Shown here one piece after another: positions 1 to 64,000 of a stretch of 64,000 nucleotides of DNA; position 1 is the first letter of the stretch; each line of letters begins with the position of its first letter. This DNA comes from Haloarchaeobius amylolyticus. Its GTDB lineage: Archaea > Halobacteriota > Halobacteria > Halobacteriales > Natrialbaceae. Position numbers and translations under genes: made by a program. Location of the stretch: positions 1,922,001 through 1,986,000 of the forward strand of contig NZ_JANHDH010000001.1 in the NCBI RefSeq assembly GCF_026616195.1. Reading direction: 5' to 3'. The notes below the pieces were generated by a model. That model was not told where the DNA came from, ran no database searches, and worked only from the letters and a program-made list of their open reading frames with translations.

Positions 1-245
1 TCGGCGATGTCGGTGTCGGTCTCCCCCGCGTGGAACCGCCGGACGAGCGTGCACAGCGCCTCGTCGTCGAGGTCGGTGCGGAAGTCGTAGCGCTCGCGCA
101 ACTGCTGGACGACCCCGGCCAGCCGGTCGGCCACGTCGCCCCGGTCGGCGAGGGACCCCCGCGAGGCCTCCTGTTCCTCCGTGACCGTCTCCCCGTCGGC
201 CACGTCCATGAAGATGTCCCGGAGCTCCTCGGTCTTCTCGTCCAT
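1..245 (-). CDS. Small acidic regulator-like protein, C-terminus cut by window edge
   Basis: The first 81 residues of a protein running off the left edge. The start ATG is the complement of 243-245. The N-terminus MDEKTEELRDIFMDV and the later RERYDFRTDLDDEAL are typical of short haloarchaeal proteins named conditioned medium-induced protein 4 in databases; that match is from memory and was not searched. The last visible part (LVRRFHAGETDTDIA) reads like the start of a helix-turn-helix that continues outside the window. The gene is divergent from the Fe-S oxidoreductase at 475, with a 229-nt intergenic region shared by the two promoters. The function is unknown. Confidence 0.6.
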   Translation of the reverse strand, partial: MDEKTEELRDIFMDVADGETVTEEQEASRGSLADRGDVADRLAGVVQQLRERYDFRTDLDDEALCTLVRRFHAGETDTDIA

Positions 246-474
246 CGTAAGCCGAACTGTAGGCGATTTTCGGTGAAAAGGACTGCGGTGGTCCCGCCAC
301 ACCACTCAGTGGACGGACACGAATCGGCCGACCACCGCGGCGGCACGCGATTCCAACTGGTGGGTCGCCCGACGGATAAATTAGAAACCCGTTCGTGATT
401 CCCGCAAGACGGGAGCGGGGTACCCCGAACCGGGTGTGGCAAGATTTAAGCCCTGTTCGTCCGGGTGATAGACT

Positions 475-2625
475 ATGACAGTTCCGCTCGCGACGGGCCA
501 GACGCGAGAGACGTTCTGGCAGATCAGCCACGTGGAGGAGGTCGTCTTCTACTTCTTCGCGTTCGCGGCCGTGCTGGCCTTCGGCTGGGGCGTCTACCAG
601 CGTTTCGCCCGGTACACGCAGGGGACCGATGACTGGTTCGAGCGCACGGACCAGCTCGGCACCCGGATCGTCGAGGCGGCGAAGATCGTCGCCTCCAACG
701 AGAAACAGTTCAACCGCGACCTCTACGGCGGGTTGATGCACACGTTCATCATGTGGGGGTTCCTGACGCTGCTCATCGGGACCACCATCATCGGCATCGA
801 CATCGACCTCTGGCAGAAGGCGCTGGGGAACGAACCGTTCCTCTCCGGCCCCTTCTACCTCTCGTACTCGCTGGTGATGGACGCCATGGGCCTGCTGTTC
901 GTCGTGGGCATCGGCATGGCCATCTATCGCCGCTACTGGGTCCGGAACGAGCGCCTGTGGGGCAAGCACACCTCGGCGGAGGACGACCTGTTCATCTGGA
1001 CGCTGTTCCTGCTGGGCGTGGGCGGCTACATGGTCGAGGGGCTGCGCATCCTCGGCCGCGGCGGCGGGAGCGAGTCCTTCCCGAGCTTCGAGATCGTGAG
1101 CTTCGTCGGCTGGTTCACCGCCCGCGTGTTCCAGGCCATCGGCATCTCGCCCGACCTCGCGGCCGACATCTACCCCGCGATGTGGTGGAGCCACGCCCTG
1201 CTCGCGTTCGGCTTCATCGCGCTCATCCCCTACGCGAAGCCGTTCCACATGATCTCGAGCTTCGCGAACGTGGTCACCCGCGACGAGAAGGCCGGCGTGC
1301 GCCTGCCCTCCGTCCCGGCCGACCTCGACGCCGACTCCGGCGCCGAGAGCATCGACCACTTCTCGTGGAAGGAGATCCTCGACCAGGACGCCTGTACCAA
1401 GTGCGGGCGGTGTTCCTCGGTCTGCCCGGCGAAGGCGTCCGGACGCCCGCTCGACCCGCGTGACGTCATCCTCGACCTGAAGCAGTACCGCGAGAACCTC
1501 GATTCGGGCGGCGACGAGAAGACCATCGTCGCCGACGGCGGCTCCTCGGTCATCCAGGCCGAGACGATGGAGTCCTGCATGTCCTGTATGGCCTGCATGG
1601 ACGCCTGTCCGGTCGAGATCGAGCACCTCAAGAGCTTCACGCGGATGAACCGCCAGCTCACCGACATGGGCGAGATCCAGCCCCCGCTGCAGGACGTCTT
1701 CCAGAACGTCATGCAGAAGGGCAACACCTTCGGCGACCCGAACCGCAAGCGCGGCGACTGGACCGAGGACGTGGACGTCGAGGTCGCGGACGCCCGCGAA
1801 GAGGAGGTCGAGTACCTCTGGTACGTCGGCGACTACCCGAGCTTCGACGAGCGCAACAAGAAGGTCGCCCGGTCGCTCGCGACCATCCTGGACGCCGCCG
1901 ACGTGAGCTTCGGCATCCTGTTCGACGACGAGAAGTACGACGGCAACGACATCCGCCGCGTCGGCGAGGAGTTCCTGTTCATCGAACTCGCCGGCCACCA
2001 CGTCGAGTCCTTCCAGGACTGCGACTTCGAGAAGATCATCTGCACCGACCCGCACTCGTACAACACGTTCAAGAACGAGTACCCGGAGGTCGACTTCGAG
2101 GAGTTCGCCGACGACCCGATGATGCCCTTCGAGATCGAGGAGGGCTGGAACCAGGACGGCGAGGTCGACGTGCTGCACTGGACGCAGGCCGTCGAGGAAC
2201 TCGTGCCCCAGCTCGGCCTCTCCGGGAACGAACTCGACTACACCGTCACCTACCACGACCCGTGCCACCTCGGCCGGTACAACGACGAGTACGAGGCCCC
2301 GCGCGAACTCGTGACGGCGACGGGGTGTGACCTCCACGAGATGCCGCGCAACCGCGCCAACTCCTTCTGCTGTGGCGGCGGTGGCGGCGGCCTCTGGATG
2401 GAACTGGAGGAGGAGACCAAGCCCAGCGAGGAGCGCCTGCGCGAGGCGCTGGAGGACACCGCGGCCGGGTCCGAGATCGAGAAGTTCGTCGTCGCCTGCC
2501 CGATGTGCATGACGATGTACGAGGACGGCCGCAAGACCGGCGGCTTCGAGGACGACATCGAGATCGTCGACGTGGCCGAACTGGTCGTCGAGGCCATCGG
2601 CGAGCAGGAGACGGCCGGGCTGTAG
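475..2625 (+). CDS. Membrane-bound heterodisulfide reductase-like Fe-S oxidoreductase
   Basis: A 716-residue fusion. Residues about 20-260 hold several membrane spans resembling the NarI/HdrE cytochrome b-type subunit. Two 4Fe-4S ferredoxin motifs follow: CTKCGRCSSVCP from C307 and CMSCMACMDACP from C368. The C-terminal half carries CCG-type cysteine motifs (DPCHLGRY, and the adjacent cysteines C632-C633 in NSFCCGGG), as in HdrD and GlpC. The likely role is membrane electron transfer between the quinone pool and a soluble partner. The physiological donor cannot be deduced, because haloarchaea lack methanogenic heterodisulfide metabolism. A TATA-like GATTTAAG lies about 40 nt upstream of the ATG. 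The gene appears to be transcribed alone. Confidence 0.85.
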   Translation: MTVPLATGQTRETFWQISHVEEVVFYFFAFAAVLAFGWGVYQRFARYTQGTDDWFERTDQLGTRIVEAAKIVASNEKQFNRDLYGGLMHTFIMWGFLTLLIGTTIIGIDIDLWQKALGNEPFLSGPFYLSYSLVMDAMGLLFVVGIGMAIYRRYWVRNERLWGKHTSAEDDLFIWTLFLLGVGGYMVEGLRILGRGGGSESFPSFEIVSFVGWFTARVFQAIGISPDLAADIYPAMWWSHALLAFGFIALIPYAKPFHMISSFANVVTRDEKAGVRLPSVPADLDADSGAESIDHFSWKEILDQDACTKCGRCSSVCPAKASGRPLDPRDVILDLKQYRENLDSGGDEKTIVADGGSSVIQAETMESCMSCMACMDACPVEIEHLKSFTRMNRQLTDMGEIQPPLQDVFQNVMQKGNTFGDPNRKRGDWTEDVDVEVADAREEEVEYLWYVGDYPSFDERNKKVARSLATILDAADVSFGILFDDEKYDGNDIRRVGEEFLFIELAGHHVESFQDCDFEKIICTDPHSYNTFKNEYPEVDFEEFADDPMMPFEIEEGWNQDGEVDVLHWTQAVEELVPQLGLSGNELDYTVTYHDPCHLGRYNDEYEAPRELVTATGCDLHEMPRNRANSFCCGGGGGGLWMELEEETKPSEERLREALEDTAAGSEIEKFVVACPMCMTMYEDGRKTGGFEDDIEIVDVAELVVEAIGEQETAGL

Positions 2626-2683
2626 GCGGGCGGTTTCTCACACCACCACAAGGGTTTCAGCCTCGCTTCGAGCACGTCCAGCC

Positions 2684-3250
2684 ATGCGCACCGTCAGAAC
2701 CGCCCGGTCCGACGAACCCGGCGCGCTCCTCGCCTTCGTCCGCGAGTACGTCGGCCACGAGGAGTCCCACGACTCGTTCCAGCGGAAGTACGAGCAGTGG
2801 CCCGACCTCTTCGTCGTCGCCCGGGAGGACGGCGACCTCGTCGGCGGTGCCTCGGGGTCGGTGGACGACGGCGTCGCTCGACTGGAGGCCATCGGGGCGA
2901 CGGCGGGCCGCCGCGGCGAGGGCATCGGGACCGCGGTCATCGACCAGTTCCACCAGGGCGCGGCCCGGTACGCCGACGCGGTCACGGTTGCCTCGGCGGA
3001 GAACGTCGAGTGGTTCTACGAGGCTGCTGGATACGAACCGGCGAAGATACTGTTGCAGGTCGAAGACGACGCGCTTCCCGCGGACTACCGGCGCCACGAG
3101 CACTACCTCGGCGAGCGCAGTCCCGAGGAGGGCGTGACCTTCTGCTACGTCGGCTTCGAGGCGTACAGCCAGCGGCTGCGCGACGAACTGAAGGACGAGT
3201 TCGGGGCGTTCGAGGTCAACACCATCTTCAGGAAGCGGCTGCCCGACTGA
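2684..3250 (+). CDS. GNAT family N-acetyltransferase
   Basis: 188 residues with a GNAT fold. The acetyl-CoA pyrophosphate-binding loop is visible as GRRGEGIGTAVIDQF (about residues 74-88), followed by a VEWFYEAAGYEPAKILLQ strand-helix typical of the C-terminal half. The N-terminus MRTVRTARSDEPGALLAFVREYV is a standard GNAT beginning. The ATG at 2684 is the first in frame and follows the upstream gene by 58 nt in the same direction. The substrate is unknown. The C-terminal 50 residues beyond the core are probably a substrate cap. Confidence 0.8.
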   Translation: MRTVRTARSDEPGALLAFVREYVGHEESHDSFQRKYEQWPDLFVVAREDGDLVGGASGSVDDGVARLEAIGATAGRRGEGIGTAVIDQFHQGAARYADAVTVASAENVEWFYEAAGYEPAKILLQVEDDALPADYRRHEHYLGERSPEEGVTFCYVGFEAYSQRLRDELKDEFGAFEVNTIFRKRLPD

Positions 3251-3342
3251 GCGGCTGCTGGACGGGCGAAAACACGAAAACCGGGTCGAAACGAACCACC
3301 AGCCCCGGCGAGCCAGGAAACGAACTCACCGAAGCCGGTCTG

Positions 3343-3543
3343 TCAGAGCCGCTCTTTCAGGTACAACACGGTCGCGACGGCGGTTCCCACACCGAGAACC
3401 GTCGCGACCGGGAGTCCCACCAGCATCGTGGTGCGCGTCCCACTGGCGACCACGACGAGAAGCCCGAAGACGAGAACGCCGGCGAGCAGCCCGACCGTCA
3501 GTATCGAGACGGGTCGAACGCTGGCCCGCGTCCGGGTGGCCAT
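3343..3543 (-). CDS. Small two-span membrane protein
   Basis: 66 residues with two hydrophobic segments (about 14-33 and 40-60) and a basic N-terminus (MATRTRASVRP), so the N-terminus is probably cytoplasmic. No known family was recognised. Its ATG lies one base after the stop of the 3545-3820 gene, so the two are almost certainly co-transcribed. Confidence 0.6.
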   Translation of the reverse strand: MATRTRASVRPVSILTVGLLAGVLVFGLLVVVASGTRTTMLVGLPVATVLGVGTAVATVLYLKERL

Positions 3544-3544
3544 C

Positions 3545-3820
3545 TCAGGCGGTGACTTCCTCGACGTCCTCGAGTTCGATCTCGGCGGACTCGTCGTCGC
3601 CGCCGGCGAGCTTGCGGGCGATGGTGGCCACGGCGACCGAGAGCGCCACGCTGAGCACGGCGAGTTTCAGGGCGCGGCCGGCGCCCGACCCCGAGGACTC
3701 GGTCTCCGTCTCCGCCTCGGCTTCGCGCTCGACCTCCACCGGAATCTCGACGCCCTCGCCGCCGCCGAACTTCGCGCCGTCCATCCGGATCTCGAACAAT
3801 GTGAGCTTCTCGAATACCAT
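3545..3820 (-). CDS. Small single-span acidic membrane protein
   Basis: 91 residues starting MVFEKLTLFEIRMDGAKFG. One hydrophobic segment (ALKLAVLSVALSVAVATIA) is flanked by acidic, Glu/Thr-rich stretches. An ATG three codons upstream is possible, but MVFEKL is the more likely start because upstream DNA is AT-rich promoter (CGATAAAGTATTTAG at about 3834-3848). It is first in a two-gene unit with the 66-residue membrane protein. No family was recognised. The N-terminal EIRMDGAKFGGGEGVEIPV may form a small extracytoplasmic or cytoplasmic beta domain. Confidence 0.6.
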   Translation of the reverse strand: MVFEKLTLFEIRMDGAKFGGGEGVEIPVEVEREAEAETETESSGSGAGRALKLAVLSVALSVAVATIARKLAGGDDESAEIELEDVEEVTA

Positions 3821-3974
3821 ACTTCTCAATACGCCGATAAAGTATTTAGTCGTTGTGCGCCACGTGCTATCTCTGGAGAGGAGTGTACGAGACGTAGGCT
3901 CGCGTGGGTATATCAGTACAGCCCTTCACACGAAAGGCGAAGACCACTCGACTGCGTGATACCACCCTGCCGGC

Positions 3975-4517
3975 TCAGGCGTCCAGCCCGTCCCACTCGT
4001 CTTCGAGCAGGCCGAAGTACCGCATCCCGACGTGCTCGCCGTCGATGAACTCCGACTCGCGGAGGGTCCCCTCGTGGGTGAACCCGAGCTTCTCCCAGAT
4101 GCGGGCGGAGGCCTCGTTCGTGGTGAGGACGCGCGCGAGCACGCGGTGCAGACGACGCTGGTCGAACGCGTGGTCGACCAGCAACGCGGCGGCCTCGGTG
4201 CCGTAGCCGTTGCCGTGGTAGTCGGGGTGGAGCCAGATGCCGATCTCGGCGCTGCCGCGGCGGTCGTCGATGTCGAACATGATGACCATCCCGGCGGGTT
4301 CGTCGTCGTCCACGCAGACGAGGAGGTTCACGCTCTCGTCGTCGGAGATGTTCTCCTCGAAGTGGTGCTCGCTCGCGGCCATCGGGGCGGGCCCGGCCAT
4401 CGTCATCCCGAGGCGGACCTGCCGGATGTTGACGGTCTCGTTGACGAAGTCGAGGTCCTCCTCCTCGACGGTCCGGAGGGTCACGTCGTCGCCGTCGAGG
4501 TACAGCGCGCCCGGCAT
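3975..4517 (-). CDS. GNAT N-acetyltransferase, RimJ/RimL type (second of tandem pair)
   Basis: 180 residues. Hallmarks of the RimJ/RimL-like GNAT subfamily are visible: VTLRTVEEEDLDFVNE at the N-terminus, EIGIWLHPDYHGNGYGTEAAALLVDHAF with the acetyl-CoA loop, and LHRVLARVLTTNEASARIWEKLGFTHEG near the C-terminus. The ATG directly abuts the TAG stop of the paralogue upstream (4518-4520), so the pair is co-transcribed and probably translationally coupled. The likely activity is acetylation of a protein N-terminus or small amine; the substrate is unknown. Confidence 0.8.
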   Translation of the reverse strand: MPGALYLDGDDVTLRTVEEEDLDFVNETVNIRQVRLGMTMAGPAPMAASEHHFEENISDDESVNLLVCVDDDEPAGMVIMFDIDDRRGSAEIGIWLHPDYHGNGYGTEAAALLVDHAFDQRRLHRVLARVLTTNEASARIWEKLGFTHEGTLRESEFIDGEHVGMRYFGLLEDEWDGLDA

Positions 4518-5111
4518 CTACGCGTCCTCCGCGCGCCACTCGTCCTCGAGGATGCTGTACAGGTGGGTGTCGACGTACTCGCCGTCGACGAACTTCGCGT
4601 CGCGCATGACGCCCTCCTCGGTGAAGCCGAGCTTCTCCAGCAGGGCGCGCGAGCCGTCGTTCCACGTGAGGACGCGGGCGCGGATCCGATGGAGACGGAG
4701 CTGGCCGAACGCGTGGTCGAGCGCGAGCGAGACGGCCTCGGACATGTAGCCCTCGCCGTGGGCCGGCGGGGTCAGCCAGTAGGCGATCTCGAAGTCGCCG
4801 GCGGTCTCCTCGCGCGGCCAGCAGAAGACGACACCGACGGGTTCGACCGTCGTGTCGCCGTCCTCCGCGACGTACTGCTCGTTGTAGCCGGTCTGTTCGC
4901 CCTCGACGCAGACGAGGACGGAGAAACCGGGGCCGTCGTCGTCGCCGTCGGGCATGTGTTCGCGCTGCTGTTCGAGGTTCGTCGGACCCGTCATCGTCAT
5001 CGGTCGGCGGATGCGCGGGTCGTTGGAGTGGTCGCGGAGGAACACAGCGTCGTCCTCCTCCATCGTCCGGAGTGTCACGGTCTCGCCGTGGAGGAACGGG
5101 GCACCAGGCAT
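4518..5111 (-). CDS. GNAT N-acetyltransferase, RimJ/RimL type (first of tandem pair)
   Basis: 197 residues, paralogous to the next gene. Both begin MPGA.(F/Y)L.G..VTLRT(M/V)EE, which fixes this start at the ATG complementing 5109-5111 rather than the in-frame ATG 24 nt upstream. The acetyl-CoA loop (PPAHGEGYMSEAVSLALDHAF) and LEKLGFTEEGVMRDAKFVDGEY are both present. It differs from its neighbour by an insertion of about 17 residues (EQTGYNEQYVAEDGDTTVEP) between the central strands. The pair reflects a local gene duplication. Confidence 0.8.
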   Translation of the reverse strand: MPGAPFLHGETVTLRTMEEDDAVFLRDHSNDPRIRRPMTMTGPTNLEQQREHMPDGDDDGPGFSVLVCVEGEQTGYNEQYVAEDGDTTVEPVGVVFCWPREETAGDFEIAYWLTPPAHGEGYMSEAVSLALDHAFGQLRLHRIRARVLTWNDGSRALLEKLGFTEEGVMRDAKFVDGEYVDTHLYSILEDEWRAEDA

Positions 5112-5181
5112 GGCTACGTGTGTGGAACCCATCACAAAAGACTTTCTGGGGCACTGTGAGGCCCTGTCACGGTCGAACCGG

Positions 5182-5880
5182 CTACAGGAAGCCGAGTTCG
5201 AGGATGCCCATCGCGAGGAGCGCGAGGACGACCTCGAACGAGAGTGTCCCGAGCGCCGAGAGCGCGACGAAGTGGCGGTCCTTCATCTCGGAGAGGCCCG
5301 CCGGCACCGTGAGCATCCCGCGGGTGAACAGGAGCGTGTTGCTCATCGGCACGGCGAGCAGGCCCCACTTGCCGAACCAGCCCTCGAACCGGGCGAGCTG
5401 GTCGTCGCTGACCCGGAACCACGGGCGTTCGAGCAGGCGCTCGCGCCCCCAGCGCTTGGCCAGCAGGAACAGCAGGTACTGGCCGATGGTCGCACCGACG
5501 ACCGAGGTCGCGATGATGAGCGCGAACACGGGGAGGGTGTTCGGCGCGATGTCGGTCTCGATGGCGAGGCCGATGGCGACCGGGACGAGCGACTCGCTGG
5601 GCGCGAAGTACAGCAGCATCGCCCCTTCGAGGATGAAGATGGCGAACAGGGCCGCGAGCCAGTACCGCTGGAGCAACACCTCGAAGAAGGCCGCGTCGCG
5701 GTTCAGGAACAACCAGACGCCGAGGATGGCGAAGAAGCCGAACAGCACGAACACGCCGTAGTCGAGCGCGAGGCGACGGGTCGAGTCCCGGAAGTCCTCG
5801 GAGAGCACAGAGGCGACGCCGAGGGGCAGTAGCGCCGCGAGCACGACGAGGGGGAGGGGGAGTGTGGCGGCGACCGTCAT
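5182..5880 (-). CDS. DedA family membrane protein
   Basis: 232 residues with about six hydrophobic segments. The DedA/SNARE-associated core is recognisable: FAPSESLVPVAIGLA, TSVVGATIGQYLLFLLAKRWG and FTRGMLTVPAGLSEMKDRHF. DedA proteins are linked to undecaprenyl-phosphate or phospholipid translocation and membrane homeostasis. The start MTVAATLPLPLV (ATG complementing 5878-5880) is preferred; a longer in-frame extension runs antisense into hemB and lacks membrane character. The gene is divergent from hemB. Confidence 0.8.
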   Translation of the reverse strand: MTVAATLPLPLVVLAALLPLGVASVLSEDFRDSTRRLALDYGVFVLFGFFAILGVWLFLNRDAAFFEVLLQRYWLAALFAIFILEGAMLLYFAPSESLVPVAIGLAIETDIAPNTLPVFALIIATSVVGATIGQYLLFLLAKRWGRERLLERPWFRVSDDQLARFEGWFGKWGLLAVPMSNTLLFTRGMLTVPAGLSEMKDRHFVALSALGTLSFEVVLALLAMGILELGFL

Positions 5881-5998
5881 CGTTCCACACGACCGGGTCG
5901 CGAGGCATATGTGTTCTGTTCGGGCGTGGCCAGCGATGGCCCCCGCCCGGGCCGTGCCGAGCGACGGGACTTTGGGCCGACCCGTCGAAGGTACGGAC

Positions 5999-6979
5999 AT
6001 GGACCTTACCGACAGACCACGCCGCCTGCGCGGCGACGGCATCCGGGGGCTCGTCAGCGAGACGAGCCTCTCGGCGAGCGACCTCATCGCGCCCGTGTTC
6101 GTCGACGCGACGACCGATTCGCGACAGGCCATCGAGTCGATGCCGGGTCACGAGCGCGTCCCCGTCGAGGAGGCCGTCGCCCGCGTCGAGGAGGTGCTGG
6201 CGACGGGCGTCGAGGCCGTCATGCTGTTCGGCATCCCCGAGGAGAAGGACGAACGCGGGTCGCGCGCCTGGGCCACCGGCGGGGTCGTCCAGGAGGCGAC
6301 GCGGCGCATCACCGCGGAGACCGACGCCTACGTCATCACCGACGTCTGCCTCTGTGAGTACACCGAGCACGGCCACTGCGGCGTCCTCGAGGAGCACGCC
6401 CACGAGGACCCCGACCTCACCGTCGACAACGACGCGACGCTCCCCCTGCTGGGGAACATCGCCGTCTCGCACGCCCGCGCCGGCGCCGACATGGTCGCGC
6501 CCTCCGGCATGATGGACGGGATGGTGGGCGCCATCCGCGAGGCACTCGACGAGGACGGCCACGAGGACGTCCCCGTCATGAGCTACGCGGCGAAGTTCGA
6601 GTCGGCCTTCTACGGGCCCTTCCGGGACGCCGCCGACGGCGCGCCCGCGTTCGGGAACCGCCGGCACTACCAGATGGACCCCGCGAACCGCCGCGAGGCG
6701 ATGCGCGAGGTCGCCCTCGACGTGGAGCAGGGCGCGGACGTGCTGATGGTCAAGCCGGCGCTGCCGTACCTCGACGTCGTGGCGGACGTGCGCCGCGAGT
6801 TCGACCACCCGGTCGCCGCCTACAACGTCTCGGGCGAGTACGCCATGCTCCACGCCGCCGCGGAGAAGGGCTGGCTCGACCTCGAGGCGGTCGCCCACGA
6901 GTCGCTGCTCTCCATCAAGCGCGCCGGTGCGGACCTGGTCCTCACCTACTTCGCCGAGGACATCGCCGACCGGCTCTGA
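5999..6979 (+). CDS. hemB: Delta-aminolevulinic acid dehydratase (porphobilinogen synthase)
   Basis: 326 residues of the HemB family, which condenses two 5-aminolevulinates into porphobilinogen. The zinc-type cysteine triad is present (C117, C119, C127 in DVCLCEYTEHGHCG). The two active-site lysines are K199 (YAAKFESAFYGPFR) and K252 (MVKPALPYLD). The start MDLTDRPRRLRGDGIRGLV matches the usual family beginning, so the longer in-frame upstream extension is rejected. hemL (16.1 kb) and the hemC cluster (18.6-21.2 kb) are nearby on the same strand, but the genes are not contiguous. Confidence 0.95.
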   Translation: MDLTDRPRRLRGDGIRGLVSETSLSASDLIAPVFVDATTDSRQAIESMPGHERVPVEEAVARVEEVLATGVEAVMLFGIPEEKDERGSRAWATGGVVQEATRRITAETDAYVITDVCLCEYTEHGHCGVLEEHAHEDPDLTVDNDATLPLLGNIAVSHARAGADMVAPSGMMDGMVGAIREALDEDGHEDVPVMSYAAKFESAFYGPFRDAADGAPAFGNRRHYQMDPANRREAMREVALDVEQGADVLMVKPALPYLDVVADVRREFDHPVAAYNVSGEYAMLHAAAEKGWLDLEAVAHESLLSIKRAGADLVLTYFAEDIADRL

Positions 6980-7047
6980 GTCGGCGCCTGCCTGCGGATT
7001 AATCGGAGGATTCTGGAACGACGGGTGCCGGTACGTTGCGCATAACA

Positions 7048-7065
7048 ATCACAAAAATTCGTGAT
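7048..7065. promoter_or_regulatory. Inverted repeat upstream of the copper-oxidase-like gene
   Basis: ATCAC and GTGAT arms separated by eight A/T-rich bases (AAAAATTC), 14 nt before the chosen ATG of the next gene. The position suits an operator or promoter element. No regulator is evident nearby. Confidence 0.3.
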
Positions 7066-7078
7066 AGATATGCGTGTC

Positions 7079-8848
7079 ATGGCACGAGAGACACACCGCC
7101 GATGGGTCCTGCGCTCCCTGGCGCTCGGCGCGGGCGTCGGACTGGCCGGATGCAACACCGGCCAGCAGACCGAGACGGAGCCCGGGACGGGGACAGACAC
7201 GGCGACCGACACGGGGACGGCCACCGACACCGGAACCGAGACGCAGACCGACGAGGACATGGCAGGCGTCGTCGAGGACCTCACGTACCTCCCGGTCCGC
7301 GACGCCGCCTCGCCCGACGAACTGGTCCAGACGCGGAAGGAGGCCGCCCTGAAGCAGCTGTTCGCGGTCGACGAGGTGACGACGCTGGTCGAGGACGCCG
7401 TCTCCGCGACGGCGTACCACCGCATCTTCGAGGACGTCGACTTCGTCGAGATACTCGCGCCCCACGAGATGGACGTGCAGGGGTCGCTCGACTCTGGGCA
7501 CACCATCGAGTACCGCGACATCAAGCAGGTCCGCGCGCTCGTCCACCGCGAGACGGACGACCTGCTCGCCGTCGACGTCCGGACCCGCGAGCCACACACC
7601 ATCGAGCAGAACTACGACAACATGAACATGGCCACGGTGGAGGCGGCGATGCAGAACGACCAGATACAGCAGGCCCTGGAGGGCAAGGACTGGTTCGTCG
7701 CGGCCTCGGACTACTCCATCATCACGGCGTACTCCGAGGAGTACCCCATCGGGGTCGTCACCCCGGTCCTGTTCAACTGGAACAACGACGAGGGCGACCT
7801 CGTGGCCATCAGCGCGGCGGTGACGACCGGCGACACGAACGAGGTCCTCGGCGTCCAGCGGCCGACGCGCGAGACGACCACCCCGCTGACGGGGGTCGCG
7901 GCGGAGGCCGAGGGCACCGACCCCGGCGAGTACGCGGAGGCCGAGATCGACCCGCCGGGCGACATGGAGCACGAGGACTGGGCCATCAACCGGCCGGCAC
8001 AGACCATCGAGCAGGCCGGGTGGACCGTCGAGTGGGAGAACACGCTCCACGACGCCTACCGTGTGATGGCCTCCTACAACGGGAAGCCGGTGTTCGGCAC
8101 CGAGACGAAGGTCCCCTGGATGTTCTCGGACTACGAACCGTTCGGGCTACAGGCGCCGGGCGTCCCGGAGGGACAGGCGAACTGGCACTTCTGGGACACC
8201 CTCGGGTTCACCGGGCCGGGCGTCATCGAGAAGCACGACTTCGACGGCGGCTTCCGCATCCGCGGGAGCTACCACACCGGGTCGCTCGACCACTGGGAGT
8301 GGCGCTTCGGCCAGAGCTGGGGCCCGTACCGCTACCTCATCGACTGGAACTTCCACGACGACGGCGTCGTGACGGTCACCTCCCGACACCCGACGACCGG
8401 CTTCCGGACGACGAACGGCTACCCGAAGTACACGTTCCACCTCTGCATCGAACCGGGGTACGAGGCCGCGACGATGGCGACCAGCGACGGGAGCGAGTGG
8501 TCGCCCGTCACCGAGGAGACCCGCGTCGACCGGGGCGACGTAGAGGCGTTCCGGGTCGAACGACAGGACGGCCCGGAGCGCCTCGTGTTCGAGCGCCCGG
8601 GCGACCAGAACTACCTGCTCCAGTACGACCCCGAACTGGTCGAGTACGACCAGACGCTCCAGGGCGTCGTCAAGGAGATGCTGGAACACCAGGAGTACCT
8701 CGACCCCGAGAACTACCTCCGCGGGAACTCGGTCGAGGGCGAGAAACCGCTGGTCCGGCTGTACTCCTCGCGCGACACCGGGCAGGGGCTGCACGCGACC
8801 ACGAACCCGTTCATGTTCCGGTTCCGGATGCGCGCGGAGAACTACTGA
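7079..8848 (+). CDS. Tat-exported lipoprotein, distantly copper amine oxidase-like
   Basis: 589 residues from the ATG at 7079 (GTG 7061 and ATG 7070 are alternatives). The signal HRRWVLR ... GLAGC is a twin-arginine lipoprotein signal with lipobox Cys25, followed by a Thr/Glu-rich linker. The rest resembles copper amine oxidases weakly: MASYNGKPVFGTETKVPWMF, then GPYRYLIDWNFHDDG, which can be laid on the topaquinone region (NYDY..DW.F..DG). Y417 would be the cofactor Tyr, but the flanking Asn and Asp are Pro and Arg. The usual His-x-His copper pair was not found. It may be a non-catalytic or altered homologue. It is followed after 2 nt by a blue copper protein gene, which favours a secreted redox role. 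Confidence 0.5.
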   Translation: MARETHRRWVLRSLALGAGVGLAGCNTGQQTETEPGTGTDTATDTGTATDTGTETQTDEDMAGVVEDLTYLPVRDAASPDELVQTRKEAALKQLFAVDEVTTLVEDAVSATAYHRIFEDVDFVEILAPHEMDVQGSLDSGHTIEYRDIKQVRALVHRETDDLLAVDVRTREPHTIEQNYDNMNMATVEAAMQNDQIQQALEGKDWFVAASDYSIITAYSEEYPIGVVTPVLFNWNNDEGDLVAISAAVTTGDTNEVLGVQRPTRETTTPLTGVAAEAEGTDPGEYAEAEIDPPGDMEHEDWAINRPAQTIEQAGWTVEWENTLHDAYRVMASYNGKPVFGTETKVPWMFSDYEPFGLQAPGVPEGQANWHFWDTLGFTGPGVIEKHDFDGGFRIRGSYHTGSLDHWEWRFGQSWGPYRYLIDWNFHDDGVVTVTSRHPTTGFRTTNGYPKYTFHLCIEPGYEAATMATSDGSEWSPVTEETRVDRGDVEAFRVERQDGPERLVFERPGDQNYLLQYDPELVEYDQTLQGVVKEMLEHQEYLDPENYLRGNSVEGEKPLVRLYSSRDTGQGLHATTNPFMFRFRMRAENY

Positions 8849-8850
8849 CG

Positions 8851-9465
8851 ATGCGCGAGGACAGCCAGACACCGTCGAGGCGGGCCGCGCTGCGGCGGGT
8901 CGCCGGGCTCGCGACCGGGACGCTCCTCGCCGGGTGTCTCGGCGGCGAGGTCGGGACGACGGCCACGGAGTCGCCGGACACCGGGACGACGACGGAGACC
9001 GAACAGCCCACCGATACGACGGCGGAGACGGGGACGACCACGACGAGTGCCGACCACACCGTCGGGCTCTACACCGACCTCTACTTCGACCCCATCGGGC
9101 TCCACGTCGAGCCCGGCGACACCATCGCCTTCGAGCTGGTCTCCGGCGCCCACTCGGCGACCGCGTACCACCCCGACAACGAGGCCGTCCTGGAGCGCCG
9201 CGTCCCGCAGGCCGCGAAGGCGTGGGACACCGGCACCTGGAGCGAGACGGGGACGGTCAGGACGGCCACGCTGGCGGCCGAGGGCACGCACGACTACTTC
9301 TGCATCCCGCACAAGGGAGTCGAGATGATCGGCCGTATCGTCGTCGGCAGCCCGGGCGGCCCCGCGACCGAGTCGGGGAACCCCGACGGGACGCTCCCGG
9401 CGTCGGACCGCATCGTCTCCGAGGGGTCTGTCCCCTACGACGAGTGGTCGTCGGAGTCGGAGTGA
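8851..9465 (+). CDS. Halocyanin/plastocyanin-like blue copper lipoprotein
   Basis: 204 residues. Tat-type lipoprotein signal with SRRAALRR and a lipobox ending at C29 (TLLAGC), a Thr/Glu-rich linker, then one cupredoxin domain. The type I copper ligands fit C151, H154 and M159 (C-x2-H-x4-M in CIPHKGVEM), with H101 or H107 (GAHSATAYH) as the upstream His. It is a membrane-anchored, externally facing electron carrier. The ATG is two bases after the stop of the oxidase-like gene, so the two are one operon and probably redox partners. Confidence 0.85.
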   Translation: MREDSQTPSRRAALRRVAGLATGTLLAGCLGGEVGTTATESPDTGTTTETEQPTDTTAETGTTTTSADHTVGLYTDLYFDPIGLHVEPGDTIAFELVSGAHSATAYHPDNEAVLERRVPQAAKAWDTGTWSETGTVRTATLAAEGTHDYFCIPHKGVEMIGRIVVGSPGGPATESGNPDGTLPASDRIVSEGSVPYDEWSSESE

Positions 9466-9806
9466 CGACCGCGCCGGTGTCCCCGGCGGAGACGGCGCTG
9501 CACCACCAGCGCGCCACCACGGCGCGCGCGATTCTTGCCACACAGAGAATCGCAGGAAGGCGACGACCCGGATGCGTGGGAACACGACCCATGCGAGAGA
9601 CCATCATCGTTCTACACGCTGGACACGCGTCCGGGAATCGCGTGGACGAGCACCCACTTTCTGGACGCTAAACAACCTTATATTGACTTGATTCGATTTT
9701 AGTTTGGACATACGCCCATTAGGTAGCGAAATTCTGGACGCTCGTCAACGCTAACTACTAAATAGTAATCTCCCTACGCCATCGACCGGAGAAAACAGTC
9801 ACAAAC
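9466..9806. promoter_or_regulatory. Intergenic and promoter region of the first ammonium transporter
   Basis: No gene was recognised except the leader ORF at 9807. The left part is GC-rich and featureless; from 9657 it becomes AT-rich. TGGAC boxes occur at about 9619, 9660 and 9713, and the fullest one, TCTGGACGCTC, at 9733-9743. An ACAACCTTATA string starts at 9672. An imperfect palindrome TACTA-AA-TAGTA (9756-9767) could contain the TATA box for transcription starting near 9788. The same box and string recur before the second Amt gene. Confidence 0.55.
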
Positions 9807-9887
9807 ATGGTCGAAATAGCTGAAAACGTGGACGGTCGTATGGGTATCTCGGGTATCGGGTTCGGATTCGACGGGGTGAACTGCTGA
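9807..9887 (+). CDS. Short leader ORF overlapping the amtB start
   Basis: A 26-codon ORF (begins MVEIAENVDGRMG, ends FDGVNC) whose TGA shares its last base with the amtB ATG (TGATG at 9885-9889). A GGGGTGA Shine-Dalgarno-like stretch (9873-9879) lies inside it, 7 nt before the amtB ATG. It could be a translated leader that couples or gates amtB translation. The second Amt gene has a similarly placed short ORF of unrelated sequence. Translation is inferred only. Confidence 0.35.
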   Translation: MVEIAENVDGRMGISGIGFGFDGVNC

Positions 9888-11323
9888 TGTTGCCACTGCA
9901 GGCGGACGCGGCGGCCATCGCGAACAGCATCAACTACGTGTGGGTGCTCGTGGTGTCGTTCCTCATCTTCTTCATGCAGCCGGGCTTCGCGCTGCTGGAG
10001 GCGGGGCAGGTCCGTGCGAAGAACGTCGGGAACGTCCTGATGAAGAACATGACCGACTGGGGCCTGGGTGTCCTGGTCTACTTCCTCGTGGGAGCTGGGG
10101 TCGCCGGCATCGTCGGCAGCCTGACCTCCTCGAGCGCGCTCGACATCATGGGGGCGTTCTCGTACATCGGTGAACCCGGCGCGACCGGGTGGATCAACTG
10201 GGTGTTCGGCGCGGTGTTCGCCATGACGGCGGCCACCATCGTCTCCGGGGCAGTCGCGGAACGCATGGACTTCCGTGCGTACGTGGTCTTCGCTGGGGTC
10301 ATCACGGGCATCATCTACCCGGTCGTCCAGGGGCTGACCTGGTCCGGCGGCCTGCTCGCCGGACCGTCCGCTGGCGGGTACCTCGGGAGCGCACTCGGCG
10401 TCGGCTACCTCGACTTCGCCGGCGCGACCGTCGTCCACATGGTGGGCGGCATCGCGGGCCTCGTCGCCGCGAAGATGGTCGGCCCGCGCAAGGGTCGCTT
10501 CGACGAGGACGGCAACAGCCAGCCCATCCCGGGCCACTCGATGCTGCTCGCCGTGCTCGGCACGCTCATCCTCGCGTTCGGCTGGTACGGCTTCAACGTC
10601 GGCACGCAGGCGACGGTCCTGTCGGTCGCCGACGACGGCTCGGTCGCCTTCATGGGCGCTGCACTCGGACGCGTCGTGCTCGTCACCACGCTCGGCATGG
10701 GTGCCGGCGCGGTGGCCGCGATGCTCGTCTCGACGTTCTGGCAGGGCAAGCCGGACCCGCTCTGGATGGCGAACGGCCTGCTGGCCGGCCTCGTGGCGGT
10801 CACGGGCGCGGTCCCGCACGTCACCTGGTGGGGCGGCCTCATCCTCGGTGCCCTCGGCGGCGCCATCGTGCTGCCGGCGTACCGCTGGACGGTCGACTCG
10901 CTGAAGATCGACGACGTGTGTGGCGTCTTCGCGGTCCACGGCGCGGCCGGCGCGCTGGGGACGGTCCTCATCCCGGTGTTCGGGGCGTCCAGCTCGGGCG
11001 TCGCCATCCTGGGTGACGGCTACGCCTTCATGGGCGTGACCCAGCTCGTCATGCAGGTCCTCGGCGTCGCCATCATCGCGCTGTGGACGGTCGCGGCGAC
11101 CGCGGTCACGTTCAAGGTGCTCGACTCGGTGTTCGGGCTGCGTGTCTCCGAGGAGGAGGAGGTCGCCGGCCTCGACGCAGGCGAACACGGCATCTCGACG
11201 TACCCCGAGTTCGTCGGCGACAGCGGCCCGGACTCGCCCCGTGCCACGCTGAGCACGGACGGCGGCGTCCGCACCGACGGCGGCGAGACGGTCCCGGAGT
11301 CCGGAGGTGAGACCGATGACTGA
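9887..11323 (+). CDS. amtB: Ammonium transporter, Amt family
   Basis: 478 residues, an integral membrane ammonium channel/transporter. The twin-histidine pore residues are H184 ([11 protein letters not shown]) and H351 ([12 protein letters not shown]). Family motifs [17 protein letters not shown] and [11 protein letters not shown] are intact. The C-terminal tail (about 55 residues, with [10 protein letters not shown] then repeated TDGG) is the P-II docking region. The gene overlaps glnK by 8 nt and is preceded by a leader ORF and the TGGAC boxes. In this family P-II binds the cytoplasmic face and blocks uptake when nitrogen is plentiful. Confidence 0.95.
11303..11310 (+). promoter_or_regulatory. 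Strong Shine-Dalgarno site for glnK
   Basis: GGAGGTGA lies 5 nt before the glnK ATG at 11316 and inside the amtB coding end. It fixes the glnK start and shows internal re-initiation within an amtB-glnK transcript. Confidence 0.7.
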
Positions 11324-11684
11324 TGTCGAGGCCATCGACACCGACATCAAGATGGTCGTCGCGATCATCCGGCCCGACCGCCTGACCGACGTCAAGCGTG
11401 CCCTGGCCGAGACCGGTGCGCCGTCGCTGACCGTGACGGACGTCTCCGGTCGCGGGTCACAGCCCGCCAAGAAGAGCCAGTGGCGCGGCGAGGAGTACGT
11501 CGTCGACCTCCACCAGAAGGTCAAGGTCGAGACCGTCGTCGCCGACGTCCCGGCCGAGGACGTGGTCTCCGCCATCGCCGAGGCCGCCCACACGGGCGAG
11601 AAAGGCGACGGCAAGATATTCGTCCTTCCCGTCGAGGGCGCCTACCAGGTCCGCACCGGGAAGGAGGGGGTGGAAGCAGTGTAG
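11316..11684 (+). CDS. glnK: Nitrogen regulatory protein P-II
   Basis: 122 residues. P-II proteins sense 2-oxoglutarate and ATP/ADP and plug Amt channels. The T-loop ([24 protein letters not shown]) carries Y61 at the classical modification position. The B-loop and C-terminal motifs [12 protein letters not shown]-like ([12 protein letters not shown]) and AYQVRTG are present. The ATG at 11316 has a strong Shine-Dalgarno and overlaps amtB by 8 nt. The domain differs at only 16 of 105 aligned positions from the P-II domain fused to the second Amt, so the two arose by recent duplication or are kept alike by gene conversion. Confidence 0.95.
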
Positions 11685-11990
11685 GCGAGCGCCGACGGCA
11701 GGTGCCGCCCTCCCTGTGCCACCACTACTGACTTCCGGTCCCTAGCATTCGCAGGCAAGACACCGCGGGCCACGCGCGACATGGTGAACGGCCCGCATCC
11801 CTCCTCATTCTGACACGACATCCGTCTGGTTCTGTGGCAACATTTGTCCAGAGCGTGGCGGTGTTACAACCTTATACACACTGTATCCGATTATAATCTG
11901 GACGCTCGAATTATTACAGGCGAAAAACTGGACACCTGCAGTACGTAGCTTTATGTGATACAGTTCCGTGAGCGTTTAACCGAAGTGAGC
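11685..11990. promoter_or_regulatory. Promoter region of the Amt-P-II fusion gene
   Basis: No gene was seen. TCTGGACGCTC at 11897-11907 is an exact copy of the box before amtB; a related AACTGGACACC lies at 11926-11936 and an inverted copy (TGTCCAGAGCG) at 11845-11855. ACAACCTTATA starts at 11866, as before amtB. TTTATGTG near 11950 could be the TATA box, putting the boxes just upstream of it, as expected for an activator or nitrogen regulator. Confidence 0.55.
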
Positions 11991-12077
11991 ATGACGGAAT
12001 TCACGAATTCCAGCCACTCGGTGCACGAACGTCCAGCAAGTATCGACGCGACCGCGGAGGTGGGAAGATGGTACTGA
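11991..12077 (+). CDS. Short leader ORF overlapping the Amt-P-II fusion start
   Basis: A 28-codon ORF starting [15 protein letters not shown] that overlaps the fusion gene ATG (12068) by 10 nt in another frame. A GGAGGTG Shine-Dalgarno (12056-12062) for the fusion gene sits inside it. The arrangement parallels the leader ORF before amtB, although the peptide sequences are unrelated. It may couple translation, or the ATG may be fortuitous. Confidence 0.3.
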
Positions 12078-13738
12078 CCCCCCTCCAGACCGACGTCGCC
12101 ACCCTCGTCGAGGGCCTGAACCTCATGTGGGTGCTCGTCGTCACCTTCCTCATCTTCTTCATGCACGCCGGCTTCGCCATGCTGGAGGCCGGACAGGTGC
12201 GCTCGAAGAACGTCGCGAACCAGTTGACCAAGAACATGCTGACCTGGAGCGTCGGCGTGATGCTGTACTTCGCGCTGGGTGCGGGTATCGCGACGCTGGT
12301 CGGTGCATGGACCGGTCCCAACACCGCCACGGTCGGCGGGGCATTCGGCTACATCAACGACGGCTCCGGCGCGTGGGTCAGCTGGCTCTTCGGCGCGGTG
12401 TTCGCCATGACCGCGGCCACCATCGTCTCCGGCGCGGTCGCCGGGCGCGCCAAGCTCCGTGCCTACGTCGGCTACACCATCCTCCTCGCGGGCGTCATCT
12501 ACCCCGTCGTGGTCGGGTTCACGTGGGGCGAGGGCATCCTCTACCAGCTCGGCTTCCACGACTTCGCGGGCGGCATGATCGTCCACGGGATGGGCGGCGT
12601 CGCCGGCCTCACCGCCGCGTGGGTCATCGGCCCGCGCATCGACCGCTACAACCCGGACGGCAGCACGAACGTCATCCCGGGCCACTCCCTGACGTTCGCC
12701 GTGCTCGGCACGCTCATCCTCGCGTTCGGCTGGTACGGCTTCAACGTCGGGACCGCCGCGACCGTGTTCTCGCCGGCCCAGGCCGCCGAGGGCACCCTCG
12801 CACTCGGTGACTTCGCCTACGTCGGCCGCGTCGCGCTCGTCACCACCCTCGGGATGACCGCGGGGGCCATCGGCGCCGCGACCGTCTCGCTGGTCAAGAC
12901 CCAGAAGGTCGACACCCTCTACGTCGCGAACGGCCTGCTCGCCGGCCTCGTCGGCATCACGGGCATCGCGGACGCCATCGTCTGGCCCGGTGCCATCGCG
13001 GTCGGCCTCCTGGCCGGGGCACAGCTCCCGGTCGTCTTCGAGTTCGTCGAGAAGCGCCTCAAGATCGACGACGTGTGTGCGGTCTTCCCGGTCCACGGCT
13101 CGGCGGGCATCCTCGGCGCGCTCGCGTTCCCGCTGGTCGCGGTTCCCGGTGCCGAAGCGAGCTTCGTCGCCCAGATCGCGGGCGTCGTGCTCATCGTCGG
13201 CTGGACCGTCCTCGCGACCGGCCTCGTCTTCGGCGCCGCGAAGGCACTCGGCCAGGCTCGCGTCTCCGAATCCCACGAGCGCGAGGGCCTCGACGTCAGC
13301 GAACACGGCGTCGACACCTACCCCGAGTTCGGCCAGCCCGACGTCGTCACCGACGGCGGCATGGACGTGTTCCGCACCGACGGCGGCCACCCCGACGCCA
13401 TCAAGATGGTCGTCGCGTACATCCGCCCGGACAAGCTCGGTGACGTCAAGCAGTCGCTCGCGGCCACCGGCGCACCGTCGCTGACCGTGACGAACGTCTC
13501 CGGCCGCGGCTCCCAGCCCGCCAAGAAGGGCCAGTGGCGCGGCGAGGAGTACGTCGTCGACCTCCACCAGAAGGTCAAGGTCGAGACCGTCGTCGCCGAC
13601 ATCCCGGCCGACGACGTGGTCGAGGCCATCGCGGACGCGGCCCACACCGGCGAGAAGGGCGACGGCAAGGTGTTCGTCATGCCGGTCGACGACGCCTACC
13701 AGGTCCGCACCGGCAACCGCGGTCCGGACGCGGTCTAG
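12068..13738 (+). CDS. Ammonium transporter with fused C-terminal P-II domain
   Basis: 556 residues. Residues 1 to about 400 are a complete Amt channel with the twin histidines H173 ([10 protein letters not shown]) and H343 ([12 protein letters not shown]). A tail like that of amtB ([19 protein letters not shown]) leads without a stop into a complete P-II domain (about 443-553) with T-loop Y495 in RGEEYVVD and [12 protein letters not shown]. The normally diffusible gate is therefore tethered to its own channel. The reading frame is open across the junction and the linker matches the amtB tail, so the gene looks like a duplicated amtB-glnK pair whose intergenic stop was lost. Confidence 0.93.
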
Positions 13739-13798
13739 ACACCCCTACTTTGCTCTTACGGCCAGAGAGCATCTGACACGGGCGAATCGGCCAGTGCG

Positions 13799-13804
13799 TT
13801 TTTT
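13799..13804 (+). terminator. T-tract after the ammonium transport genes
   Basis: Six T residues (GTTTTTTATG) about 60 nt after the fusion gene stop and 30 nt before the next ATG. Archaeal termination commonly uses such T-runs. It separates the ammonium module from the TetR gene. Confidence 0.5.
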
Positions 13805-13833
13805 ATGATACCAGTCGCTGTTCCTACCGAGAC

Positions 13834-14412
13834 ATGGCGGGGGGACCGAAACCAGTCGTCGAGAGCGCCATCATGGAGGCCACACGGGAGGCACTGGCCG
13901 AGGAGGGGTACCGCGAGCTCTCGTTCGAGACGGTCGCGACGGGGTGTGAGTACGACGAGGGCACCCTCGACCGGTACTACGACGACACCACGCATCTCGT
14001 CGCATCGTTCCTCGAGTACGAGAGCGACCGGTTCGCCGAGCTGGTGATGCTCGCACCCGAGGAGCCACATCTCCGGCTCCGGGTGCTGCTGGAGGCGCTG
14101 GTCGGGCTCGACACGCTCGACGCCGACGGCCTGCTCGAACCCTACCTCGAGCTGTACGTCCAGGCCCTGCGCGACGAGCGCATCCAGGCCAGCCTCGACA
14201 GCCTCCACTCGGTGATGTACGACTCCCTGGTCGAGACCATCGAAGCGGGCGTCGAGGTCGGCTGCTTCGACCCCGTCGACCCGGACCTCGCCGCCTCGGC
14301 CATCTTCTCGGTCCACGAGGCCGCACTCCGACAGGAGGCGCTGGGCAACGACTCCGCCCGGCTGCGGGACGCACTGGACCAGTTCGTCCTCGCCGACATC
14401 CGGAGCGCCTGA
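13834..14412 (+). CDS. TetR/AcrR family transcriptional regulator
   Basis: 192 residues. The N-terminal helix-turn-helix fits TetR (ATREALAEEGYRELSFETVATGCEYDEGTLDRYYDD, residues about 15-50), ending in the aromatic YYDDTTHLV that usually reads YF.sKe.L. The remaining helical domain binds an unknown ligand (VGLDTLDADGLLEPYLELYVQAL). Its position right after the ammonium genes does not by itself imply control of them; a T-tract lies between. No palindrome was seen in its own promoter. Confidence 0.8.
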   Translation: MAGGPKPVVESAIMEATREALAEEGYRELSFETVATGCEYDEGTLDRYYDDTTHLVASFLEYESDRFAELVMLAPEEPHLRLRVLLEALVGLDTLDADGLLEPYLELYVQALRDERIQASLDSLHSVMYDSLVETIEAGVEVGCFDPVDPDLAASAIFSVHEAALRQEALGNDSARLRDALDQFVLADIRSA

Positions 14413-14485
14413 CACCTCGTCCGGGTGGGACTTGGAATGCGAGAGCGAAGAGGCATGTAGCCTCGTGTGGTACTTGTTCACACAG

Positions 14486-15136
14486 ATGTTCCAGAACAGG
14501 ACGGAGGCAGCCGAGCGACTGTTCGAGGTCATCGACGCGCGCGACCTGGAGAACGAGGTCGACCTCGTCGTCGCCGTACCGCGGGGCGGACTCCCGCTGG
14601 GGCGCGTCGTCGCCGACGAACTCGAGGTCCCGCTCGACATCGTCGCCGCCAAGAAACTGGGCGCGCCGGGCAACTCGGAACTGGCCATCGGGGCGGTCGC
14701 GGCCGACGGGAGCCTGTGGCGCAACGAACCACTCATCGCCCGTCTCGGCGTCGACGAGGCGTACATCGACGAGGAGCGCGAGCGCGTGGCCCAGTTGGCC
14801 CGCGAGAAGGCCGAGCGCTACCGGGTCGACGGGCCGGAGACCGTCGCTGGCAGGCGGGTGCTGATCGTCGACGACGGCGTCGCGACCGGCGCGACCATGT
14901 TCGCCTGCGTGGAGTCGCTGCGGAACGCCGACGCCGCCTCGGTCGTCGTCGCCGTCCCGGTCGGGCCGCCGAACACGCTCGAACAGCTCCGGCAGGTCGC
15001 GGACGACGTGGTCGTGGTCGAGGCACCGCCGCACTTCGCCGCCGTCGGGCAGTTCTACGAGCGCTTCGAGCAGGTCTCCGACGAGGAGGCTATCGCGATG
15101 CTGCACGGAGAGCGCCCTGGAGCGCCCGGCGTTTGA
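14486..15136 (+). CDS. Phosphoribosyltransferase-domain protein
   Basis: 216 residues. The PRPP-binding motif VLIVDDGVATGATM (about 126-139) and the upstream VDLVVAVPRGGLPLGRVVADEL identify a type I phosphoribosyltransferase fold. The long middle region (about 60-120) is helical, as in the stand-alone PRT-domain family of unknown substrate. The start MFQNRTEAAERLFEVI is preferred over an earlier in-frame GTG. The 3' end overlaps the convergent DMT transporter gene by 47 nt, so both C-termini are encoded on opposite strands of the same bases. Confidence 0.8.
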   Translation: MFQNRTEAAERLFEVIDARDLENEVDLVVAVPRGGLPLGRVVADELEVPLDIVAAKKLGAPGNSELAIGAVAADGSLWRNEPLIARLGVDEAYIDEERERVAQLAREKAERYRVDGPETVAGRRVLIVDDGVATGATMFACVESLRNADAASVVVAVPVGPPNTLEQLRQVADDVVVVEAPPHFAAVGQFYERFEQVSDEEAIAMLHGERPGAPGV

Positions 15137-15992
15137 CCAGCGCGAAGCCCACGCAGATGACGACGAAGCCCGCGACGGTCCCGCCGGAGACCACCTCGTC
15201 CAGCCAGAGCCAGCCGACCAGCGTCGCGAACACGGGCGCGACGTAGCCGACGAGATTGATCTCGACCGGGCCGAGCCGGTCCAGCAGCGCGAAGTAGAGC
15301 AGGTAGCCGACCACGCCGGCCGCGAGCACCAGGTAGCCGAAGGCGACGACGACGCGGGAGGTGACCGCGACCGTCTGTGCCTCGCCCGCGAGGACGCTGC
15401 CGACGTGGAGGAGCGGCCCGCCGACGAGCATCATCCAGCCCTGCCTGGCGGCGACCCCGAGCTGTGGGCTCTCGCGGCGCAGGCCGACGGCGGCGAGCGC
15501 GAAGGCGACCGCCGAGGCCAGCAGGAGCGCGACCCCGACCGGGTCCGGGGCGTCGACCGCAGTCGGCCCGGGGACGGCGAGGACAGCGGTCCCGACGAGG
15601 CCGAGGCAGACGCCGGCCACCCGGGAGGGAGTCGGCTGTGCGGTGTCGAGGAACGCGGCCGCGAAGCCGACGCTCCAGATGGGGACGGTCGCGAGCACGA
15701 CCGCGCCGACCGCGCCGGAGACCCGCGCCTGGCCGGCGAACAGCAGGCCGTTGTGTATCGCGATGATACCGACGCCGCCGACGAGGACGGTCCGGGCGTC
15801 CCCCGCACTCGGCCAGATGCGCTGGCCGCGGGCGACCGCGTAGGCGAGCACGACGAGCCCGATGGCGTCGAAGCGGAGCGCGGCCATGAGGAGGGGTTCG
15901 ACGCCGGCTCTCGCGGCGCGGATGGCCGGGTACGACGCACCCCACAGGGCGGCGAGTGCGACGAAGCCGAACAGGTTCTCGTGTCGCGTCAC
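15090..15992 (-). CDS. EamA/DMT superfamily exporter
   Basis: 300 residues, ten predicted hydrophobic segments arranged as two EamA repeats (LAALWGASYPAIRAA near the N-terminus, then ALAAVGLRRESPQLG and APVFATLVGWLWLDEVVSG in the second half). The start is a GTG (complement of 15990-15992) giving VTRHENLFGFVALAALWG. The open frame continues upstream for some 460 codons antisense to hemL, but that is a GC-bias artefact. It is a predicted metabolite exporter of unknown substrate. It overlaps the convergent phosphoribosyltransferase gene. Confidence 0.82.
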   Translation of the reverse strand: MTRHENLFGFVALAALWGASYPAIRAARAGVEPLLMAALRFDAIGLVVLAYAVARGQRIWPSAGDARTVLVGGVGIIAIHNGLLFAGQARVSGAVGAVVLATVPIWSVGFAAAFLDTAQPTPSRVAGVCLGLVGTAVLAVPGPTAVDAPDPVGVALLLASAVAFALAAVGLRRESPQLGVAARQGWMMLVGGPLLHVGSVLAGEAQTVAVTSRVVVAFGYLVLAAGVVGYLLYFALLDRLGPVEINLVGYVAPVFATLVGWLWLDEVVSGGTVAGFVVICVGFALVKRRALQGALRAASR

Positions 15993-16100
15993 GGGTCGAC
16001 CGACGACGGGTCCCACATTAGGAGTTGCGTGGTGGCAACGCTCAACACGATCCGCGGTCAGTGAGTCAACCCTTTTAGGACCGACTCCGAACGCCCAGCC

Positions 16101-17441
16101 ATGCACGAGGAGAACTCGCGGAACCTGTACGACCGGGCACTCTCCGTCATGCCCGGTGGCGTCAACTCTGCGGTCCGTGCCGCCATCGAGCCGTACCCCT
16201 TCTTCGTCGAACGCGGCGACGGCGGCCACGTCATCGACGCCGACGGCAACCGCTACATCGACTGGGTGATGGGCCTCGGGCCGCTCCTGCTCGGTCACGA
16301 CCTGCCCCAGCCGGTCCAGTCCGCGGTCCAGAAGCACGCGAGCAACGGTCCGATGTTCGGCGCCCCCGCCGAGATCGAGGTCGAACACGCCGAGTTCGTC
16401 ACCCGGCACGTCCCGAGCGTCGAGATGATCCGGTTCGTGAATTCGGGGACCGAGGCGACCGTCTCCGCGGTGCGCCTCGCCCGCGCCTACACCGGCCGCG
16501 ACAAGATCGTCGTGATGCAGGGCAGCTACCACGGCGCGAACGATTCCACGCTCGTCGAAGGCGAAGGCGGCGACCTCCACCCCTCCAGCCCGGGCATCCC
16601 CGACGACTTCGCCGAGCACACCATCGCCATCCCGTTCAACGACCACGAGGCCGCCCACAACGTCTTCGAGAAGCACGGCGACGACATCGCGGGCGTCCTC
16701 GTCGAGCCCATCCTCGCGAACTACGGCATCGTCTCCCCGACCGACGAGTACCACGAGACGCTCGAAGACCTGTGTGAGGACCACGGCTCCCTGCTCATCT
16801 TCGACGAGGTCATCACCGGCTTCCGCGTCGGCGGCCTCCAGTGCGCCCAGGGCAAGTTCGACATCGACCCCGACATCACCACGTTCGGGAAGATCATCGG
16901 CGGCGGCTTCCCCGTCGGCGCCATCGGCGGCAAGTCCGATATCATCCGGAACTTCACGCCCTCGGGCGACGTGTTCCAGGCCGGCACCTTCTCGGGCCAC
17001 CCCGTGACGATGGCCGCCGGGCTGGAGACCCTCAAGTTCGCCGCCGAGAACGACGTGTACGACCACGTGAACTCCCTCGGTGAGAAGCTCCGGCGTGGCC
17101 TCACCGAGCTCTGTGCCGACTACGCCCCCGAGTACACCGTCGTCGGGACCGACTCGATGTTCAAGGTCATCTTCACGCGCGAGGGGCCGGCAGACCTCGA
17201 AGGCCAGTGTGAAGACGGCTGCCGGCAGCGCCAGGAGTGCCCGCGCTTCGCGTACTGCCCGAAGAACGGCGGCGACGTGGCCTCGGCCGAGACCGACCGC
17301 TGGCGGCGGCTCTTCTGGCCCAAGATGAAAGAACAGGGCGTCTTCCTCAGCCAGAACCAGTTCGAGTCCCAGTTCGTGAGCTACGGCCACACCGAGGAGG
17401 ACGTCGAGGAGACGCTGGACGCGTACAGGGAAGCGCTGTAG
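16101..17441 (+). CDS. hemL: Glutamate-1-semialdehyde 2,1-aminomutase
   Basis: 446 residues of the PLP-dependent class III aminotransferase fold. It makes 5-aminolevulinate from glutamate-1-semialdehyde. Signatures are [44 protein letters not shown] and the PLP lysine K264 in [15 protein letters not shown]. Near the C-terminus an insertion holds four cysteines spaced C370-x3-C374-x5-C380-x5-C386, not a feature of the bacterial enzyme and possibly a metal site. The ATG at 16101 is well placed. hemB lies upstream and hemC downstream on the same strand. Confidence 0.95.
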
Positions 17442-17482
17442 CGACCGACCGCATTTCTCCCTCCGCTCCCTACTCCCATCCG

Positions 17483-18124
17483 ATGCCAGACGACCCGGTC
17501 CTCTCCGAGGCGGACCGTCAGAAGCTCGATTCGGGCCCCGACGACGCGTTCTACGACCAGCCGCGCTTCGTCCACCACGTCGACAGGGGGTTCAGGAGGC
17601 GGCTCACGGACCTGTACCGCGAGCACCTCGACGACGGCGACGAGGTACTGGACGCGATGTCGAGCTGGGTGTCGCACCTGCCCGACGGGACGAATTTCGA
17701 GCGCGTGGTCGGCCACGGTCTGAACGAGGCCGAACTCGCGGAGAACCCGCGACTCGACGCGTACGTCGTCCAGAACCTGAACCGGAAGCAGGACCTGCCG
17801 TTCGACGACGATAGCTTCGACGCGGTGCTGTGTGCCGTCTCGGTGCAGTACCTTCAGTATCCCGTACCTGTCTTCCGCGAGTTCGCGCGGGTCCTCCGCC
17901 CCGGTGGAATCCTCGTCGTCTCGTTCTCGAACCGAACGTTCTGGCAGAAGGCCATCCGGGCGTGGCGCGAGGGGTCGATGGACGACCGGGCCGACCTCGT
18001 GGTGCGGTACTGCGAGGCGGCCGGGTTCACCGCGGTCGAGACGGTCCGCGAGTCGCGACAGTCGGTGCTGCCCGGAATGGGCGGGGACCCCTTCTTCGCG
18101 GTGGTGGCCCGGACCGCGGACTGA
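17483..18124 (+). CDS. Class I SAM-dependent methyltransferase
   Basis: 213 residues, methyltransferase type 11 pattern. DEVLDAMSSWVSHLP stands in the motif I position without the usual glycine-rich GxGxG. DLPFDDDSFDAVLCAVSVQYL matches motif II/post-II and EFARVLRPGGILVVSFSNR matches motif III. The ATG at 17483 follows hemL by 41 nt in the same direction. The substrate is unknown. The weak motif I makes SAM binding likely but not certain. Confidence 0.75.
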   Translation: MPDDPVLSEADRQKLDSGPDDAFYDQPRFVHHVDRGFRRRLTDLYREHLDDGDEVLDAMSSWVSHLPDGTNFERVVGHGLNEAELAENPRLDAYVVQNLNRKQDLPFDDDSFDAVLCAVSVQYLQYPVPVFREFARVLRPGGILVVSFSNRTFWQKAIRAWREGSMDDRADLVVRYCEAAGFTAVETVRESRQSVLPGMGGDPFFAVVARTAD

Positions 18125-18192
18125 GCTGGGACGTACCGCCGCAAGCCACTCCGGGCCCAACACCGAAGTCGATACATCACGTACTCGATAGC

Positions 18193-18387
18193 ATGGCGAA
18201 CCCGCTGTCCTCGTTCCGGGGCTCGCGTCGCGCCAACCTCCTCGCCGCCGTCCTGTTCCTCGTGGCGGCCGCCGTGGTCTGGACGACCGCCACGAGCATG
18301 CCCCAGGCCGGGCTGGCCGTGTTCTTCGCGCTCGTCGGCGTCCTCGGGCTGTACGAACAGCTCTGGGGCGACGCACAGGACGGGTAG
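18193..18387 (+). CDS. Small two-span membrane protein
   Basis: 64 residues (begins MANPLSSFRGSRRANLLAA) with two hydrophobic segments (about 15-32 and 37-53) and a short acidic tail ending GDAQDG. It is not related in sequence to the similar-sized protein at 3343. It is probably real because codon use is strongly GC3 and it fits the gap; the function is unknown. Confidence 0.6.
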   Translation: MANPLSSFRGSRRANLLAAVLFLVAAAVVWTTATSMPQAGLAVFFALVGVLGLYEQLWGDAQDG

Positions 18388-18434
18388 CGCTGTTTCCCGT
18401 CGGTCGCTACAGCACCGTCTCTCGCGCCGCGAGT

Positions 18435-18463
18435 CCGATTTGATATAGCAGTATACGATACAT
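18435..18463 (+). repeat. Dispersed AT-rich repeat, copy 1
   Basis: CCGATTTGATAT followed by AGCAGTATACGATACAT, in otherwise GC-rich DNA upstream of hemC. It resembles the inverted copy at 21303-21338 (CCGGATTTGATAT, then GTGGTATG) and copies at 42345 and 43389. Copies 1 and 2 flank the hemC-SUMT-hemD operon in opposite orientations. Confidence 0.4.
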
Positions 18464-18638
18464 CCCGACAGATTGGAGGAACATCGGTGTCGACCGCGGA
18501 ACAGCGGTTCGGCCCCTCAGGTTCGCGAATTCGCCCGGTTCGAGCGCGAGCGCCCTGCAGACCGGCGGCGAATCCACTCGACGCGACCGCCAGCGACAAA
18601 CTGGAGGGCTTTTCACCCTCGGCCGCCGATTCCCGACC

Positions 18639-19727
18639 ATGCGAACACGTGGGACCATCCGACTCGCCACGCGAGGCTCCGACCTCGCGTTGCGACAGGC
18701 GGCGACGGTCCGGGAGACCCTCGAAGACCAGCGCTACGAGGTCGAGCTGGTCGAGGTCGAGACCGAGGGTGACCGGATACGCGACGAGTTGATACAGGAC
18801 CTCGGGAAGACGGGGGCGTTCGTCCGGTCGCTGGACGAGGAGATCCTCGACGGGAACGTCGACGCGGCCGTCCACTCGATGAAGGACATGCCGACCGAGA
18901 TGCCCGACGAACTGGTCGTCGCGGGCGTCCCCGAGCGCGCGGCGGCGGGCGACGTGCTCGTCACGCCCGCAGGGACCAGCCTCGACGACCTCGAACCGGG
19001 CGCCGTCGTCGGCACCTCCTCGATGCGTCGGCAGGCGCAGATAGAGAACTACCGCGACGACCTCGTGGTCGAACCCCTCCGCGGGAACGTCGACACCCGG
19101 GTCGAGAAGCTCCTCGCGCCCGCCCTCCAGCGCGAACACGAGCGCCGGAACGAGGCGGACAAGGAGCGGAAGGGCAACGTCGGCGACGAGGACTTCGAGC
19201 CCGAGTTCGACCGGACCGTCGACGAGTGGTTCGAGTCGCTCTCGGAGATCCGCAAGCGGGCACTGGGTCGCGAGGTCGAGACCGACTACGACGCCATCGT
19301 GCTCGCCGAGGCGGGGCTGCGCCGTGCCGGCCTCCTCCACCACATCGAGTACGAACAGCTCCCGACGGCGGAGTTCGTCCCGGCCGCCGGTCAGGGCGCA
19401 CTGGCCATCACGGCCCGCGACGGCGAGACCGCCGAGACCATCTTCAAGGCGCTCGACCACCCCCGGACGCGGGTCGAGACGACGGTCGAACGGACGGTCC
19501 TGGCGGGCCTCAACGGCGGCTGTGTCGCCCCCATCGGCGTCCACGCCATGATACAGGGCGAGTACGTGCGGACGACCGCGCAGATCCTGCATCCCGACGG
19601 CGACGGCGTCGTCCAGGAACGACGGGACCTGCCGGTCGAGACCCACGCCGACGCCGCCCGCGAGTTCGCCGCGGACCTGAACGAGGCGGGCGCCGCCGAG
19701 TACGTCGAGGCCGCCCGCCAGCGATGA
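18639..19727 (+). CDS. hemC: Hydroxymethylbilane synthase (porphobilinogen deaminase)
   Basis: 362 residues. It polymerises four porphobilinogens into hydroxymethylbilane. Motifs are IRLATRGSDLALRQA at the N-terminus, DAAVHSMKDMPTE, GTSSMRRQAQ and EPLRGNVDTRVEKL. The dipyrromethane cofactor Cys is C295 in LNGGCVAPIGVHA. A charged insertion (about residues 155-200, EHERRNEADKERKGN) lengthens the protein relative to the bacterial ~310 residues, a typical haloarchaeal loop. It overlaps the next gene by 4 nt (ATGA) and opens the hemC-SUMT-hemD operon. Confidence 0.95.
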   Translation: MRTRGTIRLATRGSDLALRQAATVRETLEDQRYEVELVEVETEGDRIRDELIQDLGKTGAFVRSLDEEILDGNVDAAVHSMKDMPTEMPDELVVAGVPERAAAGDVLVTPAGTSLDDLEPGAVVGTSSMRRQAQIENYRDDLVVEPLRGNVDTRVEKLLAPALQREHERRNEADKERKGNVGDEDFEPEFDRTVDEWFESLSEIRKRALGREVETDYDAIVLAEAGLRRAGLLHHIEYEQLPTAEFVPAAGQGALAITARDGETAETIFKALDHPRTRVETTVERTVLAGLNGGCVAPIGVHAMIQGEYVRTTAQILHPDGDGVVQERRDLPVETHADAAREFAADLNEAGAAEYVEAARQR

Positions 19728-20467
19728 CGGGCAAGGTCTACCTCGTCGGGAGCGGTCCCGGCGACCCGGAACTCCTGACGGTGAAGGCGAAGCGCCTGCT
19801 GGAGGAGGCCGACGTGGTCCTGCACGACAAACTCCCCGGCCCGGAGATACTGGGCCAGATACCCGAGGAGAAACGCGAGGACGTCGGCAAGCGCGCCGGC
19901 GGCGAGTGGACGCCACAGGAGTACACCAACAAGCGGTTGGTCGAACTCGCCGAGGAGGGCAAGACCGTCGTCCGGCTGAAGGGCGGCGACCCCTTCGTCT
20001 TCGGCCGCGGCGGCGAGGAGGCCGAACACCTCGCCGCGAACGGCATCGAGTTCGAGTACGTCCCCGGCATCACCTCCGCCATCGCGGGGGCCGGCATCGC
20101 GGGCATCCCGGTCACGCACCGCGACCACGCCTCCTCCGTCTCCTTCGTCACGGGCCACGAGGACCCCACGAAGGAGGAGTCCGCAGTGAACTGGGAGGCG
20201 CTGGCAGCCACCGGCGGCACCATCGTCGTCCTGATGGGCGTCGGCAAGTTGCCGGAGTACACGAAGGCGCTCCGGGAGGCCGGCATGGACCCCGAGACGC
20301 CCGTCGCGCTGGTCGAGCGCGCCACCTGGCCTGACATGCAGGTCGCGACCGGGACGCTCGACACCATCGTCGAGGTCCGGGATTCTGAAGGCATCGAACC
20401 GCCCGCCATCACCGTCATCGGTGACGTCGCGGGCACGCGCGAGGAGGTGCTCTCGTTCCTCGCATGA
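19724..20467 (+). CDS. cobA: Uroporphyrinogen-III C-methyltransferase (SUMT)
   Basis: 247 residues. It methylates uroporphyrinogen III at C2 and C7 to give precorrin-2, the branch toward siroheme and cobamides. SUMT motifs: VYLVGSGPGDPELLTVKA (first glycine loop), VRLKGGDPFVFGRGGEE, and VPGITSAIAGAGIAGIPVTHR. It overlaps hemC and hemD by 4 nt each (ATGA), so the three products are probably made together. The name cobA is used in the SUMT sense; sumT would serve equally. Confidence 0.93.
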   Translation: MTGKVYLVGSGPGDPELLTVKAKRLLEEADVVLHDKLPGPEILGQIPEEKREDVGKRAGGEWTPQEYTNKRLVELAEEGKTVVRLKGGDPFVFGRGGEEAEHLAANGIEFEYVPGITSAIAGAGIAGIPVTHRDHASSVSFVTGHEDPTKEESAVNWEALAATGGTIVVLMGVGKLPEYTKALREAGMDPETPVALVERATWPDMQVATGTLDTIVEVRDSEGIEPPAITVIGDVAGTREEVLSFLA

Positions 20468-21213
20468 CGACCAGAGACACCACCGTCGCCGTCTTCCGCC
20501 CCGACGACGAGCGACTCGCGAACGCGGTCGAACTCGTCGAATCGCTCGGTGCGACCCCGGTCCCGGACCCGATGCTGGCGGTCCGGTCGAGTGGCCGGAG
20601 CCCGAAGCCGGGCGCCGACTACACCATCCTGACGAGCAAGACCGGCGCGGAACTCGCCCGCGAGGCCGGCTGGGAGCCCGGCGAGACCACGGTCTGTGCC
20701 ATCGGTCCCTCGACCGCCGAGGCCCTTCGACAGGAGGGCTACGACGTGGACCGGGTCCCCGACGAGTACACGTCGAGCGGGCTGGTCGCGGAACTGGCAG
20801 AGGATGTCGACGGCGCGACGGTCGAGGTCGCCCGGAGCGACCACGGGAGCGACGTGCTCATCGAGGGCCTCTGGGAGGCCGGCGCGTTCGTCCACGAGAC
20901 GGTACTCTACGAACTCGTCAGGCCCGACGGCGCCGGGTCGTCCGTCGAACTGGCCGCCGCGGGGGAGCTGGACGCCGCCGCGTTCACCTCCTCGCTGACG
21001 GTCGAGAACTTCCTCGCGACCGCCGAGGAACTCGGGGTTCGAGAGGAGGCACTCGCCGGGCTGAACGACGCCGTCGTCGGCGTCATCGGCCCGCCGACGC
21101 GCGAGACGGCCGAATCGCTCGGTATCGCCGTCGACGTGGTCCCCCAACACGCCGACTTCGAGGAGCTGGCGTGTCTGGTCGTCGAGGAAGCGGCCCCGAC
21201 GTACCACGACTGA
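20464..21213 (+). CDS. hemD: Uroporphyrinogen-III synthase
   Basis: 249 residues, divergent as usual for HemD, but with the two-domain pattern: VAVFRPDDERLANAVELVESLGATPVPDP at the start, TILTSKTGAELAREAG, VCAIGPSTAEALRQEGYDV, and VEVARSDHGSDVLIEGLWEAGA heading the second half. It ends with VIGPPTRETAESLGIAVDVVPQHADFE. It closes the hydroxymethylbilane ring with inversion of ring D. It is last in the operon and starts within the SUMT stop (ATGA). Confidence 0.9.
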   Translation: MTTRDTTVAVFRPDDERLANAVELVESLGATPVPDPMLAVRSSGRSPKPGADYTILTSKTGAELAREAGWEPGETTVCAIGPSTAEALRQEGYDVDRVPDEYTSSGLVAELAEDVDGATVEVARSDHGSDVLIEGLWEAGAFVHETVLYELVRPDGAGSSVELAAAGELDAAAFTSSLTVENFLATAEELGVREEALAGLNDAVVGVIGPPTRETAESLGIAVDVVPQHADFEELACLVVEEAAPTYHD

Positions 21214-21302
21214 GTCCGGAATCCGATTTTCGGCAGCATCCGGCATCGAGGACCCGATTCTCGAGTGATTTCAGTGTCCGCTGGCTGTGGCCCCGGGCAA
21301 TA

Positions 21303-21338
21303 GCGATAAACTACATACCACGATATCAAATCCGGTTC
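21303..21338 (-). repeat. Dispersed AT-rich repeat, copy 2 (inverted)
   Basis: Read on the minus strand: CCGGATTTGATAT, then CGTGGTATGTAGTTTATCG. It is closest to copy 3 at 42345-42376, sharing GATTT, GTATG and AGTTTATCG in the same order and spacing. It lies between hemD and the 3' end of the VOC gene, where neither strand obviously needs a promoter. Confidence 0.4.
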
Positions 21339-21439
21339 GCACAGGAACCCCTGTCCTTCGGAAACGGGCGAGAGGAAGCGTCTCCGGTGTGTTCTCGGGG
21401 GGTCGGCGGGTCCGGGACGGTCCAGCCAGCCGAGTCCGG

Positions 21440-22060
21440 TCAGTTCACGCCGCCGACGCCCGACGACGCGTCGGGCAGGTCGTAGGGCGTCGCGTCCAGT
21501 CCGAGTTCCTCGAGGGCGGCCGCCATGTGCTCGTCCTTGGCGTACTCGGCCCCGTCCTCCTCGCGGATGCGCTGGGTCGTCGCCAGCACCTCGGCGCGGC
21601 GGTCGTCCGGAATGTCGTACTTGTCGGCCGAGAGTTCGATGACGAGCCCGTTGTTGTCCTTGGTGTAGATGGAGTGGAAGATACCCCGGTCGAACACGTT
21701 GTAGTGGTGCCCGGCCTCGTCCAGCGCGTCCATGACCGCCTCGTAGCGCTCCGGGTCGACGCTGAAGCAGAGGTGGTGGACCGCGCCGACGCCACCGCGA
21801 ACCCCCTGGGCCGAGGGCCGGTCGTCGCTCACGAAGAAGGTGAGGATGCGGCCGTCGCCGGTGTCGAAGAACAGGTGGGTCTGGGACGGGTCGTCGAGGT
21901 TCGGCTGCCGGAGCACGAGTGGCATCCCGAGCAGGTCGCGGTAGAACTCGATGGTGTCCGCCTCGTTGCTGCCCCAGATGGTGATGTGGTCGGTGCCTGT
22001 CGTGTGGAAGGGGCTGTCGGGCAGTTCGTCGGTGACGGGTGCTTGCTGCTGGTCGCTCAT
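21440..22060 (-). CDS. VOC family (glyoxalase/extradiol dioxygenase-like) protein
   Basis: 206 residues. Vicinal-oxygen-chelate pattern: TGTDHITIWGSNEADTIEFYRDLLGMPLVLRQ opens the first beta-alpha-beta module with a metal-ligand-type His. GVGAVHHLCFSVDPERYEAVMDAL supplies the second, and GLVIELSADKYDIPDD ends with the E of the metal triad. It resembles catechol 2,3-dioxygenase-like or glyoxalase proteins; the substrate cannot be assigned. The start is MSDQQQAPVTDEL. The gene is monocistronic and convergent with hemD. Confidence 0.8.
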   Translation of the reverse strand: MSDQQQAPVTDELPDSPFHTTGTDHITIWGSNEADTIEFYRDLLGMPLVLRQPNLDDPSQTHLFFDTGDGRILTFFVSDDRPSAQGVRGGVGAVHHLCFSVDPERYEAVMDALDEAGHHYNVFDRGIFHSIYTKDNNGLVIELSADKYDIPDDRRAEVLATTQRIREEDGAEYAKDEHMAAALEELGLDATPYDLPDASSGVGGVN

Positions 22061-22147
22061 ACGAGGACGGTACGGGCTCTCGCCCGATAAGCGCTCGCGG
22101 ACACCGCCGTCACCCGGTGACAGGCGTGTCCCTGGCCTGGGCAGGCG

Positions 22148-23005
22148 CTACGACCGGGGCTCGTCGGTATCTTCGTCCTCGGCGTCGGCGTCGTCCTCCT
22201 CCATCACGGACTCGACGGCCTCCTGTTCGGCGGCGTCCATCACCTCGCGCTCGGCCTCCGCCTCCTCGGCCGCCTCCACCACCTCGTCCGGTTCTGGCTC
22301 GCGCGGCCGCCGGACGACCAGCACCGGCCCGACCGACAGTTCGGCGATCTGGTCGACCTCCTCGCCGAAGACGACCGACCGGAGCGACGGGGCGCGCTCG
22401 CCCATCACGACGAGGTCGAACTCGGTCGCGGCGGTCGCGGTCGCCCGGACCGGGGCGTCGGTCAGCTCCAGGCGGCTGTCGAGGCGCTCCGACGCGACGC
22501 CGTGGTCGCGGAAGCGGTCGATGGCGGCCCGGACGAGTTCCTCGCGCTCGGCCTCGGTCTCGTCGTCGTCGGCCGTCGCGAAGACGGTGATGCTCGCGTC
22601 CTGGTCCGCGAGGAGGGCCACCGCGTAGTCGACGACGCGGTCGACCGCCACCTTCGGGTGGACCGGGACGAGCACCTTCTCGACCTGCGGGGTCGGGTTC
22701 GGGAGCAGGTACGCGTCACAGTGGGCCTCGTCGGCGACGCGGTCGATGGTCTTCTCCGCGTCGTGGGTGAAGACGATGCGCGTCTCGAGGCTCGCGTCGT
22801 ACTCCTCGAACAGTTCGACGACGTCCTCGAGCTTGTTCTGTGCCTGTTCCTCGAACTCCAGTTTCCCCTGCCCGGGCGGGGTCTGCTCGGGGAGGACGTG
22901 GTAGCCAAGCAGGACGACCGGCACGTCCGCGAGGACCTCGGCCACCCCTGGCGAGACGGTCTCCCCTTTCAACACCTGCACCGGGACGAGCACGCGTCGG
23001 GTCAT
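22148..23005 (-). CDS. Universal stress protein (UspA family), two domains with acidic tail
   Basis: 285 residues with two UspA-like folds: [20 protein letters not shown], then [21 protein letters not shown]. The second ends [35 protein letters not shown], a variant of the ATP-binding G-x2-G-x9-G region. The last 50 residues are almost all Glu, Asp and Ala. The ATG overlaps the stop of the amino-acid permease by 4 nt. Such permease-USP operons are common in haloarchaea and suggest that the USP regulates the transporter. Confidence 0.85.
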
Positions 23006-24402
23006 ACGGCACCTCGCAGGTTCACGTCGCGGGCATAATACAGGTACCATCCACCGGACAGCAGCATGACGGCGAGCCCGATGAGCTGCGAGGCCGGCTT
23101 CATGAAGTAGATGAGGCCGAAGCTCGCGACCGCGCCGAGGACCGGAATCACGGGACCGAACGGTACCTCGAAGTCCGGCTGGTACCACTCCGGCGGCGAC
23201 CGCCGGATGACGACCAGCGCGACGCACATCAGCCCGTACATCACGAGGTGGAGGAACGAGGCGACCTCCGCGAGGACCTCGACCTGCCCGGTCGCGACCA
23301 GCACGAGCACCGGCCCACCCGCCGAGAGCAGGGCGATGTGCGGGGTGCCGTACTTCAGGTTCAGGCGGCGGAACCGCTCGGGGACGAGGGCGTCACGGCT
23401 CAACGCGTAGATGGCACGCGAGGACGAGAGGATGCTCGCGTTCGCCGACGAGAGCGTCGCGAGCAGCCCGGCGAGGAGGATGGCGACCGCGCCACCCAGC
23501 CCGAAGAAGTCGCGGGCGACCTCGACCATCGCGGTCTCCCCGAACTGCTCCAGCCGGGGGCTGCCGAACGCGCTGGTCGCCACGAAGATGGTCGCGACGT
23601 AGAACACGCCCACGAGCAGCACCGAGCCGACCATCGCCAGCGGGAGGTTCCGCGCCGGGTCCTTCACCTCGCCCGCGACGGTCGCGACCTGTGCGAACCC
23701 CAGATACGAGGTGAACACGAGCGCCGCGGTCGAGAACACCGGCCCGACGCCGAACCGGAAGAACTCCTCGGGGGTCGAGGACCGCCCGAACACCCCGAGG
23801 GCGTCGAGGCCACCGTACGTGAGGAACCCGGTGAGGATGACGAGCAACAGGCCGACGACGACGTTCTGGAGCTTCGTCGCGTTCTCGGTCCCCGTCAGCG
23901 AGAGGGCCGTGAGCAGGACGGCGAAGGCGAGGCCGAGTGGGATCACGAGCCCGCCGGCGTTCACGCCCACCTCCGCGAGGACGGCCGCGGCGTAGTTCCC
24001 GAAGCCGACGAGGTAGAACGCCGACGCGAACACGAGACCGAGCCACACCGAGAGGCCGACGACGGCCCCGAACAGCGTCCCGAGCCCGCGGGAGATGAAG
24101 TAGTAGCCACCGCCCGACTTCGGCATCGCGGTGGCCAGCTCCGCCGTCGGGACCGCCACCAGCAGGGCGATGACCGCCCCGATGGCGAACGACAGGGCGG
24201 CGGCCGGGCCGGCCTGCCCCGCCGCCAGCCCCGGGAAGACGAAGATGCCCGCACCGATCATCGTCCCGACGCCGATGGCCATCGCGCCGCGCAACCCGAT
24301 GGTCCGCTCCAGTTCGACACCCTCCTCGTGGACGGTCGCCTCCTCTGTGACCGCGCCGGCGTCGGTCTCCGGCTCCGGTCTGGCGGCTGGGTCGACTGAC
24401 AT
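23002..24402 (-). CDS. APC superfamily amino-acid permease
   Basis: 466 residues, about 12 membrane segments. The family opening [30 protein letters not shown] with the unwound GxG helix 1 is clear, followed by [20 protein letters not shown]. An acidic 35-residue N-terminal tail precedes it. It is a predicted secondary amino-acid or amine transporter of unknown specificity. The start [14 protein letters not shown] is the first ATG that keeps the tail; an in-frame ATG 60 nt upstream is less likely. It overlaps the USP gene by 4 nt. Confidence 0.88.
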
Positions 24403-24522
24403 GCGGAGAGGTAGCACGGTGGCGTTGAAAAAGGACGGCCATGATTGCCACCCGACAGGCACCCGCTGCCCTCCGTCGCCTGCGAGTCGGTCGTCGCCCG
24501 CGAGTCGGCCGTCGCCGACGAA

Positions 24523-25122
24523 TCAGTCCACGTCGAGCGCGTCGCGGCGGCCGGCCGGGACGTACTCCGGGTAGACGTGGTCGTAGCCGAGGAGGCGGGC
24601 GATCGGTGCGAGGGCGCGGACGCCGAGGCGCTGGAGCCAGACCGGGAGGGCAGCGAGGAAGAGGAGGTCGTCGAACTCGTCGACGACCGGGGCCAGCCGC
24701 AGGGGGTTGAGCGGCATCCCGGACGAGGTGGCCGGGAAATCACGGCCGAGGCCGTACGTGACGTACATGAACAGCTCCGTGTCGAGTGCGGGCCGGACCT
24801 CCCCGACCAGGTGCAGTTCGTCCTCGCCCGCGTTCCAGAACCGGTGCGGGTCGCCCGCCGGAATCGTCACGTCCTCCCCCGGCCCGAGGCGCCGGGACGT
24901 CCCGTCGTGCCAGACGCCCAGCGTCCCCGCCTCGACCGCCAGGTACTCGTCCTGTTCGGGGTGGACGTGCCGCATCGGCCCGTGGGAGTTCGGTGGTGGC
25001 TCCAGCCACATCTCGAACCGGGCGTACTCCCCGTCCGTCTCCTCGGCGGTGGCCAGGTACCGGACACGCTTCCCGCTCCGCGGGGCCTCGACGGTCGGTC
25101 TCGCGACGGAATCCGGCTGCAT
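24523..25122 (-). CDS. Cupin-domain protein
   Basis: 199 residues. A single conserved cupin barrel: MRHVHPEQDEYLAVEAGTLGVWHDG gives motif 1 (two His and a Glu) and IPAGDPHRFWNAGEDELHLVGEVRP gives motif 2 with the third His. The C-terminal 70 residues (FDDLLFLAALPVWLQRLGVRAL) are helical and hydrophobic, perhaps a membrane-associating tail. A metal site is likely, but the reaction is unknown. The start MQPDSVARPTVE is the most plausible of several in-frame ATGs. Confidence 0.78.
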   Translation of the reverse strand: MQPDSVARPTVEAPRSGKRVRYLATAEETDGEYARFEMWLEPPPNSHGPMRHVHPEQDEYLAVEAGTLGVWHDGTSRRLGPGEDVTIPAGDPHRFWNAGEDELHLVGEVRPALDTELFMYVTYGLGRDFPATSSGMPLNPLRLAPVVDEFDDLLFLAALPVWLQRLGVRALAPIARLLGYDHVYPEYVPAGRRDALDVD

Positions 25123-25248
25123 CGGTGCAGCATACGGCGATGGCCCGTTTAGTTGTTCGCCCCTCGATACGACGGGGCGGGCCGGGGCCGCGCCTCCGGC
25201 GCGGCGCAACCGAGACTTTATCCACCAGACCGACCCACTACCCGACGA

Positions 25249-26670
25249 ATGCCAGCCGACGCCCCCGTTCCCGAGATGGCAGACCGCGCCGCCGCGTGCG
25301 CCGAGCGCTTACGCGGTGCCGACGAGGTGTTGCTCTCCTCGCACATCGACGCCGACGGCCTGACCAGCGCCGGCGTCGCCGCCAGCGCGCTGGAACGCGC
25401 CGGCATCCCCTTCGAGGTGAACTTCGAGAAACAGCTCGACGAGGAGGCCATCGCGGCCATCGCGGCGACCGACTACGACACCGTGCTGTTCACCGACTTC
25501 GGGAGCGGGCAACTGGACGTCATCGCCCCATACGAGGACGCGGGCGACTTCACGCCGGTCATCGCGGACCACCACCAGCCGGCCGACGCCGACACCGAGT
25601 ACCACCTCAACCCCCTGCTGTTCGGCATCGACGGCGGGTCCGAACTCTCGGGAGCCGGTGCGGCGTACGTCCTCGCGCGGGCGCTGGAGGGCGACGGCGA
25701 CAACCGCGACCTGGCCCGCCTCGCCGTGGTCGGGGCGGTCGGCGACATGCAGGACACCGACGGCGAACTCCACGGGGCGAACGCGGGCCTGGTCGAGGAC
25801 GGTGTCGCGGCGGGCGTCCTCGAGGAGGGGACCGACCTCGCGGTGTACGGCAAGCAGACGCGCGAACTCCCCAAGCTCCTCGAATACGCCAGCGACGTGG
25901 TCATCCCGGGCATCACGAACGACCGGAACGGGGCGGTCCAGTTCCTGAACGACCTCGACATCGAGGTCAGAGACGGCGACGACTGGAAGCGCTGGGTCGA
26001 CCTCGACGCGGCGGAGCGCCAGACCGTCGCCAGCGGCCTGGTCCAGCGCGCGGTGCGCTCGGGCGTCCCCGCGGACCGCATCGACCGGCTCGTCGGGACG
26101 AGCTACACGCTCCTCGCGGAACCCGAGGGCACCGAACTGCGCGACGCCAGCGAGTTCTCGACGCTGCTCAACGCGACCGCCCGGTACGAACGCGCCGACG
26201 TGGGCCTCGCGGTCTGTCTCGGTGACCGGGGCGAGGCGCTCACCGCGGCCCGCGAGCTGCTGCGCAACCACCGCAAGAACCTCTCGGAGGGCCTCCAGTT
26301 CGTCAAGAACGAGGGCACGACGAAGGAGGACCACGTCCAGTGGTTCCACGCCGACGACCGCATCCGCGAGACCATCGTCGGCATCGTCGCCGGGATGTCC
26401 CTCGGCGCGAGCGGTATCGACCGCAGCAGGCCCATCATCGCGTTCGCGAACGAGAGCGCCGAGGAGGTGAAGGTCTCCGCGCGCGGGACCGGCCACCTCG
26501 TCCGCGACGGCCTGGACCTCTCGGTCGTGATGCGCGAGGCGTCACAGGCCGTCGGCGGCGACGGGGGCGGGCACGTCGTCGCGGCCGGCGCGACGATTCC
26601 ACGCGGGCAGGAAGACGAGTTCATCGCAGAGTGCGACCGGGTGGTCGGGGAGCAGTTGGGCGACGGATAG
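25249..26670 (+). CDS. Archaeal RecJ-like single-stranded DNA exonuclease (DHH family)
   Basis: 473 residues. DHH phosphoesterase motifs in order: SHIDADGLTSAGV (about 30-42), LFTDFGSGQ, VIADHHQPADAD, and VGAVGDMQD. The C-terminal DHHA1 domain ends with GGDGGGHVVAAGATIP. It is consistent with the archaeal RecJ/GAN family that associates with GINS at the replication fork or trims single-stranded ends. The ATG at 25249 (MPADAPVPEMADRAA) follows an AT-rich CTTTATCC promoter-like stretch. The 96-nt longer in-frame extension is GC-rich and unlikely. Confidence 0.88.
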   Translation: MPADAPVPEMADRAAACAERLRGADEVLLSSHIDADGLTSAGVAASALERAGIPFEVNFEKQLDEEAIAAIAATDYDTVLFTDFGSGQLDVIAPYEDAGDFTPVIADHHQPADADTEYHLNPLLFGIDGGSELSGAGAAYVLARALEGDGDNRDLARLAVVGAVGDMQDTDGELHGANAGLVEDGVAAGVLEEGTDLAVYGKQTRELPKLLEYASDVVIPGITNDRNGAVQFLNDLDIEVRDGDDWKRWVDLDAAERQTVASGLVQRAVRSGVPADRIDRLVGTSYTLLAEPEGTELRDASEFSTLLNATARYERADVGLAVCLGDRGEALTAARELLRNHRKNLSEGLQFVKNEGTTKEDHVQWFHADDRIRETIVGIVAGMSLGASGIDRSRPIIAFANESAEEVKVSARGTGHLVRDGLDLSVVMREASQAVGGDGGGHVVAAGATIPRGQEDEFIAECDRVVGEQLGDG

Positions 26671-26700
26671 TTTCAAGACCGTCCTGCGAGAGCGTAACCC

Positions 26701-27048
26701 ATGAACGACCGTCTCCTCGACGACATCGTCCACGACCTGGACAAGGACCGGGCAGACAGCGAGTACATCAGGGACCGCTTCGTCGACGTCGGGCGCGAGT
26801 ACGTCGAGAACGCCGACGACCCGACGACGGAGCAGGTCACGGTGCTCGTCGAGCACTTCGAGGACCGCGACCCCGACGATATCGACGAGGAAACCCTCTC
26901 GTTGCTGTGGACGATGTGTGGCGTCTTCCGATGGATGGTCGACGGACTCCCGCTGCAGGGACAGACCTCCGACCCGGAATGGCTGCTAGAGAAGCTAGAG
27001 TTCTGGGCGGCTATCAAGGGCGGAACGGACAAGTCGGACGAATCGTGA
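26701..27048 (+). CDS. Conserved-looking acidic hypothetical protein
   Basis: 115 residues (MNDRLLDDIVHDLDKDRADSE...), soluble and acidic, probably mostly helical. It contains LLWTMCGVFRWMVDGLPLQG, a hydrophobic helix. No known family was recognised. It follows the RecJ-like gene by 30 nt in the same direction, so co-transcription is possible. Confidence 0.6.
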   Translation: MNDRLLDDIVHDLDKDRADSEYIRDRFVDVGREYVENADDPTTEQVTVLVEHFEDRDPDDIDEETLSLLWTMCGVFRWMVDGLPLQGQTSDPEWLLEKLEFWAAIKGGTDKSDES

Positions 27049-27067
27049 GGGGCTCGACGGCCCCGTC

Positions 27068-27667
27068 CTACTCGTAGAACCGCTCGGGCACGTGTCGCCG
27101 CAGTTCCGGCGGGAGCGCCCGGGCCAGGTCGGACCACAGCGTCGCGAGCCGCTTTCGCAGGGCGACGTACACCCCGCCGACCACGATCGTCACGACGACC
27201 AGCGGCGGCACCGGTTCCGGGAGCGTCAGGGCGGGCACGCCCAGCGCGCCGGCCAGCGCGAGGTCGCGCGGCGAGCCGTCGTAGGGGACGAGCCGGCGCG
27301 GCGCGAGCCAGCGGCCGTGGTAGTGGCTGTACACCGCCTTCTCGGACCGGCCCTCCCACGGGCGGAGTTCGAGGCCGCCGCCGTAGAGGTCCATCACGGG
27401 GTGCAGCGCCGCCGCGACGAGGAACGTCGCGAGCGCGAGCGTCCCCGTCGTCGGGATGGCGAGCGCGAGCACGACCGCGAGGCCGGCCGGGAACCAGCCG
27501 AAGACGGGGAAGTGAAGCGTCTTGCGGTGGCCCGCGTAGATGTCCAGGTCGGGGAACACGCTACCGGCGACCGCCGCCGCGACGACCGCGGCGGGGTCGC
27601 CACCGCCCAGTTGGACCACGAGCGTCGCGAGCAGGAGGCCCGCGAGCGCGTGGGTCATGGCCATCAT
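27068..27667 (-). CDS. Membrane-bound metal-dependent hydrolase (YdjM/DUF457 type)
   Basis: 199 residues with about five hydrophobic segments. Family histidines and acids are in place: MTHALAGLLL at the start, GSVFPDLDIYAGHRKTLHFP, AALHPVMDLYGGG and VYSHYHGRW. These motifs define the membrane-embedded metal hydrolases related to E. coli YdjM. Three ATGs are close together (27667, 27664, 27658); the first is given. It is convergent with the preceding small gene and divergent from the next. Confidence 0.75.
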   Translation of the reverse strand: MMAMTHALAGLLLATLVVQLGGGDPAAVVAAAVAGSVFPDLDIYAGHRKTLHFPVFGWFPAGLAVVLALAIPTTGTLALATFLVAAALHPVMDLYGGGLELRPWEGRSEKAVYSHYHGRWLAPRRLVPYDGSPRDLALAGALGVPALTLPEPVPPLVVVTIVVGGVYVALRKRLATLWSDLARALPPELRRHVPERFYE

Positions 27668-27774
27668 CGTGGAATCGCATACGTCTCGGAGGTATACAAG
27701 GTTGTCCCGAGTGATGGTACTCTGTGACACGGTGGAGCGCGGGGGTTTTTCGCGGGGCGCTCCTATACACGACC

Positions 27775-28413
27775 ATGCGACCCCACGGGGCGTGGCGGCG
27801 AAACGCCACGCTGCTCACGCGGACGGCACAGGTCGGACTCGTCGGCGTGTTCGTCGTCGGGATGACCATCCGCAACGTGAGCGTCGTGCTCAACGCCCTG
27901 TTAGCCCTCGGCGTGACGTTCCTCCCCGCCGTGCTCGAACGCGACCTCCGCATCGAGCTCGACCCGCGCTTCAGCGTCTACCTCGGCTTCGCGGTCTTCC
28001 TCCACGCCGTCGGCATGTTCCAGTTCTACGACGAGGTGTGGTGGTGGGACCACCTCACCCACACGCTGTCGGCGAGCATCGTCGCCGTCGTCGGCTACGC
28101 GACCGTCTGGGCCATCGATTCCCACAGCGACCGGCTCTACCTCCCCCGGCCGTTCGTCATGGTGTTCGTCCTCGCGTTCACGCTGGCGATGGGCGTCTTC
28201 TGGGAGGTCCTGGAGTTCGTCGGGCGCGAACTCGCCATCGCGCTCGACCTCGACCCCGTCCTCGTGCTGTACGGCCTCGACGACACGATGCTCGACCTCG
28301 TGTTCAACCTCGCGGGCGCGCTCGTCGTGACGCTGTTCGGCACCGACGCGGTGCGCGAACAGGGCGAAGAGCTGGCGGCGTGGCTGGACCGGCGCCGGCG
28401 TGAAACCAGCTAA
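27775..28413 (+). CDS. Multi-span membrane protein, YjdF/DUF2238-like
   Basis: 212 residues with about six hydrophobic segments. The central YDEVWWWDHLTHTLSASIVA and later FWEVLEFVGREL resemble the conserved D-H...E pattern of YjdF/DUF2238 membrane proteins. The function is unknown. The ATG at 27775 is preceded by a GC-flanked T-run (27746-27750). Its stop lies inside the start of the next gene if that gene uses the GTG at 28400. Confidence 0.6.
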   Translation: MRPHGAWRRNATLLTRTAQVGLVGVFVVGMTIRNVSVVLNALLALGVTFLPAVLERDLRIELDPRFSVYLGFAVFLHAVGMFQFYDEVWWWDHLTHTLSASIVAVVGYATVWAIDSHSDRLYLPRPFVMVFVLAFTLAMGVFWEVLEFVGRELAIALDLDPVLVLYGLDDTMLDLVFNLAGALVVTLFGTDAVREQGEELAAWLDRRRRETS

Positions 28414-29140
28414 GGGGCTCGGGGGTGAACCGGCGAGCGTGCGACCGGAACGCTTCCTCGCGGCCGACGCGGACCGGCGACAGCTGCTCGTCGTGCTGGT
28501 GCTGGTCGCCGCCGGCCTCGTCCTCGGGACCGTCCTGACCGGCCGGTACCTCTGGTTCCTGCGCGACCCCGACGCCCTCCGGGACGTGGTCGCTGGGTTC
28601 GGCTCGCTCGCGCCACTGGCGTTCGTCGTGCTCCAGACCCTGCAGGTCGTGCTCGCGCCGGTGCCGGGGCAGGTACTCGCGTTCGCCGCGGGCTACCTGT
28701 TCGGGGCGGGCCCCGGCTTCGTCTACAGTATGCTCGGTGCGACCGTCGGGACCTACATCGCCCTCCGGCTGGCCCGACGCTACGGCCGACCCTGGGTGGA
28801 GCGGGTCGTCGCGGCCGACGCGCTCGCCCGCTTCGACCAGTTCCTCGCCGAGTACGGCCTCGCGGGCGTGTTCGTGGTCTTCCTGCTGCCCGGCTTCCCC
28901 GACGACGTCATCTGCCTCGCGGCCGGGATGAGCGACCTCGACGTGCGCAAACTGGTGCTCGTCTCGGTGGCCGGCCGGACGCCCGGCTACCTGGTGCTGA
29001 CGCTCTCGGGCGCGGGTCTGGCGCAGGAACAGGTGTACGTCTCGGTCGGGTTGCTGGTCGCCGCGGGCGTCGTCGGCGCCGGGCTGTACTGGCGTCGAGA
29101 GGCCCTGCTGGCCCGGCTCGCAGGGCTTTCGGGGCGGTAG
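28400..29140 (+). CDS. TVP38/TMEM64 family (DedA-related) membrane protein
   Basis: 246 residues from the GTG at 28400; an alternative GTG at 28439 gives VRPERFLAADADRR. The SNARE-associated/VTT core is clear: VVLAPVPGQVLAFAAGYLFGAGPGFVYSMLGATVGTYIALRLARRYG, then FLLPGFPDDVICLAAGMSDL. VTT proteins are implicated in lipid scrambling. It overlaps the upstream membrane protein gene, suggesting an operon. It is more distant in sequence from the DedA protein at 5182. Confidence 0.8.
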   Translation: MKPAKGLGGEPASVRPERFLAADADRRQLLVVLVLVAAGLVLGTVLTGRYLWFLRDPDALRDVVAGFGSLAPLAFVVLQTLQVVLAPVPGQVLAFAAGYLFGAGPGFVYSMLGATVGTYIALRLARRYGRPWVERVVAADALARFDQFLAEYGLAGVFVVFLLPGFPDDVICLAAGMSDLDVRKLVLVSVAGRTPGYLVLTLSGAGLAQEQVYVSVGLLVAAGVVGAGLYWRREALLARLAGLSGR

Positions 29141-29147
29141 CCGCCGG

Positions 29148-29855
29148 TCAGTCGTCCCAGACCGCGACGTCCTCCTCGCGGAGTTCGCCCTTCGCCTTCC
29201 AGGTGCGGGGCCGGAGCGCGATGACGACGAGGGTGACGTAGGCGAGCCCGACCATCACGGTGACGACCTCGCCGGAGAGCCGGCCGACGGCGGCCGTCTC
29301 GGGCCACGGGCGCTCGGTCGGGACGACGAACACCCGCGCCAGCCACGCCACGCCGAGGATGGTGAACAGCGGGAGGTACACCCGGCGGAGCCGGTGGGCC
29401 AGGGCCTCCTCGAAGGAGATCTTGATGACCGGCGTGCGGTAGTCCCGGGCGAGCTTTCGGCGCCACTCGGGGTCCGCGACCGGCACCGACGGGTCCAGCC
29501 CCTTCGCGAAGACGTTCTCCTGGAGGACCCGGACCCGCGAGCGCCACATGTCGTAGCCGCGGTAGCGCCGGGCCTCCATCACGAGGAACGTCGAGAGCAT
29601 CACGCCCGCGATGAGGATGAGGTAGTGGGGGTGGTCGGGACTGGCGAACGCGAAGGTCAGGATGGCCGCGAGGGTGGTGACCGCCCAGTTCGTGGTGCGG
29701 TCCAGTCGCTCGCGCCAGAACTTCATCCGGTGTATCTCGCCACGGTAGAGGTGCGCCAGCGACGAACTCGGCCCCATGTCCGCCTCGAGCAGGCCGGCAC
29801 CGATGTCGCGAGCCTCCTCGCTGCTCGGGTCGAAGGGCTCGTCGTCCGCCGTCAT
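29148..29855 (-). CDS. DUF2270 membrane protein
   Basis: 235 residues. LAHLYRGEIHRMKFWRERLDRTTNWAV opens the DUF2270 domain, followed by two spans, MEARRYRGYDMWRSRVRVLQENVFAKGL in the middle, and two more C-terminal spans (LPLFTILGVAWLARVFV and VTVMVGLAYVTLVVIAL). The family has no known function. It is convergent with the TVP38-like gene and ends 7 nt from it. Confidence 0.8.
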   Translation of the reverse strand: MTADDEPFDPSSEEARDIGAGLLEADMGPSSSLAHLYRGEIHRMKFWRERLDRTTNWAVTTLAAILTFAFASPDHPHYLILIAGVMLSTFLVMEARRYRGYDMWRSRVRVLQENVFAKGLDPSVPVADPEWRRKLARDYRTPVIKISFEEALAHRLRRVYLPLFTILGVAWLARVFVVPTERPWPETAAVGRLSGEVVTVMVGLAYVTLVVIALRPRTWKAKGELREEDVAVWDD

Positions 29856-29880
29856 CGTGTTCCCACCCCTCGCGGTGTCA

Positions 29881-30282
29881 CTACTCGGCCGCCTGCTGGA
29901 GCTGGGCGGTCTCGTCGTACTTCTCGCGGAACTCCCCGATGAGGTTGCCCATCTTGGCGTACCAGTCGTTGAGCATGCGCTGCATGTCGTCGGCGATCTG
30001 GTCGGGGTCGACCGGCTGGTAGACGTGGTAGTAGCCGCCCTGCTCGTAGTTCACCTGTTCCTGCTGGACGAAGCCCGACTGCTGCAGGCGCTTGATCGCC
30101 CGGTAGGCGGTCGAGCGCTCGCGGTCGACGCGGTCTGCGATCTCGTCGACGGTCAGCGCCTCGGGGCTCTCGACGATGGTCGAGAACACCTCCTTGTCCA
30201 GTTCCTTGAGTCCGTGGATACACTCCAGCAGGCCCTCGCACTCCATGTCCTGCTGCAGGTACTCCCGCATCGAGTTGGCCAT
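29881..30282 (-). CDS. Winged-helix regulator with paired Cys, sulfur-island regulator A
   Basis: 133 residues. Residues about 40-90 form a TrmB/MarR-like winged helix (DEIADRVDRERSTAYRAIKRLQQSGFV, wing QVNYEQGGYYHVYQP). The N-terminus EYLQQDMECEGLLECIHGL places C15 and C21 in a conserved pair. The paralogue at 30393 keeps both cysteines. A thiol pair on a repressor beside persulfide enzymes suggests sulfane-sulfur sensing by disulfide or polysulfide formation; this is inference. It is preceded by TTTTACC as a TATA candidate and a degenerate GTTGCAC..AAT element. Confidence 0.75.
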   Translation of the reverse strand: MANSMREYLQQDMECEGLLECIHGLKELDKEVFSTIVESPEALTVDEIADRVDRERSTAYRAIKRLQQSGFVQQEQVNYEQGGYYHVYQPVDPDQIADDMQRMLNDWYAKMGNLIGEFREKYDETAQLQQAAE

Positions 30283-30324
30283 CTCGTCCTGAACCTATGT
30301 GGTACGGAGGTAAAAGCCTTGTTC

Positions 30325-30337
30325 GATTCGTGCAACA
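30325..30337 (-). promoter_or_regulatory. Degenerate operator-like element before regulator A
   Basis: Minus strand GTTGCACGAATCG resembles the reverse orientation of the palindrome TATTG-TG-CAATA (TATTGCACAATA) with an extra base. It lies just upstream of the TATA-like stretch, as at the other sulfur-island promoters. It is the weakest member of the set. Confidence 0.25.
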
Positions 30338-30392
30338 CCGCGCACGGGCGGCGAGAGGGCTCGCGGGACGGGGACGATTGCGGACCACGACG

Positions 30393-30803
30393 TCAGTCCG
30401 AGGCCCCCTCCGAGGCCCCCTCACTGGCCGCCTCCGCGTACTTCTCGCGGAACTCGCCGACCAGCATGCCCATCTTGGCGTACCAGTCGTTGAGCATGCG
30501 CTGCATGTCGTCTGCGACCCGTTCCGGGTCGGCCGCGTGGTAGACGTGGTAGTAGCCACCGTCGGCGTAGTTGACCTGCTGCTTCTGGACGAAGCCGGCG
30601 TCGACGAGCCGCTGGATGGCCCGGTAGGCGGTCGAGCGTTCGCGGTCGGTCGCGACCGCGACCTCGTCGATAGAGAGCGGCTCCGGGCTCTCGGCGAGCG
30701 TCCGGAACACCGCCAGGTCGAGGTCGCCGAGACCGTGACCACACTCCAGTAACCCTTCGCACTCCATGTCCTGTTCCAGGTATTCGCGCATCGAATCGGG
30801 CAT
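30393..30803 (-). CDS. Winged-helix regulator with paired Cys, sulfur-island regulator B
   Basis: 136 residues, paralogous to the regulator at 29881 over its whole length (both MREYL.QDMECEGLLEC at residues 5-21; both end DMQRMLNDWYAKMG.L.GEFREKY). The winged helix covers about 40-90 (DEVAVATDRERSTAYRAIQRLVDAGFV). The two cysteines C15 and C21 are conserved. The ATG complements 30801-30803. A perfect TATTG-TG-CAATA palindrome at 30838-30849 overlaps its promoter, so it is probably autoregulated. The C-terminal tail is a short Glu/Ser/Ala repeat (SEGASEGASD). Confidence 0.78.
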   Translation of the reverse strand: MPDSMREYLEQDMECEGLLECGHGLGDLDLAVFRTLAESPEPLSIDEVAVATDRERSTAYRAIQRLVDAGFVQKQQVNYADGGYYHVYHAADPERVADDMQRMLNDWYAKMGMLVGEFREKYAEAASEGASEGASD

Positions 30804-31129
30804 CGTTGGTCGAGATGACGGGCCGTACGGCCAAAAGTATTGTGCAATATACGAAATACTATTCCAGCGAACTGTCGTCGCGACGTTACTGGAACCGGCC
30901 ACGTTGTCGGGCGTCGGTCGGCCCGCCCGATGGCCGTGGTCGTGATTATTGGGAAGTGTAGTGAATCTTCCACACGAACGGTGACTGCGGCCGGGTGCAA
31001 GCGACCGGCCGCAGGTGACCGAGTGCGAGCGACACGCACGAGGCGGTCAGGCACCCGTGCGCGAGTGGTGAGGAGTGGGAGTGGTCAGCGGCGGAGTGTG
31101 AGGTCGGTGGCGGACCGGTGGGGTCGGTC
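30804..31129. other. Intergenic region between the rhodanese-MBL gene and regulator B
   Basis: 326 nt without a recognisable gene. AT-rich only at 30830-30880 (promoter of regulator B) and around 30940-30970, where GGAAG and CTTCC arms (30952-30971) could form a hairpin downstream of the rhodanese-MBL gene. The rest is GC-rich and has no start with a plausible Shine-Dalgarno. Confidence 0.4.
30838..30849. promoter_or_regulatory. Perfect palindromic operator TATTG-TG-CAATA (regulator B promoter)
   Basis: TATTGTGCAATA with perfectly complementary 5-bp arms, 35-46 nt before the ATG of regulator B, next to its TATA-like stretch (minus strand ATACTTTTGG). An identical 12-mer occurs at 32506-32517. 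This is the expected place for an autoregulatory operator. Confidence 0.6.
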
Positions 31130-32323
31130 TCAGTCGCTGGTGAGCGCGTCCTGGCTGGCCGCGCAGTTGTTCGGGCCGAGTTCGAGTTCGAACGCCTCCT
31201 CGTCGCTGGCGTCTTGCTGCCCGAGGTTCGTCTCGATGATGTCCACGTAGTTCGCCGGGCGCGGGGGCATGTCCGAGAGGACGAGGTCGACGAAGTCGTC
31301 CTCGTCCATGGTCAGGGCGTCCATCGTCTCGACGAGTTCGCCGATGGGCGCGGTGTAGGTCCCGTCGTCGGCGGGCGTCGCGGCGTCGCTGAAGTGCGCG
31401 CCACCGATGAGGACGTCGTCGTCCTGCGTGAGGACCTTGGTCTGCAGCGTGTCGTAGAGCTGCTTCGCGGCGTCGGGGGCGCCCTCGTCGCCCTCCTCGA
31501 GGTCGGGCCGGGCGACGCTCTCGGTGAACAGGCCGTCGCCGGTCGCGAGCAGGCTGTCGCCGACGAGGTAGGAGGTCATCCCGCTCGTGTGGCCGGGCGT
31601 GTAGACCGTCTCGATCTCGGCCGCGCCGACCTCGAGGACGTCGCCGTCCCCGGCGGTCTCCATCTCGTCGGCGTAGGTGACGCCGCGCGGGACCGCGTTC
31701 GCCGGGATGACGCCCGTGACGCCCTCGTCGGCGAGGTTTCGCACGCCGCTGATGTGGTCGGCGTGGATGTGCGTGTCGATGGCGTAGCGGAGGTCCGCGT
31801 CGAGGTCTGCGGCGTCAGCGAGGTAGCGGTCGGTGAACTCGCGCAGCGGGTCGATGACCGCGGCCTCCCCGACGGAGACGAGCATGTAGGCGAGGCAGCC
31901 ACTGGACGGGCGCTGGTACTGGTAGAGCTTCCCGGGGCCGTCGTAGCGCGACACCTCGACGCGCTCGTAGATGCGGGCCCAGCCGTTCATGCCCTCCTCG
32001 AGGTGGACCACGTCGCGGCCGTCCTCGGCAAGCTTGCCGGCGACGAACTCGCTCGCGCCGCCCTTCGCGCACAGGACGACCAGCGGGTCGCCCTCGGGGA
32101 CGCGGTCGAGCACGTCCTCGGGGACCTCGTCCTCGAGGAACTCGAAGTACGGCACGTTGGCGATGTCGACGTTCTCGCCCTCGATGTGCCACTCGGAGAA
32201 GTCGCTCTCCATGCGGGCGTCGAGGATGGTCACGTCCTCCCCCGCGTCGATGCGGGCCTTCAGTTCGTCGGGACTCAGTTCGTCGACGTCGATGTCTGTC
32301 GTGGGTAACGCGTCAGGGTCCAT
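31130..32323 (-). CDS. Rhodanese-metallo-beta-lactamase fusion (persulfide dioxygenase type)
   Basis: 397 residues. An N-terminal rhodanese domain (about 15-115) has the catalytic C85 in LVVLCAKGGASEF. The C-terminal MBL domain has THIHADHISG (about 183-192), YTPGHTSGMTSY and GDGLF, the mononuclear-iron pattern of ETHE1-like persulfide dioxygenases. The likely role is to oxidise glutathione-type or other low-molecular-weight persulfides to sulfite, with the rhodanese domain exchanging sulfur with thiosulfate. Fusions with this N-to-C order (rhodanese first) are less familiar than MBL first. The promoter holds two operator-like elements. Confidence 0.85.
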   Translation of the reverse strand: MDPDALPTTDIDVDELSPDELKARIDAGEDVTILDARMESDFSEWHIEGENVDIANVPYFEFLEDEVPEDVLDRVPEGDPLVVLCAKGGASEFVAGKLAEDGRDVVHLEEGMNGWARIYERVEVSRYDGPGKLYQYQRPSSGCLAYMLVSVGEAAVIDPLREFTDRYLADAADLDADLRYAIDTHIHADHISGVRNLADEGVTGVIPANAVPRGVTYADEMETAGDGDVLEVGAAEIETVYTPGHTSGMTSYLVGDSLLATGDGLFTESVARPDLEEGDEGAPDAAKQLYDTLQTKVLTQDDDVLIGGAHFSDAATPADDGTYTAPIGELVETMDALTMDEDDFVDLVLSDMPPRPANYVDIIETNLGQQDASDEEAFELELGPNNCAASQDALTSD

Positions 32324-32351
32324 GCGTCACTCCACGCTTGGAGGTGGGTTG

Positions 32352-32379
32352 CAATAAGTATTGTGGATATTGCGCAAGA
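32352..32379. promoter_or_regulatory. Operator-like elements in the rhodanese-MBL promoter
   Basis: TATTG-CG-CAAGA at 32368-32379 matches the TATTG-N2-CAATA palindrome with one mismatch in the arms. CAATA-AG-TATTG at 32352-32363 has the same half-sites in inverted order and overlaps a TATA candidate (minus strand ACTTATTG) about 30 nt from the ATG. Confidence 0.5.
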
Positions 32380-32505
32380 CACTCAGAATAATTTGCATCG
32401 CCACGCGATGAGATAGCCAGAACAGAGCGATAATCTGCCTCGAAAACCAGAATACAGCCGCCAGAAGCGCTCCGTTGCCGGTATCGGTGAGACTAGCGCT
32501 TCTAC

Positions 32506-32517
32506 TATTGTGCAATA
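32506..32517. promoter_or_regulatory. Perfect palindromic operator TATTG-TG-CAATA (32.5 kb)
   Basis: Second exact copy of TATTGTGCAATA, in the 252-nt gap between the TauE/SafE stop and the rhodanese-MBL start. It lies 183 nt upstream of the latter gene, so it may serve a distal promoter or loop with the sites at 32352-32379. It is AT-rich on the right (ACACAAATCTATATG). Confidence 0.55.
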
Positions 32518-32575
32518 CACACAAATCTATATGGGCTGCAGACCCGGCCGAAAAAGCGTCGCTACAGCAAGGTCG

Positions 32576-33607
32576 TCAGTCCGCGGTGGGGTGGGTGGTG
32601 GTCGACTCGGCGCGCAGCTCCTTGATGCTGCTGTAGACGACGGCACCGCTGACGAGCAGCGCCGCGCCGAGGATGATCGCCAGGCTGATCGTGTCCGCGA
32701 CGGGGACGTCCATGACGTTCCCGGCCTTGCGGATGGCGACCGCGATGGCGCCCAGCAGGAGCATCACACCGAAGTACACCTTGATCTCCTCCTCGTCGAC
32801 CAGGCTGGTCGAGGCCGCGCCCATGCGGGCCCCGAGCGCGCTCCCGGCGAGCAGGGGGACGACGATGCTGAGGTCGACCGCGCCGGACTGGGCGTAGAGG
32901 AAGCTCCCGATACCGCCCGAGAACACGATCTCGAACAGGTCGGTCCCGACCGCGACGGGCACCGGCACCCCGATGAGGTAGAACAGCGCGGGCATACGGA
33001 TGAACCCGCCACCGACGCCGAGGAAGCCCGACAGCAGGCCGGTCAGGAACGCGACCAGCAGTATCATCCACAGGGAGACGCTGACGCCCCCACGGAGACG
33101 GATCATCGGCGGGACGCGGTAGGACTGTATCTTCTTCGCGATGTCGGGGATGTCGTCGGCCGACACCTCCGCGTCCTCCTCGACGTCGTGGCTGATGCCG
33201 CCGTCACCGCCTTTCAGGGCGGTCCAGGTGACGAACACGCCGATGCCACCGAGCAGGAGGACGTACGCGACGCTGACGACGCTGTCCGCGTACCCCATGT
33301 GCTGGAGCCACTCGAGGCCGAGCTTCCCGACCTCGATACCGGCGGTCGTCCCGGCGATCATCAACACGCCGAGCTTGTAGTCGACCTGCCCGAGGTCGCG
33401 GTGTTTCAGCGTCGCGATGACGGAGGTCCCGAAGACGAACGCGAGGCCGGACGCGACCGCCACGTCCGTCTCGTACCCCATCACCAGCAGTGCCGGCGTG
33501 ACGAGGAACGACCCGCCCATGCCGAAGAACCCGAACAGGATGCCGATGAGCACCCCGAAGCCCACGAACGTCGTGAGCAACAGGACGCTCATGCCGAGTA
33601 CCTCCAT
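32576..33607 (-). CDS. TauE/SafE family sulfite/sulfonate exporter
   Basis: 343 residues with about eight membrane segments in two repeats. GILFGFFGMGGSFLVTPALLVMGY and TGLLSGFLGVGGGFIRMPALFYLIG are the duplicated TauE/SafE glycine motifs. A cytoplasmic loop (GGISHDVEEDAEVSADDIPDIAKK) joins them. It is a likely sulfite or sulfonate efflux protein, fitting the persulfide dioxygenase next door. Its ATG follows the stop of the 49-residue gene by two bases. Confidence 0.88.
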   Translation of the reverse strand: MEVLGMSVLLLTTFVGFGVLIGILFGFFGMGGSFLVTPALLVMGYETDVAVASGLAFVFGTSVIATLKHRDLGQVDYKLGVLMIAGTTAGIEVGKLGLEWLQHMGYADSVVSVAYVLLLGGIGVFVTWTALKGGDGGISHDVEEDAEVSADDIPDIAKKIQSYRVPPMIRLRGGVSVSLWMILLVAFLTGLLSGFLGVGGGFIRMPALFYLIGVPVPVAVGTDLFEIVFSGGIGSFLYAQSGAVDLSIVVPLLAGSALGARMGAASTSLVDEEEIKVYFGVMLLLGAIAVAIRKAGNVMDVPVADTISLAIILGAALLVSGAVVYSSIKELRAESTTTHPTAD

Positions 33608-33609
33608 GG

Positions 33610-33759
33610 TCAGGCACCCCGGATGGCGTCACGGATGATGGGGCCGAGGACGCGCTCGAGGAGGCCGTACCCCACGTAGAGGATGGCCGCCTCGACGAGC
33701 ACGATCCCGATCAGTGCCGCCGCCTGTGCGTTCCCGCTGAGTGATTCAATCCCGAACAT
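33610..33759 (-). CDS. 49-residue membrane protein partnered with TauE/SafE
   Basis: 49 residues, one hydrophobic segment (AAALIGIVLVEAAILYVGYGL) followed by an amphipathic basic end (LERVLGPIIRDAIRGA). Start MFGIESLSGN; the stop is two bases before the TauE/SafE ATG, so the two form an operon. It resembles the small haloarchaeal DUF7512 proteins from memory, unverified. It may be a small regulatory or assembly subunit of the exporter. The gene is real on position, codon use and spacing. Confidence 0.7.
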   Translation of the reverse strand: MFGIESLSGNAQAAALIGIVLVEAAILYVGYGLLERVLGPIIRDAIRGA

Positions 33760-34263
33760 CGTGCACCTCGAACCGTAGTCTTGTACACTTCATGAGTTTC
33801 TGTACACGACACCGTAGCCGGCAGGACGTAATAACGGTTTTGGGAACACTGTGCAATACTATATCCCCATACCTCATACATGGTGATGCATAAGTTATCG
33901 ATAGCTACAGCAGATATAGTAGTCAGTCTCCAGATACGTATCCGGACCATCCCAGCAGCCCGTAGCGCGCGCCAGCGACTGCCGGAAGGTAACTGTCGGA
34001 GAACAGGTCAGCTCGAAGTTACATCGTCGTGGTAGGTCGCCGGCGAGACGAGGCAGCAGTCGCCGAGCGTCCTGGCGGAGGTCGAGGTGCAGGAGCAGGG
34101 ACCTGACGAGCGCAGGTGGCCTGTGCGGACGGCCGGGACGGATCAGCGACGCGACTGGGCGAACTGCGACAGTCCCGTCGGTCGTCCCGGGTGAGAGAAT
34201 GGTGAGAACCGCGGTTGCACAACGCGTGCGTCGCGCGTGAGAATCGTGGTCGGCGAACCGCGG
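33760..34263. promoter_or_regulatory. Promoter and AT-rich gap upstream of the TauE operon
   Basis: 504 nt without a credible gene. Contains a degenerate operator CACTG-TG-CAATA (33847-33858), a possible TATA box (minus strand GTTATTACG near 33828), and two direct TGTACAC repeats (33782-33788 and 33801-33807) between TATA and the ATG of the 49-residue gene. GTTG-CA-CAAC (34214-34223) is an isolated palindrome. The middle is GC-rich and uninformative. Confidence 0.4.
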
Positions 34264-34731
34264 TCAGTCGGCGGAGGTGGGCGCCGAGCTGGCCTCGTCG
34301 TCGCGCGAGCGCCAGACGCCCTGGACGTACGCGCCGAGGAACATCCCGCCGATGCCCCAGAGGATGGTCAGGTTCCCGACGCCGAGGCTGGCGTAGGCCG
34401 CCCCCGGACAGATGCCGGAGAGGCCCCAGCCGACGCCGAAGACGGTCCCGCCGATGAGGACGTTGCTGTCGTAGTCCTTCAGGCGGCGCTTGTACTCCTC
34501 GCCCGTGAGGGGCGCGCGCCGGCCGGACCTGCTCATCAGCCAGAAGAAGAGGCCCGCGGTGACGCTCGCACCACCCATGACGAGCAGGAGGCCGAAGTCC
34601 TCGAGCTGGAGGAACCGCAGGACGACCTCAGGCCGGGCCATCTCGCTGTGGGCGAGGCCCACGCCGAAGATCAGTCCGCCGAGGGCGACGAGCCCGTAGA
34701 ACGGCAGGCCCCGTCCCTGTGCCTGGCTCAT
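34264..34731 (-). CDS. YeeE/YedE family protein, C-terminal half of a split thiosulfate channel
   Basis: 155 residues with about four spans. It carries the second-half motif GWGLSGICPGAAYASLGVGN with C108, matching one of the relay cysteines of YeeE/TsuA thiosulfate channels. Its N-terminal MSQAQGRGLPFYGLVALGGLIFGVGLAHS is the first span. The upstream gene (34728-35195) supplies the other half and overlaps by 4 nt (ATGA), so together they equal one ~310-residue YeeE/YedE channel. The role is uptake of thiosulfate or another reduced sulfur compound. Confidence 0.85.
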   Translation of the reverse strand: MSQAQGRGLPFYGLVALGGLIFGVGLAHSEMARPEVVLRFLQLEDFGLLLVMGGASVTAGLFFWLMSRSGRRAPLTGEEYKRRLKDYDSNVLIGGTVFGVGWGLSGICPGAAYASLGVGNLTILWGIGGMFLGAYVQGVWRSRDDEASSAPTSAD

Positions 34732-35195
34732 ATTCCCACCCCGAAGAACACGATGGCGTTCGCGGTGAGGATGGCGACGACGACGAAGGTCGCGACGTTG
34801 ACCAGCGAGGTCTCCGAGAGCGACCCGACGCCACAGACGCCGTGGCCGGACGTACAGCCCTTCCCGACGCGGGTCCCGATGCCGACGAGGAACCCGCCGA
34901 GGAGGAGCCGCCACGGGGCGACCTCCGTGGTGAACCAGTCGCCACCCGTCGCGAGCGTGTAGAGTGCGGCACCCGACACGATGCTCAGGGTGAAGACGAC
35001 GCGCCAGTCGCGCGAACTCGTGAAGCGGAACTGCTGGAACCGCGAGCGGTTGGAGACGTACGACCACGTCGACTCGAGGAACGTGCTCGCCCCCGCGATG
35101 ATCCCCGTGCCGAGGTAGATGATCGCGGTGCCGAGCCCGATGAGGAAGCCCCCGAGCGCGTAGTGGGCGACGCCGTTGGGGAACAGCTCGATCAT
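34728..35195 (-). CDS. YeeE/YedE family protein, N-terminal half of a split thiosulfate channel
   Basis: 155 residues with about four spans. The family motif GIGTRVGKGCTSGHGVCGVGSLS carries C114 and C121, and LGTGIIAGASTFLE is the first re-entrant region. With the next gene it forms a split YeeE/YedE channel. In E. coli the single-chain YeeE works with the TusA-like YeeD; here TusA lies divergently 340 nt away. A 45-residue ORF ends 7 nt upstream of the ATG. Confidence 0.85.
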   Translation of the reverse strand: MIELFPNGVAHYALGGFLIGLGTAIIYLGTGIIAGASTFLESTWSYVSNRSRFQQFRFTSSRDWRVVFTLSIVSGAALYTLATGGDWFTTEVAPWRLLLGGFLVGIGTRVGKGCTSGHGVCGVGSLSETSLVNVATFVVVAILTANAIVFFGVGI

Positions 35196-35202
35196 CGCTC
35201 GG

Positions 35203-35340
35203 TCAGCGACCCCCTGCAGCCGTGGTTGCGGTCGGCGCGACGCCGACCGTCGGTGCCTCTCGCCCGGCCGGGACCCCGGCCCGGGTGCGGGCGGTACTGT
35301 CGACCGACGCTGTGACGTCGGAGAAAGCGTGTTCGCTCAT
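35203..35340 (-). CDS. Possible 45-residue protein leading the YeeE/YedE operon
   Basis: MSEHAFSDVTASVDSTARTR... to GGR, 45 residues, hydrophilic. The ATG (complement of 35338-35340) lies about where transcription would start from the TATA-like CTTAAG near 35372, so the mRNA could be leaderless. The stop is 7 nt before the YeeE ATG, and base composition changes from AT-rich promoter to GC-rich exactly at the ORF. No homology is recognised. It could be a leader peptide or a small protein; it is reported with reserve. Confidence 0.4.
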   Translation of the reverse strand: MSEHAFSDVTASVDSTARTRAGVPAGREAPTVGVAPTATTAAGGR

Positions 35341-35377
35341 CTTCAGTCCAAGGTATCTGGTGTGCGCACTTAAGCGT

Positions 35378-35404
35378 TTGCATAGAATATCGCAATACAT
35401 GCAA
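35378..35404. promoter_or_regulatory. Operator-like half-site and inverted repeat before the YeeE/YedE operon
   Basis: CAATA half-site at 35393-35397 preceded by ATATCG, and a wider inverted repeat TTGCAT (35378-35383) / ATGCAA (35399-35404). It lies between the divergent YeeE/YedE and TusA genes, just upstream of the TATA-like CTTAAG. Confidence 0.35.
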
Positions 35405-35500
35405 GACTGTCGCAGTTACCGACTGCTCACCTACGCGGTCTCGCACGCGATAACAGAGATATAGCCCGAATCGAGCCGCCCTCGAACAGCGACAGATATT

Positions 35501-35527
35501 TATTGTATAGCCCAATATTGTGGAGTA
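35501..35527. promoter_or_regulatory. Operator-like half-sites over the TusA promoter
   Basis: TATTG (35501-35505) and CAATA (35513-35517) are inverted half-sites 7 nt apart, then TATTGTGGAGTA (35516-35527) repeats the left half TATTGTG. They overlap the TATA-like TTTATTGTATAG about 30 nt before the TusA ATG. Confidence 0.45.
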
Positions 35528-35536
35528 CACGCAACA

Positions 35537-35782
35537 ATGAGCACAGACATCAGCGCTACCGAGACCCTCGACGTGAAAGGAGAGAACTGCCCGATGCCCG
35601 TCGTCAAGACCAAGCAGGCCATCGACGGCCTCGACGCGGACGACGTGCTCGAAGTGGTCGCGACCGACTCCGGCAGCATGAGCGACATCAAGGGCTGGGC
35701 CGACACCACCGACGGCGTCGAGCTCGTCGGCCAGGAGGAGGGCGACGGCGTCTACCTGCACTACGTGCGCAAGACGGAGTGA
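35537..35782 (+). CDS. tusA: TusA-family sulfurtransferase
   Basis: 81 residues, one TusA/SirA domain. The sulfane-sulfur carrier Cys is C18 in GENCPMPVVKTKQAI. The fold is completed by DVLEVVATDSGSMSDIKGWADTTDGVELVG. TusA passes persulfide sulfur between donors and acceptors. The ATG lies about 30 nt from a TATA box overlapped by operator half-sites, so initiation is near-leaderless. The DsrE2-like gene follows after 3 nt; the split YeeE/YedE operon is divergent. Confidence 0.9.
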   Translation: MSTDISATETLDVKGENCPMPVVKTKQAIDGLDADDVLEVVATDSGSMSDIKGWADTTDGVELVGQEEGDGVYLHYVRKTE

Positions 35783-35785
35783 ATC

Positions 35786-36376
35786 ATGAGCACCGACACG
35801 CCCGCATCGCAGGACGCCGACGCCGCCGTCGACGCCGAGGACGCAGCAGCCCTGCGTGCCCGCATCGACGACCTGGAAGCACAACTCGCCGACCTCGAGA
35901 CCGAGGTCGCCGACGACCAGCAGAAGATGGTCATCATCGCCACGAAGGGGACCCTCGACATGGCCTACCCGCCACTCATCCTGGCGAGCACGGCGGCCGC
36001 CTTCGGCTGGGACGTGACCGTCTTCCACACGTTCTGGGGACTGGACATCCTGCACGAGAAGCACTCGAAGAACCTCTCGCTCAGCGCGGTCGGCAACCCC
36101 AACATGCCGATGCCCAACGCCATCGCGGCCCTCCCAGGGATGGACCGCATGGCGACGAAGATGATGGAAAAGCGCATCGCGGACAACGACACCGCGACCA
36201 TCGAGGAGCTCATCGAGACGAGCCTGGACATGGGTGTGGAGTTCCAGGCCTGCCAGATGACCATCGACCTGATGGACTACGACGAGGACGACTTCTTCGA
36301 CGGTGTCACCACCGGCGTCGGCGCGGCCAGCGCCCTCAGCGAGATGGGCGAGGCCGACATCCAGCTACTGGTCTGA
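35786..36376 (+). CDS. DsrE/DsrF-like protein (DsrE2 type)
   Basis: 196 residues. After an acidic coiled-coil-like N-terminus (AALRARIDDLEAQLADLETEVADDQQ, about 20-46) comes a DsrE2 domain: KMVIIATKGTLDMAYPPLILASTAAAFGWDVTVFHTFWGLDIL. The conserved Cys is C156 in VEFQACQMTIDLM. DsrE2 proteins accept and pass sulfane sulfur, often beside TusA and a rhodanese, as here. It is translated from the same mRNA as TusA (3-nt gap). Confidence 0.87.
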   Translation: MSTDTPASQDADAAVDAEDAAALRARIDDLEAQLADLETEVADDQQKMVIIATKGTLDMAYPPLILASTAAAFGWDVTVFHTFWGLDILHEKHSKNLSLSAVGNPNMPMPNAIAALPGMDRMATKMMEKRIADNDTATIEELIETSLDMGVEFQACQMTIDLMDYDEDDFFDGVTTGVGAASALSEMGEADIQLLV

Positions 36377-36417
36377 GACCGTAGCTTGCGAGTCCCTTTC
36401 TCCGGCCGACCCCCGAC

Positions 36418-37506
36418 TCAGGAGCCGAGCGTGAGCTCGCCCGCCACCTCGGGGAAGACGACCGTCCCGTAGTTGACCAGCACCACGACCACGAGCGGGC
36501 CGAGGAACAGCCCGTACCAGCCGAACACCAGCGACCCGAGGACGTAGCCGAGCAGTATCAGCCCCATGTGGAGGCCGCTGCGCGAGGCGAGGAACGACCG
36601 GACGAAGAAGTCCGGAATCGTGTCCACCAGCACGACCGCGACGCCGAGGAACAGGACCGGGTAGAAGCCCGGCACCGTCCCCAGCAGCGCCGCGACCGCG
36701 AGGTAGGCCCCGTAGGGCAGGTAGACGATCTTCATGCCGACGACCGGGACCAGCATCCCGATGCCCGTGAGCAGCCCGAGCAGGATGGGCGTCGTCACGA
36801 CCGCCGGCCCCGGCACCAGCAGGTTCAACAGCAGGTAGGTCACGGTCGCGATGACCGCCGAGACGGCGACCGTCGCGAGGTTGCCGAAGAACACCGTCTC
36901 GAGGTCCCCATCGACCGTATCGAGGAACTCCTGGGTGTCCTCGCCCAGGTCGACGGACTCGCAGAACCACGCACGGAGCCGGTAGTCGTCCCGCAGCAGG
37001 TAGAACAGGAACACGGTCAGGAGGAACACCCGCGAGAGGACGCCGAAGAGCACGGTCGTCACCGCGGCGACCCGCCGCAGTGCGGTCTCCAGCAGGGCCC
37101 TGTGCCCGGAGACGGCGGTCGACCCGCCCTGCAGGCGTCCCCACAGGCGTTCGAGTTTCCCCTCGCGCGCGAGGTCGAGGTAGGGCTGGAACGCGGGCCG
37201 GTACTGCCGTAGTTCGGGGGCCGCCAGCACCGTCCTGAGTTCCTGTAACCCGAGGACGGCGGCGTAGCCACAGACCAGCAGTATCGGGACCGCGACCGCG
37301 AGCACGGTCACGGTGACGCGGACGTTCGCGTGCGAGATGCGGTCGTCGAGCCGCCGGCGGATCGGCCGCATCGCGTAGTAGAGGAAGACCGCGAACACCA
37401 GCGAGCCGAGGTACTGGAACAGGGTGAGTGCGACCACGGCAGCCAGTGCGACGCCGAGGCCGACCCAGACCAGCCGGTCGTCCGCGCGGTCGGCGAGCAG
37501 GGGCAT
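36418..37506 (-). CDS. AI-2E family transporter
   Basis: 362 residues with about eight spans. The AI-2E/PerM signature appears as YLGSLVFAVFLYYAMRPIRRRLDD near the start, VGMKIVYLPYGAYLAVA in the middle, and VVLVDTIPDFFVRSFLASRSGLHMGLILLGYVLGSLVFGWYGLFLGPL near the end. Despite the name, many members move other solutes or act as Na+/H+ antiporters; the substrate here is unknown. It is convergent with the DsrE2 gene, ending 41 nt away. Confidence 0.88.
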   Translation of the reverse strand: MPLLADRADDRLVWVGLGVALAAVVALTLFQYLGSLVFAVFLYYAMRPIRRRLDDRISHANVRVTVTVLAVAVPILLVCGYAAVLGLQELRTVLAAPELRQYRPAFQPYLDLAREGKLERLWGRLQGGSTAVSGHRALLETALRRVAAVTTVLFGVLSRVFLLTVFLFYLLRDDYRLRAWFCESVDLGEDTQEFLDTVDGDLETVFFGNLATVAVSAVIATVTYLLLNLLVPGPAVVTTPILLGLLTGIGMLVPVVGMKIVYLPYGAYLAVAALLGTVPGFYPVLFLGVAVVLVDTIPDFFVRSFLASRSGLHMGLILLGYVLGSLVFGWYGLFLGPLVVVVLVNYGTVVFPEVAGELTLGS

Positions 37507-37564
37507 ACCGGGACGAGTCGCTCGCCGCGGAAAAACGACCGACCCACGTATCTGGCCCGCCCCG

Positions 37565-37810
37565 TCAGCGGTCGATGACGGTCATGACGGCGAAGGCCGC
37601 CCCCGCGAGCACCAGCAGCGCCTGGAGATTGGCGGTGACCGCGCGGAACAGCGGGCTGCCGAGGAGCGCCTGGAACAGCAGGACGTACGCGATACCCACC
37701 GCACAGGCCAGCGACAGCAGTGCCCGTCGGCCGAGGTCGCTCCGGTGACCGACGTACAGCAGGGCCGTGAGGAACAGCGACAGCACGGCTTCGGGGGCAG
37801 GGGACGACAT
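37565..37810 (-). CDS. Small three-span membrane protein
   Basis: 81 residues (MSSPAPEAVLSLFLTALLYVGHR...) with three hydrophobic segments. No family was recognised. The start at the ATG complementing 37808-37810 avoids a poorly coding 12-residue extension. It is upstream of, and in the same direction as, the AI-2E gene (58-nt gap). Confidence 0.6.
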   Translation of the reverse strand: MSSPAPEAVLSLFLTALLYVGHRSDLGRRALLSLACAVGIAYVLLFQALLGSPLFRAVTANLQALLVLAGAAFAVMTVIDR

Positions 37811-37922
37811 CGTCTCGATACCGCATTGTTCGCCCACTGTTTTCAATCAACTGACCGACTCAGTCTTCGATTCGTGGTACCGTGGGACGTGGTAGACGGC
37901 TTTCGACCGCGCCGGGCCCCGG

Positions 37923-38603
37923 CTAGTCGAGCGTCACGTCGTCGGCGAGCAATCGCTCCTCGACGTAGGCGTCGACCTCGGCCATGGCGGCTTCCCGGTC
38001 GAACGTCGACGTGGCGCCCCGGAAGATGGTCCCCATCCCGATGGTGACCAGCATGTCCGCGACCTGCGTGGCGTCCACCTCGCGGAAGACCCCCTCGATG
38101 ATGCCGCGCTCGATGATGTCCGCGAAGGTCCCGCGGAAGGCCGCGTCGATATCGGTGAAGCGCTCGCGGAACGCGGGTTCGTTGACGCCCTGGGCCCGGA
38201 CCTCGACGAGCGGCCCGCGCTCCATCGCGTTCTTCTCGCGGATCGGTGCGTCGGGTGGGACCTCGCCCGGGACCGTATCGATGATATCGCCCGCGACGTC
38301 CTCGTCCATCGGGCCAGCGACCATCAGCTGGGCGTGGCGGCGCAGGTCCTCGACCGGGTCGTCGCTGAAACGGATGTCGAAGCCCGACCCGAACTGCCCG
38401 TACATGAACTCCATGAACGAGAGCAGGAGGTCGTCTTTCCCGTCGTAGAAGTGGTAGAAGGAGGACTTGCTGAGGCCGGCCTCGTCGGCGATTCGCTGGA
38501 TGGAGAGCCCGGCGTACCCGTACTCGCGCAGCGCCCGGAACGTCGCGTGCATGATCTTCTCGCGGGTGTCGGTCGGTTCGGCGGTGAAGGGCCCGTCGCT
38601 CAT
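37923..38603 (-). CDS. TetR/AcrR family repressor of the adjacent MMPL exporter
   Basis: 226 residues. Classic TetR N-terminus: MHATFRALREYGYAGLSIQRIADEAGLSKSSFYHFYDGKDDLLLSFMEF (residues about 17-65). The C-terminal domain is helical and would bind the inducer. It is divergent from the large MMPL/RND gene. A perfect 22-bp palindrome begins right at its ATG and two more palindromic repeats precede the MMPL gene, so it very probably represses both genes. The inducer is unknown. Confidence 0.88.
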   Translation of the reverse strand: MSDGPFTAEPTDTREKIMHATFRALREYGYAGLSIQRIADEAGLSKSSFYHFYDGKDDLLLSFMEFMYGQFGSGFDIRFSDDPVEDLRRHAQLMVAGPMDEDVAGDIIDTVPGEVPPDAPIREKNAMERGPLVEVRAQGVNEPAFRERFTDIDAAFRGTFADIIERGIIEGVFREVDATQVADMLVTIGMGTIFRGATSTFDREAAMAEVDAYVEERLLADDVTLD

Positions 38604-38625
38604 ACCGACCGAATATTCGGTCGGT
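38604..38625. promoter_or_regulatory. Perfect 22-bp palindromic TetR operator
   Basis: ACCGACCGAAT followed by its exact reverse complement ATTCGGTCGGT, starting one base upstream of the TetR ATG. The half-site ACCGA(A/C)CG recurs at the sites below. The position would block the repressor gene's own transcription. Confidence 0.7.
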
Positions 38626-38683
38626 CCGTAAAAGCGTGCCGCGCGGGCCTGCCACGGCGGAGACGCCGAAAGATTGATTACTT

Positions 38684-38724
38684 ACCGAACGTTCGTTCGA
38701 CACATGCCTACCGAACGTTCGTTC
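38684..38724. promoter_or_regulatory. Paired TetR-type operators before the MMPL exporter
   Basis: Two copies of TACCGAACGTTCGTTC, each with the core palindrome CGAACGTTCG (38686-38695 and 38712-38721), centre-to-centre 26 bp. They lie 30-70 nt before the exporter ATG, near AT-rich TTGATTACTTA (38674-38684), a likely TATA box. Confidence 0.65.
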
Positions 38725-38753
38725 AGTACCCGGCGAGCAGGGAGGGCCGGCAG

Positions 38754-41700
38754 ATGAGCCGCCCCGACGTCCCCGACCTCGTCACCGCGTACAGCAAGCA
38801 CGCCATCGCCGTGATGCTCGTCCTGACGCTGGTCGTCGGGGCCGGGGTCCCGGCGATGGAGCAATCGACCTCCCTCGAACAGTACCAGGGCGGCACGACC
38901 GAGGGCGACGCGCTGGACTACCTCGACGCGAACTTCTCGGGGGGCGAAGGGAACACGACGGTCGCACAGATCGTCGTCCGAGACGACGACGTGCTCGCGA
39001 AGGACAGCCTCGTCGAGACGCTCTCGTACCAGCAGGCCCTGCGCGCGAACGAGACGGTCGACGAGAGCGTCGGCGAGGACGGTATCCGGAGCGTCGCGAA
39101 CGTCGTCGCCACGACCGCCATCGCCGAGGAGCGCGCGGCCGACCTGCAGGACCGCCAGCACGAGGTGAACGAGACGAACACCGCGCTTCAGGAAGCACTC
39201 GCCGGACTCGAAGCGAACCCCAACGCCAGCGCGAGCGCCGCGTTCGCGGACGTCCGGGCGAACAGTTCGGTGACCCTCTCGGCGGCGGACGAGCAGACCT
39301 TCGAGAACGCGACCCGGCAGCTCCGCACCGCCGAGAACGAGAGCCAGCGACAGGCGGCCTACCGCCTCGGGACGCAGGGCGTCCTCGCCGAGGAGTACGA
39401 GGACCTGGAGGACGACCGGGAGGTGCTCGAATCGGGTATCGACCCGACGCTCGCCGCCCAGCAGGCCCAGCTCGAATCGATGAACGAGAGTGCGGTCGAC
39501 GACGTGGTGTCGCGGGTCCTCGGGGGCGAGGGCGGTGGGAACGGTCAGAGTGGCGAGGGCGACGACGGTCCGGAAGCGGTCAGCGGCCCGGGAACCGCCC
39601 GGATGCTCCGGTTCATGCCGGCGGAGTACGAGCCGGGAAGCACGGAGGCGAACGCGACGCTGGTGCTCGTGACCCAGCAGACCGACGCCGCGTCCTTCGC
39701 ACCCGGTGACGCCCCGGAGGCGGTCATCGACGCCGAGCTGGCGATGCAGGACCTCGCGGCGTCGCAGGACAGCGAGCTGACCTACCTCGTCTTCGGGAGC
39801 GGCATCGTCGCCGACGAGATCTCGGCCTCGATGAGCGACAGCATCGCCATCGTCGGGCCGCTGGCGTTCGCGTTCGTGCTGGTCGTGCTCGCCATCGCCT
39901 ACCGCGACCTGCTCGACGTGGTGCTCGGGCTGGCCGGCGTCGTCACCGTGCTCGTCTGGACGTTCGGCGTGATGGGCTGGACCGGCATCGCGTTCAACCA
40001 GATGTTCATCATGATACTGGTGTTGCTCATCGGCCTCTCCATCGACTACGCCATCCACGTCGTGATGCGCTACCGCGAGGAGCGGGATGCCGACACCAGC
40101 CCGCTCGCCGCGATGCGGACCAGCCTCGCGACGGTCGGGGGCGCACTCGTCCTCGTGACGACGACCACGGTCGTCGGCTTCCTCTCGAACCTCACCAGCC
40201 CCATCGGGACCTTTCGAACGGTCGGCGTGGTCGCCGCGGTCGGCATCGGCTCGGCGCTGCTCGTCTTCGGCGTGCTCGTGCCCGCGGTGAAGCTCGAACT
40301 CGACGCCTGGCTCGAATCGCGGGGGTGGAACCGCCAGCTCCCCGCCTTCGGCACCGGCGGCGGCCGCTTCACCGAGGCTCTCCGCGTCGGCGAGGCGGCT
40401 GCCCGCAGGGCACCGGCGGCCATCCTCGTCGTGGCCCTCCTCCTCACCGCGGCCGGGGCCTACGGCGGGACGCAGGTCGGCACGAGCTTCAGCCAGGAGG
40501 ACTTCCTCGCGGACGACCCGAGCGAGTGGATGCAGGACCTGCCCGACCCGCTCGCGCCCGGCGACTACCAGGCCCAGGAGGCGATGTCGGTGCTGAACGA
40601 CCGCTTCGTCCGCGAGGACTCGCAGGCCCAGATACTCGTCACCGACGACGTGACCGACCCGGCCACCCTCGACCGGTTGCACGCGGCCACCGACGCCGCC
40701 GCGGAGAAGGACACCACGAGCCGGCTCTCGAACGGCGAGGCGGCCATCGACAGCCCCGTCGCCACGTTCGAGCGCGTCGCCGCCGAGAACGAGTCGTTCG
40801 CGGCGACCCTCGCCGCCGCCGACACCGACGACGACGGCGTCCCCGAGGAGAACGTCACCCGCGTCTACGACGACCTGTACGCGGCCGCACCCGACCAGGC
40901 CGGCGAGACCGTCTACCGGAGCGATTCCGGCGAGTACGAGGCGCTCAGGCTGGTCGTCTCGGTCGACGGCGGTGCCGACGGCGAGACGGTGCTGGAGGAG
41001 ATGCGCGACGTGGCCAGCATCGTCGACGGGGACGGCGACGGCGACGACGGGTCCGAGGCGGTCGCGACCGGGCAGGTCATCGTCGACCAGCTCACGCAGG
41101 AACAGCTCCTGACGACCGTCCTCCGGGGGCTCGTCATCTCGCTCGTGGTCGTGACCGTCATCCTGATGCTCGCGTACCGGGTCACCGAGGGGAGCGCCTC
41201 ACTCGGGGCGGTCACGGTGCTCCCGGTCGTGTTCACGCTGGCGTGGATACTCGGGACGATGCACCTGCTCGACATCTCGTTCAACGTCGTCACCGGGCTG
41301 ATCACCAGCCTGACCATCGGGATGGGCGTGGACTACAGCGTCCACGTCAGCGAGCGCTACAACCACGAACTGGCCGAACTCGGGTCGGCGTGGGACGCGC
41401 TGGCGGCCGCGGTCACGGGGACCGGTGGTGCACTGGCGAGCAGCGCCGCGACGACGGCCGGCGGGTTCGGCGTCCTCACGGTCGCCATCCTGCCGTTCCT
41501 CCAGCAGTTCGGGCTCATCACGGCGCTGACAATCGCATACGCCTTCGTCGCCAGCGTGGTCGTGCTCCCGAGCCTGCTCGTGCTCTGGACGCGGTTCGCC
41601 CACCCCGAGACGCTCGGCGTCGATGACGAAGAGCCCGGACGGTCCGACCCCGCGGAATCCGCGGTGGCGACCGGGCTGGAGACGGTCGCCGACGAACCTG

Positions 41701-42260
41701 CCGACGACGGCGAACTCGCCAGCCCCACTGCGACGCGCACCCTCGAACAGACCCACGTCCGGCCGGGACAGACGCTCCGGGTCCACCTCGCGGTCGAAGG
41801 TGGGGACGGCCGGCTCGTCCTCCGCGACCGCGCGGTCGGGACCGAGACCGGTCTGGTCGAGGTCTCCCCCGAACCAGCGCAGGCGATGGCCACCGACGGC
41901 GTCGTGTTCGTGGCCTGGGACGGCGACGCGGGTGAGGACCGGCGCTGCACCTACGAGACGACCATCCCCCAGAACGCGACAGACGGCGATACCGCCCGGT
42001 TCGCCGGAACGGTCGAGACGGCCGCCAGCGAGACGCGCGTCGCGGGCGAGGACAGCGTCCAGGTCGTCGCGGACCTGTTCGAGCGCGTGGTGTCCCAGGG
42101 CTACGCGACCGACGCGGACCTCGCGGTCGCCGCGACCGCGTTCGAGCAGGGGGAACTCACCGCGGCGCAGTTCGAGCGACTCACCCGGGCCTGGCTCCGG
42201 GTCGAGGACGGAACGGCCGAGAGACCGGCGGTCGGGCGGCTTCCGGCGTCGGCCGACTGA
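38754..42260 (+). CDS. MMPL/RND superfamily transporter with extra C-terminal domain
   Basis: 1168 residues. Two RND repeats: a first span (SKHAIAVMLVLTLVVGAGVPAM), a large extracytoplasmic loop (to about 350), then spans including GLSIDYAIHVVMRYREERD; the second repeat has IGMGVDYSVHVSERYNHEL. The conserved acidic IDYA and VDYS motifs lie in the fourth helix of each half, as in HpnN/MmpL-type lipid or drug exporters. After the last span (LVLWTRFAHPE, about 955) comes a ~200-residue tail with a beta-rich part (THVRPGQTLRVHLAVEGGDG) and a helical end. The start MSRPDVPDLVTAYSKH is chosen by the membrane topology. It is controlled by the divergent TetR. Confidence 0.88.
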   Translation: MSRPDVPDLVTAYSKHAIAVMLVLTLVVGAGVPAMEQSTSLEQYQGGTTEGDALDYLDANFSGGEGNTTVAQIVVRDDDVLAKDSLVETLSYQQALRANETVDESVGEDGIRSVANVVATTAIAEERAADLQDRQHEVNETNTALQEALAGLEANPNASASAAFADVRANSSVTLSAADEQTFENATRQLRTAENESQRQAAYRLGTQGVLAEEYEDLEDDREVLESGIDPTLAAQQAQLESMNESAVDDVVSRVLGGEGGGNGQSGEGDDGPEAVSGPGTARMLRFMPAEYEPGSTEANATLVLVTQQTDAASFAPGDAPEAVIDAELAMQDLAASQDSELTYLVFGSGIVADEISASMSDSIAIVGPLAFAFVLVVLAIAYRDLLDVVLGLAGVVTVLVWTFGVMGWTGIAFNQMFIMILVLLIGLSIDYAIHVVMRYREERDADTSPLAAMRTSLATVGGALVLVTTTTVVGFLSNLTSPIGTFRTVGVVAAVGIGSALLVFGVLVPAVKLELDAWLESRGWNRQLPAFGTGGGRFTEALRVGEAAARRAPAAILVVALLLTAAGAYGGTQVGTSFSQEDFLADDPSEWMQDLPDPLAPGDYQAQEAMSVLNDRFVREDSQAQILVTDDVTDPATLDRLHAATDAAAEKDTTSRLSNGEAAIDSPVATFERVAAENESFAATLAAADTDDDGVPEENVTRVYDDLYAAAPDQAGETVYRSDSGEYEALRLVVSVDGGADGETVLEEMRDVASIVDGDGDGDDGSEAVATGQVIVDQLTQEQLLTTVLRGLVISLVVVTVILMLAYRVTEGSASLGAVTVLPVVFTLAWILGTMHLLDISFNVVTGLITSLTIGMGVDYSVHVSERYNHELAELGSAWDALAAAVTGTGGALASSAATTAGGFGVLTVAILPFLQQFGLITALTIAYAFVASVVVLPSLLVLWTRFAHPETLGVDDEEPGRSDPAESAVATGLETVADEPADDGELASPTATRTLEQTHVRPGQTLRVHLAVEGGDGRLVLRDRAVGTETGLVEVSPEPAQAMATDGVVFVAWDGDAGEDRRCTYETTIPQNATDGDTARFAGTVETAASETRVAGEDSVQVVADLFERVVSQGYATDADLAVAATAFEQGELTAAQFERLTRAWLRVEDGTAERPAVGRLPASAD

Positions 42261-42731
42261 GTCGGCCTCGACGCTGCAGATTCTCGTCGAGGAGCCGGCT
42301 CGCCAAGTCGCGGGCGCGTTCGTAGCCGAAGTTCCCTCGCAAAACCCGATTTCGTATCGTCGTATGCAGTTTATCGTGGTAGATGCGTGGATTCCAGTAA
42401 ACCGGTCGAATCTGGGAGCAAGACGCCTCTGGAGTTCCCTCTCGATGGAATCCAGCTGGACTGGTCCTGCACCGCGGTCGGGGTCAGTTCGGGTCGGTGG
42501 TTCCTGGCCAGCCTGAGGAGTACGGCAGTCTCCCGGCGCCACGAGATCGACTAACGCACCGACGCTGGAGTGGAGTGTCGTCGTGCCCGGCGAAACCCAG
42601 CAACGTTACTGGAGCCCGGTTTCCAGCACTGCAACCCCCACAGTATCGCTCCCAATCTGTGGTGGTCCCGCGTGCCCGCGACCTCGGCGAATTTGGGCCG
42701 GTTCCACCCGAAACCACGCCACTCGCAGACC
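42261..42731. other. Intergenic region downstream of the MMPL gene
   Basis: 471 nt with no credible gene. It contains the AT-rich repeat copy 3 (42345-42376). The remainder is mixed GC content with in-frame stops on both strands; no membrane or domain pattern was seen. Confidence 0.4.
42345..42376 (+). repeat. Dispersed AT-rich repeat, copy 3
   Basis: CCCGATTTCGTATCGT followed by CGTATGCAGTTTATCG. It aligns with the reverse complement of copy 2 over about 32 positions. Copy 4 faces it at 43389-43410, so the pair encloses the PPOX gene. Confidence 0.4.
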
Positions 42732-43184
42732 CTACGTCGACTCCGAGGACTCCCCGGGACGCTCGAGGTCGCCCCACGAACGCACACTCCCCGGGGAGAT
42801 CCGGATGAGCGGCCGGTTCTCGAGGGCGTGTTCGGTGTACTGCTCGTACTTCTCCCGGAGCGCGACGACGCCAGCACTGTGGGAATCGTCGTCGGGCGCA
42901 CAGTGGCTCGCCGTCCCGCGAACCTGCACCCAGCCGAGTCTGCCCCAGTCCTCGGTGTAGTGGTCGACGACCAGGGTGACGTACGGGTTCTCGCTGATAT
43001 CTCGACTCCGCCGGAGCGCACCCGGAGCGACACGCTGTGGTTTCTCGTCGATCGGCGTCACGACGGTTCCGTCGACGAGGGCGAAGCACACCGGAATCGC
43101 ACTGGGGCGACCCCTGGCGTCGGCGGTCGCCAGCCGACCGACCCGCGCCGTCTCGAGGTACCGGCGTTCGGCCTCCTGGAACAT
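42732..43184 (-). CDS. Pyridoxamine 5'-phosphate oxidase-like (PPOX) F420/flavin-binding protein
   Basis: 150 residues. Split-barrel PPOX pattern: EAERRYLETARVGRLATADARGRPSAIPVCFALVDGTVVTPID, then NPYVTLVVDHYTEDWGRLGWVQVRGTAS. It resembles the F420-dependent Rv0121-type family. The start MFQEAERRYLE (ATG complement 43182-43184) is chosen; the longer upstream frame is not coding-like. It likely binds F420 or FMN and reduces an unknown substrate. It is flanked by non-coding DNA and by inverted repeat copies 3 and 4. Confidence 0.8.
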   Translation of the reverse strand: MFQEAERRYLETARVGRLATADARGRPSAIPVCFALVDGTVVTPIDEKPQRVAPGALRRSRDISENPYVTLVVDHYTEDWGRLGWVQVRGTASHCAPDDDSHSAGVVALREKYEQYTEHALENRPLIRISPGSVRSWGDLERPGESSEST

Positions 43185-43388
43185 ACCGTGACGAAGGCAG
43201 CAGAGCCAGAAAGAGGTTCGTCGGAGCGAAGGTGCGCGAGGGCTGGTTCCGAAGGCTGGTGAAGACAGTGCGCCGAAACGGTTTCCGACCGGTTCTGCCA
43301 GCTCAGACACCCAGTTCCGGTTCGAGAGCGGCGAGGGCGCTTCGAATCGGTGGGTGCCTCGGTTCACCCCGACCCACGCCATGAATCC

Positions 43389-43410
43389 CATTCCACTATA
43401 CAGAATCGGG
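43389..43410 (-). repeat. Dispersed AT-rich repeat, copy 4 (inverted)
   Basis: Minus strand CCCGATTCTGTATAGTGGAATG. It shares CCCGATT, GTAT and GT.G.ATG with copies 1-3 and is the most diverged copy. Confidence 0.35.
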
Positions 43411-43571
43411 TCGAGTCGTGACGAGCCTCGCTGCGAAGCGGTGCTCGGCGGCAGGTATCGGCTGGCGAGAGCGGAGAACCAAAGTTCAGCGGTCGGGACC
43501 AGCCCGGTCGCCTGCCCGTCTGGCCCGGCGACTCGACAGCTCGACCATATCGACACGGGTGCAGAGAGAGA

Positions 43572-43621
43572 GACAGTAGTTACTGTCGTCCGCAGCCGGA
43601 CTCTCTTCTGTGGAGAGAGTC
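43572..43621 (-). terminator. Tandem hairpins downstream of the VWA gene
   Basis: A 7-bp stem GACTCTC/GAGAGTC with a 9-base loop (43599-43621), followed by a perfect 7-bp inverted repeat GACAGTA-GT-TACTGTC (43572-43587). They are 50-100 nt after the VWA stop. No T-run follows, so they may stabilise the mRNA 3' end rather than terminate transcription. Confidence 0.35.
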
Positions 43622-43670
43622 GGGGAACAATTGCCGAGTGGCGCGAGAAGACGTGTTCGTGTTGTGGGGC

Positions 43671-45470
43671 TTACGGGAGCGACCGGGACGACAGCACCCC
43701 GGCCAGCCGCGTAGCCGTCGCCTCGCCCGCCAGCTCCCGGAGCACGTCGAGTTCCTGTTGCAGGGTCTCGTCGCCGAGCGCGGTCATCTCGGACTCGAAG
43801 TGGTCGGTGAACGTGGCGAAGCGCTGGCGGTACTCGCTGGAGACGGTGAGCGGGTCGGACTGGCGCTCCCACTTCCCGAGGTCCTCACCGGGGACCTCGA
43901 TACCCTCGGCGGGCGGGTCGCCACCGGACTCGCGCTCGGCGACCATCCAGTTCTTCAGCAGGTCGGCGTAGCGGGTGAGGAGGACGGCCTTGCGGACACC
44001 GGAGTTGGCGAAGTACTCCGGGTCGCTGGCCGGGAACTCGATGGTCGTCTCGGTCTGGCCCGCCTTGCCGGTGCGGTCCTCCCAGCTGGCACGGAGGCGA
44101 AGTTGGCCCGACCCGCCGTTCCCTGTTCGCGTCACCTTCACGAGCACGACCCCGCCCTTCGTCTTGCCCTCGGAGGTGGGTGAGGCGAACAGCGTGTTCA
44201 CCTGCATGAGCTGACCGGTGGCCTCCTCGGCGGCGCTCGACCCATAGACCTTCTCGATGTCGTACCCCTCGGCGTCGAGTTCGAGCGAGAGGTCGAAGAC
44301 CAGCGGCGTGACCATGTACTCGAAGCCGTCGGTGACGCGCTCTTCGAACTGCTTCGCCGAGTGGACCGAGTAGTAGTTCGCGCCGCGGACGCTGGTGATC
44401 TGGTCGACGATGTCGGAGTTGAAGTCGACGCCGATGCCGACGAAGGTGCTGTGGACGTTGTTCTCGGCCTCGCGCGCGAGACGGTCTTCGAGGCTGTCCG
44501 CGCTGGTGTCGCCGATGTTCGGCATCGCGTCCGTGAGGACGATCATCCGGTTCTCGTAGGTCGTCTGGTCGGCGTCGCGGTACTCCTCGAGCAGCCCCGA
44601 GGCGGCGTCGAGGCCGGCCGAGAGGTGGGTGCCACCGGTGGCCTCGATGTCCTCGCGGATGTGCCCCCGGATGGCGTCCATGTCGGTCCGTTCGACGGGG
44701 TTCATCGGCTTCGCGACCGCGGCCTCGCTGTTGTAGAGGACGACGCCGAAGCGGTCGCCCGGGCGGAGTTGCTTCGTCAGGCTGGCGAGGGCGTCCTTCG
44801 CGACCGCGATCTTCGAGCGGTCGCCCGCGTCCTCGACCTCCTGCCTGTTGCCGTACTGGTCGTAGTAGTACTGGCTGAAGGGCGACCCCATCGACCCGGA
44901 GATGTCGAGGACGACGACGAGGTTCAGGCGCTTGCGGTCGAAGTCTTCGGCGTCGAGGCCGGAGTTCAGCCCGACCGAGAGGTAGCGCTCGGTCTCGCCG
45001 GAGAGCGGGTCGGCGGTGACCGCCGGCGAGTAGGAGGGACAGAACAGCGACTCGCACGATTTCTTCGAACCGGTGTCGAAGTAGTAGTCGTAGAACAGCC
45101 CCTCGTAGGAGAGGTCCGAGGGGATGGGGAGGTAGTCCTCCTCGATGTTCTGGCGGAAGTTGTTCACGTCCTTCGCGCCGCCGGCAGAGAGGCCGACGGA
45201 GGTGCTCGCGGTGGTCTGGGTCGCCATGGCGGTACTCCCTCCGCCGGCGCCGCCCGAGGCGTTGGAACTGCCGCCACTGTCGCCCTGGTGCTGGCTCGGG
45301 TCGTACTGCCAGTCGTCGACGAGCTCGCCGGGTGGGGCAGTCGTCGGCAGGTCGTCGTCGCCGTCGGTTCGCGGGCTCGTGCCGGGGAGGACCTGCGAGC
45401 AGCCGGCGAGACCGGTGGCTGCCGCGGTCGTCGCGAGCGAGAGGAACGCTCTGCGGTTTCGCGGGGACAT
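43671..45470 (-). CDS. Tat-exported lipoprotein with von Willebrand factor A domain
   Basis: 599 residues. The Tat lipoprotein signal NRRAFLSLATTAAATGLAGC ends at Cys24, followed by a Ser/Gly-rich linker. The VWA domain begins near 180 with a full MIDAS: D189-I-S191-G-S193, TGGTHLSAGLD and IVLTDAMPN. The N-terminal part before it resembles bacterial YfbK-type proteins (VNNFRQNIEEDYLPIPSDLSYEGLFYDYYF). The region after about 400 fits the C-terminal DUF3520-like domain of that family. It is surface-anchored with a likely metal-dependent protein-binding role. The ATG complements 45468-45470. Confidence 0.85.
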   Translation of the reverse strand: MSPRNRRAFLSLATTAAATGLAGCSQVLPGTSPRTDGDDDLPTTAPPGELVDDWQYDPSQHQGDSGGSSNASGGAGGGSTAMATQTTASTSVGLSAGGAKDVNNFRQNIEEDYLPIPSDLSYEGLFYDYYFDTGSKKSCESLFCPSYSPAVTADPLSGETERYLSVGLNSGLDAEDFDRKRLNLVVVLDISGSMGSPFSQYYYDQYGNRQEVEDAGDRSKIAVAKDALASLTKQLRPGDRFGVVLYNSEAAVAKPMNPVERTDMDAIRGHIREDIEATGGTHLSAGLDAASGLLEEYRDADQTTYENRMIVLTDAMPNIGDTSADSLEDRLAREAENNVHSTFVGIGVDFNSDIVDQITSVRGANYYSVHSAKQFEERVTDGFEYMVTPLVFDLSLELDAEGYDIEKVYGSSAAEEATGQLMQVNTLFASPTSEGKTKGGVVLVKVTRTGNGGSGQLRLRASWEDRTGKAGQTETTIEFPASDPEYFANSGVRKAVLLTRYADLLKNWMVAERESGGDPPAEGIEVPGEDLGKWERQSDPLTVSSEYRQRFATFTDHFESEMTALGDETLQQELDVLRELAGEATATRLAGVLSSRSLP

Positions 45471-45581
45471 AGGCGTACAGAGGCGAAGCAGCCACATTAC
45501 GTGTGGGCTAGCTGAAACGAGACTTTCACCGTGGCGCGGCGAAACGCCCCACTTTTGTCGGGGCTGACCCTTCGACCGGGT

Positions 45582-45902
45582 ATGGAAGACCTCGATCCGG
45601 AGACCTTCGAGGAGGAGAAGTACGTGGAGTACTTCCCACGCCTCCAGCAGGCGTACAAGAACGCGTTCAACACGCTCAACGAGAAGTACGACTCACAACT
45701 CATCCACGGCATCGACCAGCAGGTGCTCAACGAGTCCGAGCCGCACTACGAGGGCGACGGCGAGTTCACCATCGAGTTGCCCGACGAACCCTACGACCGG
45801 CTCACGGGGGTCGTCGTCGCCGAGGAGAAGTTCGACGCCATCCTCTCGGAGTACACCGACGAGATAGAGTCGGAACTCCGGCGCGTCTTCAACATCCGCT
45901 GA
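45582..45902 (+). CDS. Conserved haloarchaeal acidic protein (DUF5783-like)
   Basis: 106 residues starting MEDLDPETFEEEKYVEYFPRLQ, with HGIDQQVLNESEPHYEGDGEFTIELPDEP in the middle and a C-terminal helix EIESELRRVFNIR. It resembles the haloarchaeal DUF5783 family from memory. It is soluble and strongly acidic; the function is unknown. It is divergent from the VWA gene. Confidence 0.7.
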   Translation: MEDLDPETFEEEKYVEYFPRLQQAYKNAFNTLNEKYDSQLIHGIDQQVLNESEPHYEGDGEFTIELPDEPYDRLTGVVVAEEKFDAILSEYTDEIESELRRVFNIR

Positions 45903-45923
45903 CGCCGGGGGTCGACCCGTCGG

Positions 45924-46043
45924 TCAGAAGTCCCGGCCGGTGGCCTCCTCCGCGACCTCTTCGACGCCCTCGGAGAGCGCCTCTTCGGTGCCGCCCTCCA
46001 TGTACCCCTCCAGCATCTCCATCAGTACGTTGAGTAGTCCCAT
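45924..46043 (-). CDS. 39-residue acidic protein
   Basis: MGLLNVLMEMLEGYMEGGTEEALSE... ending TGRDF, 39 residues with an amphipathic N-terminal helix and an acidic C-terminus. The ATG complements 46041-46043 and is followed upstream by an AT-rich AGTTACAGG promoter-like stretch. A longer in-frame upstream extension is not coding-like. No family was recognised. It is supported by clean codon bias and compact placement. Confidence 0.5.
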   Translation of the reverse strand: MGLLNVLMEMLEGYMEGGTEEALSEGVEEVAEEATGRDF

Positions 46044-46203
46044 AGTTACAGGCAGATTGACGCCCGCCCGCTTAAGTGTTCGGTGGGCGTGAACGTCCCG
46101 CATACCGGGGAGAACAGCCGTGTCTGCGGTGGGTTCGACCGACGGAGCCGCGAATCCGACCCGGTGCGCAAGGTTTAGGGACGGTGACTCCCAAGCCCTA
46201 TCC

Positions 46204-46572
46204 ATGAGTACCGACGCTCAGAAGGGCGACGACCTCGAGGAACGCGTCACGAACTTCCTCCGTCGCAACTTCCCACAGATCCAGATGCACGGGGGCAGTG
46301 CGGCCATCCAGGACCTCGACCGCGAGTCGGGCGAGGTCACCATCCTGCTCGGTGGTGCCTGTTCCGGCTGTGGCATCTCCCCGATGACCATCCAGGCGAT
46401 CAAGTCCCGCATGGTCAAGGAGATACCCGAGATCAACGAGGTCCACGCCGAGACCGGTATGGGCGGCGAGGGCGGCCAGGGCGGCAGCGGTGGCGGCATG
46501 TCCCCCTCGTTCCCCGGTGAGACGGTCGACGACGACGGCGAGGACGACGAAGGCCCGCAGGCCCCGTTCTGA
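46204..46572 (+). CDS. NifU-domain iron-sulfur scaffold/carrier
   Basis: 122 residues. A NifU C-terminal domain: FLRRNFPQIQMHGGSAAIQDLDRESGEVTILLGGACSGCGISPMTIQ with the Fe-S ligating C53-x2-C56. The acidic Gly/Ser-rich tail (after about 85) is unstructured. It receives or transfers Fe-S clusters. The N-terminal IscU-like domain of full NifU is absent, as in Nfu-type proteins. The ATG at 46204 is preceded by a short AT-rich stretch, and the gene is monocistronic. Confidence 0.88.
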   Translation: MSTDAQKGDDLEERVTNFLRRNFPQIQMHGGSAAIQDLDRESGEVTILLGGACSGCGISPMTIQAIKSRMVKEIPEINEVHAETGMGGEGGQGGSGGGMSPSFPGETVDDDGEDDEGPQAPF

Positions 46573-46644
46573 GAAGTTCACTTCCGTTTTCATCTGCTCA
46601 GGGAAAACAACAGTACTTAGTCTCCGGTCCCCCCGAGCACCAGT

Positions 46645-48165
46645 ATGGAACGCACCGACACGGCCGGCCAGAACGTCCTCTTCGTCGTCATGGACACGGT
46701 GCGCAAGGACCACCTGTCCGTCTACGGGTACGACCGCCCGACGACGCCGGGGCTGGAGGCGTTCGCCGAGGAGGCAGCCGTCTACGAGCAGGCAGTCGCG
46801 CCCGCGCCGTGGACGCTGCCGGTTCACGCCTCGCTGTTCACCGGCCTGTACCCGAGTCAGCACGGTGCCAGCCAGGAGAACCCGTACCTAGAGGGGGCGA
46901 CGACGCTCGCCCAGACGCTCTCGGACACCCACCGGAGCGCGTGTTACTCCTCGAACGCCTGGATCACCCCGTACACCCACCTGACCGACGGCTTCGACGA
47001 CCAGGACAACTTCTTCGAAGTCATGCCCGGCGACTTCCTCTCCGGGCCGATGGCGAAGGCCTGGAAGACGATGAACGACAACGAGAAGCTCCGCAAGATC
47101 GCGGACTGGCTCGTCTCCGTCGGCAACAAGGCCCACGAGTACCTCGCCTCCGGCGAGGGGGCCGACTCGAAGACCCCGCAGGTCATCGACCAGACGCAGG
47201 ACTTCATCGACTCCGCGGACGACAACTGGTTCCAGTTCATCAACCTGATGGACGCACACCTGCCGTACCACCCGCCCGAGGAGTACCGCGAGGAGTTCGC
47301 ACCCGGCGCGGACCCCCAGGAGGTCTGCCAGAACTCCAAGGAGTACAACTGCGGCGCCCGCGACATCGACGACGACGAGTGGGCGGACATCCAGGGCCTC
47401 TACGACGCCGAGATCCGGCACATCGACGCCGAACTCCAGCGGCTGTTCGACTGGATGCAGGCCGAGGGGCACTGGGAGGACACCCTCGTCGTGGTCTGTG
47501 CGGACCACGGCGAACTGTTCGGCGAGCACGACCTGTACGGCCACGAGTTCTGTATCTACGACCCGCTCGTGAACGTCCCGTGTATGGTCAAGCACCCGGA
47601 CCTCGAACCCGGGCGCTACGACCAGCAGCTCGAACTCGTCGACCTCTACCACACCGTGCTGGACCACGCGGGCGTCGAGTCCGGTGACGCGCAGGCGGTC
47701 GACCTCGACCCCTCGCGCTCGCTGCTCTCGGACTCCCACCGCGAGGGCGTCGTCCCGCCCCGGACCGACGCCGACGACGTCGACTTCGGCGAGTACGCCT
47801 TCGTGGAGTACTACCGGCCGGTCGTCGAACTCAAGCAGCTCGAGCAGAAGGCCAGCAACGCCGGCATCACGCTCGACACCGACTCGCGGTTCTACTCGCG
47901 GATGCGCGCCGCCCGTCGCCTCGACGGGAAGTACATCCGGAACGAGCGCATCACCGACGAGTTCTACCGGCTCGACGAGGACCCCGGCGAGACCGACGAC
48001 CGCATCGCGGCCGACGACCCCGTCAAGGAGGAGGTCGAGGCGACCCTCTCCGAGTTCGAGGACCTCGTCGGCGGCGAGTGGAAGGAGGTCGACGACGACG
48101 ACGTCCTCGGCGACATGAGCGACGACGCGAAAGACAGACTCCAGGACCTCGGGTACATCGAGTAA
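46645..48165 (+). CDS. Alkaline-phosphatase-superfamily (sulfatase-like) hydrolase/transferase
   Basis: 506 residues. The sulfatase fold is clear: NVLFVVMDTVRKDHLSVYGYDRPTTP with metal Asp17, PWTLPVHASLFTGLYPSQHG, and VVCADHGELFGEHDLYGHE for the second metal group. The catalytic position is Thr57 (T-L-P-V-H), not the Cys or Ser that becomes formylglycine in true sulfatases. That favours a phosphodiesterase or phosphoglycerol/phosphoethanolamine-type transferase. No signal peptide was seen, so it is cytoplasmic or membrane-associated. The next gene, a flippase-like protein, starts one base after its stop. Confidence 0.82.
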   Translation: MERTDTAGQNVLFVVMDTVRKDHLSVYGYDRPTTPGLEAFAEEAAVYEQAVAPAPWTLPVHASLFTGLYPSQHGASQENPYLEGATTLAQTLSDTHRSACYSSNAWITPYTHLTDGFDDQDNFFEVMPGDFLSGPMAKAWKTMNDNEKLRKIADWLVSVGNKAHEYLASGEGADSKTPQVIDQTQDFIDSADDNWFQFINLMDAHLPYHPPEEYREEFAPGADPQEVCQNSKEYNCGARDIDDDEWADIQGLYDAEIRHIDAELQRLFDWMQAEGHWEDTLVVVCADHGELFGEHDLYGHEFCIYDPLVNVPCMVKHPDLEPGRYDQQLELVDLYHTVLDHAGVESGDAQAVDLDPSRSLLSDSHREGVVPPRTDADDVDFGEYAFVEYYRPVVELKQLEQKASNAGITLDTDSRFYSRMRAARRLDGKYIRNERITDEFYRLDEDPGETDDRIAADDPVKEEVEATLSEFEDLVGGEWKEVDDDDVLGDMSDDAKDRLQDLGYIE

Positions 48166-48166
48166 C

Positions 48167-49204
48167 GTGACGGGACAGAAGGGCGGGTCCTTCGCGGAGA
48201 TGTTCGGCCGCCAGACCCTCGTGAAGATGGGCGTGGGCTTCGTCATCGCCCTCGTCCTGGTCTACCTGCTCGGCACCGTCGTCGGGTGGGAGAAGACCAT
48301 CGCAGAGCTGCGGGAAGCAGACCCGACGTGGATCGCGCTCGGCTGTCTCTCGACCCTGCTCTGCCTGATGATGTGGGGTCGCGCCTGGCAGATCGTCCTC
48401 GGCGTGGGCGGCATCGAGGTGCCGTACCACAAGCTCGTCGTGACGTACTTCGCGGCGACGTTCGCCAACTACGTCACGCCACTGGGGCAGGCCGGCGGCG
48501 AGCCCTTCATCGCGTACGTCCTCTCGCGGGACACCGACGCCGACTACGAGCAGAGCCTCGCGAGCGTCGTCACCGCCGACCTGTTGAACCTGCTGCCGTT
48601 CTTCAACTTCGCGGCGGTCGGGGTCGCCTACCTCGTGTTACAGACCTCCTTCGGGGGGTCGGACACCGTCGACAACCTCGTCCTCGGCCTCGGCGCGCTC
48701 GCCGTGGGCGTCCCGGCCGTCGTCTGGGCCGGCTGGCGCCACCGGACCGGCGTCGAGGAGGCGGTCGTCCGCATCGTCAGACCGCTCTCGCGGCTCACCA
48801 GCCGCATCAGCGCGGACGGTATCCGCCACCGCATCGAGCGGTTCTACACGGCCATCGAGCGCATCACGGCCGAGCCCCAGGCACTGGCGCGGGCGCTCGG
48901 CTACTCCTACCTCGGCTGGTTCCTCTTCACCATCCCGATGTACACCGCGGTCCGGGCGACCGGGGCGGACATGAACGCCATCCTCGTCTTCTTCATCGTG
49001 CCCGCCTCGACCATCGCGGGACTGGTCCCGACGCCCGGCGGCCTCGGCGCGGTCGAGGGCGCGCTCACCGTGTTGCTCTCGCAGGTCGGCGGGCTCCCGA
49101 CCAGCAGTTCGCTCGCCGTCGCGACGCTCTACCGCGTCGAGAGCTACCTGTTCGCGCTCCTCGTGGGTGGCATCGCGGCGCTGTGGGTGACGATCCGCGC
49201 CTGA
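48167..49204 (+). CDS. Lysylphosphatidylglycerol synthase-like flippase (UPF0104)
   Basis: 345 residues, about eight spans. UPF0104/LPG_synthase_TM pattern: MMWGRAWQIVLGVGGIEVPYHKLVVTYFAATFANYVTPLGQAGGEPFIAYVLSRDT, later VPTPGGLGAVEGALTVLLSQVGG and ATLYRVESYLFALLVGG. Members flip or modify lipid-linked molecules in the membrane. The start is a GTG at 48167, one base after the hydrolase stop, so both proteins probably act on the same lipid or glycan. Confidence 0.85.
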   Translation: MTGQKGGSFAEMFGRQTLVKMGVGFVIALVLVYLLGTVVGWEKTIAELREADPTWIALGCLSTLLCLMMWGRAWQIVLGVGGIEVPYHKLVVTYFAATFANYVTPLGQAGGEPFIAYVLSRDTDADYEQSLASVVTADLLNLLPFFNFAAVGVAYLVLQTSFGGSDTVDNLVLGLGALAVGVPAVVWAGWRHRTGVEEAVVRIVRPLSRLTSRISADGIRHRIERFYTAIERITAEPQALARALGYSYLGWFLFTIPMYTAVRATGADMNAILVFFIVPASTIAGLVPTPGGLGAVEGALTVLLSQVGGLPTSSSLAVATLYRVESYLFALLVGGIAALWVTIRA

Positions 49205-49225
49205 GAAAAGACGTCCGGCGCGGCG

Positions 49226-50149
49226 TCAGGCCGGCCGCAGCCCGCGCCCGTCCTCCCACGCCCGGAGCAGCCGGGTCACCGTCTCACAGACGGGGACCGA
49301 GACGTGTGCGTCCGGAATCTCGTCGGCCTGCTCGACCACGTAGCCGGTGATGGCGTCGACCTCGGTTCGCTTCCCGTCGTGGACGTCCTGGCGCATCGAG
49401 GAGGTGTTCATCGCGGTGGCCGTGGCGACCGACTCGACCGCCGCGACCGCCGTCCGGTTCGACAGCGACACGTCGTGGCCGCGGGCGACCCGGGCTGTCT
49501 CCCTGGCCGCGGTCGTCGCCAGCTCGTGGGCCTCGCCCGACAGCAGGTCCCCGTTGTCCACGTCGGCGAGGGCGGTCACCGTGTTGATGCCCGCGTTCAC
49601 CGCGAGCTTCTGCCAGAGCCGGCGGGGCATGTCGGCCGTGAGTTCGGCGACGAGGCCACCGTCGGTGAAGGCCGTCTCGAGGGCGGCGTCGAGGGGGCCC
49701 TCGCCGCCCTCGTGGGGGCCGAAGACGACCTCGCCGACGCCGGTGCATTCGACCGTGCCGGCCTCGCGGAGGACCGCGCCGTAGGTGACCGTCCCGGCGT
49801 ACACCGGGCAGTCGAGGTGTGCGGCGAGCGTCGCCTCGTTGCCCATGCCGTTCTGGAACGAGCAGACGGCGTCGAGGTCGCAGTCGGCGAGGTCCCGGGC
49901 CGCGGCCGCGGTGTCGAACGCCTTCACCGTCACGATGGCGAGGTCGGCCCCCTCGCAGTCGTGGACGTCCGTGGTGGCCCCCACGTCGACCGTGAACGCG
50001 TCGTCGGGCGTGACGACCCGGAGTCCCGACTCGCGGACCGCGGCGACGTGGGACTCGCGGCCGACGAGCGTCACGTCGTGGCCGTGGTGGCCGAGGAGCC
50101 CGCCGACGAGGCTCCCCAGGCTCCCCGCCCCGTAGATACAGATTCGCAT
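49226..50149 (-). CDS. Ketopantoate reductase (2-dehydropantoate 2-reductase) family
   Basis: 307 residues. Rossmann opening MRICIYGAGSLGSLVGGLLGHHGHDVTLVGR binds NADP(H), then VTVKAFDTAAAARDL and CSFQNGMGNEATL, where FQNG.GN is a family signature. The C-terminal helical domain carries RRLWQKLAVNAGINTVTAL with the catalytic Lys region and SSMRQDVHDGKRTEVDAI. It would make pantoate for coenzyme A; the archaeal pathway uses it with pantoate kinase. It is convergent with the flippase gene. Confidence 0.87.
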   Translation of the reverse strand: MRICIYGAGSLGSLVGGLLGHHGHDVTLVGRESHVAAVRESGLRVVTPDDAFTVDVGATTDVHDCEGADLAIVTVKAFDTAAAARDLADCDLDAVCSFQNGMGNEATLAAHLDCPVYAGTVTYGAVLREAGTVECTGVGEVVFGPHEGGEGPLDAALETAFTDGGLVAELTADMPRRLWQKLAVNAGINTVTALADVDNGDLLSGEAHELATTAARETARVARGHDVSLSNRTAVAAVESVATATAMNTSSMRQDVHDGKRTEVDAITGYVVEQADEIPDAHVSVPVCETVTRLLRAWEDGRGLRPA

Positions 50150-50182
50150 ATCCGCCCCTGCGCGGGGCGGCGGCAAAAACAG

Positions 50183-50479
50183 CTAGTCTTCCGTCCAGTA
50201 GTAGATGTCCTCCTTGCTGGTGCCACAGCTCGGGCACTCGTCCGGGATGTCGCTGTCCAGGCGGCCCATCTCGCCACACTCCCAGCAGCGCCACATCAGT
50301 TCGCCCTCGCCGAACTCGTGGCCCGCGCGGATGTGCTCGATGCTCATCCCCTCGAGGCCCTCGTCGGCGGTGACGTAGAACCCGTGTTCGTCGAAGCCGC
50401 GGATGGTCCCGACCTTCGTGCCGTCCTCTGTGTAGATGTCGGTGCCGAACCGGAGCTTCGTCTGCTGGCTCTCGCTCAT
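50183..50479 (-). CDS. Zinc-ribbon (rubredoxin-like) small protein
   Basis: 98 residues. An N-terminal PRC-barrel-like part (LRFGTDIYTEDGTKVGTIRGFDEHGFYVTA) is followed by a four-cysteine ribbon: RCWECGEMGRL and ECPSCGTSKEDIYYWTED. It resembles the haloarchaeal DUF7130 rubredoxin-like group (from memory). It may bind Zn or Fe; the function is unknown. The ATG complements 50477-50479, after an AT-rich promoter with GGTAAACGG. The ketopantoate reductase gene follows it downstream, 33 nt after the stop. Confidence 0.7.
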   Translation of the reverse strand: MSESQQTKLRFGTDIYTEDGTKVGTIRGFDEHGFYVTADEGLEGMSIEHIRAGHEFGEGELMWRCWECGEMGRLDSDIPDECPSCGTSKEDIYYWTED

Positions 50480-50589
50480 ACTGTGGTAAACGGTCGCAAG
50501 GGGCTTAAAACAGTGTGCTAACACGGGGCAAGGACACCGCATGCCAGCGGTCCCGGGAGCGTCGTGACGGTTTCCCGAAACGAAGCCAT

Positions 50590-51543
50590 TCAGGGCCGGA
50601 TGACCGGGTTGACGTACACCTCGTACACGAGCCAGGCCGCGACCATGACGAACCCGAGGACCGCCGCCACGTCTGTCCCGTACCTGACGAACGCCGAGAA
50701 CACCACGAGCGCGATGCCGACGAGGGTGACCAGCCCCGTGAGCGCGGGGACGATGGGGTTCGGTCGGCCGTCGCCCCGCGGGTTCGGGTCCGACCCCGGC
50801 GTGGACTCGATGACGAAGTCGAACCCCTCGACGCCGAGTCGCTCGGCGGTGTACTTCCGCTTCAGGATGCGCCACCGGTTGACGAGCGCGCTTGAGCCGT
50901 GGACGTAGACGATGAGGTACTGGTGCTGGCTGGCGTACGCCTGGAGCGACCGCGAGAGTCGCAGCAGGTCGCCCTTCGAGAACTCGTGGACGAACTTGAC
51001 GCCGATGACGCCGTTGACGATGACGTCGCAGGTGTCCCGGCCGTTGCGCGTCTCGACCACGTCGCGCTCCCACATCGTCTCGACGTCGTCGTTGAGTCCC
51101 CGGTCGAGGTCGGTCCGGAGTTTGGTGGCGTAGGTCCGGTTCTGTGACTCCGGGGGCTCCCACTGGTCGACCAGCGACCGGACCTCGGCGTACTTCGCGG
51201 CCGGCCCCTCCAGTTCCTCCTCGTCCTCGAAGACCTCCTCCGCGGTGCCGCGCCACCACAGGAGGAGCGCCAGCAACGACCGGAGCCGTCCCGGGCCGGC
51301 GTCGCCGCCGGCAGCCTCCCGTGCGTCGTCGGTCGCGGTGTCGGTATCGGACGCCTCGCTGGCGGCGGTCGCCGCCTCGTACTGCTGCACCGCCGACTTC
51401 GCCTGCTCCAGCGCCTCCTGCTCGACGGCCTCGCTCAGTGCGTCACGGACCTCGTCGTCCGCCATCGCCGCCGCGAGCGCGTCGCGGGCCTCCTCGTCGT
51501 CGACGGCCCCCGTGATGGCGTCGATGAGCTTCTCGTCATCCAT
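50590..51543 (-). CDS. Membrane-anchored protein of the signalling locus
   Basis: 317 residues. The N-terminus is a helical, acidic repeat region (DEEARDALAAAMADDEVRDALSEAV). A middle globular domain (LRTDLDRGLNDDVETMWERDVVETRNGRDTCDVIVNGVIGVKFVHEFSKGDLLRLSRSLQAY) looks restriction-endonuclease-like, with D-x-I-V-N and V-K-F spacing; this is suggestive only. Two spans close the protein (ALTGLVTLVGIALVVFSAFV and VLGFVMVAAWLVYEVYV). The ATG at 51543 lies within the end of the upstream gene (8-nt overlap). Confidence 0.6.
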   Translation of the reverse strand: MDDEKLIDAITGAVDDEEARDALAAAMADDEVRDALSEAVEQEALEQAKSAVQQYEAATAASEASDTDTATDDAREAAGGDAGPGRLRSLLALLLWWRGTAEEVFEDEEELEGPAAKYAEVRSLVDQWEPPESQNRTYATKLRTDLDRGLNDDVETMWERDVVETRNGRDTCDVIVNGVIGVKFVHEFSKGDLLRLSRSLQAYASQHQYLIVYVHGSSALVNRWRILKRKYTAERLGVEGFDFVIESTPGSDPNPRGDGRPNPIVPALTGLVTLVGIALVVFSAFVRYGTDVAAVLGFVMVAAWLVYEVYVNPVIRP

Positions 51544-52192
51544 CGGCTCCGTCACCACCGAGCGCCTCGACCGAGGCCGATAGCGAGCCGTCCGGCCCGG
51601 CCGTGAGGCTGACGTCGTGGTCGAAGAGCCGCCTGAGCGTCCGGACGTCGCGGTCGTCGTGCCGGCTCTCGTCCAGCGTCAGGACCGCGGTCGCCCCGGC
51701 GTTCCGGAGCCGGGTCGTCAGGATGTGGACGAACCGGTACACCATCTGGACGTCCTCGGCCGCGAGCAGGTCCGAGAGGGAGTCGACGCCGACGATGACG
51801 GGGGCTCCCTCGCCGCCCGCGAGGCCGTCCACGAGCGAGAGCGCCCCCTCGCCGAGGTCGGGGACCCCGGGTGACGGCGGCGTCGGCCGGTAGTGGACGC
51901 CATCGGGGAAGTCGACCTGCGCCCCCTCGCCCTCGAGTGCGCCGACGAACCCGACCGGGTCCACCCCCGCGGCGAGCAGGCGGTCACAGGCCGCCTTCGA
52001 GGCCTCGACGTCCGCGCCGGTCGTCACGAAGACGGCCCCGCTCGCCGTCGGTGCCCGGCAGCAGAACTCGAGCAACATCGCTCGCTGGGCGCGAGCCGTC
52101 CCGCCGGTGAGGAGGACGACCCTCCCCGCCCGGAGGAAGGAGAGGTTCATCGAATCGGTCAGCGTGTCGTAGTGCTGGTCGGAGATCGTCAT
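51536..52192 (-). CDS. DUF7504-type (HTR-like, degenerate KaiC/RecA fold) protein
   Basis: 218 residues. RAGRVVLLTGGTARAQRAMLLEFC occupies the Walker A position but lacks the GK[ST], while VIVGVDSLSDLLAAEDVQMVYRFVHILTTRLRNAGATAVLTLDE looks like Walker B plus the following strand of KaiC-like ATPases. It resembles haloarchaeal DUF7504/HTR-like proteins that sit beside sensory genes. It probably does not hydrolyse ATP. The ATG complements 52190-52192. It overlaps the next gene by 8 nt. Confidence 0.7.
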   Translation of the reverse strand: MTISDQHYDTLTDSMNLSFLRAGRVVLLTGGTARAQRAMLLEFCCRAPTASGAVFVTTGADVEASKAACDRLLAAGVDPVGFVGALEGEGAQVDFPDGVHYRPTPPSPGVPDLGEGALSLVDGLAGGEGAPVIVGVDSLSDLLAAEDVQMVYRFVHILTTRLRNAGATAVLTLDESRHDDRDVRTLRRLFDHDVSLTAGPDGSLSASVEALGGDGADG

Positions 52193-52233
52193 GTGGTGTC
52201 GTCGTGGTAGCGTCGTGCGCTCGCCCGCCGGGC

Positions 52234-52794
52234 TCACCCGCGGAACAGCATCGCGACCTCGTCGGTCTCCATCGCGTCGAGCGCCGCCGTGAGTTCGCCG
52301 TCGAGTGCTGCGAGTTCGTCCTTCAACTGCTGGTACTCCTCGCTCTCCGCGAGTGCCGCCGGGTCCTTGTACGCCTCCAGCGTCGCCGCCTTCGCCGCGA
52401 GCGCGAAGTGGCGCTGGAACCGCTCGTCGTAGTCCGCCCGGCGGAGCAGCCGGTCGACGAGGTCGCGCAACCCGTCCCGGCCGGCGGGCTTGACGAGGTA
52501 GTCGTCGAAGCCGAGTTCGAGCACGTCGAAGTCCGGCTCGACCGCGGTGACCATCGCGACGCGGCAGTCGTACGCCGCCTCGCGGATCGCCCCGAGCACC
52601 TCGTCGCCCGACTGCCCGGGCATCCGGCGGTCGAGCAGGACCACGTCCACGGTCTCGTCGAGCAGGTCGAACGTCTCGGCGCCACTGTAGGCGGTGCGAA
52701 CGTCGTAGTCGGAATCGAGGAACGCGGTGTGCAGGTCCGCGATCTCCGGTTCGTCGTCGACGATGAGCACCGTGGGTCTGGATTCGCGTTTCAT
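52234..52794 (-). CDS. Response regulator with HalX domain
   Basis: 186 residues. The receiver domain (1 to about 120) has acidic pocket D13-D14, the phosphoacceptor D55 in VVLLDRRMPG and the Lys in DDYLVKPAG. The C-terminal HalX domain (about 120-186, RRADYDERFQRHFALAAKAATLEA) is the haloarchaeal output module of unknown mechanism. No DNA-binding domain is present. It probably forms one transcription unit with the DUF7504 and membrane protein genes downstream (42-nt gap). The cognate kinase is not in the window. Confidence 0.87.
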   Translation of the reverse strand: MKRESRPTVLIVDDEPEIADLHTAFLDSDYDVRTAYSGAETFDLLDETVDVVLLDRRMPGQSGDEVLGAIREAAYDCRVAMVTAVEPDFDVLELGFDDYLVKPAGRDGLRDLVDRLLRRADYDERFQRHFALAAKAATLEAYKDPAALAESEEYQQLKDELAALDGELTAALDAMETDEVAMLFRG

Positions 52795-53039
52795 GATGAC
52801 TGGACCCCTGCCCGGGACACGCCCGCGTCCACCGATGACTGTCCCACGACAGATTGCTATAGAGAGGTATCTCCCGGGTACGAAAATATAGTTTATCGCC
52901 GTTTACGGCACTACTATCAACTATTAATAACTTCTGAGAGGAATTAAATCCGCATCGACACGGGGATTTCCAGTGGGTATCTCCGCCACCACGACAGAAC
53001 ATATTCGCATCGTGGTAGGTGAGAGCCAGTCGCGAACGA
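52795..53039. promoter_or_regulatory. AT-rich promoter region of the response regulator
   Basis: Contains a palindrome GCCGT-TT-ACGGC (52898-52909) next to AGTTTATCG and a run of AT-rich DNA (ATTAATAAC at about 52924-52932). On the other side it meets the 3' end of the DNA polymerase gene. No gene was seen. Confidence 0.4.
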
Positions 53040-56000
53040 CTACATGAAGTCCGCGATACCCGACTGCTTGTTCTTGTCGTTCTCGAAGATGGAGTTCAAC
53101 GCCTTCTCCAGTTTCTCGAGACGCTGTTTCGTGTAGTCCCGGCAGCCGAAGTCGTCGGCGACGTTGATGGCCGTCTGCATGTACTTGTTCACCGACCCCT
53201 GGTGGACCGTGAGGTTCACCCGGCCGCCACACTCCCGGCAGTCGCCCGTGAGGGGCATCCGCCGGTACTTCTCGCCGCAGTCCAGACACCGCGTCTCCTG
53301 TCGCGAGAACGCCCGCAGGTTCCCGATGAGGTCCGGCAGGAAGTGCCCCTCGATGATGCGCTCTGCCACGTCGGTCTCGTCGACCGACCGGAGCTTCCGG
53401 GAGAGGAGGAGCTGGGCGTCCATCTTGTCCTGCATCGACCCGAGCGTCTTGTACGCCGACAGCGACGGCCCCAGATGGATGTTCGTCGTGTCGTGGGTGT
53501 GCGCGAACTCGGTGTACTCGCGGTCCGTTCCGAGGGTCTCCTCGGCGATCTTCATGATGTCCTCGACGTCGTCCGGGTCGACCATCTCCCGGGTCGCCTC
53601 GTAGAACTCGCGGGGGTACTCCCACATGATGTCCATGTTGTGCGCCTCGTCGTCGATCTCCGAGGGGTCGATGCGGCTGGACATGACGAGCGGGGCGTCC
53701 ATCTTCCCGCCGCGCTTGTCCGGGAGGAAGGACTTGCTGAAGTTCAACAGGCCGTCGAGCAGGAGCATGACGCAGTCTTCGTCGCCGTCGCACTGCGCCG
53801 CCGCGATGCCATTCGCGAACAGCGAGTGGGTATCGGTGACCGTGAGACAGTAGACGTGTTCGGTCTCAGTGGACACCGGTTCGACCGATTCGACAGTATC
53901 GAGTTCGGTGAGACCTCCGTCGGTGGCGAGTGCTTCCGCATTGGCCACCTCCGGCGTGTCGTTCGTGATGATGAGCGACTCGCCACCATCCAAATTTCTC
54001 GCCTCGACGCGGGTGACGCGACCAGACTCCCAGCAGAGAACCTCGTGGTCGGGTGTCACCGTCAACTCTCTACCGTGTTGGGTCTCGATGTGCACCATGT
54101 GGTCGGGCGCGACGTGCTTCGACACAGCCTCGACCGACTTCCTGACGACGTTGCCCTCATCATCGACACTCGGGACGAACACGTCGCCGTCGAGTTCCTG
54201 CACGAGCGTCCCGAAGTCGTCCTCCTCGGCTGTCTCGGGGTCCAGTCGCTCCTCGACAAAGCTCTGAATCTCGTCGTAGTGTGTCTCGCCGGATTCGTCC
54301 TCGAACCAGACCTTGGTCTCGGGATGGAAGCAGTTCCGGCGCTTCGCCGCGTGGAAGTACGGATGCGCGTACCCGACGGCCGCACTCGTGAACCCGACGA
54401 CCCGACCGACGGTCGCGGCGGACGTGTGGGGGGCCATCCCGAAGACGAGTTCCCCGATCAACTCCTCGCGGTCGTCCATCTCGTAGAAGGGTTCGACGCC
54501 GTAGTAGGATTCGAGCAGGTCGTCGACGAAGTCGGCGGTCTTGAGCATGTGCTCGGCGGCGCCGTCGGAGAGGACGATGTCCTGCACCTTGAGCTCGACC
54601 AGCTGGTCGTCGTGCTGGAGAGGTTCGCCGTGGATGTCCTCCTCGTAGCCGAGGCCGCGGAACTGGTCGGCGGTGGCGTCGAGTTCGACGGGGCGGACCG
54701 ACGTGACGGGCAGGTCGGTCATGTCGTAGCGGACGGTGCCGTCCTTGAACGACGAGACGCCGTGTTTCGCCCGGAGGACGCCCTTCTCCATCGGTTCGGG
54801 GGTCTTGTGCCGCGAGGAGAGGCCCTTGACGCCCTTGAGTATCTGGAAGGCGTTCTCGCGCTCGCCGACCGCGTCGAGGGCGTCCCAGTACTCGGCCTTG
54901 ATGTCTATCTCGGTGGTGTCGACGCTGGTGCCGTCGCGCTCGCAGCGGTCGCAGTAGACGCGGCCGGCCTCGTCGGGTTCGAGTTCCTGCTCGCAGTCGG
55001 GACACCAGTAGTAGGGTTCGGTCCGGCCGTCGCACTCGGGGCAGCGGACCTTGAACGAGTGCTCGCCGCACTGGGTGCACTCGCGGTCGCCGACCCGTGC
55101 CTCGATGACGCCGGGGGTCGAGCGCATGTCGGGGGCGTGTTTGGCTGCCTCGGCGACCGAGCGCTGGCTCCCGCCGGCCTCGCCGACGGGGAACAGGGTG
55201 TGGACCGCGGGCGAGAGGTCGCGCGACTCGGACTTCTCGGGGCGGCCCATCCGGGTCCCGATGCGGGTCGGGGCGCGCTCCTGGATCTCGAAGGGGGCGA
55301 CCTCGTCGACCGCCTTGACGGCGTTCTCGCCGTCGTCCCACTGGCGGGCCTCGGGGGAGAGGTCGTCCAGCGTCCAGGTTCGCTCGAGGTCGCGGGTGAG
55401 GCCGAGGCTGCGGACGAAGGGGACCCAGTCGCGCACGAGGAGTTCGTCGTCGGTCTGGGTGTGCTGGAGCAGGATGTGCTCGGCGGCCTCGCGGACCGGC
55501 TCGGAACGCGGGATGTGCAGGGTGCCGTCCTCGACGAAGCCTCCGGCGACCGCGTCGGCGAGGGCGGCGAACTGCTCGACGCCGATGTCGTGCCAGAGGT
55601 AGGTGTACTTCGGGTGCAGCGGCGCGTCGTAGGTGGTCGCCCAGTCGAGCGCCTCCTCGGCGCTGGGGTCGGCGAGGTCGACGTGCGGGGAGTCCTGGAG
55701 CGCCTGGACGTTGCACTCGGTGGCTTCGAGGTCCTGGCGCCACCACTCGACCGTGTAGGAGGCGGGGGCGAGAGGGTGGTTGTTCTCGACGAACTCGCCG
55801 AAGTTCACGAGGTACTCGCCGGCGTCGAGTATCTTCTCCACACCGTTGCGGACCTCCAGGGCCTCCTCGGGGTCGTCGATGCGACGCACGTCGCCGTTGG
55901 CGAGGCGGACCGTCGGCCCCTCGATGCTGTCGACCGGGACGACACCCGCGGCCTTCCCGGGGCGTTCGGTCTTGATCTGGGTGCCGGTCGCGAGGAAGTC

Positions 56001-57128
56001 GTCGACGAGGTGCATCGTCGCGGGGTGGACGCCCGCGGTCGCGAAGCCGTGGTTGCGCGAGCGGCCGTACCGGAGGCGGAACCCGCCGGAGGCGCAGGGG
56101 TGGCCGAAGACGGGGCGGCCCGCGATGAGGTCGCGCAGGTACTTCGTGGCGGGGTCGACGCGGGGCGGGCCGGCGGGACCGGCCGAGTCCGGTTCCTCGC
56201 CATCGGCGTCGTGGTCGGCCTCGTCGCCGTCAGCGTCCGCATCCTCGCCCTCGGTGTCGTCTGCGTCCGCCCCGTCGTCGCCCTTGTCGTAGTAGGTCCC
56301 GTCGATGAGGTCCTGGAGCCACGGCCAGTCGACCTCCTCTAAGTTCTTCGTGTAGCGCTGGATCTTCGGGGCCTTGAGCGCGATACCCTCGGCGAGGACG
56401 AGACACATGCCACCGCGGGCGGAGTTCGTGTCCACGCGTTCGAGGTCGCGGTAGCCGGAGACCTCCTCGTCGCCGGTGGCCTCCCCGTCGAGCATGATGG
56501 GCATGTGCTCGGCGATGAACTTCGTCTCCTTGTCCTTCGGCGAGTACTGGAGGCCCGTCTCCTTGTCGTAGAGGCCGATCTCCTCGGCGTAGCGCTCGAC
56601 CTCCTCGGTGCGAGCCTTGTACTCGTCGACGTCGAGCAGGGCCCGGGCGTAGTCGGCGACGAGGACGGAGAGCGCCTGGGCGGTCCCACCCGCAGAGCGG
56701 ATGGGGCCGGCGTAGTAGACGTTGACGAACTCGGTGCCGTCGTCGTTCTGGAGCAACTCGACGCGGTCGATGCCCTCGATGGGAGCCGCGACGACCCCCT
56801 CGGTGAGCAGGGCGACGGCGGTCCGGACCGCCCCTTCGATCTTCCCCTCGCGGGTCTCGTAGTCACCGACCTCGCCCTCGACGAAGTCCGTGACGAGTTC
56901 GAGCGCCGCCTCCTCGCGGCTCATCTCGCCCTCGAGTTCGCGGACGCGTTCGGCGACGCCGTCGATGCCGAGGATGTTCTCGACGCGGTCCGCCATGTCG
57001 CGGGCGGTCGGAATCTCGACCTCGGGTTCGGGGTCGCCGCCGCGGCCCTTGGCGCGTTCGGCGAGCTCGAAGGCCTCGTCGAGGCGGGATTCGATCCGTT
57101 CGAAGTACCGCTCGTCTGCCTCCCGCAT
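53040..57128 (-). CDS. polC: DNA polymerase D large subunit DP2, with intein
   Basis: 1362 residues as translated, about 1182 after removal of the intein at residues 933-1112. DP2 is the catalytic subunit of PolD, the replicative polymerase of Euryarchaeota. Landmarks: the DP2 N-terminal domain (ARDMADRVENILGI), a zinc-ribbon cluster at about 680-730 (CTQCGE, CPECDG, CPDCEQ, CDRCERDG), the active-site DGDED rejoined by splicing as RRN|CDGDEDCVMLLLDG, and a C-terminal zinc module at about 1280-1300 (CLDCGEK, CRECGG). A 60-residue acidic low-complexity insert (GDDGADADDTEGEDADADGD) lies at about 280-320. The ATG lies one base after the stop of the PPC-domain gene. Confidence 0.95.
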   Translation of the reverse strand: MREADERYFERIESRLDEAFELAERAKGRGGDPEPEVEIPTARDMADRVENILGIDGVAERVRELEGEMSREEAALELVTDFVEGEVGDYETREGKIEGAVRTAVALLTEGVVAAPIEGIDRVELLQNDDGTEFVNVYYAGPIRSAGGTAQALSVLVADYARALLDVDEYKARTEEVERYAEEIGLYDKETGLQYSPKDKETKFIAEHMPIMLDGEATGDEEVSGYRDLERVDTNSARGGMCLVLAEGIALKAPKIQRYTKNLEEVDWPWLQDLIDGTYYDKGDDGADADDTEGEDADADGDEADHDADGEEPDSAGPAGPPRVDPATKYLRDLIAGRPVFGHPCASGGFRLRYGRSRNHGFATAGVHPATMHLVDDFLATGTQIKTERPGKAAGVVPVDSIEGPTVRLANGDVRRIDDPEEALEVRNGVEKILDAGEYLVNFGEFVENNHPLAPASYTVEWWRQDLEATECNVQALQDSPHVDLADPSAEEALDWATTYDAPLHPKYTYLWHDIGVEQFAALADAVAGGFVEDGTLHIPRSEPVREAAEHILLQHTQTDDELLVRDWVPFVRSLGLTRDLERTWTLDDLSPEARQWDDGENAVKAVDEVAPFEIQERAPTRIGTRMGRPEKSESRDLSPAVHTLFPVGEAGGSQRSVAEAAKHAPDMRSTPGVIEARVGDRECTQCGEHSFKVRCPECDGRTEPYYWCPDCEQELEPDEAGRVYCDRCERDGTSVDTTEIDIKAEYWDALDAVGERENAFQILKGVKGLSSRHKTPEPMEKGVLRAKHGVSSFKDGTVRYDMTDLPVTSVRPVELDATADQFRGLGYEEDIHGEPLQHDDQLVELKVQDIVLSDGAAEHMLKTADFVDDLLESYYGVEPFYEMDDREELIGELVFGMAPHTSAATVGRVVGFTSAAVGYAHPYFHAAKRRNCFHPETKVWFEDESGETHYDEIQSFVEERLDPETAEEDDFGTLVQELDGDVFVPSVDDEGNVVRKSVEAVSKHVAPDHMVHIETQHGRELTVTPDHEVLCWESGRVTRVEARNLDGGESLIITNDTPEVANAEALATDGGLTELDTVESVEPVSTETEHVYCLTVTDTHSLFANGIAAAQCDGDEDCVMLLLDGLLNFSKSFLPDKRGGKMDAPLVMSSRIDPSEIDDEAHNMDIMWEYPREFYEATREMVDPDDVEDIMKIAEETLGTDREYTEFAHTHDTTNIHLGPSLSAYKTLGSMQDKMDAQLLLSRKLRSVDETDVAERIIEGHFLPDLIGNLRAFSRQETRCLDCGEKYRRMPLTGDCRECGGRVNLTVHQGSVNKYMQTAINVADDFGCRDYTKQRLEKLEKALNSIFENDKNKQSGIADFM
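53793..54332 (-). other. Mini-intein inside the DP2 catalytic motif
   Basis: 180 residues in frame, residues 933-1112. Block A begins CFHPETKVWFEDESG. Block B reads GRELTVTPDHEVLCWE with the T-x-x-H-type TPDH. Block F reads TEHVYCLTVTDTHSLFANG. The last residue is Gln (AAAQ) followed by +1 Cys (Cys of CDGDED). The usual C-terminal Asn is therefore replaced by Gln, and the HN pair is absent. No LAGLIDADG endonuclease is present, hence a mini-intein. Codon use is visibly less GC-biased than in the flanking extein (AGA, TTG, AAT, AGT appear), which marks acquisition from elsewhere. Confidence 0.9.
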
Positions 57129-57129
57129 C

Positions 57130-57549
57130 CTAGAGCCAGAGGTCGAGGTCAGTGGTCTCGTCGTGCTCGCGCACGAGCGGCTCCTCGAACTCGCGGACGT
57201 ACATCTCGCCGGCCCAGACGGTCGCGGCGTCGAGGTGGCCGGCCAGGGCCTGCCCGCTCGGTCGCGAGAGGACGACGTGCGTGTGGGCGAACGGTTCCCC
57301 GTCGAGGTCGGCGACGTTGCCGACGCAGGCTGCGACCTCCAGCGGTTCGTCGAAGGTCACGGCGTCGTACTCCTGTCGGTCCTGGTCGTAGAACCAGACC
57401 TCGGCGTCCTGGACCGCACCGAGGCCCGTGAACCACGCGGCCTCGAGGTCCTCCCGGGCGGCCAGGTCTTCGAGTTGCGCGCGCCAGTCGCCCCCCGTCT
57501 CGAGCCGAACGACGAACTCCCGCGAGGTCGCGACTTCCCGGTAGTGCAT
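57130..57549 (-). CDS. PPC domain (DUF296) DNA-binding-type protein
   Basis: 139 residues. PPC/DUF296 pattern: EFVVRLETGGDWRAQLEDLAAREDLEAAWFTGLGAVQDAEVWFYD, then GEPFAHTHVVLSRPSGQALAGHL with the metal-binding His pair region. These trimeric proteins bind nucleic acids or small ligands and in archaea often sit beside replication genes. The start MHYREVATSREF is preferred; an ATG two codons earlier is equally possible. It is translated just ahead of DP2 (1-nt gap), so the two are one operon. Confidence 0.85.
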   Translation of the reverse strand: MHYREVATSREFVVRLETGGDWRAQLEDLAAREDLEAAWFTGLGAVQDAEVWFYDQDRQEYDAVTFDEPLEVAACVGNVADLDGEPFAHTHVVLSRPSGQALAGHLDAATVWAGEMYVREFEEPLVREHDETTDLDLWL

Positions 57550-57696
57550 ACCCATCTGAAAGAGGGTCTGTGGGAAAAAAGTAGTGTCCTCGGCCGGGTG
57601 GGCCGAGAGCCGGAGCGGCGGTTTCTCTGGAGCCCCCGGGAACGAGCCGCAGAGACGGCACTCGCTGGGAGGTGCGAACGACAGAGAAGGGTTCGA

Positions 57697-57867
57697 TCAG
57701 CGCCAGTCCGGCAGGTCCGGTGCGTCCTCTGCTCGCATCGAGAGCCAGGCTCCATCGTCTGTGATGTCCGCGATGACGTACTCCTTCGAGGAGCCGTCAC
57801 CGTCGACAGACGCTACCACATCCCGCTCGTCGGTTGGACCCGACGGGCCTGACTCGGATGCTGCCAT
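57697..57867 (-). CDS. Small acidic protein (DUF7556-like)
   Basis: 56 residues (MAASESGPSGPTDERDVVASVD...) ending AEDAPDLPDWR. It has a beta-rich core (VVASVDGDGSSKEYVIADITDDGAWLSM) and an acidic surface. It resembles the haloarchaeal DUF7556 family (memory only). The function is unknown. The ATG complements 57865-57867, with an AT-rich promoter upstream. Confidence 0.6.
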   Translation of the reverse strand: MAASESGPSGPTDERDVVASVDGDGSSKEYVIADITDDGAWLSMRAEDAPDLPDWR

Positions 57868-58409
57868 ATGAGTCACTGTCTCATGGTCGGTTATAAACTC
57901 ATCGACTCGACAGTCAAGTTTCAGAGAGAGGAGTGAACGAGTACCACACGGTTCCCGTCGACTGGCCGCGCTTTCGTGTTGACACACCCCACGTGAAACG
58001 ATACCAATTTCCGTGTGTCTGTGGGCCGTGAATATATAAATTGGTGTTGCTTCATGGCCCACAGAACGTTCAACTATGTGAATACCCAGACTGATTTGAA
58101 GTCGCGATTACGGGACAGTGAGTCGATAATTGCCGAGGAGAACAAGTCGGGTTCGACTCTCGTCTCCCGTTTCTCTCCCGCTACCGCGTGTCCTCGAATC
58201 GATAGAAGTGCCACATCCAGATAAACAGCCAACACCTTGTTCTCAGTTCTTCCTACATATAGCCACCAGTCATGGTAAGAGTTACCTCGGTTCTCGTGGA
58301 GAATATCTTATATTGATTCCGCACGCGTTTCTTAAACCTATGGGTATGTAAAATGGGTGCAGACCATAACGGTAATTTTAACCATACCGTCCCCAAAGGG
58401 GTGCGTGGG
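57868..58409. promoter_or_regulatory. AT-rich gap and promoter of the peptide ABC operon
   Basis: 542 nt without a credible gene and with the lowest GC of the window. A TATA-like CTTAAACC at 58331-58338 would place transcription start near 58357, leaving a ~50-nt leader before the binding-protein ATG at 58410. The rest has several AT-rich stretches (for example ATATATAAATTGG near 58031) but no repeat was detected. Confidence 0.45.
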
Positions 58410-60263
58410 ATGACAGACAATACCAGCATCGACCGTCGTCGCTTCCTGCAAGCGACTGGCGGCGCAGCATCTGCAGTGGCGGTTGCGGGATGTCTCGGCG
58501 GCGGTGGCGAAGGCGACACCGAAACAGACACCACGACCGCGGGCTCGACGGACACCGCGACCGAGAAGACGACACGGTCGCAGGAGGACCGCGAGAAGCT
58601 CGACAAGACCTTCCAGCTCATCAACGCGACGATGAGCACCCTCGACCCCATCAAGGCGACCGACACGGCCTCTGGGACGGTTATCCAGCAGGTCTTCGAC
58701 GCCCTGATGAACTACCCGAACGGCGAGGTCGAGGTCGAACCGCTCCTCGCGAAGGACGTCGAGGTCTCCGAGGACTTCCGTACCTACACCATCAACCTCA
58801 AAGAGGGCGTCAAATACCACAACGGTGACACCGTCACCGCACAGGACGTCGTCTACTCCTTCGAGCGCCTCGCAGCGTCCGAGAACTCGCGGCGTGACTA
58901 CTTCATCCTCGCGTACGCGATGAACGTCGAGCACGAGACGGACTCCGACGGCAACTACGTCCCCGGCTCGCTCAACATGGAGGCCGTGGACGACACGACC
59001 TTCGAGATGACGCTGACGAAGCCGTTCGCGTCCACCCTGGAGATGCTCGCGTACACCTCGTTCTCCGTGATTCCGGAGGGCATCGTGGGCGACATCGACG
59101 GCTACGACGGCGAGATGTCCCACTCCGAGTTCGCGACGGAGAACCCCGTCGGCGCGGGTCCGTTCAAGTTCGAGAACTGGGAGACCAACACGCAGGCCTC
59201 CGTCGTCCGCAACGACGACTACCACGGCCCCGTCCCGTTCGTCGCAGGCGTCCACTGGCAGGTCATCACCGACCCCGACGCGTCGTACAACTACGGCCAG
59301 AACAAGAACTCCGACCTGGCCTCGATGCCGACGTCGAAGTACGACCCGAGCAAGGTCAAGATCGAGACCACGGACGACAAGGGTCGGAAGATCGGTACCT
59401 ACGGTCCGATGCGTAACGGCGAGACGGCCAACTACCTCCAGTACGCGACCATCAACACGTTCTACATCGGCCTGAACGCCAAGAACGTCCCCGCTCCGGT
59501 CCGGAAGGCCATCGCCTACGCGATGAACCAGAAGGAGGGCGTGGACCAGGTCTTCAAGGGTCGCGGCCAGGCCGCGTACCACCTGACGCCGCCGGGCATC
59601 TACCCCGGTCAGGCACCCGCCTACACGGAGCACGCGAAGAACAACTACCCGTACGGCTACAACACGACGGACCTCGAGTCCGCACGCCAGATCATGGAGG
59701 ACGCTGGCTACGGCCCGAACAACAAGTACGAGGTCACGTTCACGACCTACCAGTCCGACACGTGGCAGGGCCTGGGCAAGATCCTCCGCGACAAGCTCAG
59801 CAGTGCACACGTCAACATGAAGCTCGAGGAGGCGCCGTTCTCGACGCTCCTCAACCGTGGCCGCCAGGGCAACCTCGCCGCCTACTCGCTCGGGTGGATC
59901 ATGGACTGGCCCGCACCGGACAACTTCCTCGGCCAGATGGTGCCGAAGCTCACCGACACCTCCGAGGGTGCGAAGGGCTTCTACCTGGACTGGGACGACG
60001 CAGAGGGCGACGCCTCCCAGCGTGCTGCCGACGCGTGGCAGACCGTCCAGGACAACCCCGAGCCGACCGAAGAAGCGCAGCAGAAGCGTAACGAGGCCTA
60101 CGTCACGATGGAAGAAGCCATGTGGGAAGACATGGTCCTCCTCCCGACGTACCACAGCGTCTCCGAGCGCTTCGCGTACGACTGGGTCGACATGCCGCGC
60201 ACCGGCGCCGCCGGTGGCAGCCGCATGAAGTTCAACAACGTCTACCTGAACGACCGGAGCTAA
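58410..60263 (+). CDS. ABC transporter substrate-binding lipoprotein, peptide/nickel family
   Basis: 617 residues. The Tat lipoprotein signal DRRRFLQATGGAASAVAVAGC is followed by a Thr/Glu-rich linker, then family 5 solute-binding domains: LDPIKATDTASGTVIQQVFDALMNY, KDVEVSEDFRTYTINLKEGVKYHNGDTVTAQDVVYSFERL. It is anchored outside and binds di- or oligopeptides (or nickel/other). The ATG at 58410 places the signal at the N-terminus; the earlier ATG at 58353 adds 19 residues that would sit within or before the transcription start. It is followed by a terminator-like T-tract and then the permease genes. Confidence 0.9.
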   Translation: MTDNTSIDRRRFLQATGGAASAVAVAGCLGGGGEGDTETDTTTAGSTDTATEKTTRSQEDREKLDKTFQLINATMSTLDPIKATDTASGTVIQQVFDALMNYPNGEVEVEPLLAKDVEVSEDFRTYTINLKEGVKYHNGDTVTAQDVVYSFERLAASENSRRDYFILAYAMNVEHETDSDGNYVPGSLNMEAVDDTTFEMTLTKPFASTLEMLAYTSFSVIPEGIVGDIDGYDGEMSHSEFATENPVGAGPFKFENWETNTQASVVRNDDYHGPVPFVAGVHWQVITDPDASYNYGQNKNSDLASMPTSKYDPSKVKIETTDDKGRKIGTYGPMRNGETANYLQYATINTFYIGLNAKNVPAPVRKAIAYAMNQKEGVDQVFKGRGQAAYHLTPPGIYPGQAPAYTEHAKNNYPYGYNTTDLESARQIMEDAGYGPNNKYEVTFTTYQSDTWQGLGKILRDKLSSAHVNMKLEEAPFSTLLNRGRQGNLAAYSLGWIMDWPAPDNFLGQMVPKLTDTSEGAKGFYLDWDDAEGDASQRAADAWQTVQDNPEPTEEAQQKRNEAYVTMEEAMWEDMVLLPTYHSVSERFAYDWVDMPRTGAAGGSRMKFNNVYLNDRS

Positions 60264-60284
60264 CGCGGGTCAACGGGTACCCGA

Positions 60285-60296
60285 TTTTTCATTTTT
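60285..60296 (+). terminator. T-tracts after the binding-protein gene
   Basis: Two T5 runs (GATTTTTC and ATTTTTCG) 20-35 nt after the stop. A partial terminator here would let the binding protein be made in excess of the permeases, which are read from the same or a second promoter. Confidence 0.55.
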
Positions 60297-60421
60297 CGAC
60301 CGTCTAGCCCCTGCTATAACCTCAATTAGAGTGAGAAAGGAACGCAAGACATAACCATGGCTGCAAAATACACTATGAGTAGAACAATGGTGATGGAAGT
60401 GGATCACCGGAGGGACACGTC

Positions 60422-61516
60422 ATGAGCAGGTGGAGTTACTTCGCCCGCCGACTGCTCCTGGCCATCCCTGTGGTACTCTTCGGTACGACGATCACGTTCA
60501 TGGTCCTTCGAATGGGTCCGCTGGACCCGGTCGCAGCGATTCTCGGACCGAACGTGCCTGCGTCGAAGTACGAGCAGGTAGAGCGCCAACTCGGCCTGAA
60601 CCAACCGTTGTGGGAACAGTACATCGACTACATGATCGGGCTGCTGACGTTCGACCTGGGTGAGTCCTACGTCATCAAGGACGGGACCACAGCCATGACA
60701 CTCATCGTCCAGCACGCGCCACGGACGCTGTGGCTTGGCTTCTGGTCGGTCCTCATCCCGCTGTTCATCGGTATCCCGCTCGGTTTCTACGCAGGCCTCA
60801 ACCCGAACACCTTCAGCGACTACATCGCGTCGTTCGGGGGAATCGTCTGGCGTGCGATGCCGAACTTCTGGCTCGGTGTCATCCTGCTGTCGGTCCTGAG
60901 CCAGTCGAAAGATTACTCTTCGATGTTGACACTCGGCCTGTTCGAGCTGGAATGGGCCAAGCTCTTCGTCGACACGAAGATCATCGGCCAGCCGCCGCTG
61001 GACTTCTACGACCCGGCCGGGACGACCGCCATCGCGATCGGTGGCACGACCCTGTTCAACTTCCCGCTGTTCGAGTTCGACAGCACGAAGTTCCTGCAGG
61101 CCGTCAAGATGGTCCTCCCGCCGGCCATCGTCCTCGGGTCCTCCTCGATGGGGAACGAGATGCGCCTCGGCCGGACCGCCGTGCTCGAGACGGTCAACTC
61201 CAACTACGTAGAGACCGCACGCGCCAAGGGTCTCTCGAACCGGAAGATCGTCTGGAAGCACGTGTTCCGTAACGCACTGATTCCGCTCGTCCCGATCATC
61301 CTGAACGAGGCGTTCCTGCTGATCGGTGGGTCGGTGATCCTCGAAACGATCTTCAGCATCAACGGGCTGGGCTACCTGTTCTTCCAGGCGGCCCTCCAGG
61401 GCGACGTGCCGCTGGTCGGCTCGCTGATGTTCATCTTCATCCTCATCATCGTGTTCATGAACATCCTCCAGGACTTCATGTACACGATAATCGATCCGCG
61501 TGTGGGGTACGAATAA
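60422..61516 (+). CDS. Dipeptide/oligopeptide ABC permease, DppB type
   Basis: 364 residues, about six spans. DppB pattern: MSRWSYFARRLLLAIPVVLFGTTITFMVLRMGPLDPV at the N-terminus, the EAA loop near VNSNYVETARAKGLSNRKIVWKHVFRNALIPL, and INGLGYLFFQAALQGDVPLVGSLMFIF. An extra loop (about 165-215) extends the periplasmic side. The gene begins 158 nt after the binding protein, with ATG 60422 preceded by GGAGGGACACG. Its stop is one base before the DppC-type ATG. Confidence 0.9.
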   Translation: MSRWSYFARRLLLAIPVVLFGTTITFMVLRMGPLDPVAAILGPNVPASKYEQVERQLGLNQPLWEQYIDYMIGLLTFDLGESYVIKDGTTAMTLIVQHAPRTLWLGFWSVLIPLFIGIPLGFYAGLNPNTFSDYIASFGGIVWRAMPNFWLGVILLSVLSQSKDYSSMLTLGLFELEWAKLFVDTKIIGQPPLDFYDPAGTTAIAIGGTTLFNFPLFEFDSTKFLQAVKMVLPPAIVLGSSSMGNEMRLGRTAVLETVNSNYVETARAKGLSNRKIVWKHVFRNALIPLVPIILNEAFLLIGGSVILETIFSINGLGYLFFQAALQGDVPLVGSLMFIFILIIVFMNILQDFMYTIIDPRVGYE

Positions 61517-61517
61517 C

Positions 61518-63308
61518 ATGAGTCAGGTACAGGAAAACGCGACACTACGGGAGCGGATTCTCGCCCACCCCGAGCCGGCACTCGTCTGGCTCGGCGGGGT
61601 ACTGGTGCTGCTCGCCCTCGAGTTCGGGGCGTTCGCGAGGACGATGGTCCTCTTCGGCGACCAGATCAATCCGCTCATCAACGGGAGTACAGAGATCGGT
61701 GGCTGGTACGTCGACCAGATGTTCAAGACGTTCGGGACCGCTGGCGGCGCGGTGATGAGCGGCCTCGGTGCGCTCATCATCCTGAGCATCCTCGCGGTGT
61801 TCGTCAAGGCGCTGTTCATCCCGTTCAACCTGGTCGAGAAACTGGGACTCGAAGACGTCCCGATGTCCGTCGAACTGCTCGAACGGCTCATCATCATGGT
61901 GGGACTGGCCATCCTCTGGGCCGTCCTGCTCTACGAGCCCCTGGGGATGTTGCTGCCGGCCCTGCCGGTCATCGGCGAACCGTCGCTGGCACAGCTCTTC
62001 CACGGCTTCGCCCAGACAGCCGCGGGCGTGGGCACGTGGTTCGGGGACAACTTCCCGACGCTGCTCTCGCGCGACCTCATCCCGAACGACGGGTTCAAGC
62101 CGCCCGCCGGTGCGACCGGCGAGTACCCGACCGGGCCGCTCGGCCCGTACCACGGGACCTTCCTCGGTCTCGCCCCGGCGTACGCCTGGGCCATCCGGAC
62201 CGTGCTCATCTACGCGTACGCGTTCGTCTGGCTCGGCTGGCTCTGGTACGGCTACAAGACGTTCCGCCGCCACTACCGCTACGCCGACTGGACGCCCCGT
62301 GACGACATGATCGACCGGCTGAGCACCCACCGCTGGGGCCAGTTCGGCTTCCTGATGGTCGTGATGTTCATCGTGATGGCGCTGTTCGCACCCGCGCTCG
62401 GCCCGGTCACGACCCAGGAGAACATCTACGACCCGTACAGCTACACGTTCAACTACACGGAGAACGGTCAGGTCCAGGAGATCAGTCACGGCTCGGCGAA
62501 CCTCGCGAGCCGCTCGCAGGGGAACCCGGACCGGAACGTCGGTCCGATGAGTTACGACGAGTTCGGACGGTTCCATCCATTCGGGACATTGACGACAGGG
62601 AAAGACCTGTTCACGTTCATGGCTGACGGGGCCAGGGTGTCACTGTTCATCGGCCTCGTCTCCATCGTGTTGGGTGGGTTCATCGCGACCGCCCTGGCGA
62701 TGGTGACCGCCTACTACAAGGGACTGGCCGACCTGCTGGTCGTCATCACCAGTGACTCCATCCAGGCGATGCCGGGGTTACTGATATACATCATGCTCTC
62801 GGTCGTCTTCGGGAGCCACCCCATCTCGAACGTGTACAACGGTGGGTTGCTCCTGTCTCTCATCTTCGCGGCGACCGGCTGGCCGGGGCTGTGGCGCGCC
62901 ATCCGTGGCCCGGCGTTCCAGGTCTCCGAGCAGGAGTGGATCGACGCCGCCCGCTCGTACGGGCAGCGCCCGACCGCGACCATGAAGAAGCACATGCTGC
63001 CGTACGTGGCCGGCTACCTGCTCGTCTACGGGTCGCTCATCCTCGGTGGCATCATCATCAGCGTCGCCGCACTGTCGTTCCTCGGCCTCGGCGTGACGCC
63101 GCCGACCCCCGAGTGGGGCCGCGCGGTGAACGCCGGCCGGACGTACGTGACGACGGTGTCGTGGCACATCTCCACGATCCCCGGCCTGATGGTCGTCTTC
63201 GTCGTCACCGGCTTCAACGCGTTCGGTGACGGTATCCGCGACGCCATCGACCCGCAGTCCGGCGGGGCGAGTGCTGACGAGGCCGCGGCCGCAGGAGGTG
63301 GTGGGTGA
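61518..63308 (+). CDS. Dipeptide/oligopeptide ABC permease, DppC type, with long N-terminal extension
   Basis: 596 residues, about twice the usual ~300. The C-terminal 300 residues are a normal DppC core: [47 protein letters not shown] loop [32 protein letters not shown], and [26 protein letters not shown]. The first ~270 residues hold four extra hydrophobic segments (for example [21 protein letters not shown] and [21 protein letters not shown]) of unknown purpose. The ATG at 61518 follows the DppB stop by one base. It overlaps the next gene by one base (TGATG). Confidence 0.87.
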
Positions 63309-64000
63309 TGTCGCTGCAACAGCAGCGCGAGGAGACCATCCTCCGCATCAAGAACCTGCAGACCTCCTTCTTCACGGACAAGGAGGTCATCCGCGCCGTC
63401 GACGGCGTCAACTTCGACATCCACGAGGGTGAGACGGTCGGTATCGTCGGCGAGTCCGGGTCCGGGAAGTCGGTGACGGCCCGCTCCATCATGGGCCTCG
63501 TCGAGAGCCCCGGCCGCACCCTGCGTGGGAGTTCCATCCAGTTCCGCGACACCGAGACGGTCGAGCGGTTCGCGAACACCTACCGGGGTCGGACCGTCGA
63601 CCTCACGAAGCTCGAACAGGAGCACGACCTCGCGACGGTCGTCGGCGACGCGATGGAGCAGTACGGTGCCACGCCCGCCGAGTTGACCCAGCACGAGAAG
63701 TACGCGAGCCTGCCGCCCGAGCGCGTCGACGCGGCCCAGATGGTCGCCGACGGCGCGGTCCACTGGGACGACCTCATCGCGTCGGGCTACGCCGACGAGC
63801 TGAACCTCGTCGAGGAGACGGACTTCGTCTTCGTCGAGGAGGGGACGTCCGACTCGAACGGGATCCGCGTCGACCGCGGCTACGTCGACGTGACACGCGC
63901 ACACGAGCGCGGCCTGCGACGCCTCCGCGGTGGCAACATCGCCATGGTGTTCCAGGACCCGCTCACGTCGCTGAACCCGGTGTACACCGTCGGGAACCAG
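63308..64000 (+). CDS. Dipeptide/oligopeptide ABC ATPase, DppD type (partial)
   Basis: First 231 residues; the gene runs off the right edge. Walker A is GESGSGKS (residues 48-55) and the Q-loop is [14 protein letters not shown] with Q216. The distance between them is about 160 residues instead of the ~50 usual for DppD, because of an insertion of roughly 110 residues (about 85-195) rich in Glu, Asp and Val. It powers import with DppB and DppC. The ATG at 63308 overlaps the DppC stop by one base. Confidence 0.88.

Follow-up and report, generated by a model that had tools for sequence, protein, structure and literature searches.

The window, by which we mean the whole 64,000-nucleotide stretch of Haloarchaeobius amylolyticus DNA that was analysed, contains a tandem pair of genes for small winged-helix regulators, here called regA and regB, beside a group of sulfur genes. 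Both regulator genes are intact open reading frames on the minus strand and lie where the first-pass annotation had placed them. The genes of the locus are the following.

29881-30282, minus strand: regA, single-wHTH TrmB-family regulator, 133 aa, with C15 and C21 (PF01978, E=2.9e-16)
30393-30803, minus strand: regB, tandem paralogue of regA, 136 aa, with C15 and C21 (PF01978, E=3.5e-14)
31130-32323, minus strand: MBL-fold and rhodanese fusion of the persulfide dioxygenase/sulfurtransferase type, 397 aa (PF00753, PF00581)
32576-33607, minus strand: TauE/SafE-type permease, 343 aa (PF01925, E=2.3e-42)
33610-33759, minus strand: small membrane-like ORF before TauE, 49 aa, at the same position before TauE in other genomes
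34264-34731, minus strand: YeeE/YedE-like half (DUF6691/Sulf_transp; PF20398, PF04143)
34728-35195, minus strand: YeeE/YedE-like half (Sulf_transp; PF04143)
35537-35782, plus strand: TusA-like sulfur carrier, 81 aa, divergently oriented (PF01206)
35786-36376, plus strand: DsrE2-like sulfur carrier, 196 aa (PF13686, E=1.1e-51)

Along the minus strand, the two YeeE-like halves, the 49-aa ORF with TauE, the MBL-rhodanese gene and then regB and regA follow one another, and the TusA-DsrE2 pair is divergent. We add as a new finding that this association extends to the regulator family: in 57 of 78 genomes a regulator copy has one or more persulfide-dioxygenase/rhodanese, TauE, YeeE, TusA or DsrE2 genes no farther than 5.5 kb away, and in the other 21 no copy is found by sulfur genes. 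The orientation also recurs: in nearly all loci the sulfur genes share the strand of the regulator and TusA-DsrE2 points the other way. The literature searched gave no named regulator for the persulfide-dioxygenase/TauE/YeeE/TusA cluster that aerobic haloarchaea carry. Note also that the motif LGPNNCAA or LGPNNCA, which may be a conserved functional tail, occurs at or near the C-terminus of both MBL-rhodaneses (31130-32323 of the window, and 856-1998 of the distant locus L236 described below), and that a TetR-looking regulator (37923-38603), with no bearing on the present subject, is located beside a large transporter-like ORF (38334-42260; RND/MMPL-looking by eye).

RegA and RegB belong to the TrmB family in its single-wHTH form, PF01978 scoring above its gathering score in both proteins. 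The C-terminal sugar-binding domain is absent: at 133 and 136 aa, the two proteins have noteworthy family matches to the DNA-binding domain only. The AlphaFold model (mean pLDDT 85.8, the N-terminus being its weakest part) consists of helices 2-12 and 15-23, one wHTH and a long C-terminal helix, and the nearest solved folds found with Foldseek are 3R0A (E=1.8e-7) and AbfR2 (6CMV, E=1.2e-6). Other family assignments were considered and rejected. For Sta1 and Lrs14 (NCBIfam NF053606 and NF040939), regA reached 72.2 bits against a cut-off of 80 and 40.8 against 90, with lower values for regB; the best families being TrmB, Sta1 and Lrs14, an ArsR or CsoR identity was likewise discarded, CsoR giving no match and the generic ArsR-type matches being marginal and below cut-off. 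The family is near-universal in Halobacteria, with a match at E<=1e-8 in 387 of 391 genomes (the weakest of these being probably OxsR-like) and a match at 1e-25 in 79 of 80 genomes selected across 74 genera.

Thiol sensing has a precedent in this fold. The single-wHTH TrmB protein OxsR (HVO_2970) of Haloferax volcanii is a thiol switch operating through C24 and an intersubunit disulfide (Mondragon 2022, PMC9426492); it senses hypochlorite via C24, which is required for function, its oxidation raises DNA binding, and its reported motif is CG-rich (PMC9426492). The targets of OxsR detected by ChIP include a CoA-disulfide-reductase homologue, thioredoxins and thioredoxin reductase (PMC9426492), and HVO_1360, with cysteines C15 and C21, was named as its possible partner in a proposed HVO_1360-OxsR heterodimer (Mondragon 2022, PMC9426492). 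The first-pass annotation had held that this winged-helix type has no established function of the persulfide-sensing kind, which stands for persulfides but is too broad for thiol switching in general, given what has been shown for OxsR C24 (PMC9426492). In our alignments, C21 coincides with the single cysteine of the OxsR-like protein encoded by the same genome and with a cysteine of 3R0A (MM_1094), a protein with intersubunit disulfides C6-C17 (PMC9426492); through the published alignment of C24 to the 3R0A cysteine (PMC9426492), C21 occupies the position of OxsR C24. The positions C15 and C21 are those printed for HVO_1360 (PMC9426492), from which we infer that RegA and RegB are probably of the HVO_1360 type (arCOG02242). 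Identity with OxsR proper, as orthologues of HVO_2970, was rejected: the OxsR-like gene, with its single cysteine, is a separate one in the same genome (L235, 24% identity). OxsR itself differs from the two proteins in having one cysteine and a CG-rich motif, HVO_1360 has no reported function, and with MM_1094 the two proteins have only the equivalent of C21 in common; AbfR2 is close in fold but is a biofilm regulator. In the literature searched, no link of HVO_1360 or arCOG02242 to sulfur genes, or to the operator described below, was found.

The cysteine pair within MECEGLLEC, with its C-x5-C spacing, had been correctly read in both proteins, and C15 and C21 are the only cysteines of each. 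However, the picture of two cysteines surviving in otherwise diverged sequences, the region around the HTH included, was overstated. RegA and RegB are paralogues with 71% identity across 127 aa (E=1e-71), and they have in common the N-terminal pattern M-x3-MREYLxQDMECEGLLEC; identity is 94% over residues 4-21, 81% over the N-terminal 26 residues, and again 81% in the recognition helix (53-68) and in the C-terminal helix, the divergence being concentrated in residues 27-55 (55% identity). Among 118 homologues from 73 genera, 116 keep both cysteines and 117 keep C21, while about 30 other alignment columns are equally conserved. The cysteines thus appear as part of a conserved N-terminal helix and not as lone survivors, and their conservation, which at the level of the family goes beyond chance, is compatible with thiol sensing. 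Covariation of the pair with sulfur-gene neighbours, which had been suggested as a check, gave no contrast, with both residues kept in 68/68 sulfur-gene-adjacent copies and 48/50 others; because the pair is nearly invariant, the comparison has no discriminating power, and the pair is a family trait that does not depend on which genes now surround a given copy. The two exceptions, L227 (C15W) and L231 (C15W and C21S), are diverged paralogues away from sulfur genes, a suggestive loss but one of two cases in one clade; together with L225 and L226 they form a diverged clade of the regulator family, no member of which is near sulfur genes. In the AlphaFold model C15 and C21 both fall in the short helix 15-23, six residues apart, so that an intramolecular C15-C21 disulfide is unlikely and intersubunit cross-links, as in OxsR and PDB 3R0A, would be more natural.

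Inspection of the promoters of the locus revealed a predicted operator that recurs as follows.

30319-30335: predicted operator of the regA promoter, TTGTTCGATTCGTGCAA, 37-53 nt upstream of the ATG and just 5' of a TATA-like element
30837-30859: predicted operator of the regB promoter, GTATTGTGCAATATACGAAATAC, with 1 mismatch to the 23-bp palindrome
32358-32380: predicted operator of the MBL-rhodanese promoter, GTATTGTGGATATTGCGCAAGAC, 1 mismatch
32508-32524: second operator-like site upstream of MBL-rhodanese, TTGTGCAATACACACAA
33837-33859: predicted operator of the small-ORF/TauE operon, GTTTTGGGAACACTGTGCAATAC, 1 mismatch, with equivalent sites in L270, L273 and L284
35518-35534: operator-like site immediately before the start codon of TusA, TTGTGGAGTACACGCAA

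In the promoters of regA, regB and MBL-rhodanese the site is a 17-bp inverted repeat that begins and ends within 37-54 nt before the start codon, by a TATA-like element. The palindrome has the core TTG-N11-CAA and the full form GTATTG-N11-CAATAC (23 bp), and across the promoters compared the extended palindrome gives a sharp peak at spacing 11. With up to 3 mismatches and within 120 bp upstream, the full form precedes 95% of TusA genes (n=39), 94% of MBL-rhodanese genes (n=35) and 46% of regulator genes (n=122), whereas among AT-rich controls the figure is 12%; these percentages are descriptive, as the motif was read off the same promoters that were later counted, and the genome-wide scans against a reversed control pattern given below are more independent. 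The regulator promoters thus fit the 23-bp consensus less well than those of TusA and MBL-rhodanese, and 17- and 19-bp forms coexist. The shorter pattern TTGY-N9/11-RCAA is present in 90 of 121 regulator promoters and in 20 of 507 (4%) AT-rich control upstreams, and in 83 of 86 cases 20-22 nt separate it from the TATA element; these controls, together with other genes of the same loci, rule out that the motif is a plain TATA/BRE element. Within the window, all four TTGY-N9-RCAA matches fall in 30319-35534 (0.6 expected per whole window) and three extended sites are found where 0.26 are expected; the YeeE1 promoter of the window gave no match to these patterns. The 49-aa ORF (33610-33759), itself conserved in L270, L273 and L284, has its own predicted operator. 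A putative operator common to the TusA, MBL-rhodanese and regulator promoters is, like the neighbourhood, a new element.

When a single mismatch is allowed, the extended form occurs seven times in the whole 4.6-Mb genome. The sites in front of regB, of MBL-rhodanese and of the TauE operon make up the three of the RegA/RegB locus; the remainder stand before a CoA-disulfide-reductase-like gene, a thioredoxin gene, a universal stress protein gene and, in one case, no clear gene. The site at L236 (G000:C1:1703200-1707300; 2017-2039), 32 bp before the CoA-disulfide-reductase-like gene, is the only perfect one in the genome, and that gene directly follows a second, distant MBL-rhodanese gene; the one-mismatch site with no clear downstream gene is at L239 (G000:C3:326300-330400; 2051-2073). 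Six further genomes, the seven scanned genomes being hand-chosen, gave 28 sites and 1 for the reversed control pattern. About half of the 28 precede TusA, thioredoxin, the small-ORF/TauE operon, a disulfide reductase or MBL-rhodanese; others are found before TrxB-like, DsrE-like, OsmC and Usp genes, and for several no target is evident. The predicted regulon also includes AhpC-type genes, and some of the best sites are without a clear sulfur gene (L239, L268, L271, L276 and L277).

The distribution of the regulator points in the same direction. Seventeen of the 391 genomes have no strong match to the regulator family, and these were compared with 20 regulator-bearing relatives from the same genera. 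TusA is found in 17/20 of the latter and in 0/17 of the former (Fisher p=9e-8, uncorrected for relatedness), and is thus absent from three of the regulator-bearing genomes; some genomes are incomplete, and among the more complete ones p=3e-6. That genomes without the regulator are also without TusA is a further new observation. Operator sites average 4.25 per genome with the regulator and 1.0 without it. G339 carries the regulator without TusA; a single site with no more than one mismatch exists in this genome, 34 bp ahead of the regulator gene. The link to persulfide and sulfur genes drawn in the first-pass annotation is therefore supported by gene neighbourhood, shared predicted operator and phyletic co-occurrence.

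The tandem arrangement itself is rare. The regA-regB pair was found only in H. amylolyticus and one congener, in which regB is intact (90% identity), whereas four other congeners have a single copy of a different lineage beside YeeE and TusA genes; other adjacent copies occur in a handful of additional genomes from the same family (G064 and G370; in G052 the copies are 2.8 kb apart). In a quick tree, regA groups with the Halorubellus and Halogeometricum copies and regB stands on its own branch, but the AU test does not reject a single regA/regB clade (p=0.81), the constrained tree scoring better than the quick one. Either a recent local duplication or an acquisition may account for the pair. 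The earlier suggestion of different operator affinities is not borne out: the recognition helix is conserved, so that a different operator specificity of RegA and RegB is not indicated, and the promoters of both genes carry related sites at an equal distance from the ATG. A functional split, or a RegA/RegB heterodimer, would be speculation.

We consider it probable that RegA and RegB are HVO_1360-type autoregulators that bind the palindrome, respond to sulfane sulfur or thiols, and govern a limited set of sulfur and thiol-disulfide genes. Dimers would recognize the palindrome through its TTG-N11-CAA core. At their own genes, MBL-rhodanese and the TauE operon the palindrome immediately precedes the TATA box, and at TusA-DsrE2 it follows the TATA box in most genomes. 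Besides autoregulation, the regulon would comprise MBL-rhodanese, TauE, TusA-DsrE2, the CoA-disulfide-reductase-like enzyme and thioredoxin. The signal would probably be sulfane sulfur or a related thiol oxidant, sensed, by analogy with OxsR, at C21 with C15 as partner and most likely through intersubunit sulfur links. Most TusA promoters have the operator on the downstream side of the TATA box, an arrangement most naturally read as steric repression, which we favour there. At the other promoters, where the operator abuts the upstream side of TATA/BRE, OxsR-like activation and repression are both possible, and since oxidation raises DNA binding by OxsR, the sign may be activation.

More specifically, the CEGLLEC family could be a haloarchaeal sulfane-sulfur (persulfide) sensor, a two-cysteine TrmB winged helix that acts through a class-wide GTATTG-N11-CAATAC operator and takes the role of CstR or SqrR in a cst-like operon, a proposal to which we give slightly less than even credence. 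The ArsR-family persulfide sensors SqrR and BigR are winged-helix regulators with two cysteines. RegA and RegB resemble them in the conserved cysteine pair (116/118 members), and resemble both them and CstR in adjoining sulfur-oxidation genes with a shared predicted operator; they differ in belonging to TrmB and not to ArsR, the cysteine positions are not comparable, and the tetrasulfide chemistry is that of SqrR, being hypothetical for RegA and RegB, as is any persulfide chemistry of theirs. BigR is described as controlling the sulfur transferase/dioxygenase Blh (PMC5823870). CstR and YrkD, of the CsoR family and the cst-type sulfur operons of Staphylococcus and Bacillus, are likewise two-cysteine regulators by sulfur genes, their neighbours being TauE, TusA, rhodanese, persulfide dioxygenase and thioredoxin genes with binding sites in those promoters (PMC9918477), but they have the CsoR fold in place of the TrmB winged helix, and their response to sulfane sulfur is proven.

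A regulator of general thiol-oxidant stress (hypochlorite or disulfide stress) like OxsR, perhaps its heterodimer partner, with sulfur genes included only because persulfides are a part of thiol stress, is a rather unlikely alternative. OxsR is of the same single-wHTH type and senses hypochlorite via C24, the HVO_1360-OxsR heterodimer has been proposed, and the disulfide reductase and thioredoxins among the ChIP targets of OxsR (PMC9426492) have their like in the predicted regulon, alongside TrxB-like, OsmC and AhpC-type genes. Yet the most consistent sites precede MBL-rhodanese and TusA-DsrE2 and not general stress genes, the regulator family is lost together with TusA, and the palindrome differs from the CG-rich OxsR motif.

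It is also conceivable, though improbable, that the operator belongs to a different factor that controls both the sulfur genes and the CEGLLEC regulator genes, the regulator acting on other targets. The motif is known from sequence alone and the regulator promoters match its 23-bp consensus less well than those of TusA or MBL-rhodanese; against this stand the recurrence of the regulator gene by sulfur genes in many genera, the sole close site of G339 in front of the regulator gene despite the absence of TusA, and the near-background number of sites where the regulator is missing, though the sulfur genes are missing there too. We regard as about equally improbable the notion that the cysteines have a structural role in helix or dimer packing, or bind a metal, and that the tandem copy is a neutral duplicate. 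They do sit among conserved non-cysteine residues of the N-terminal helix and are kept in members away from sulfur genes, but OxsR needs its single equivalent cysteine to function and forms a disulfide between subunits through it, and regB has remained an intact ORF in the congener.

If RegA and RegB do control the sulfur and thiol-disulfide regulon proposed here, a near-universal haloarchaeal regulator of the HVO_1360 type would gain a function, a class-wide operator and a list of targets, and a further fold would join those of CstR and SqrR in the same role. Because the predicted regulons overlap in kind, the finding would also bear on a question left open in the OxsR study, namely why many OxsR-bound sites are without the OxsR motif (PMC9426492).
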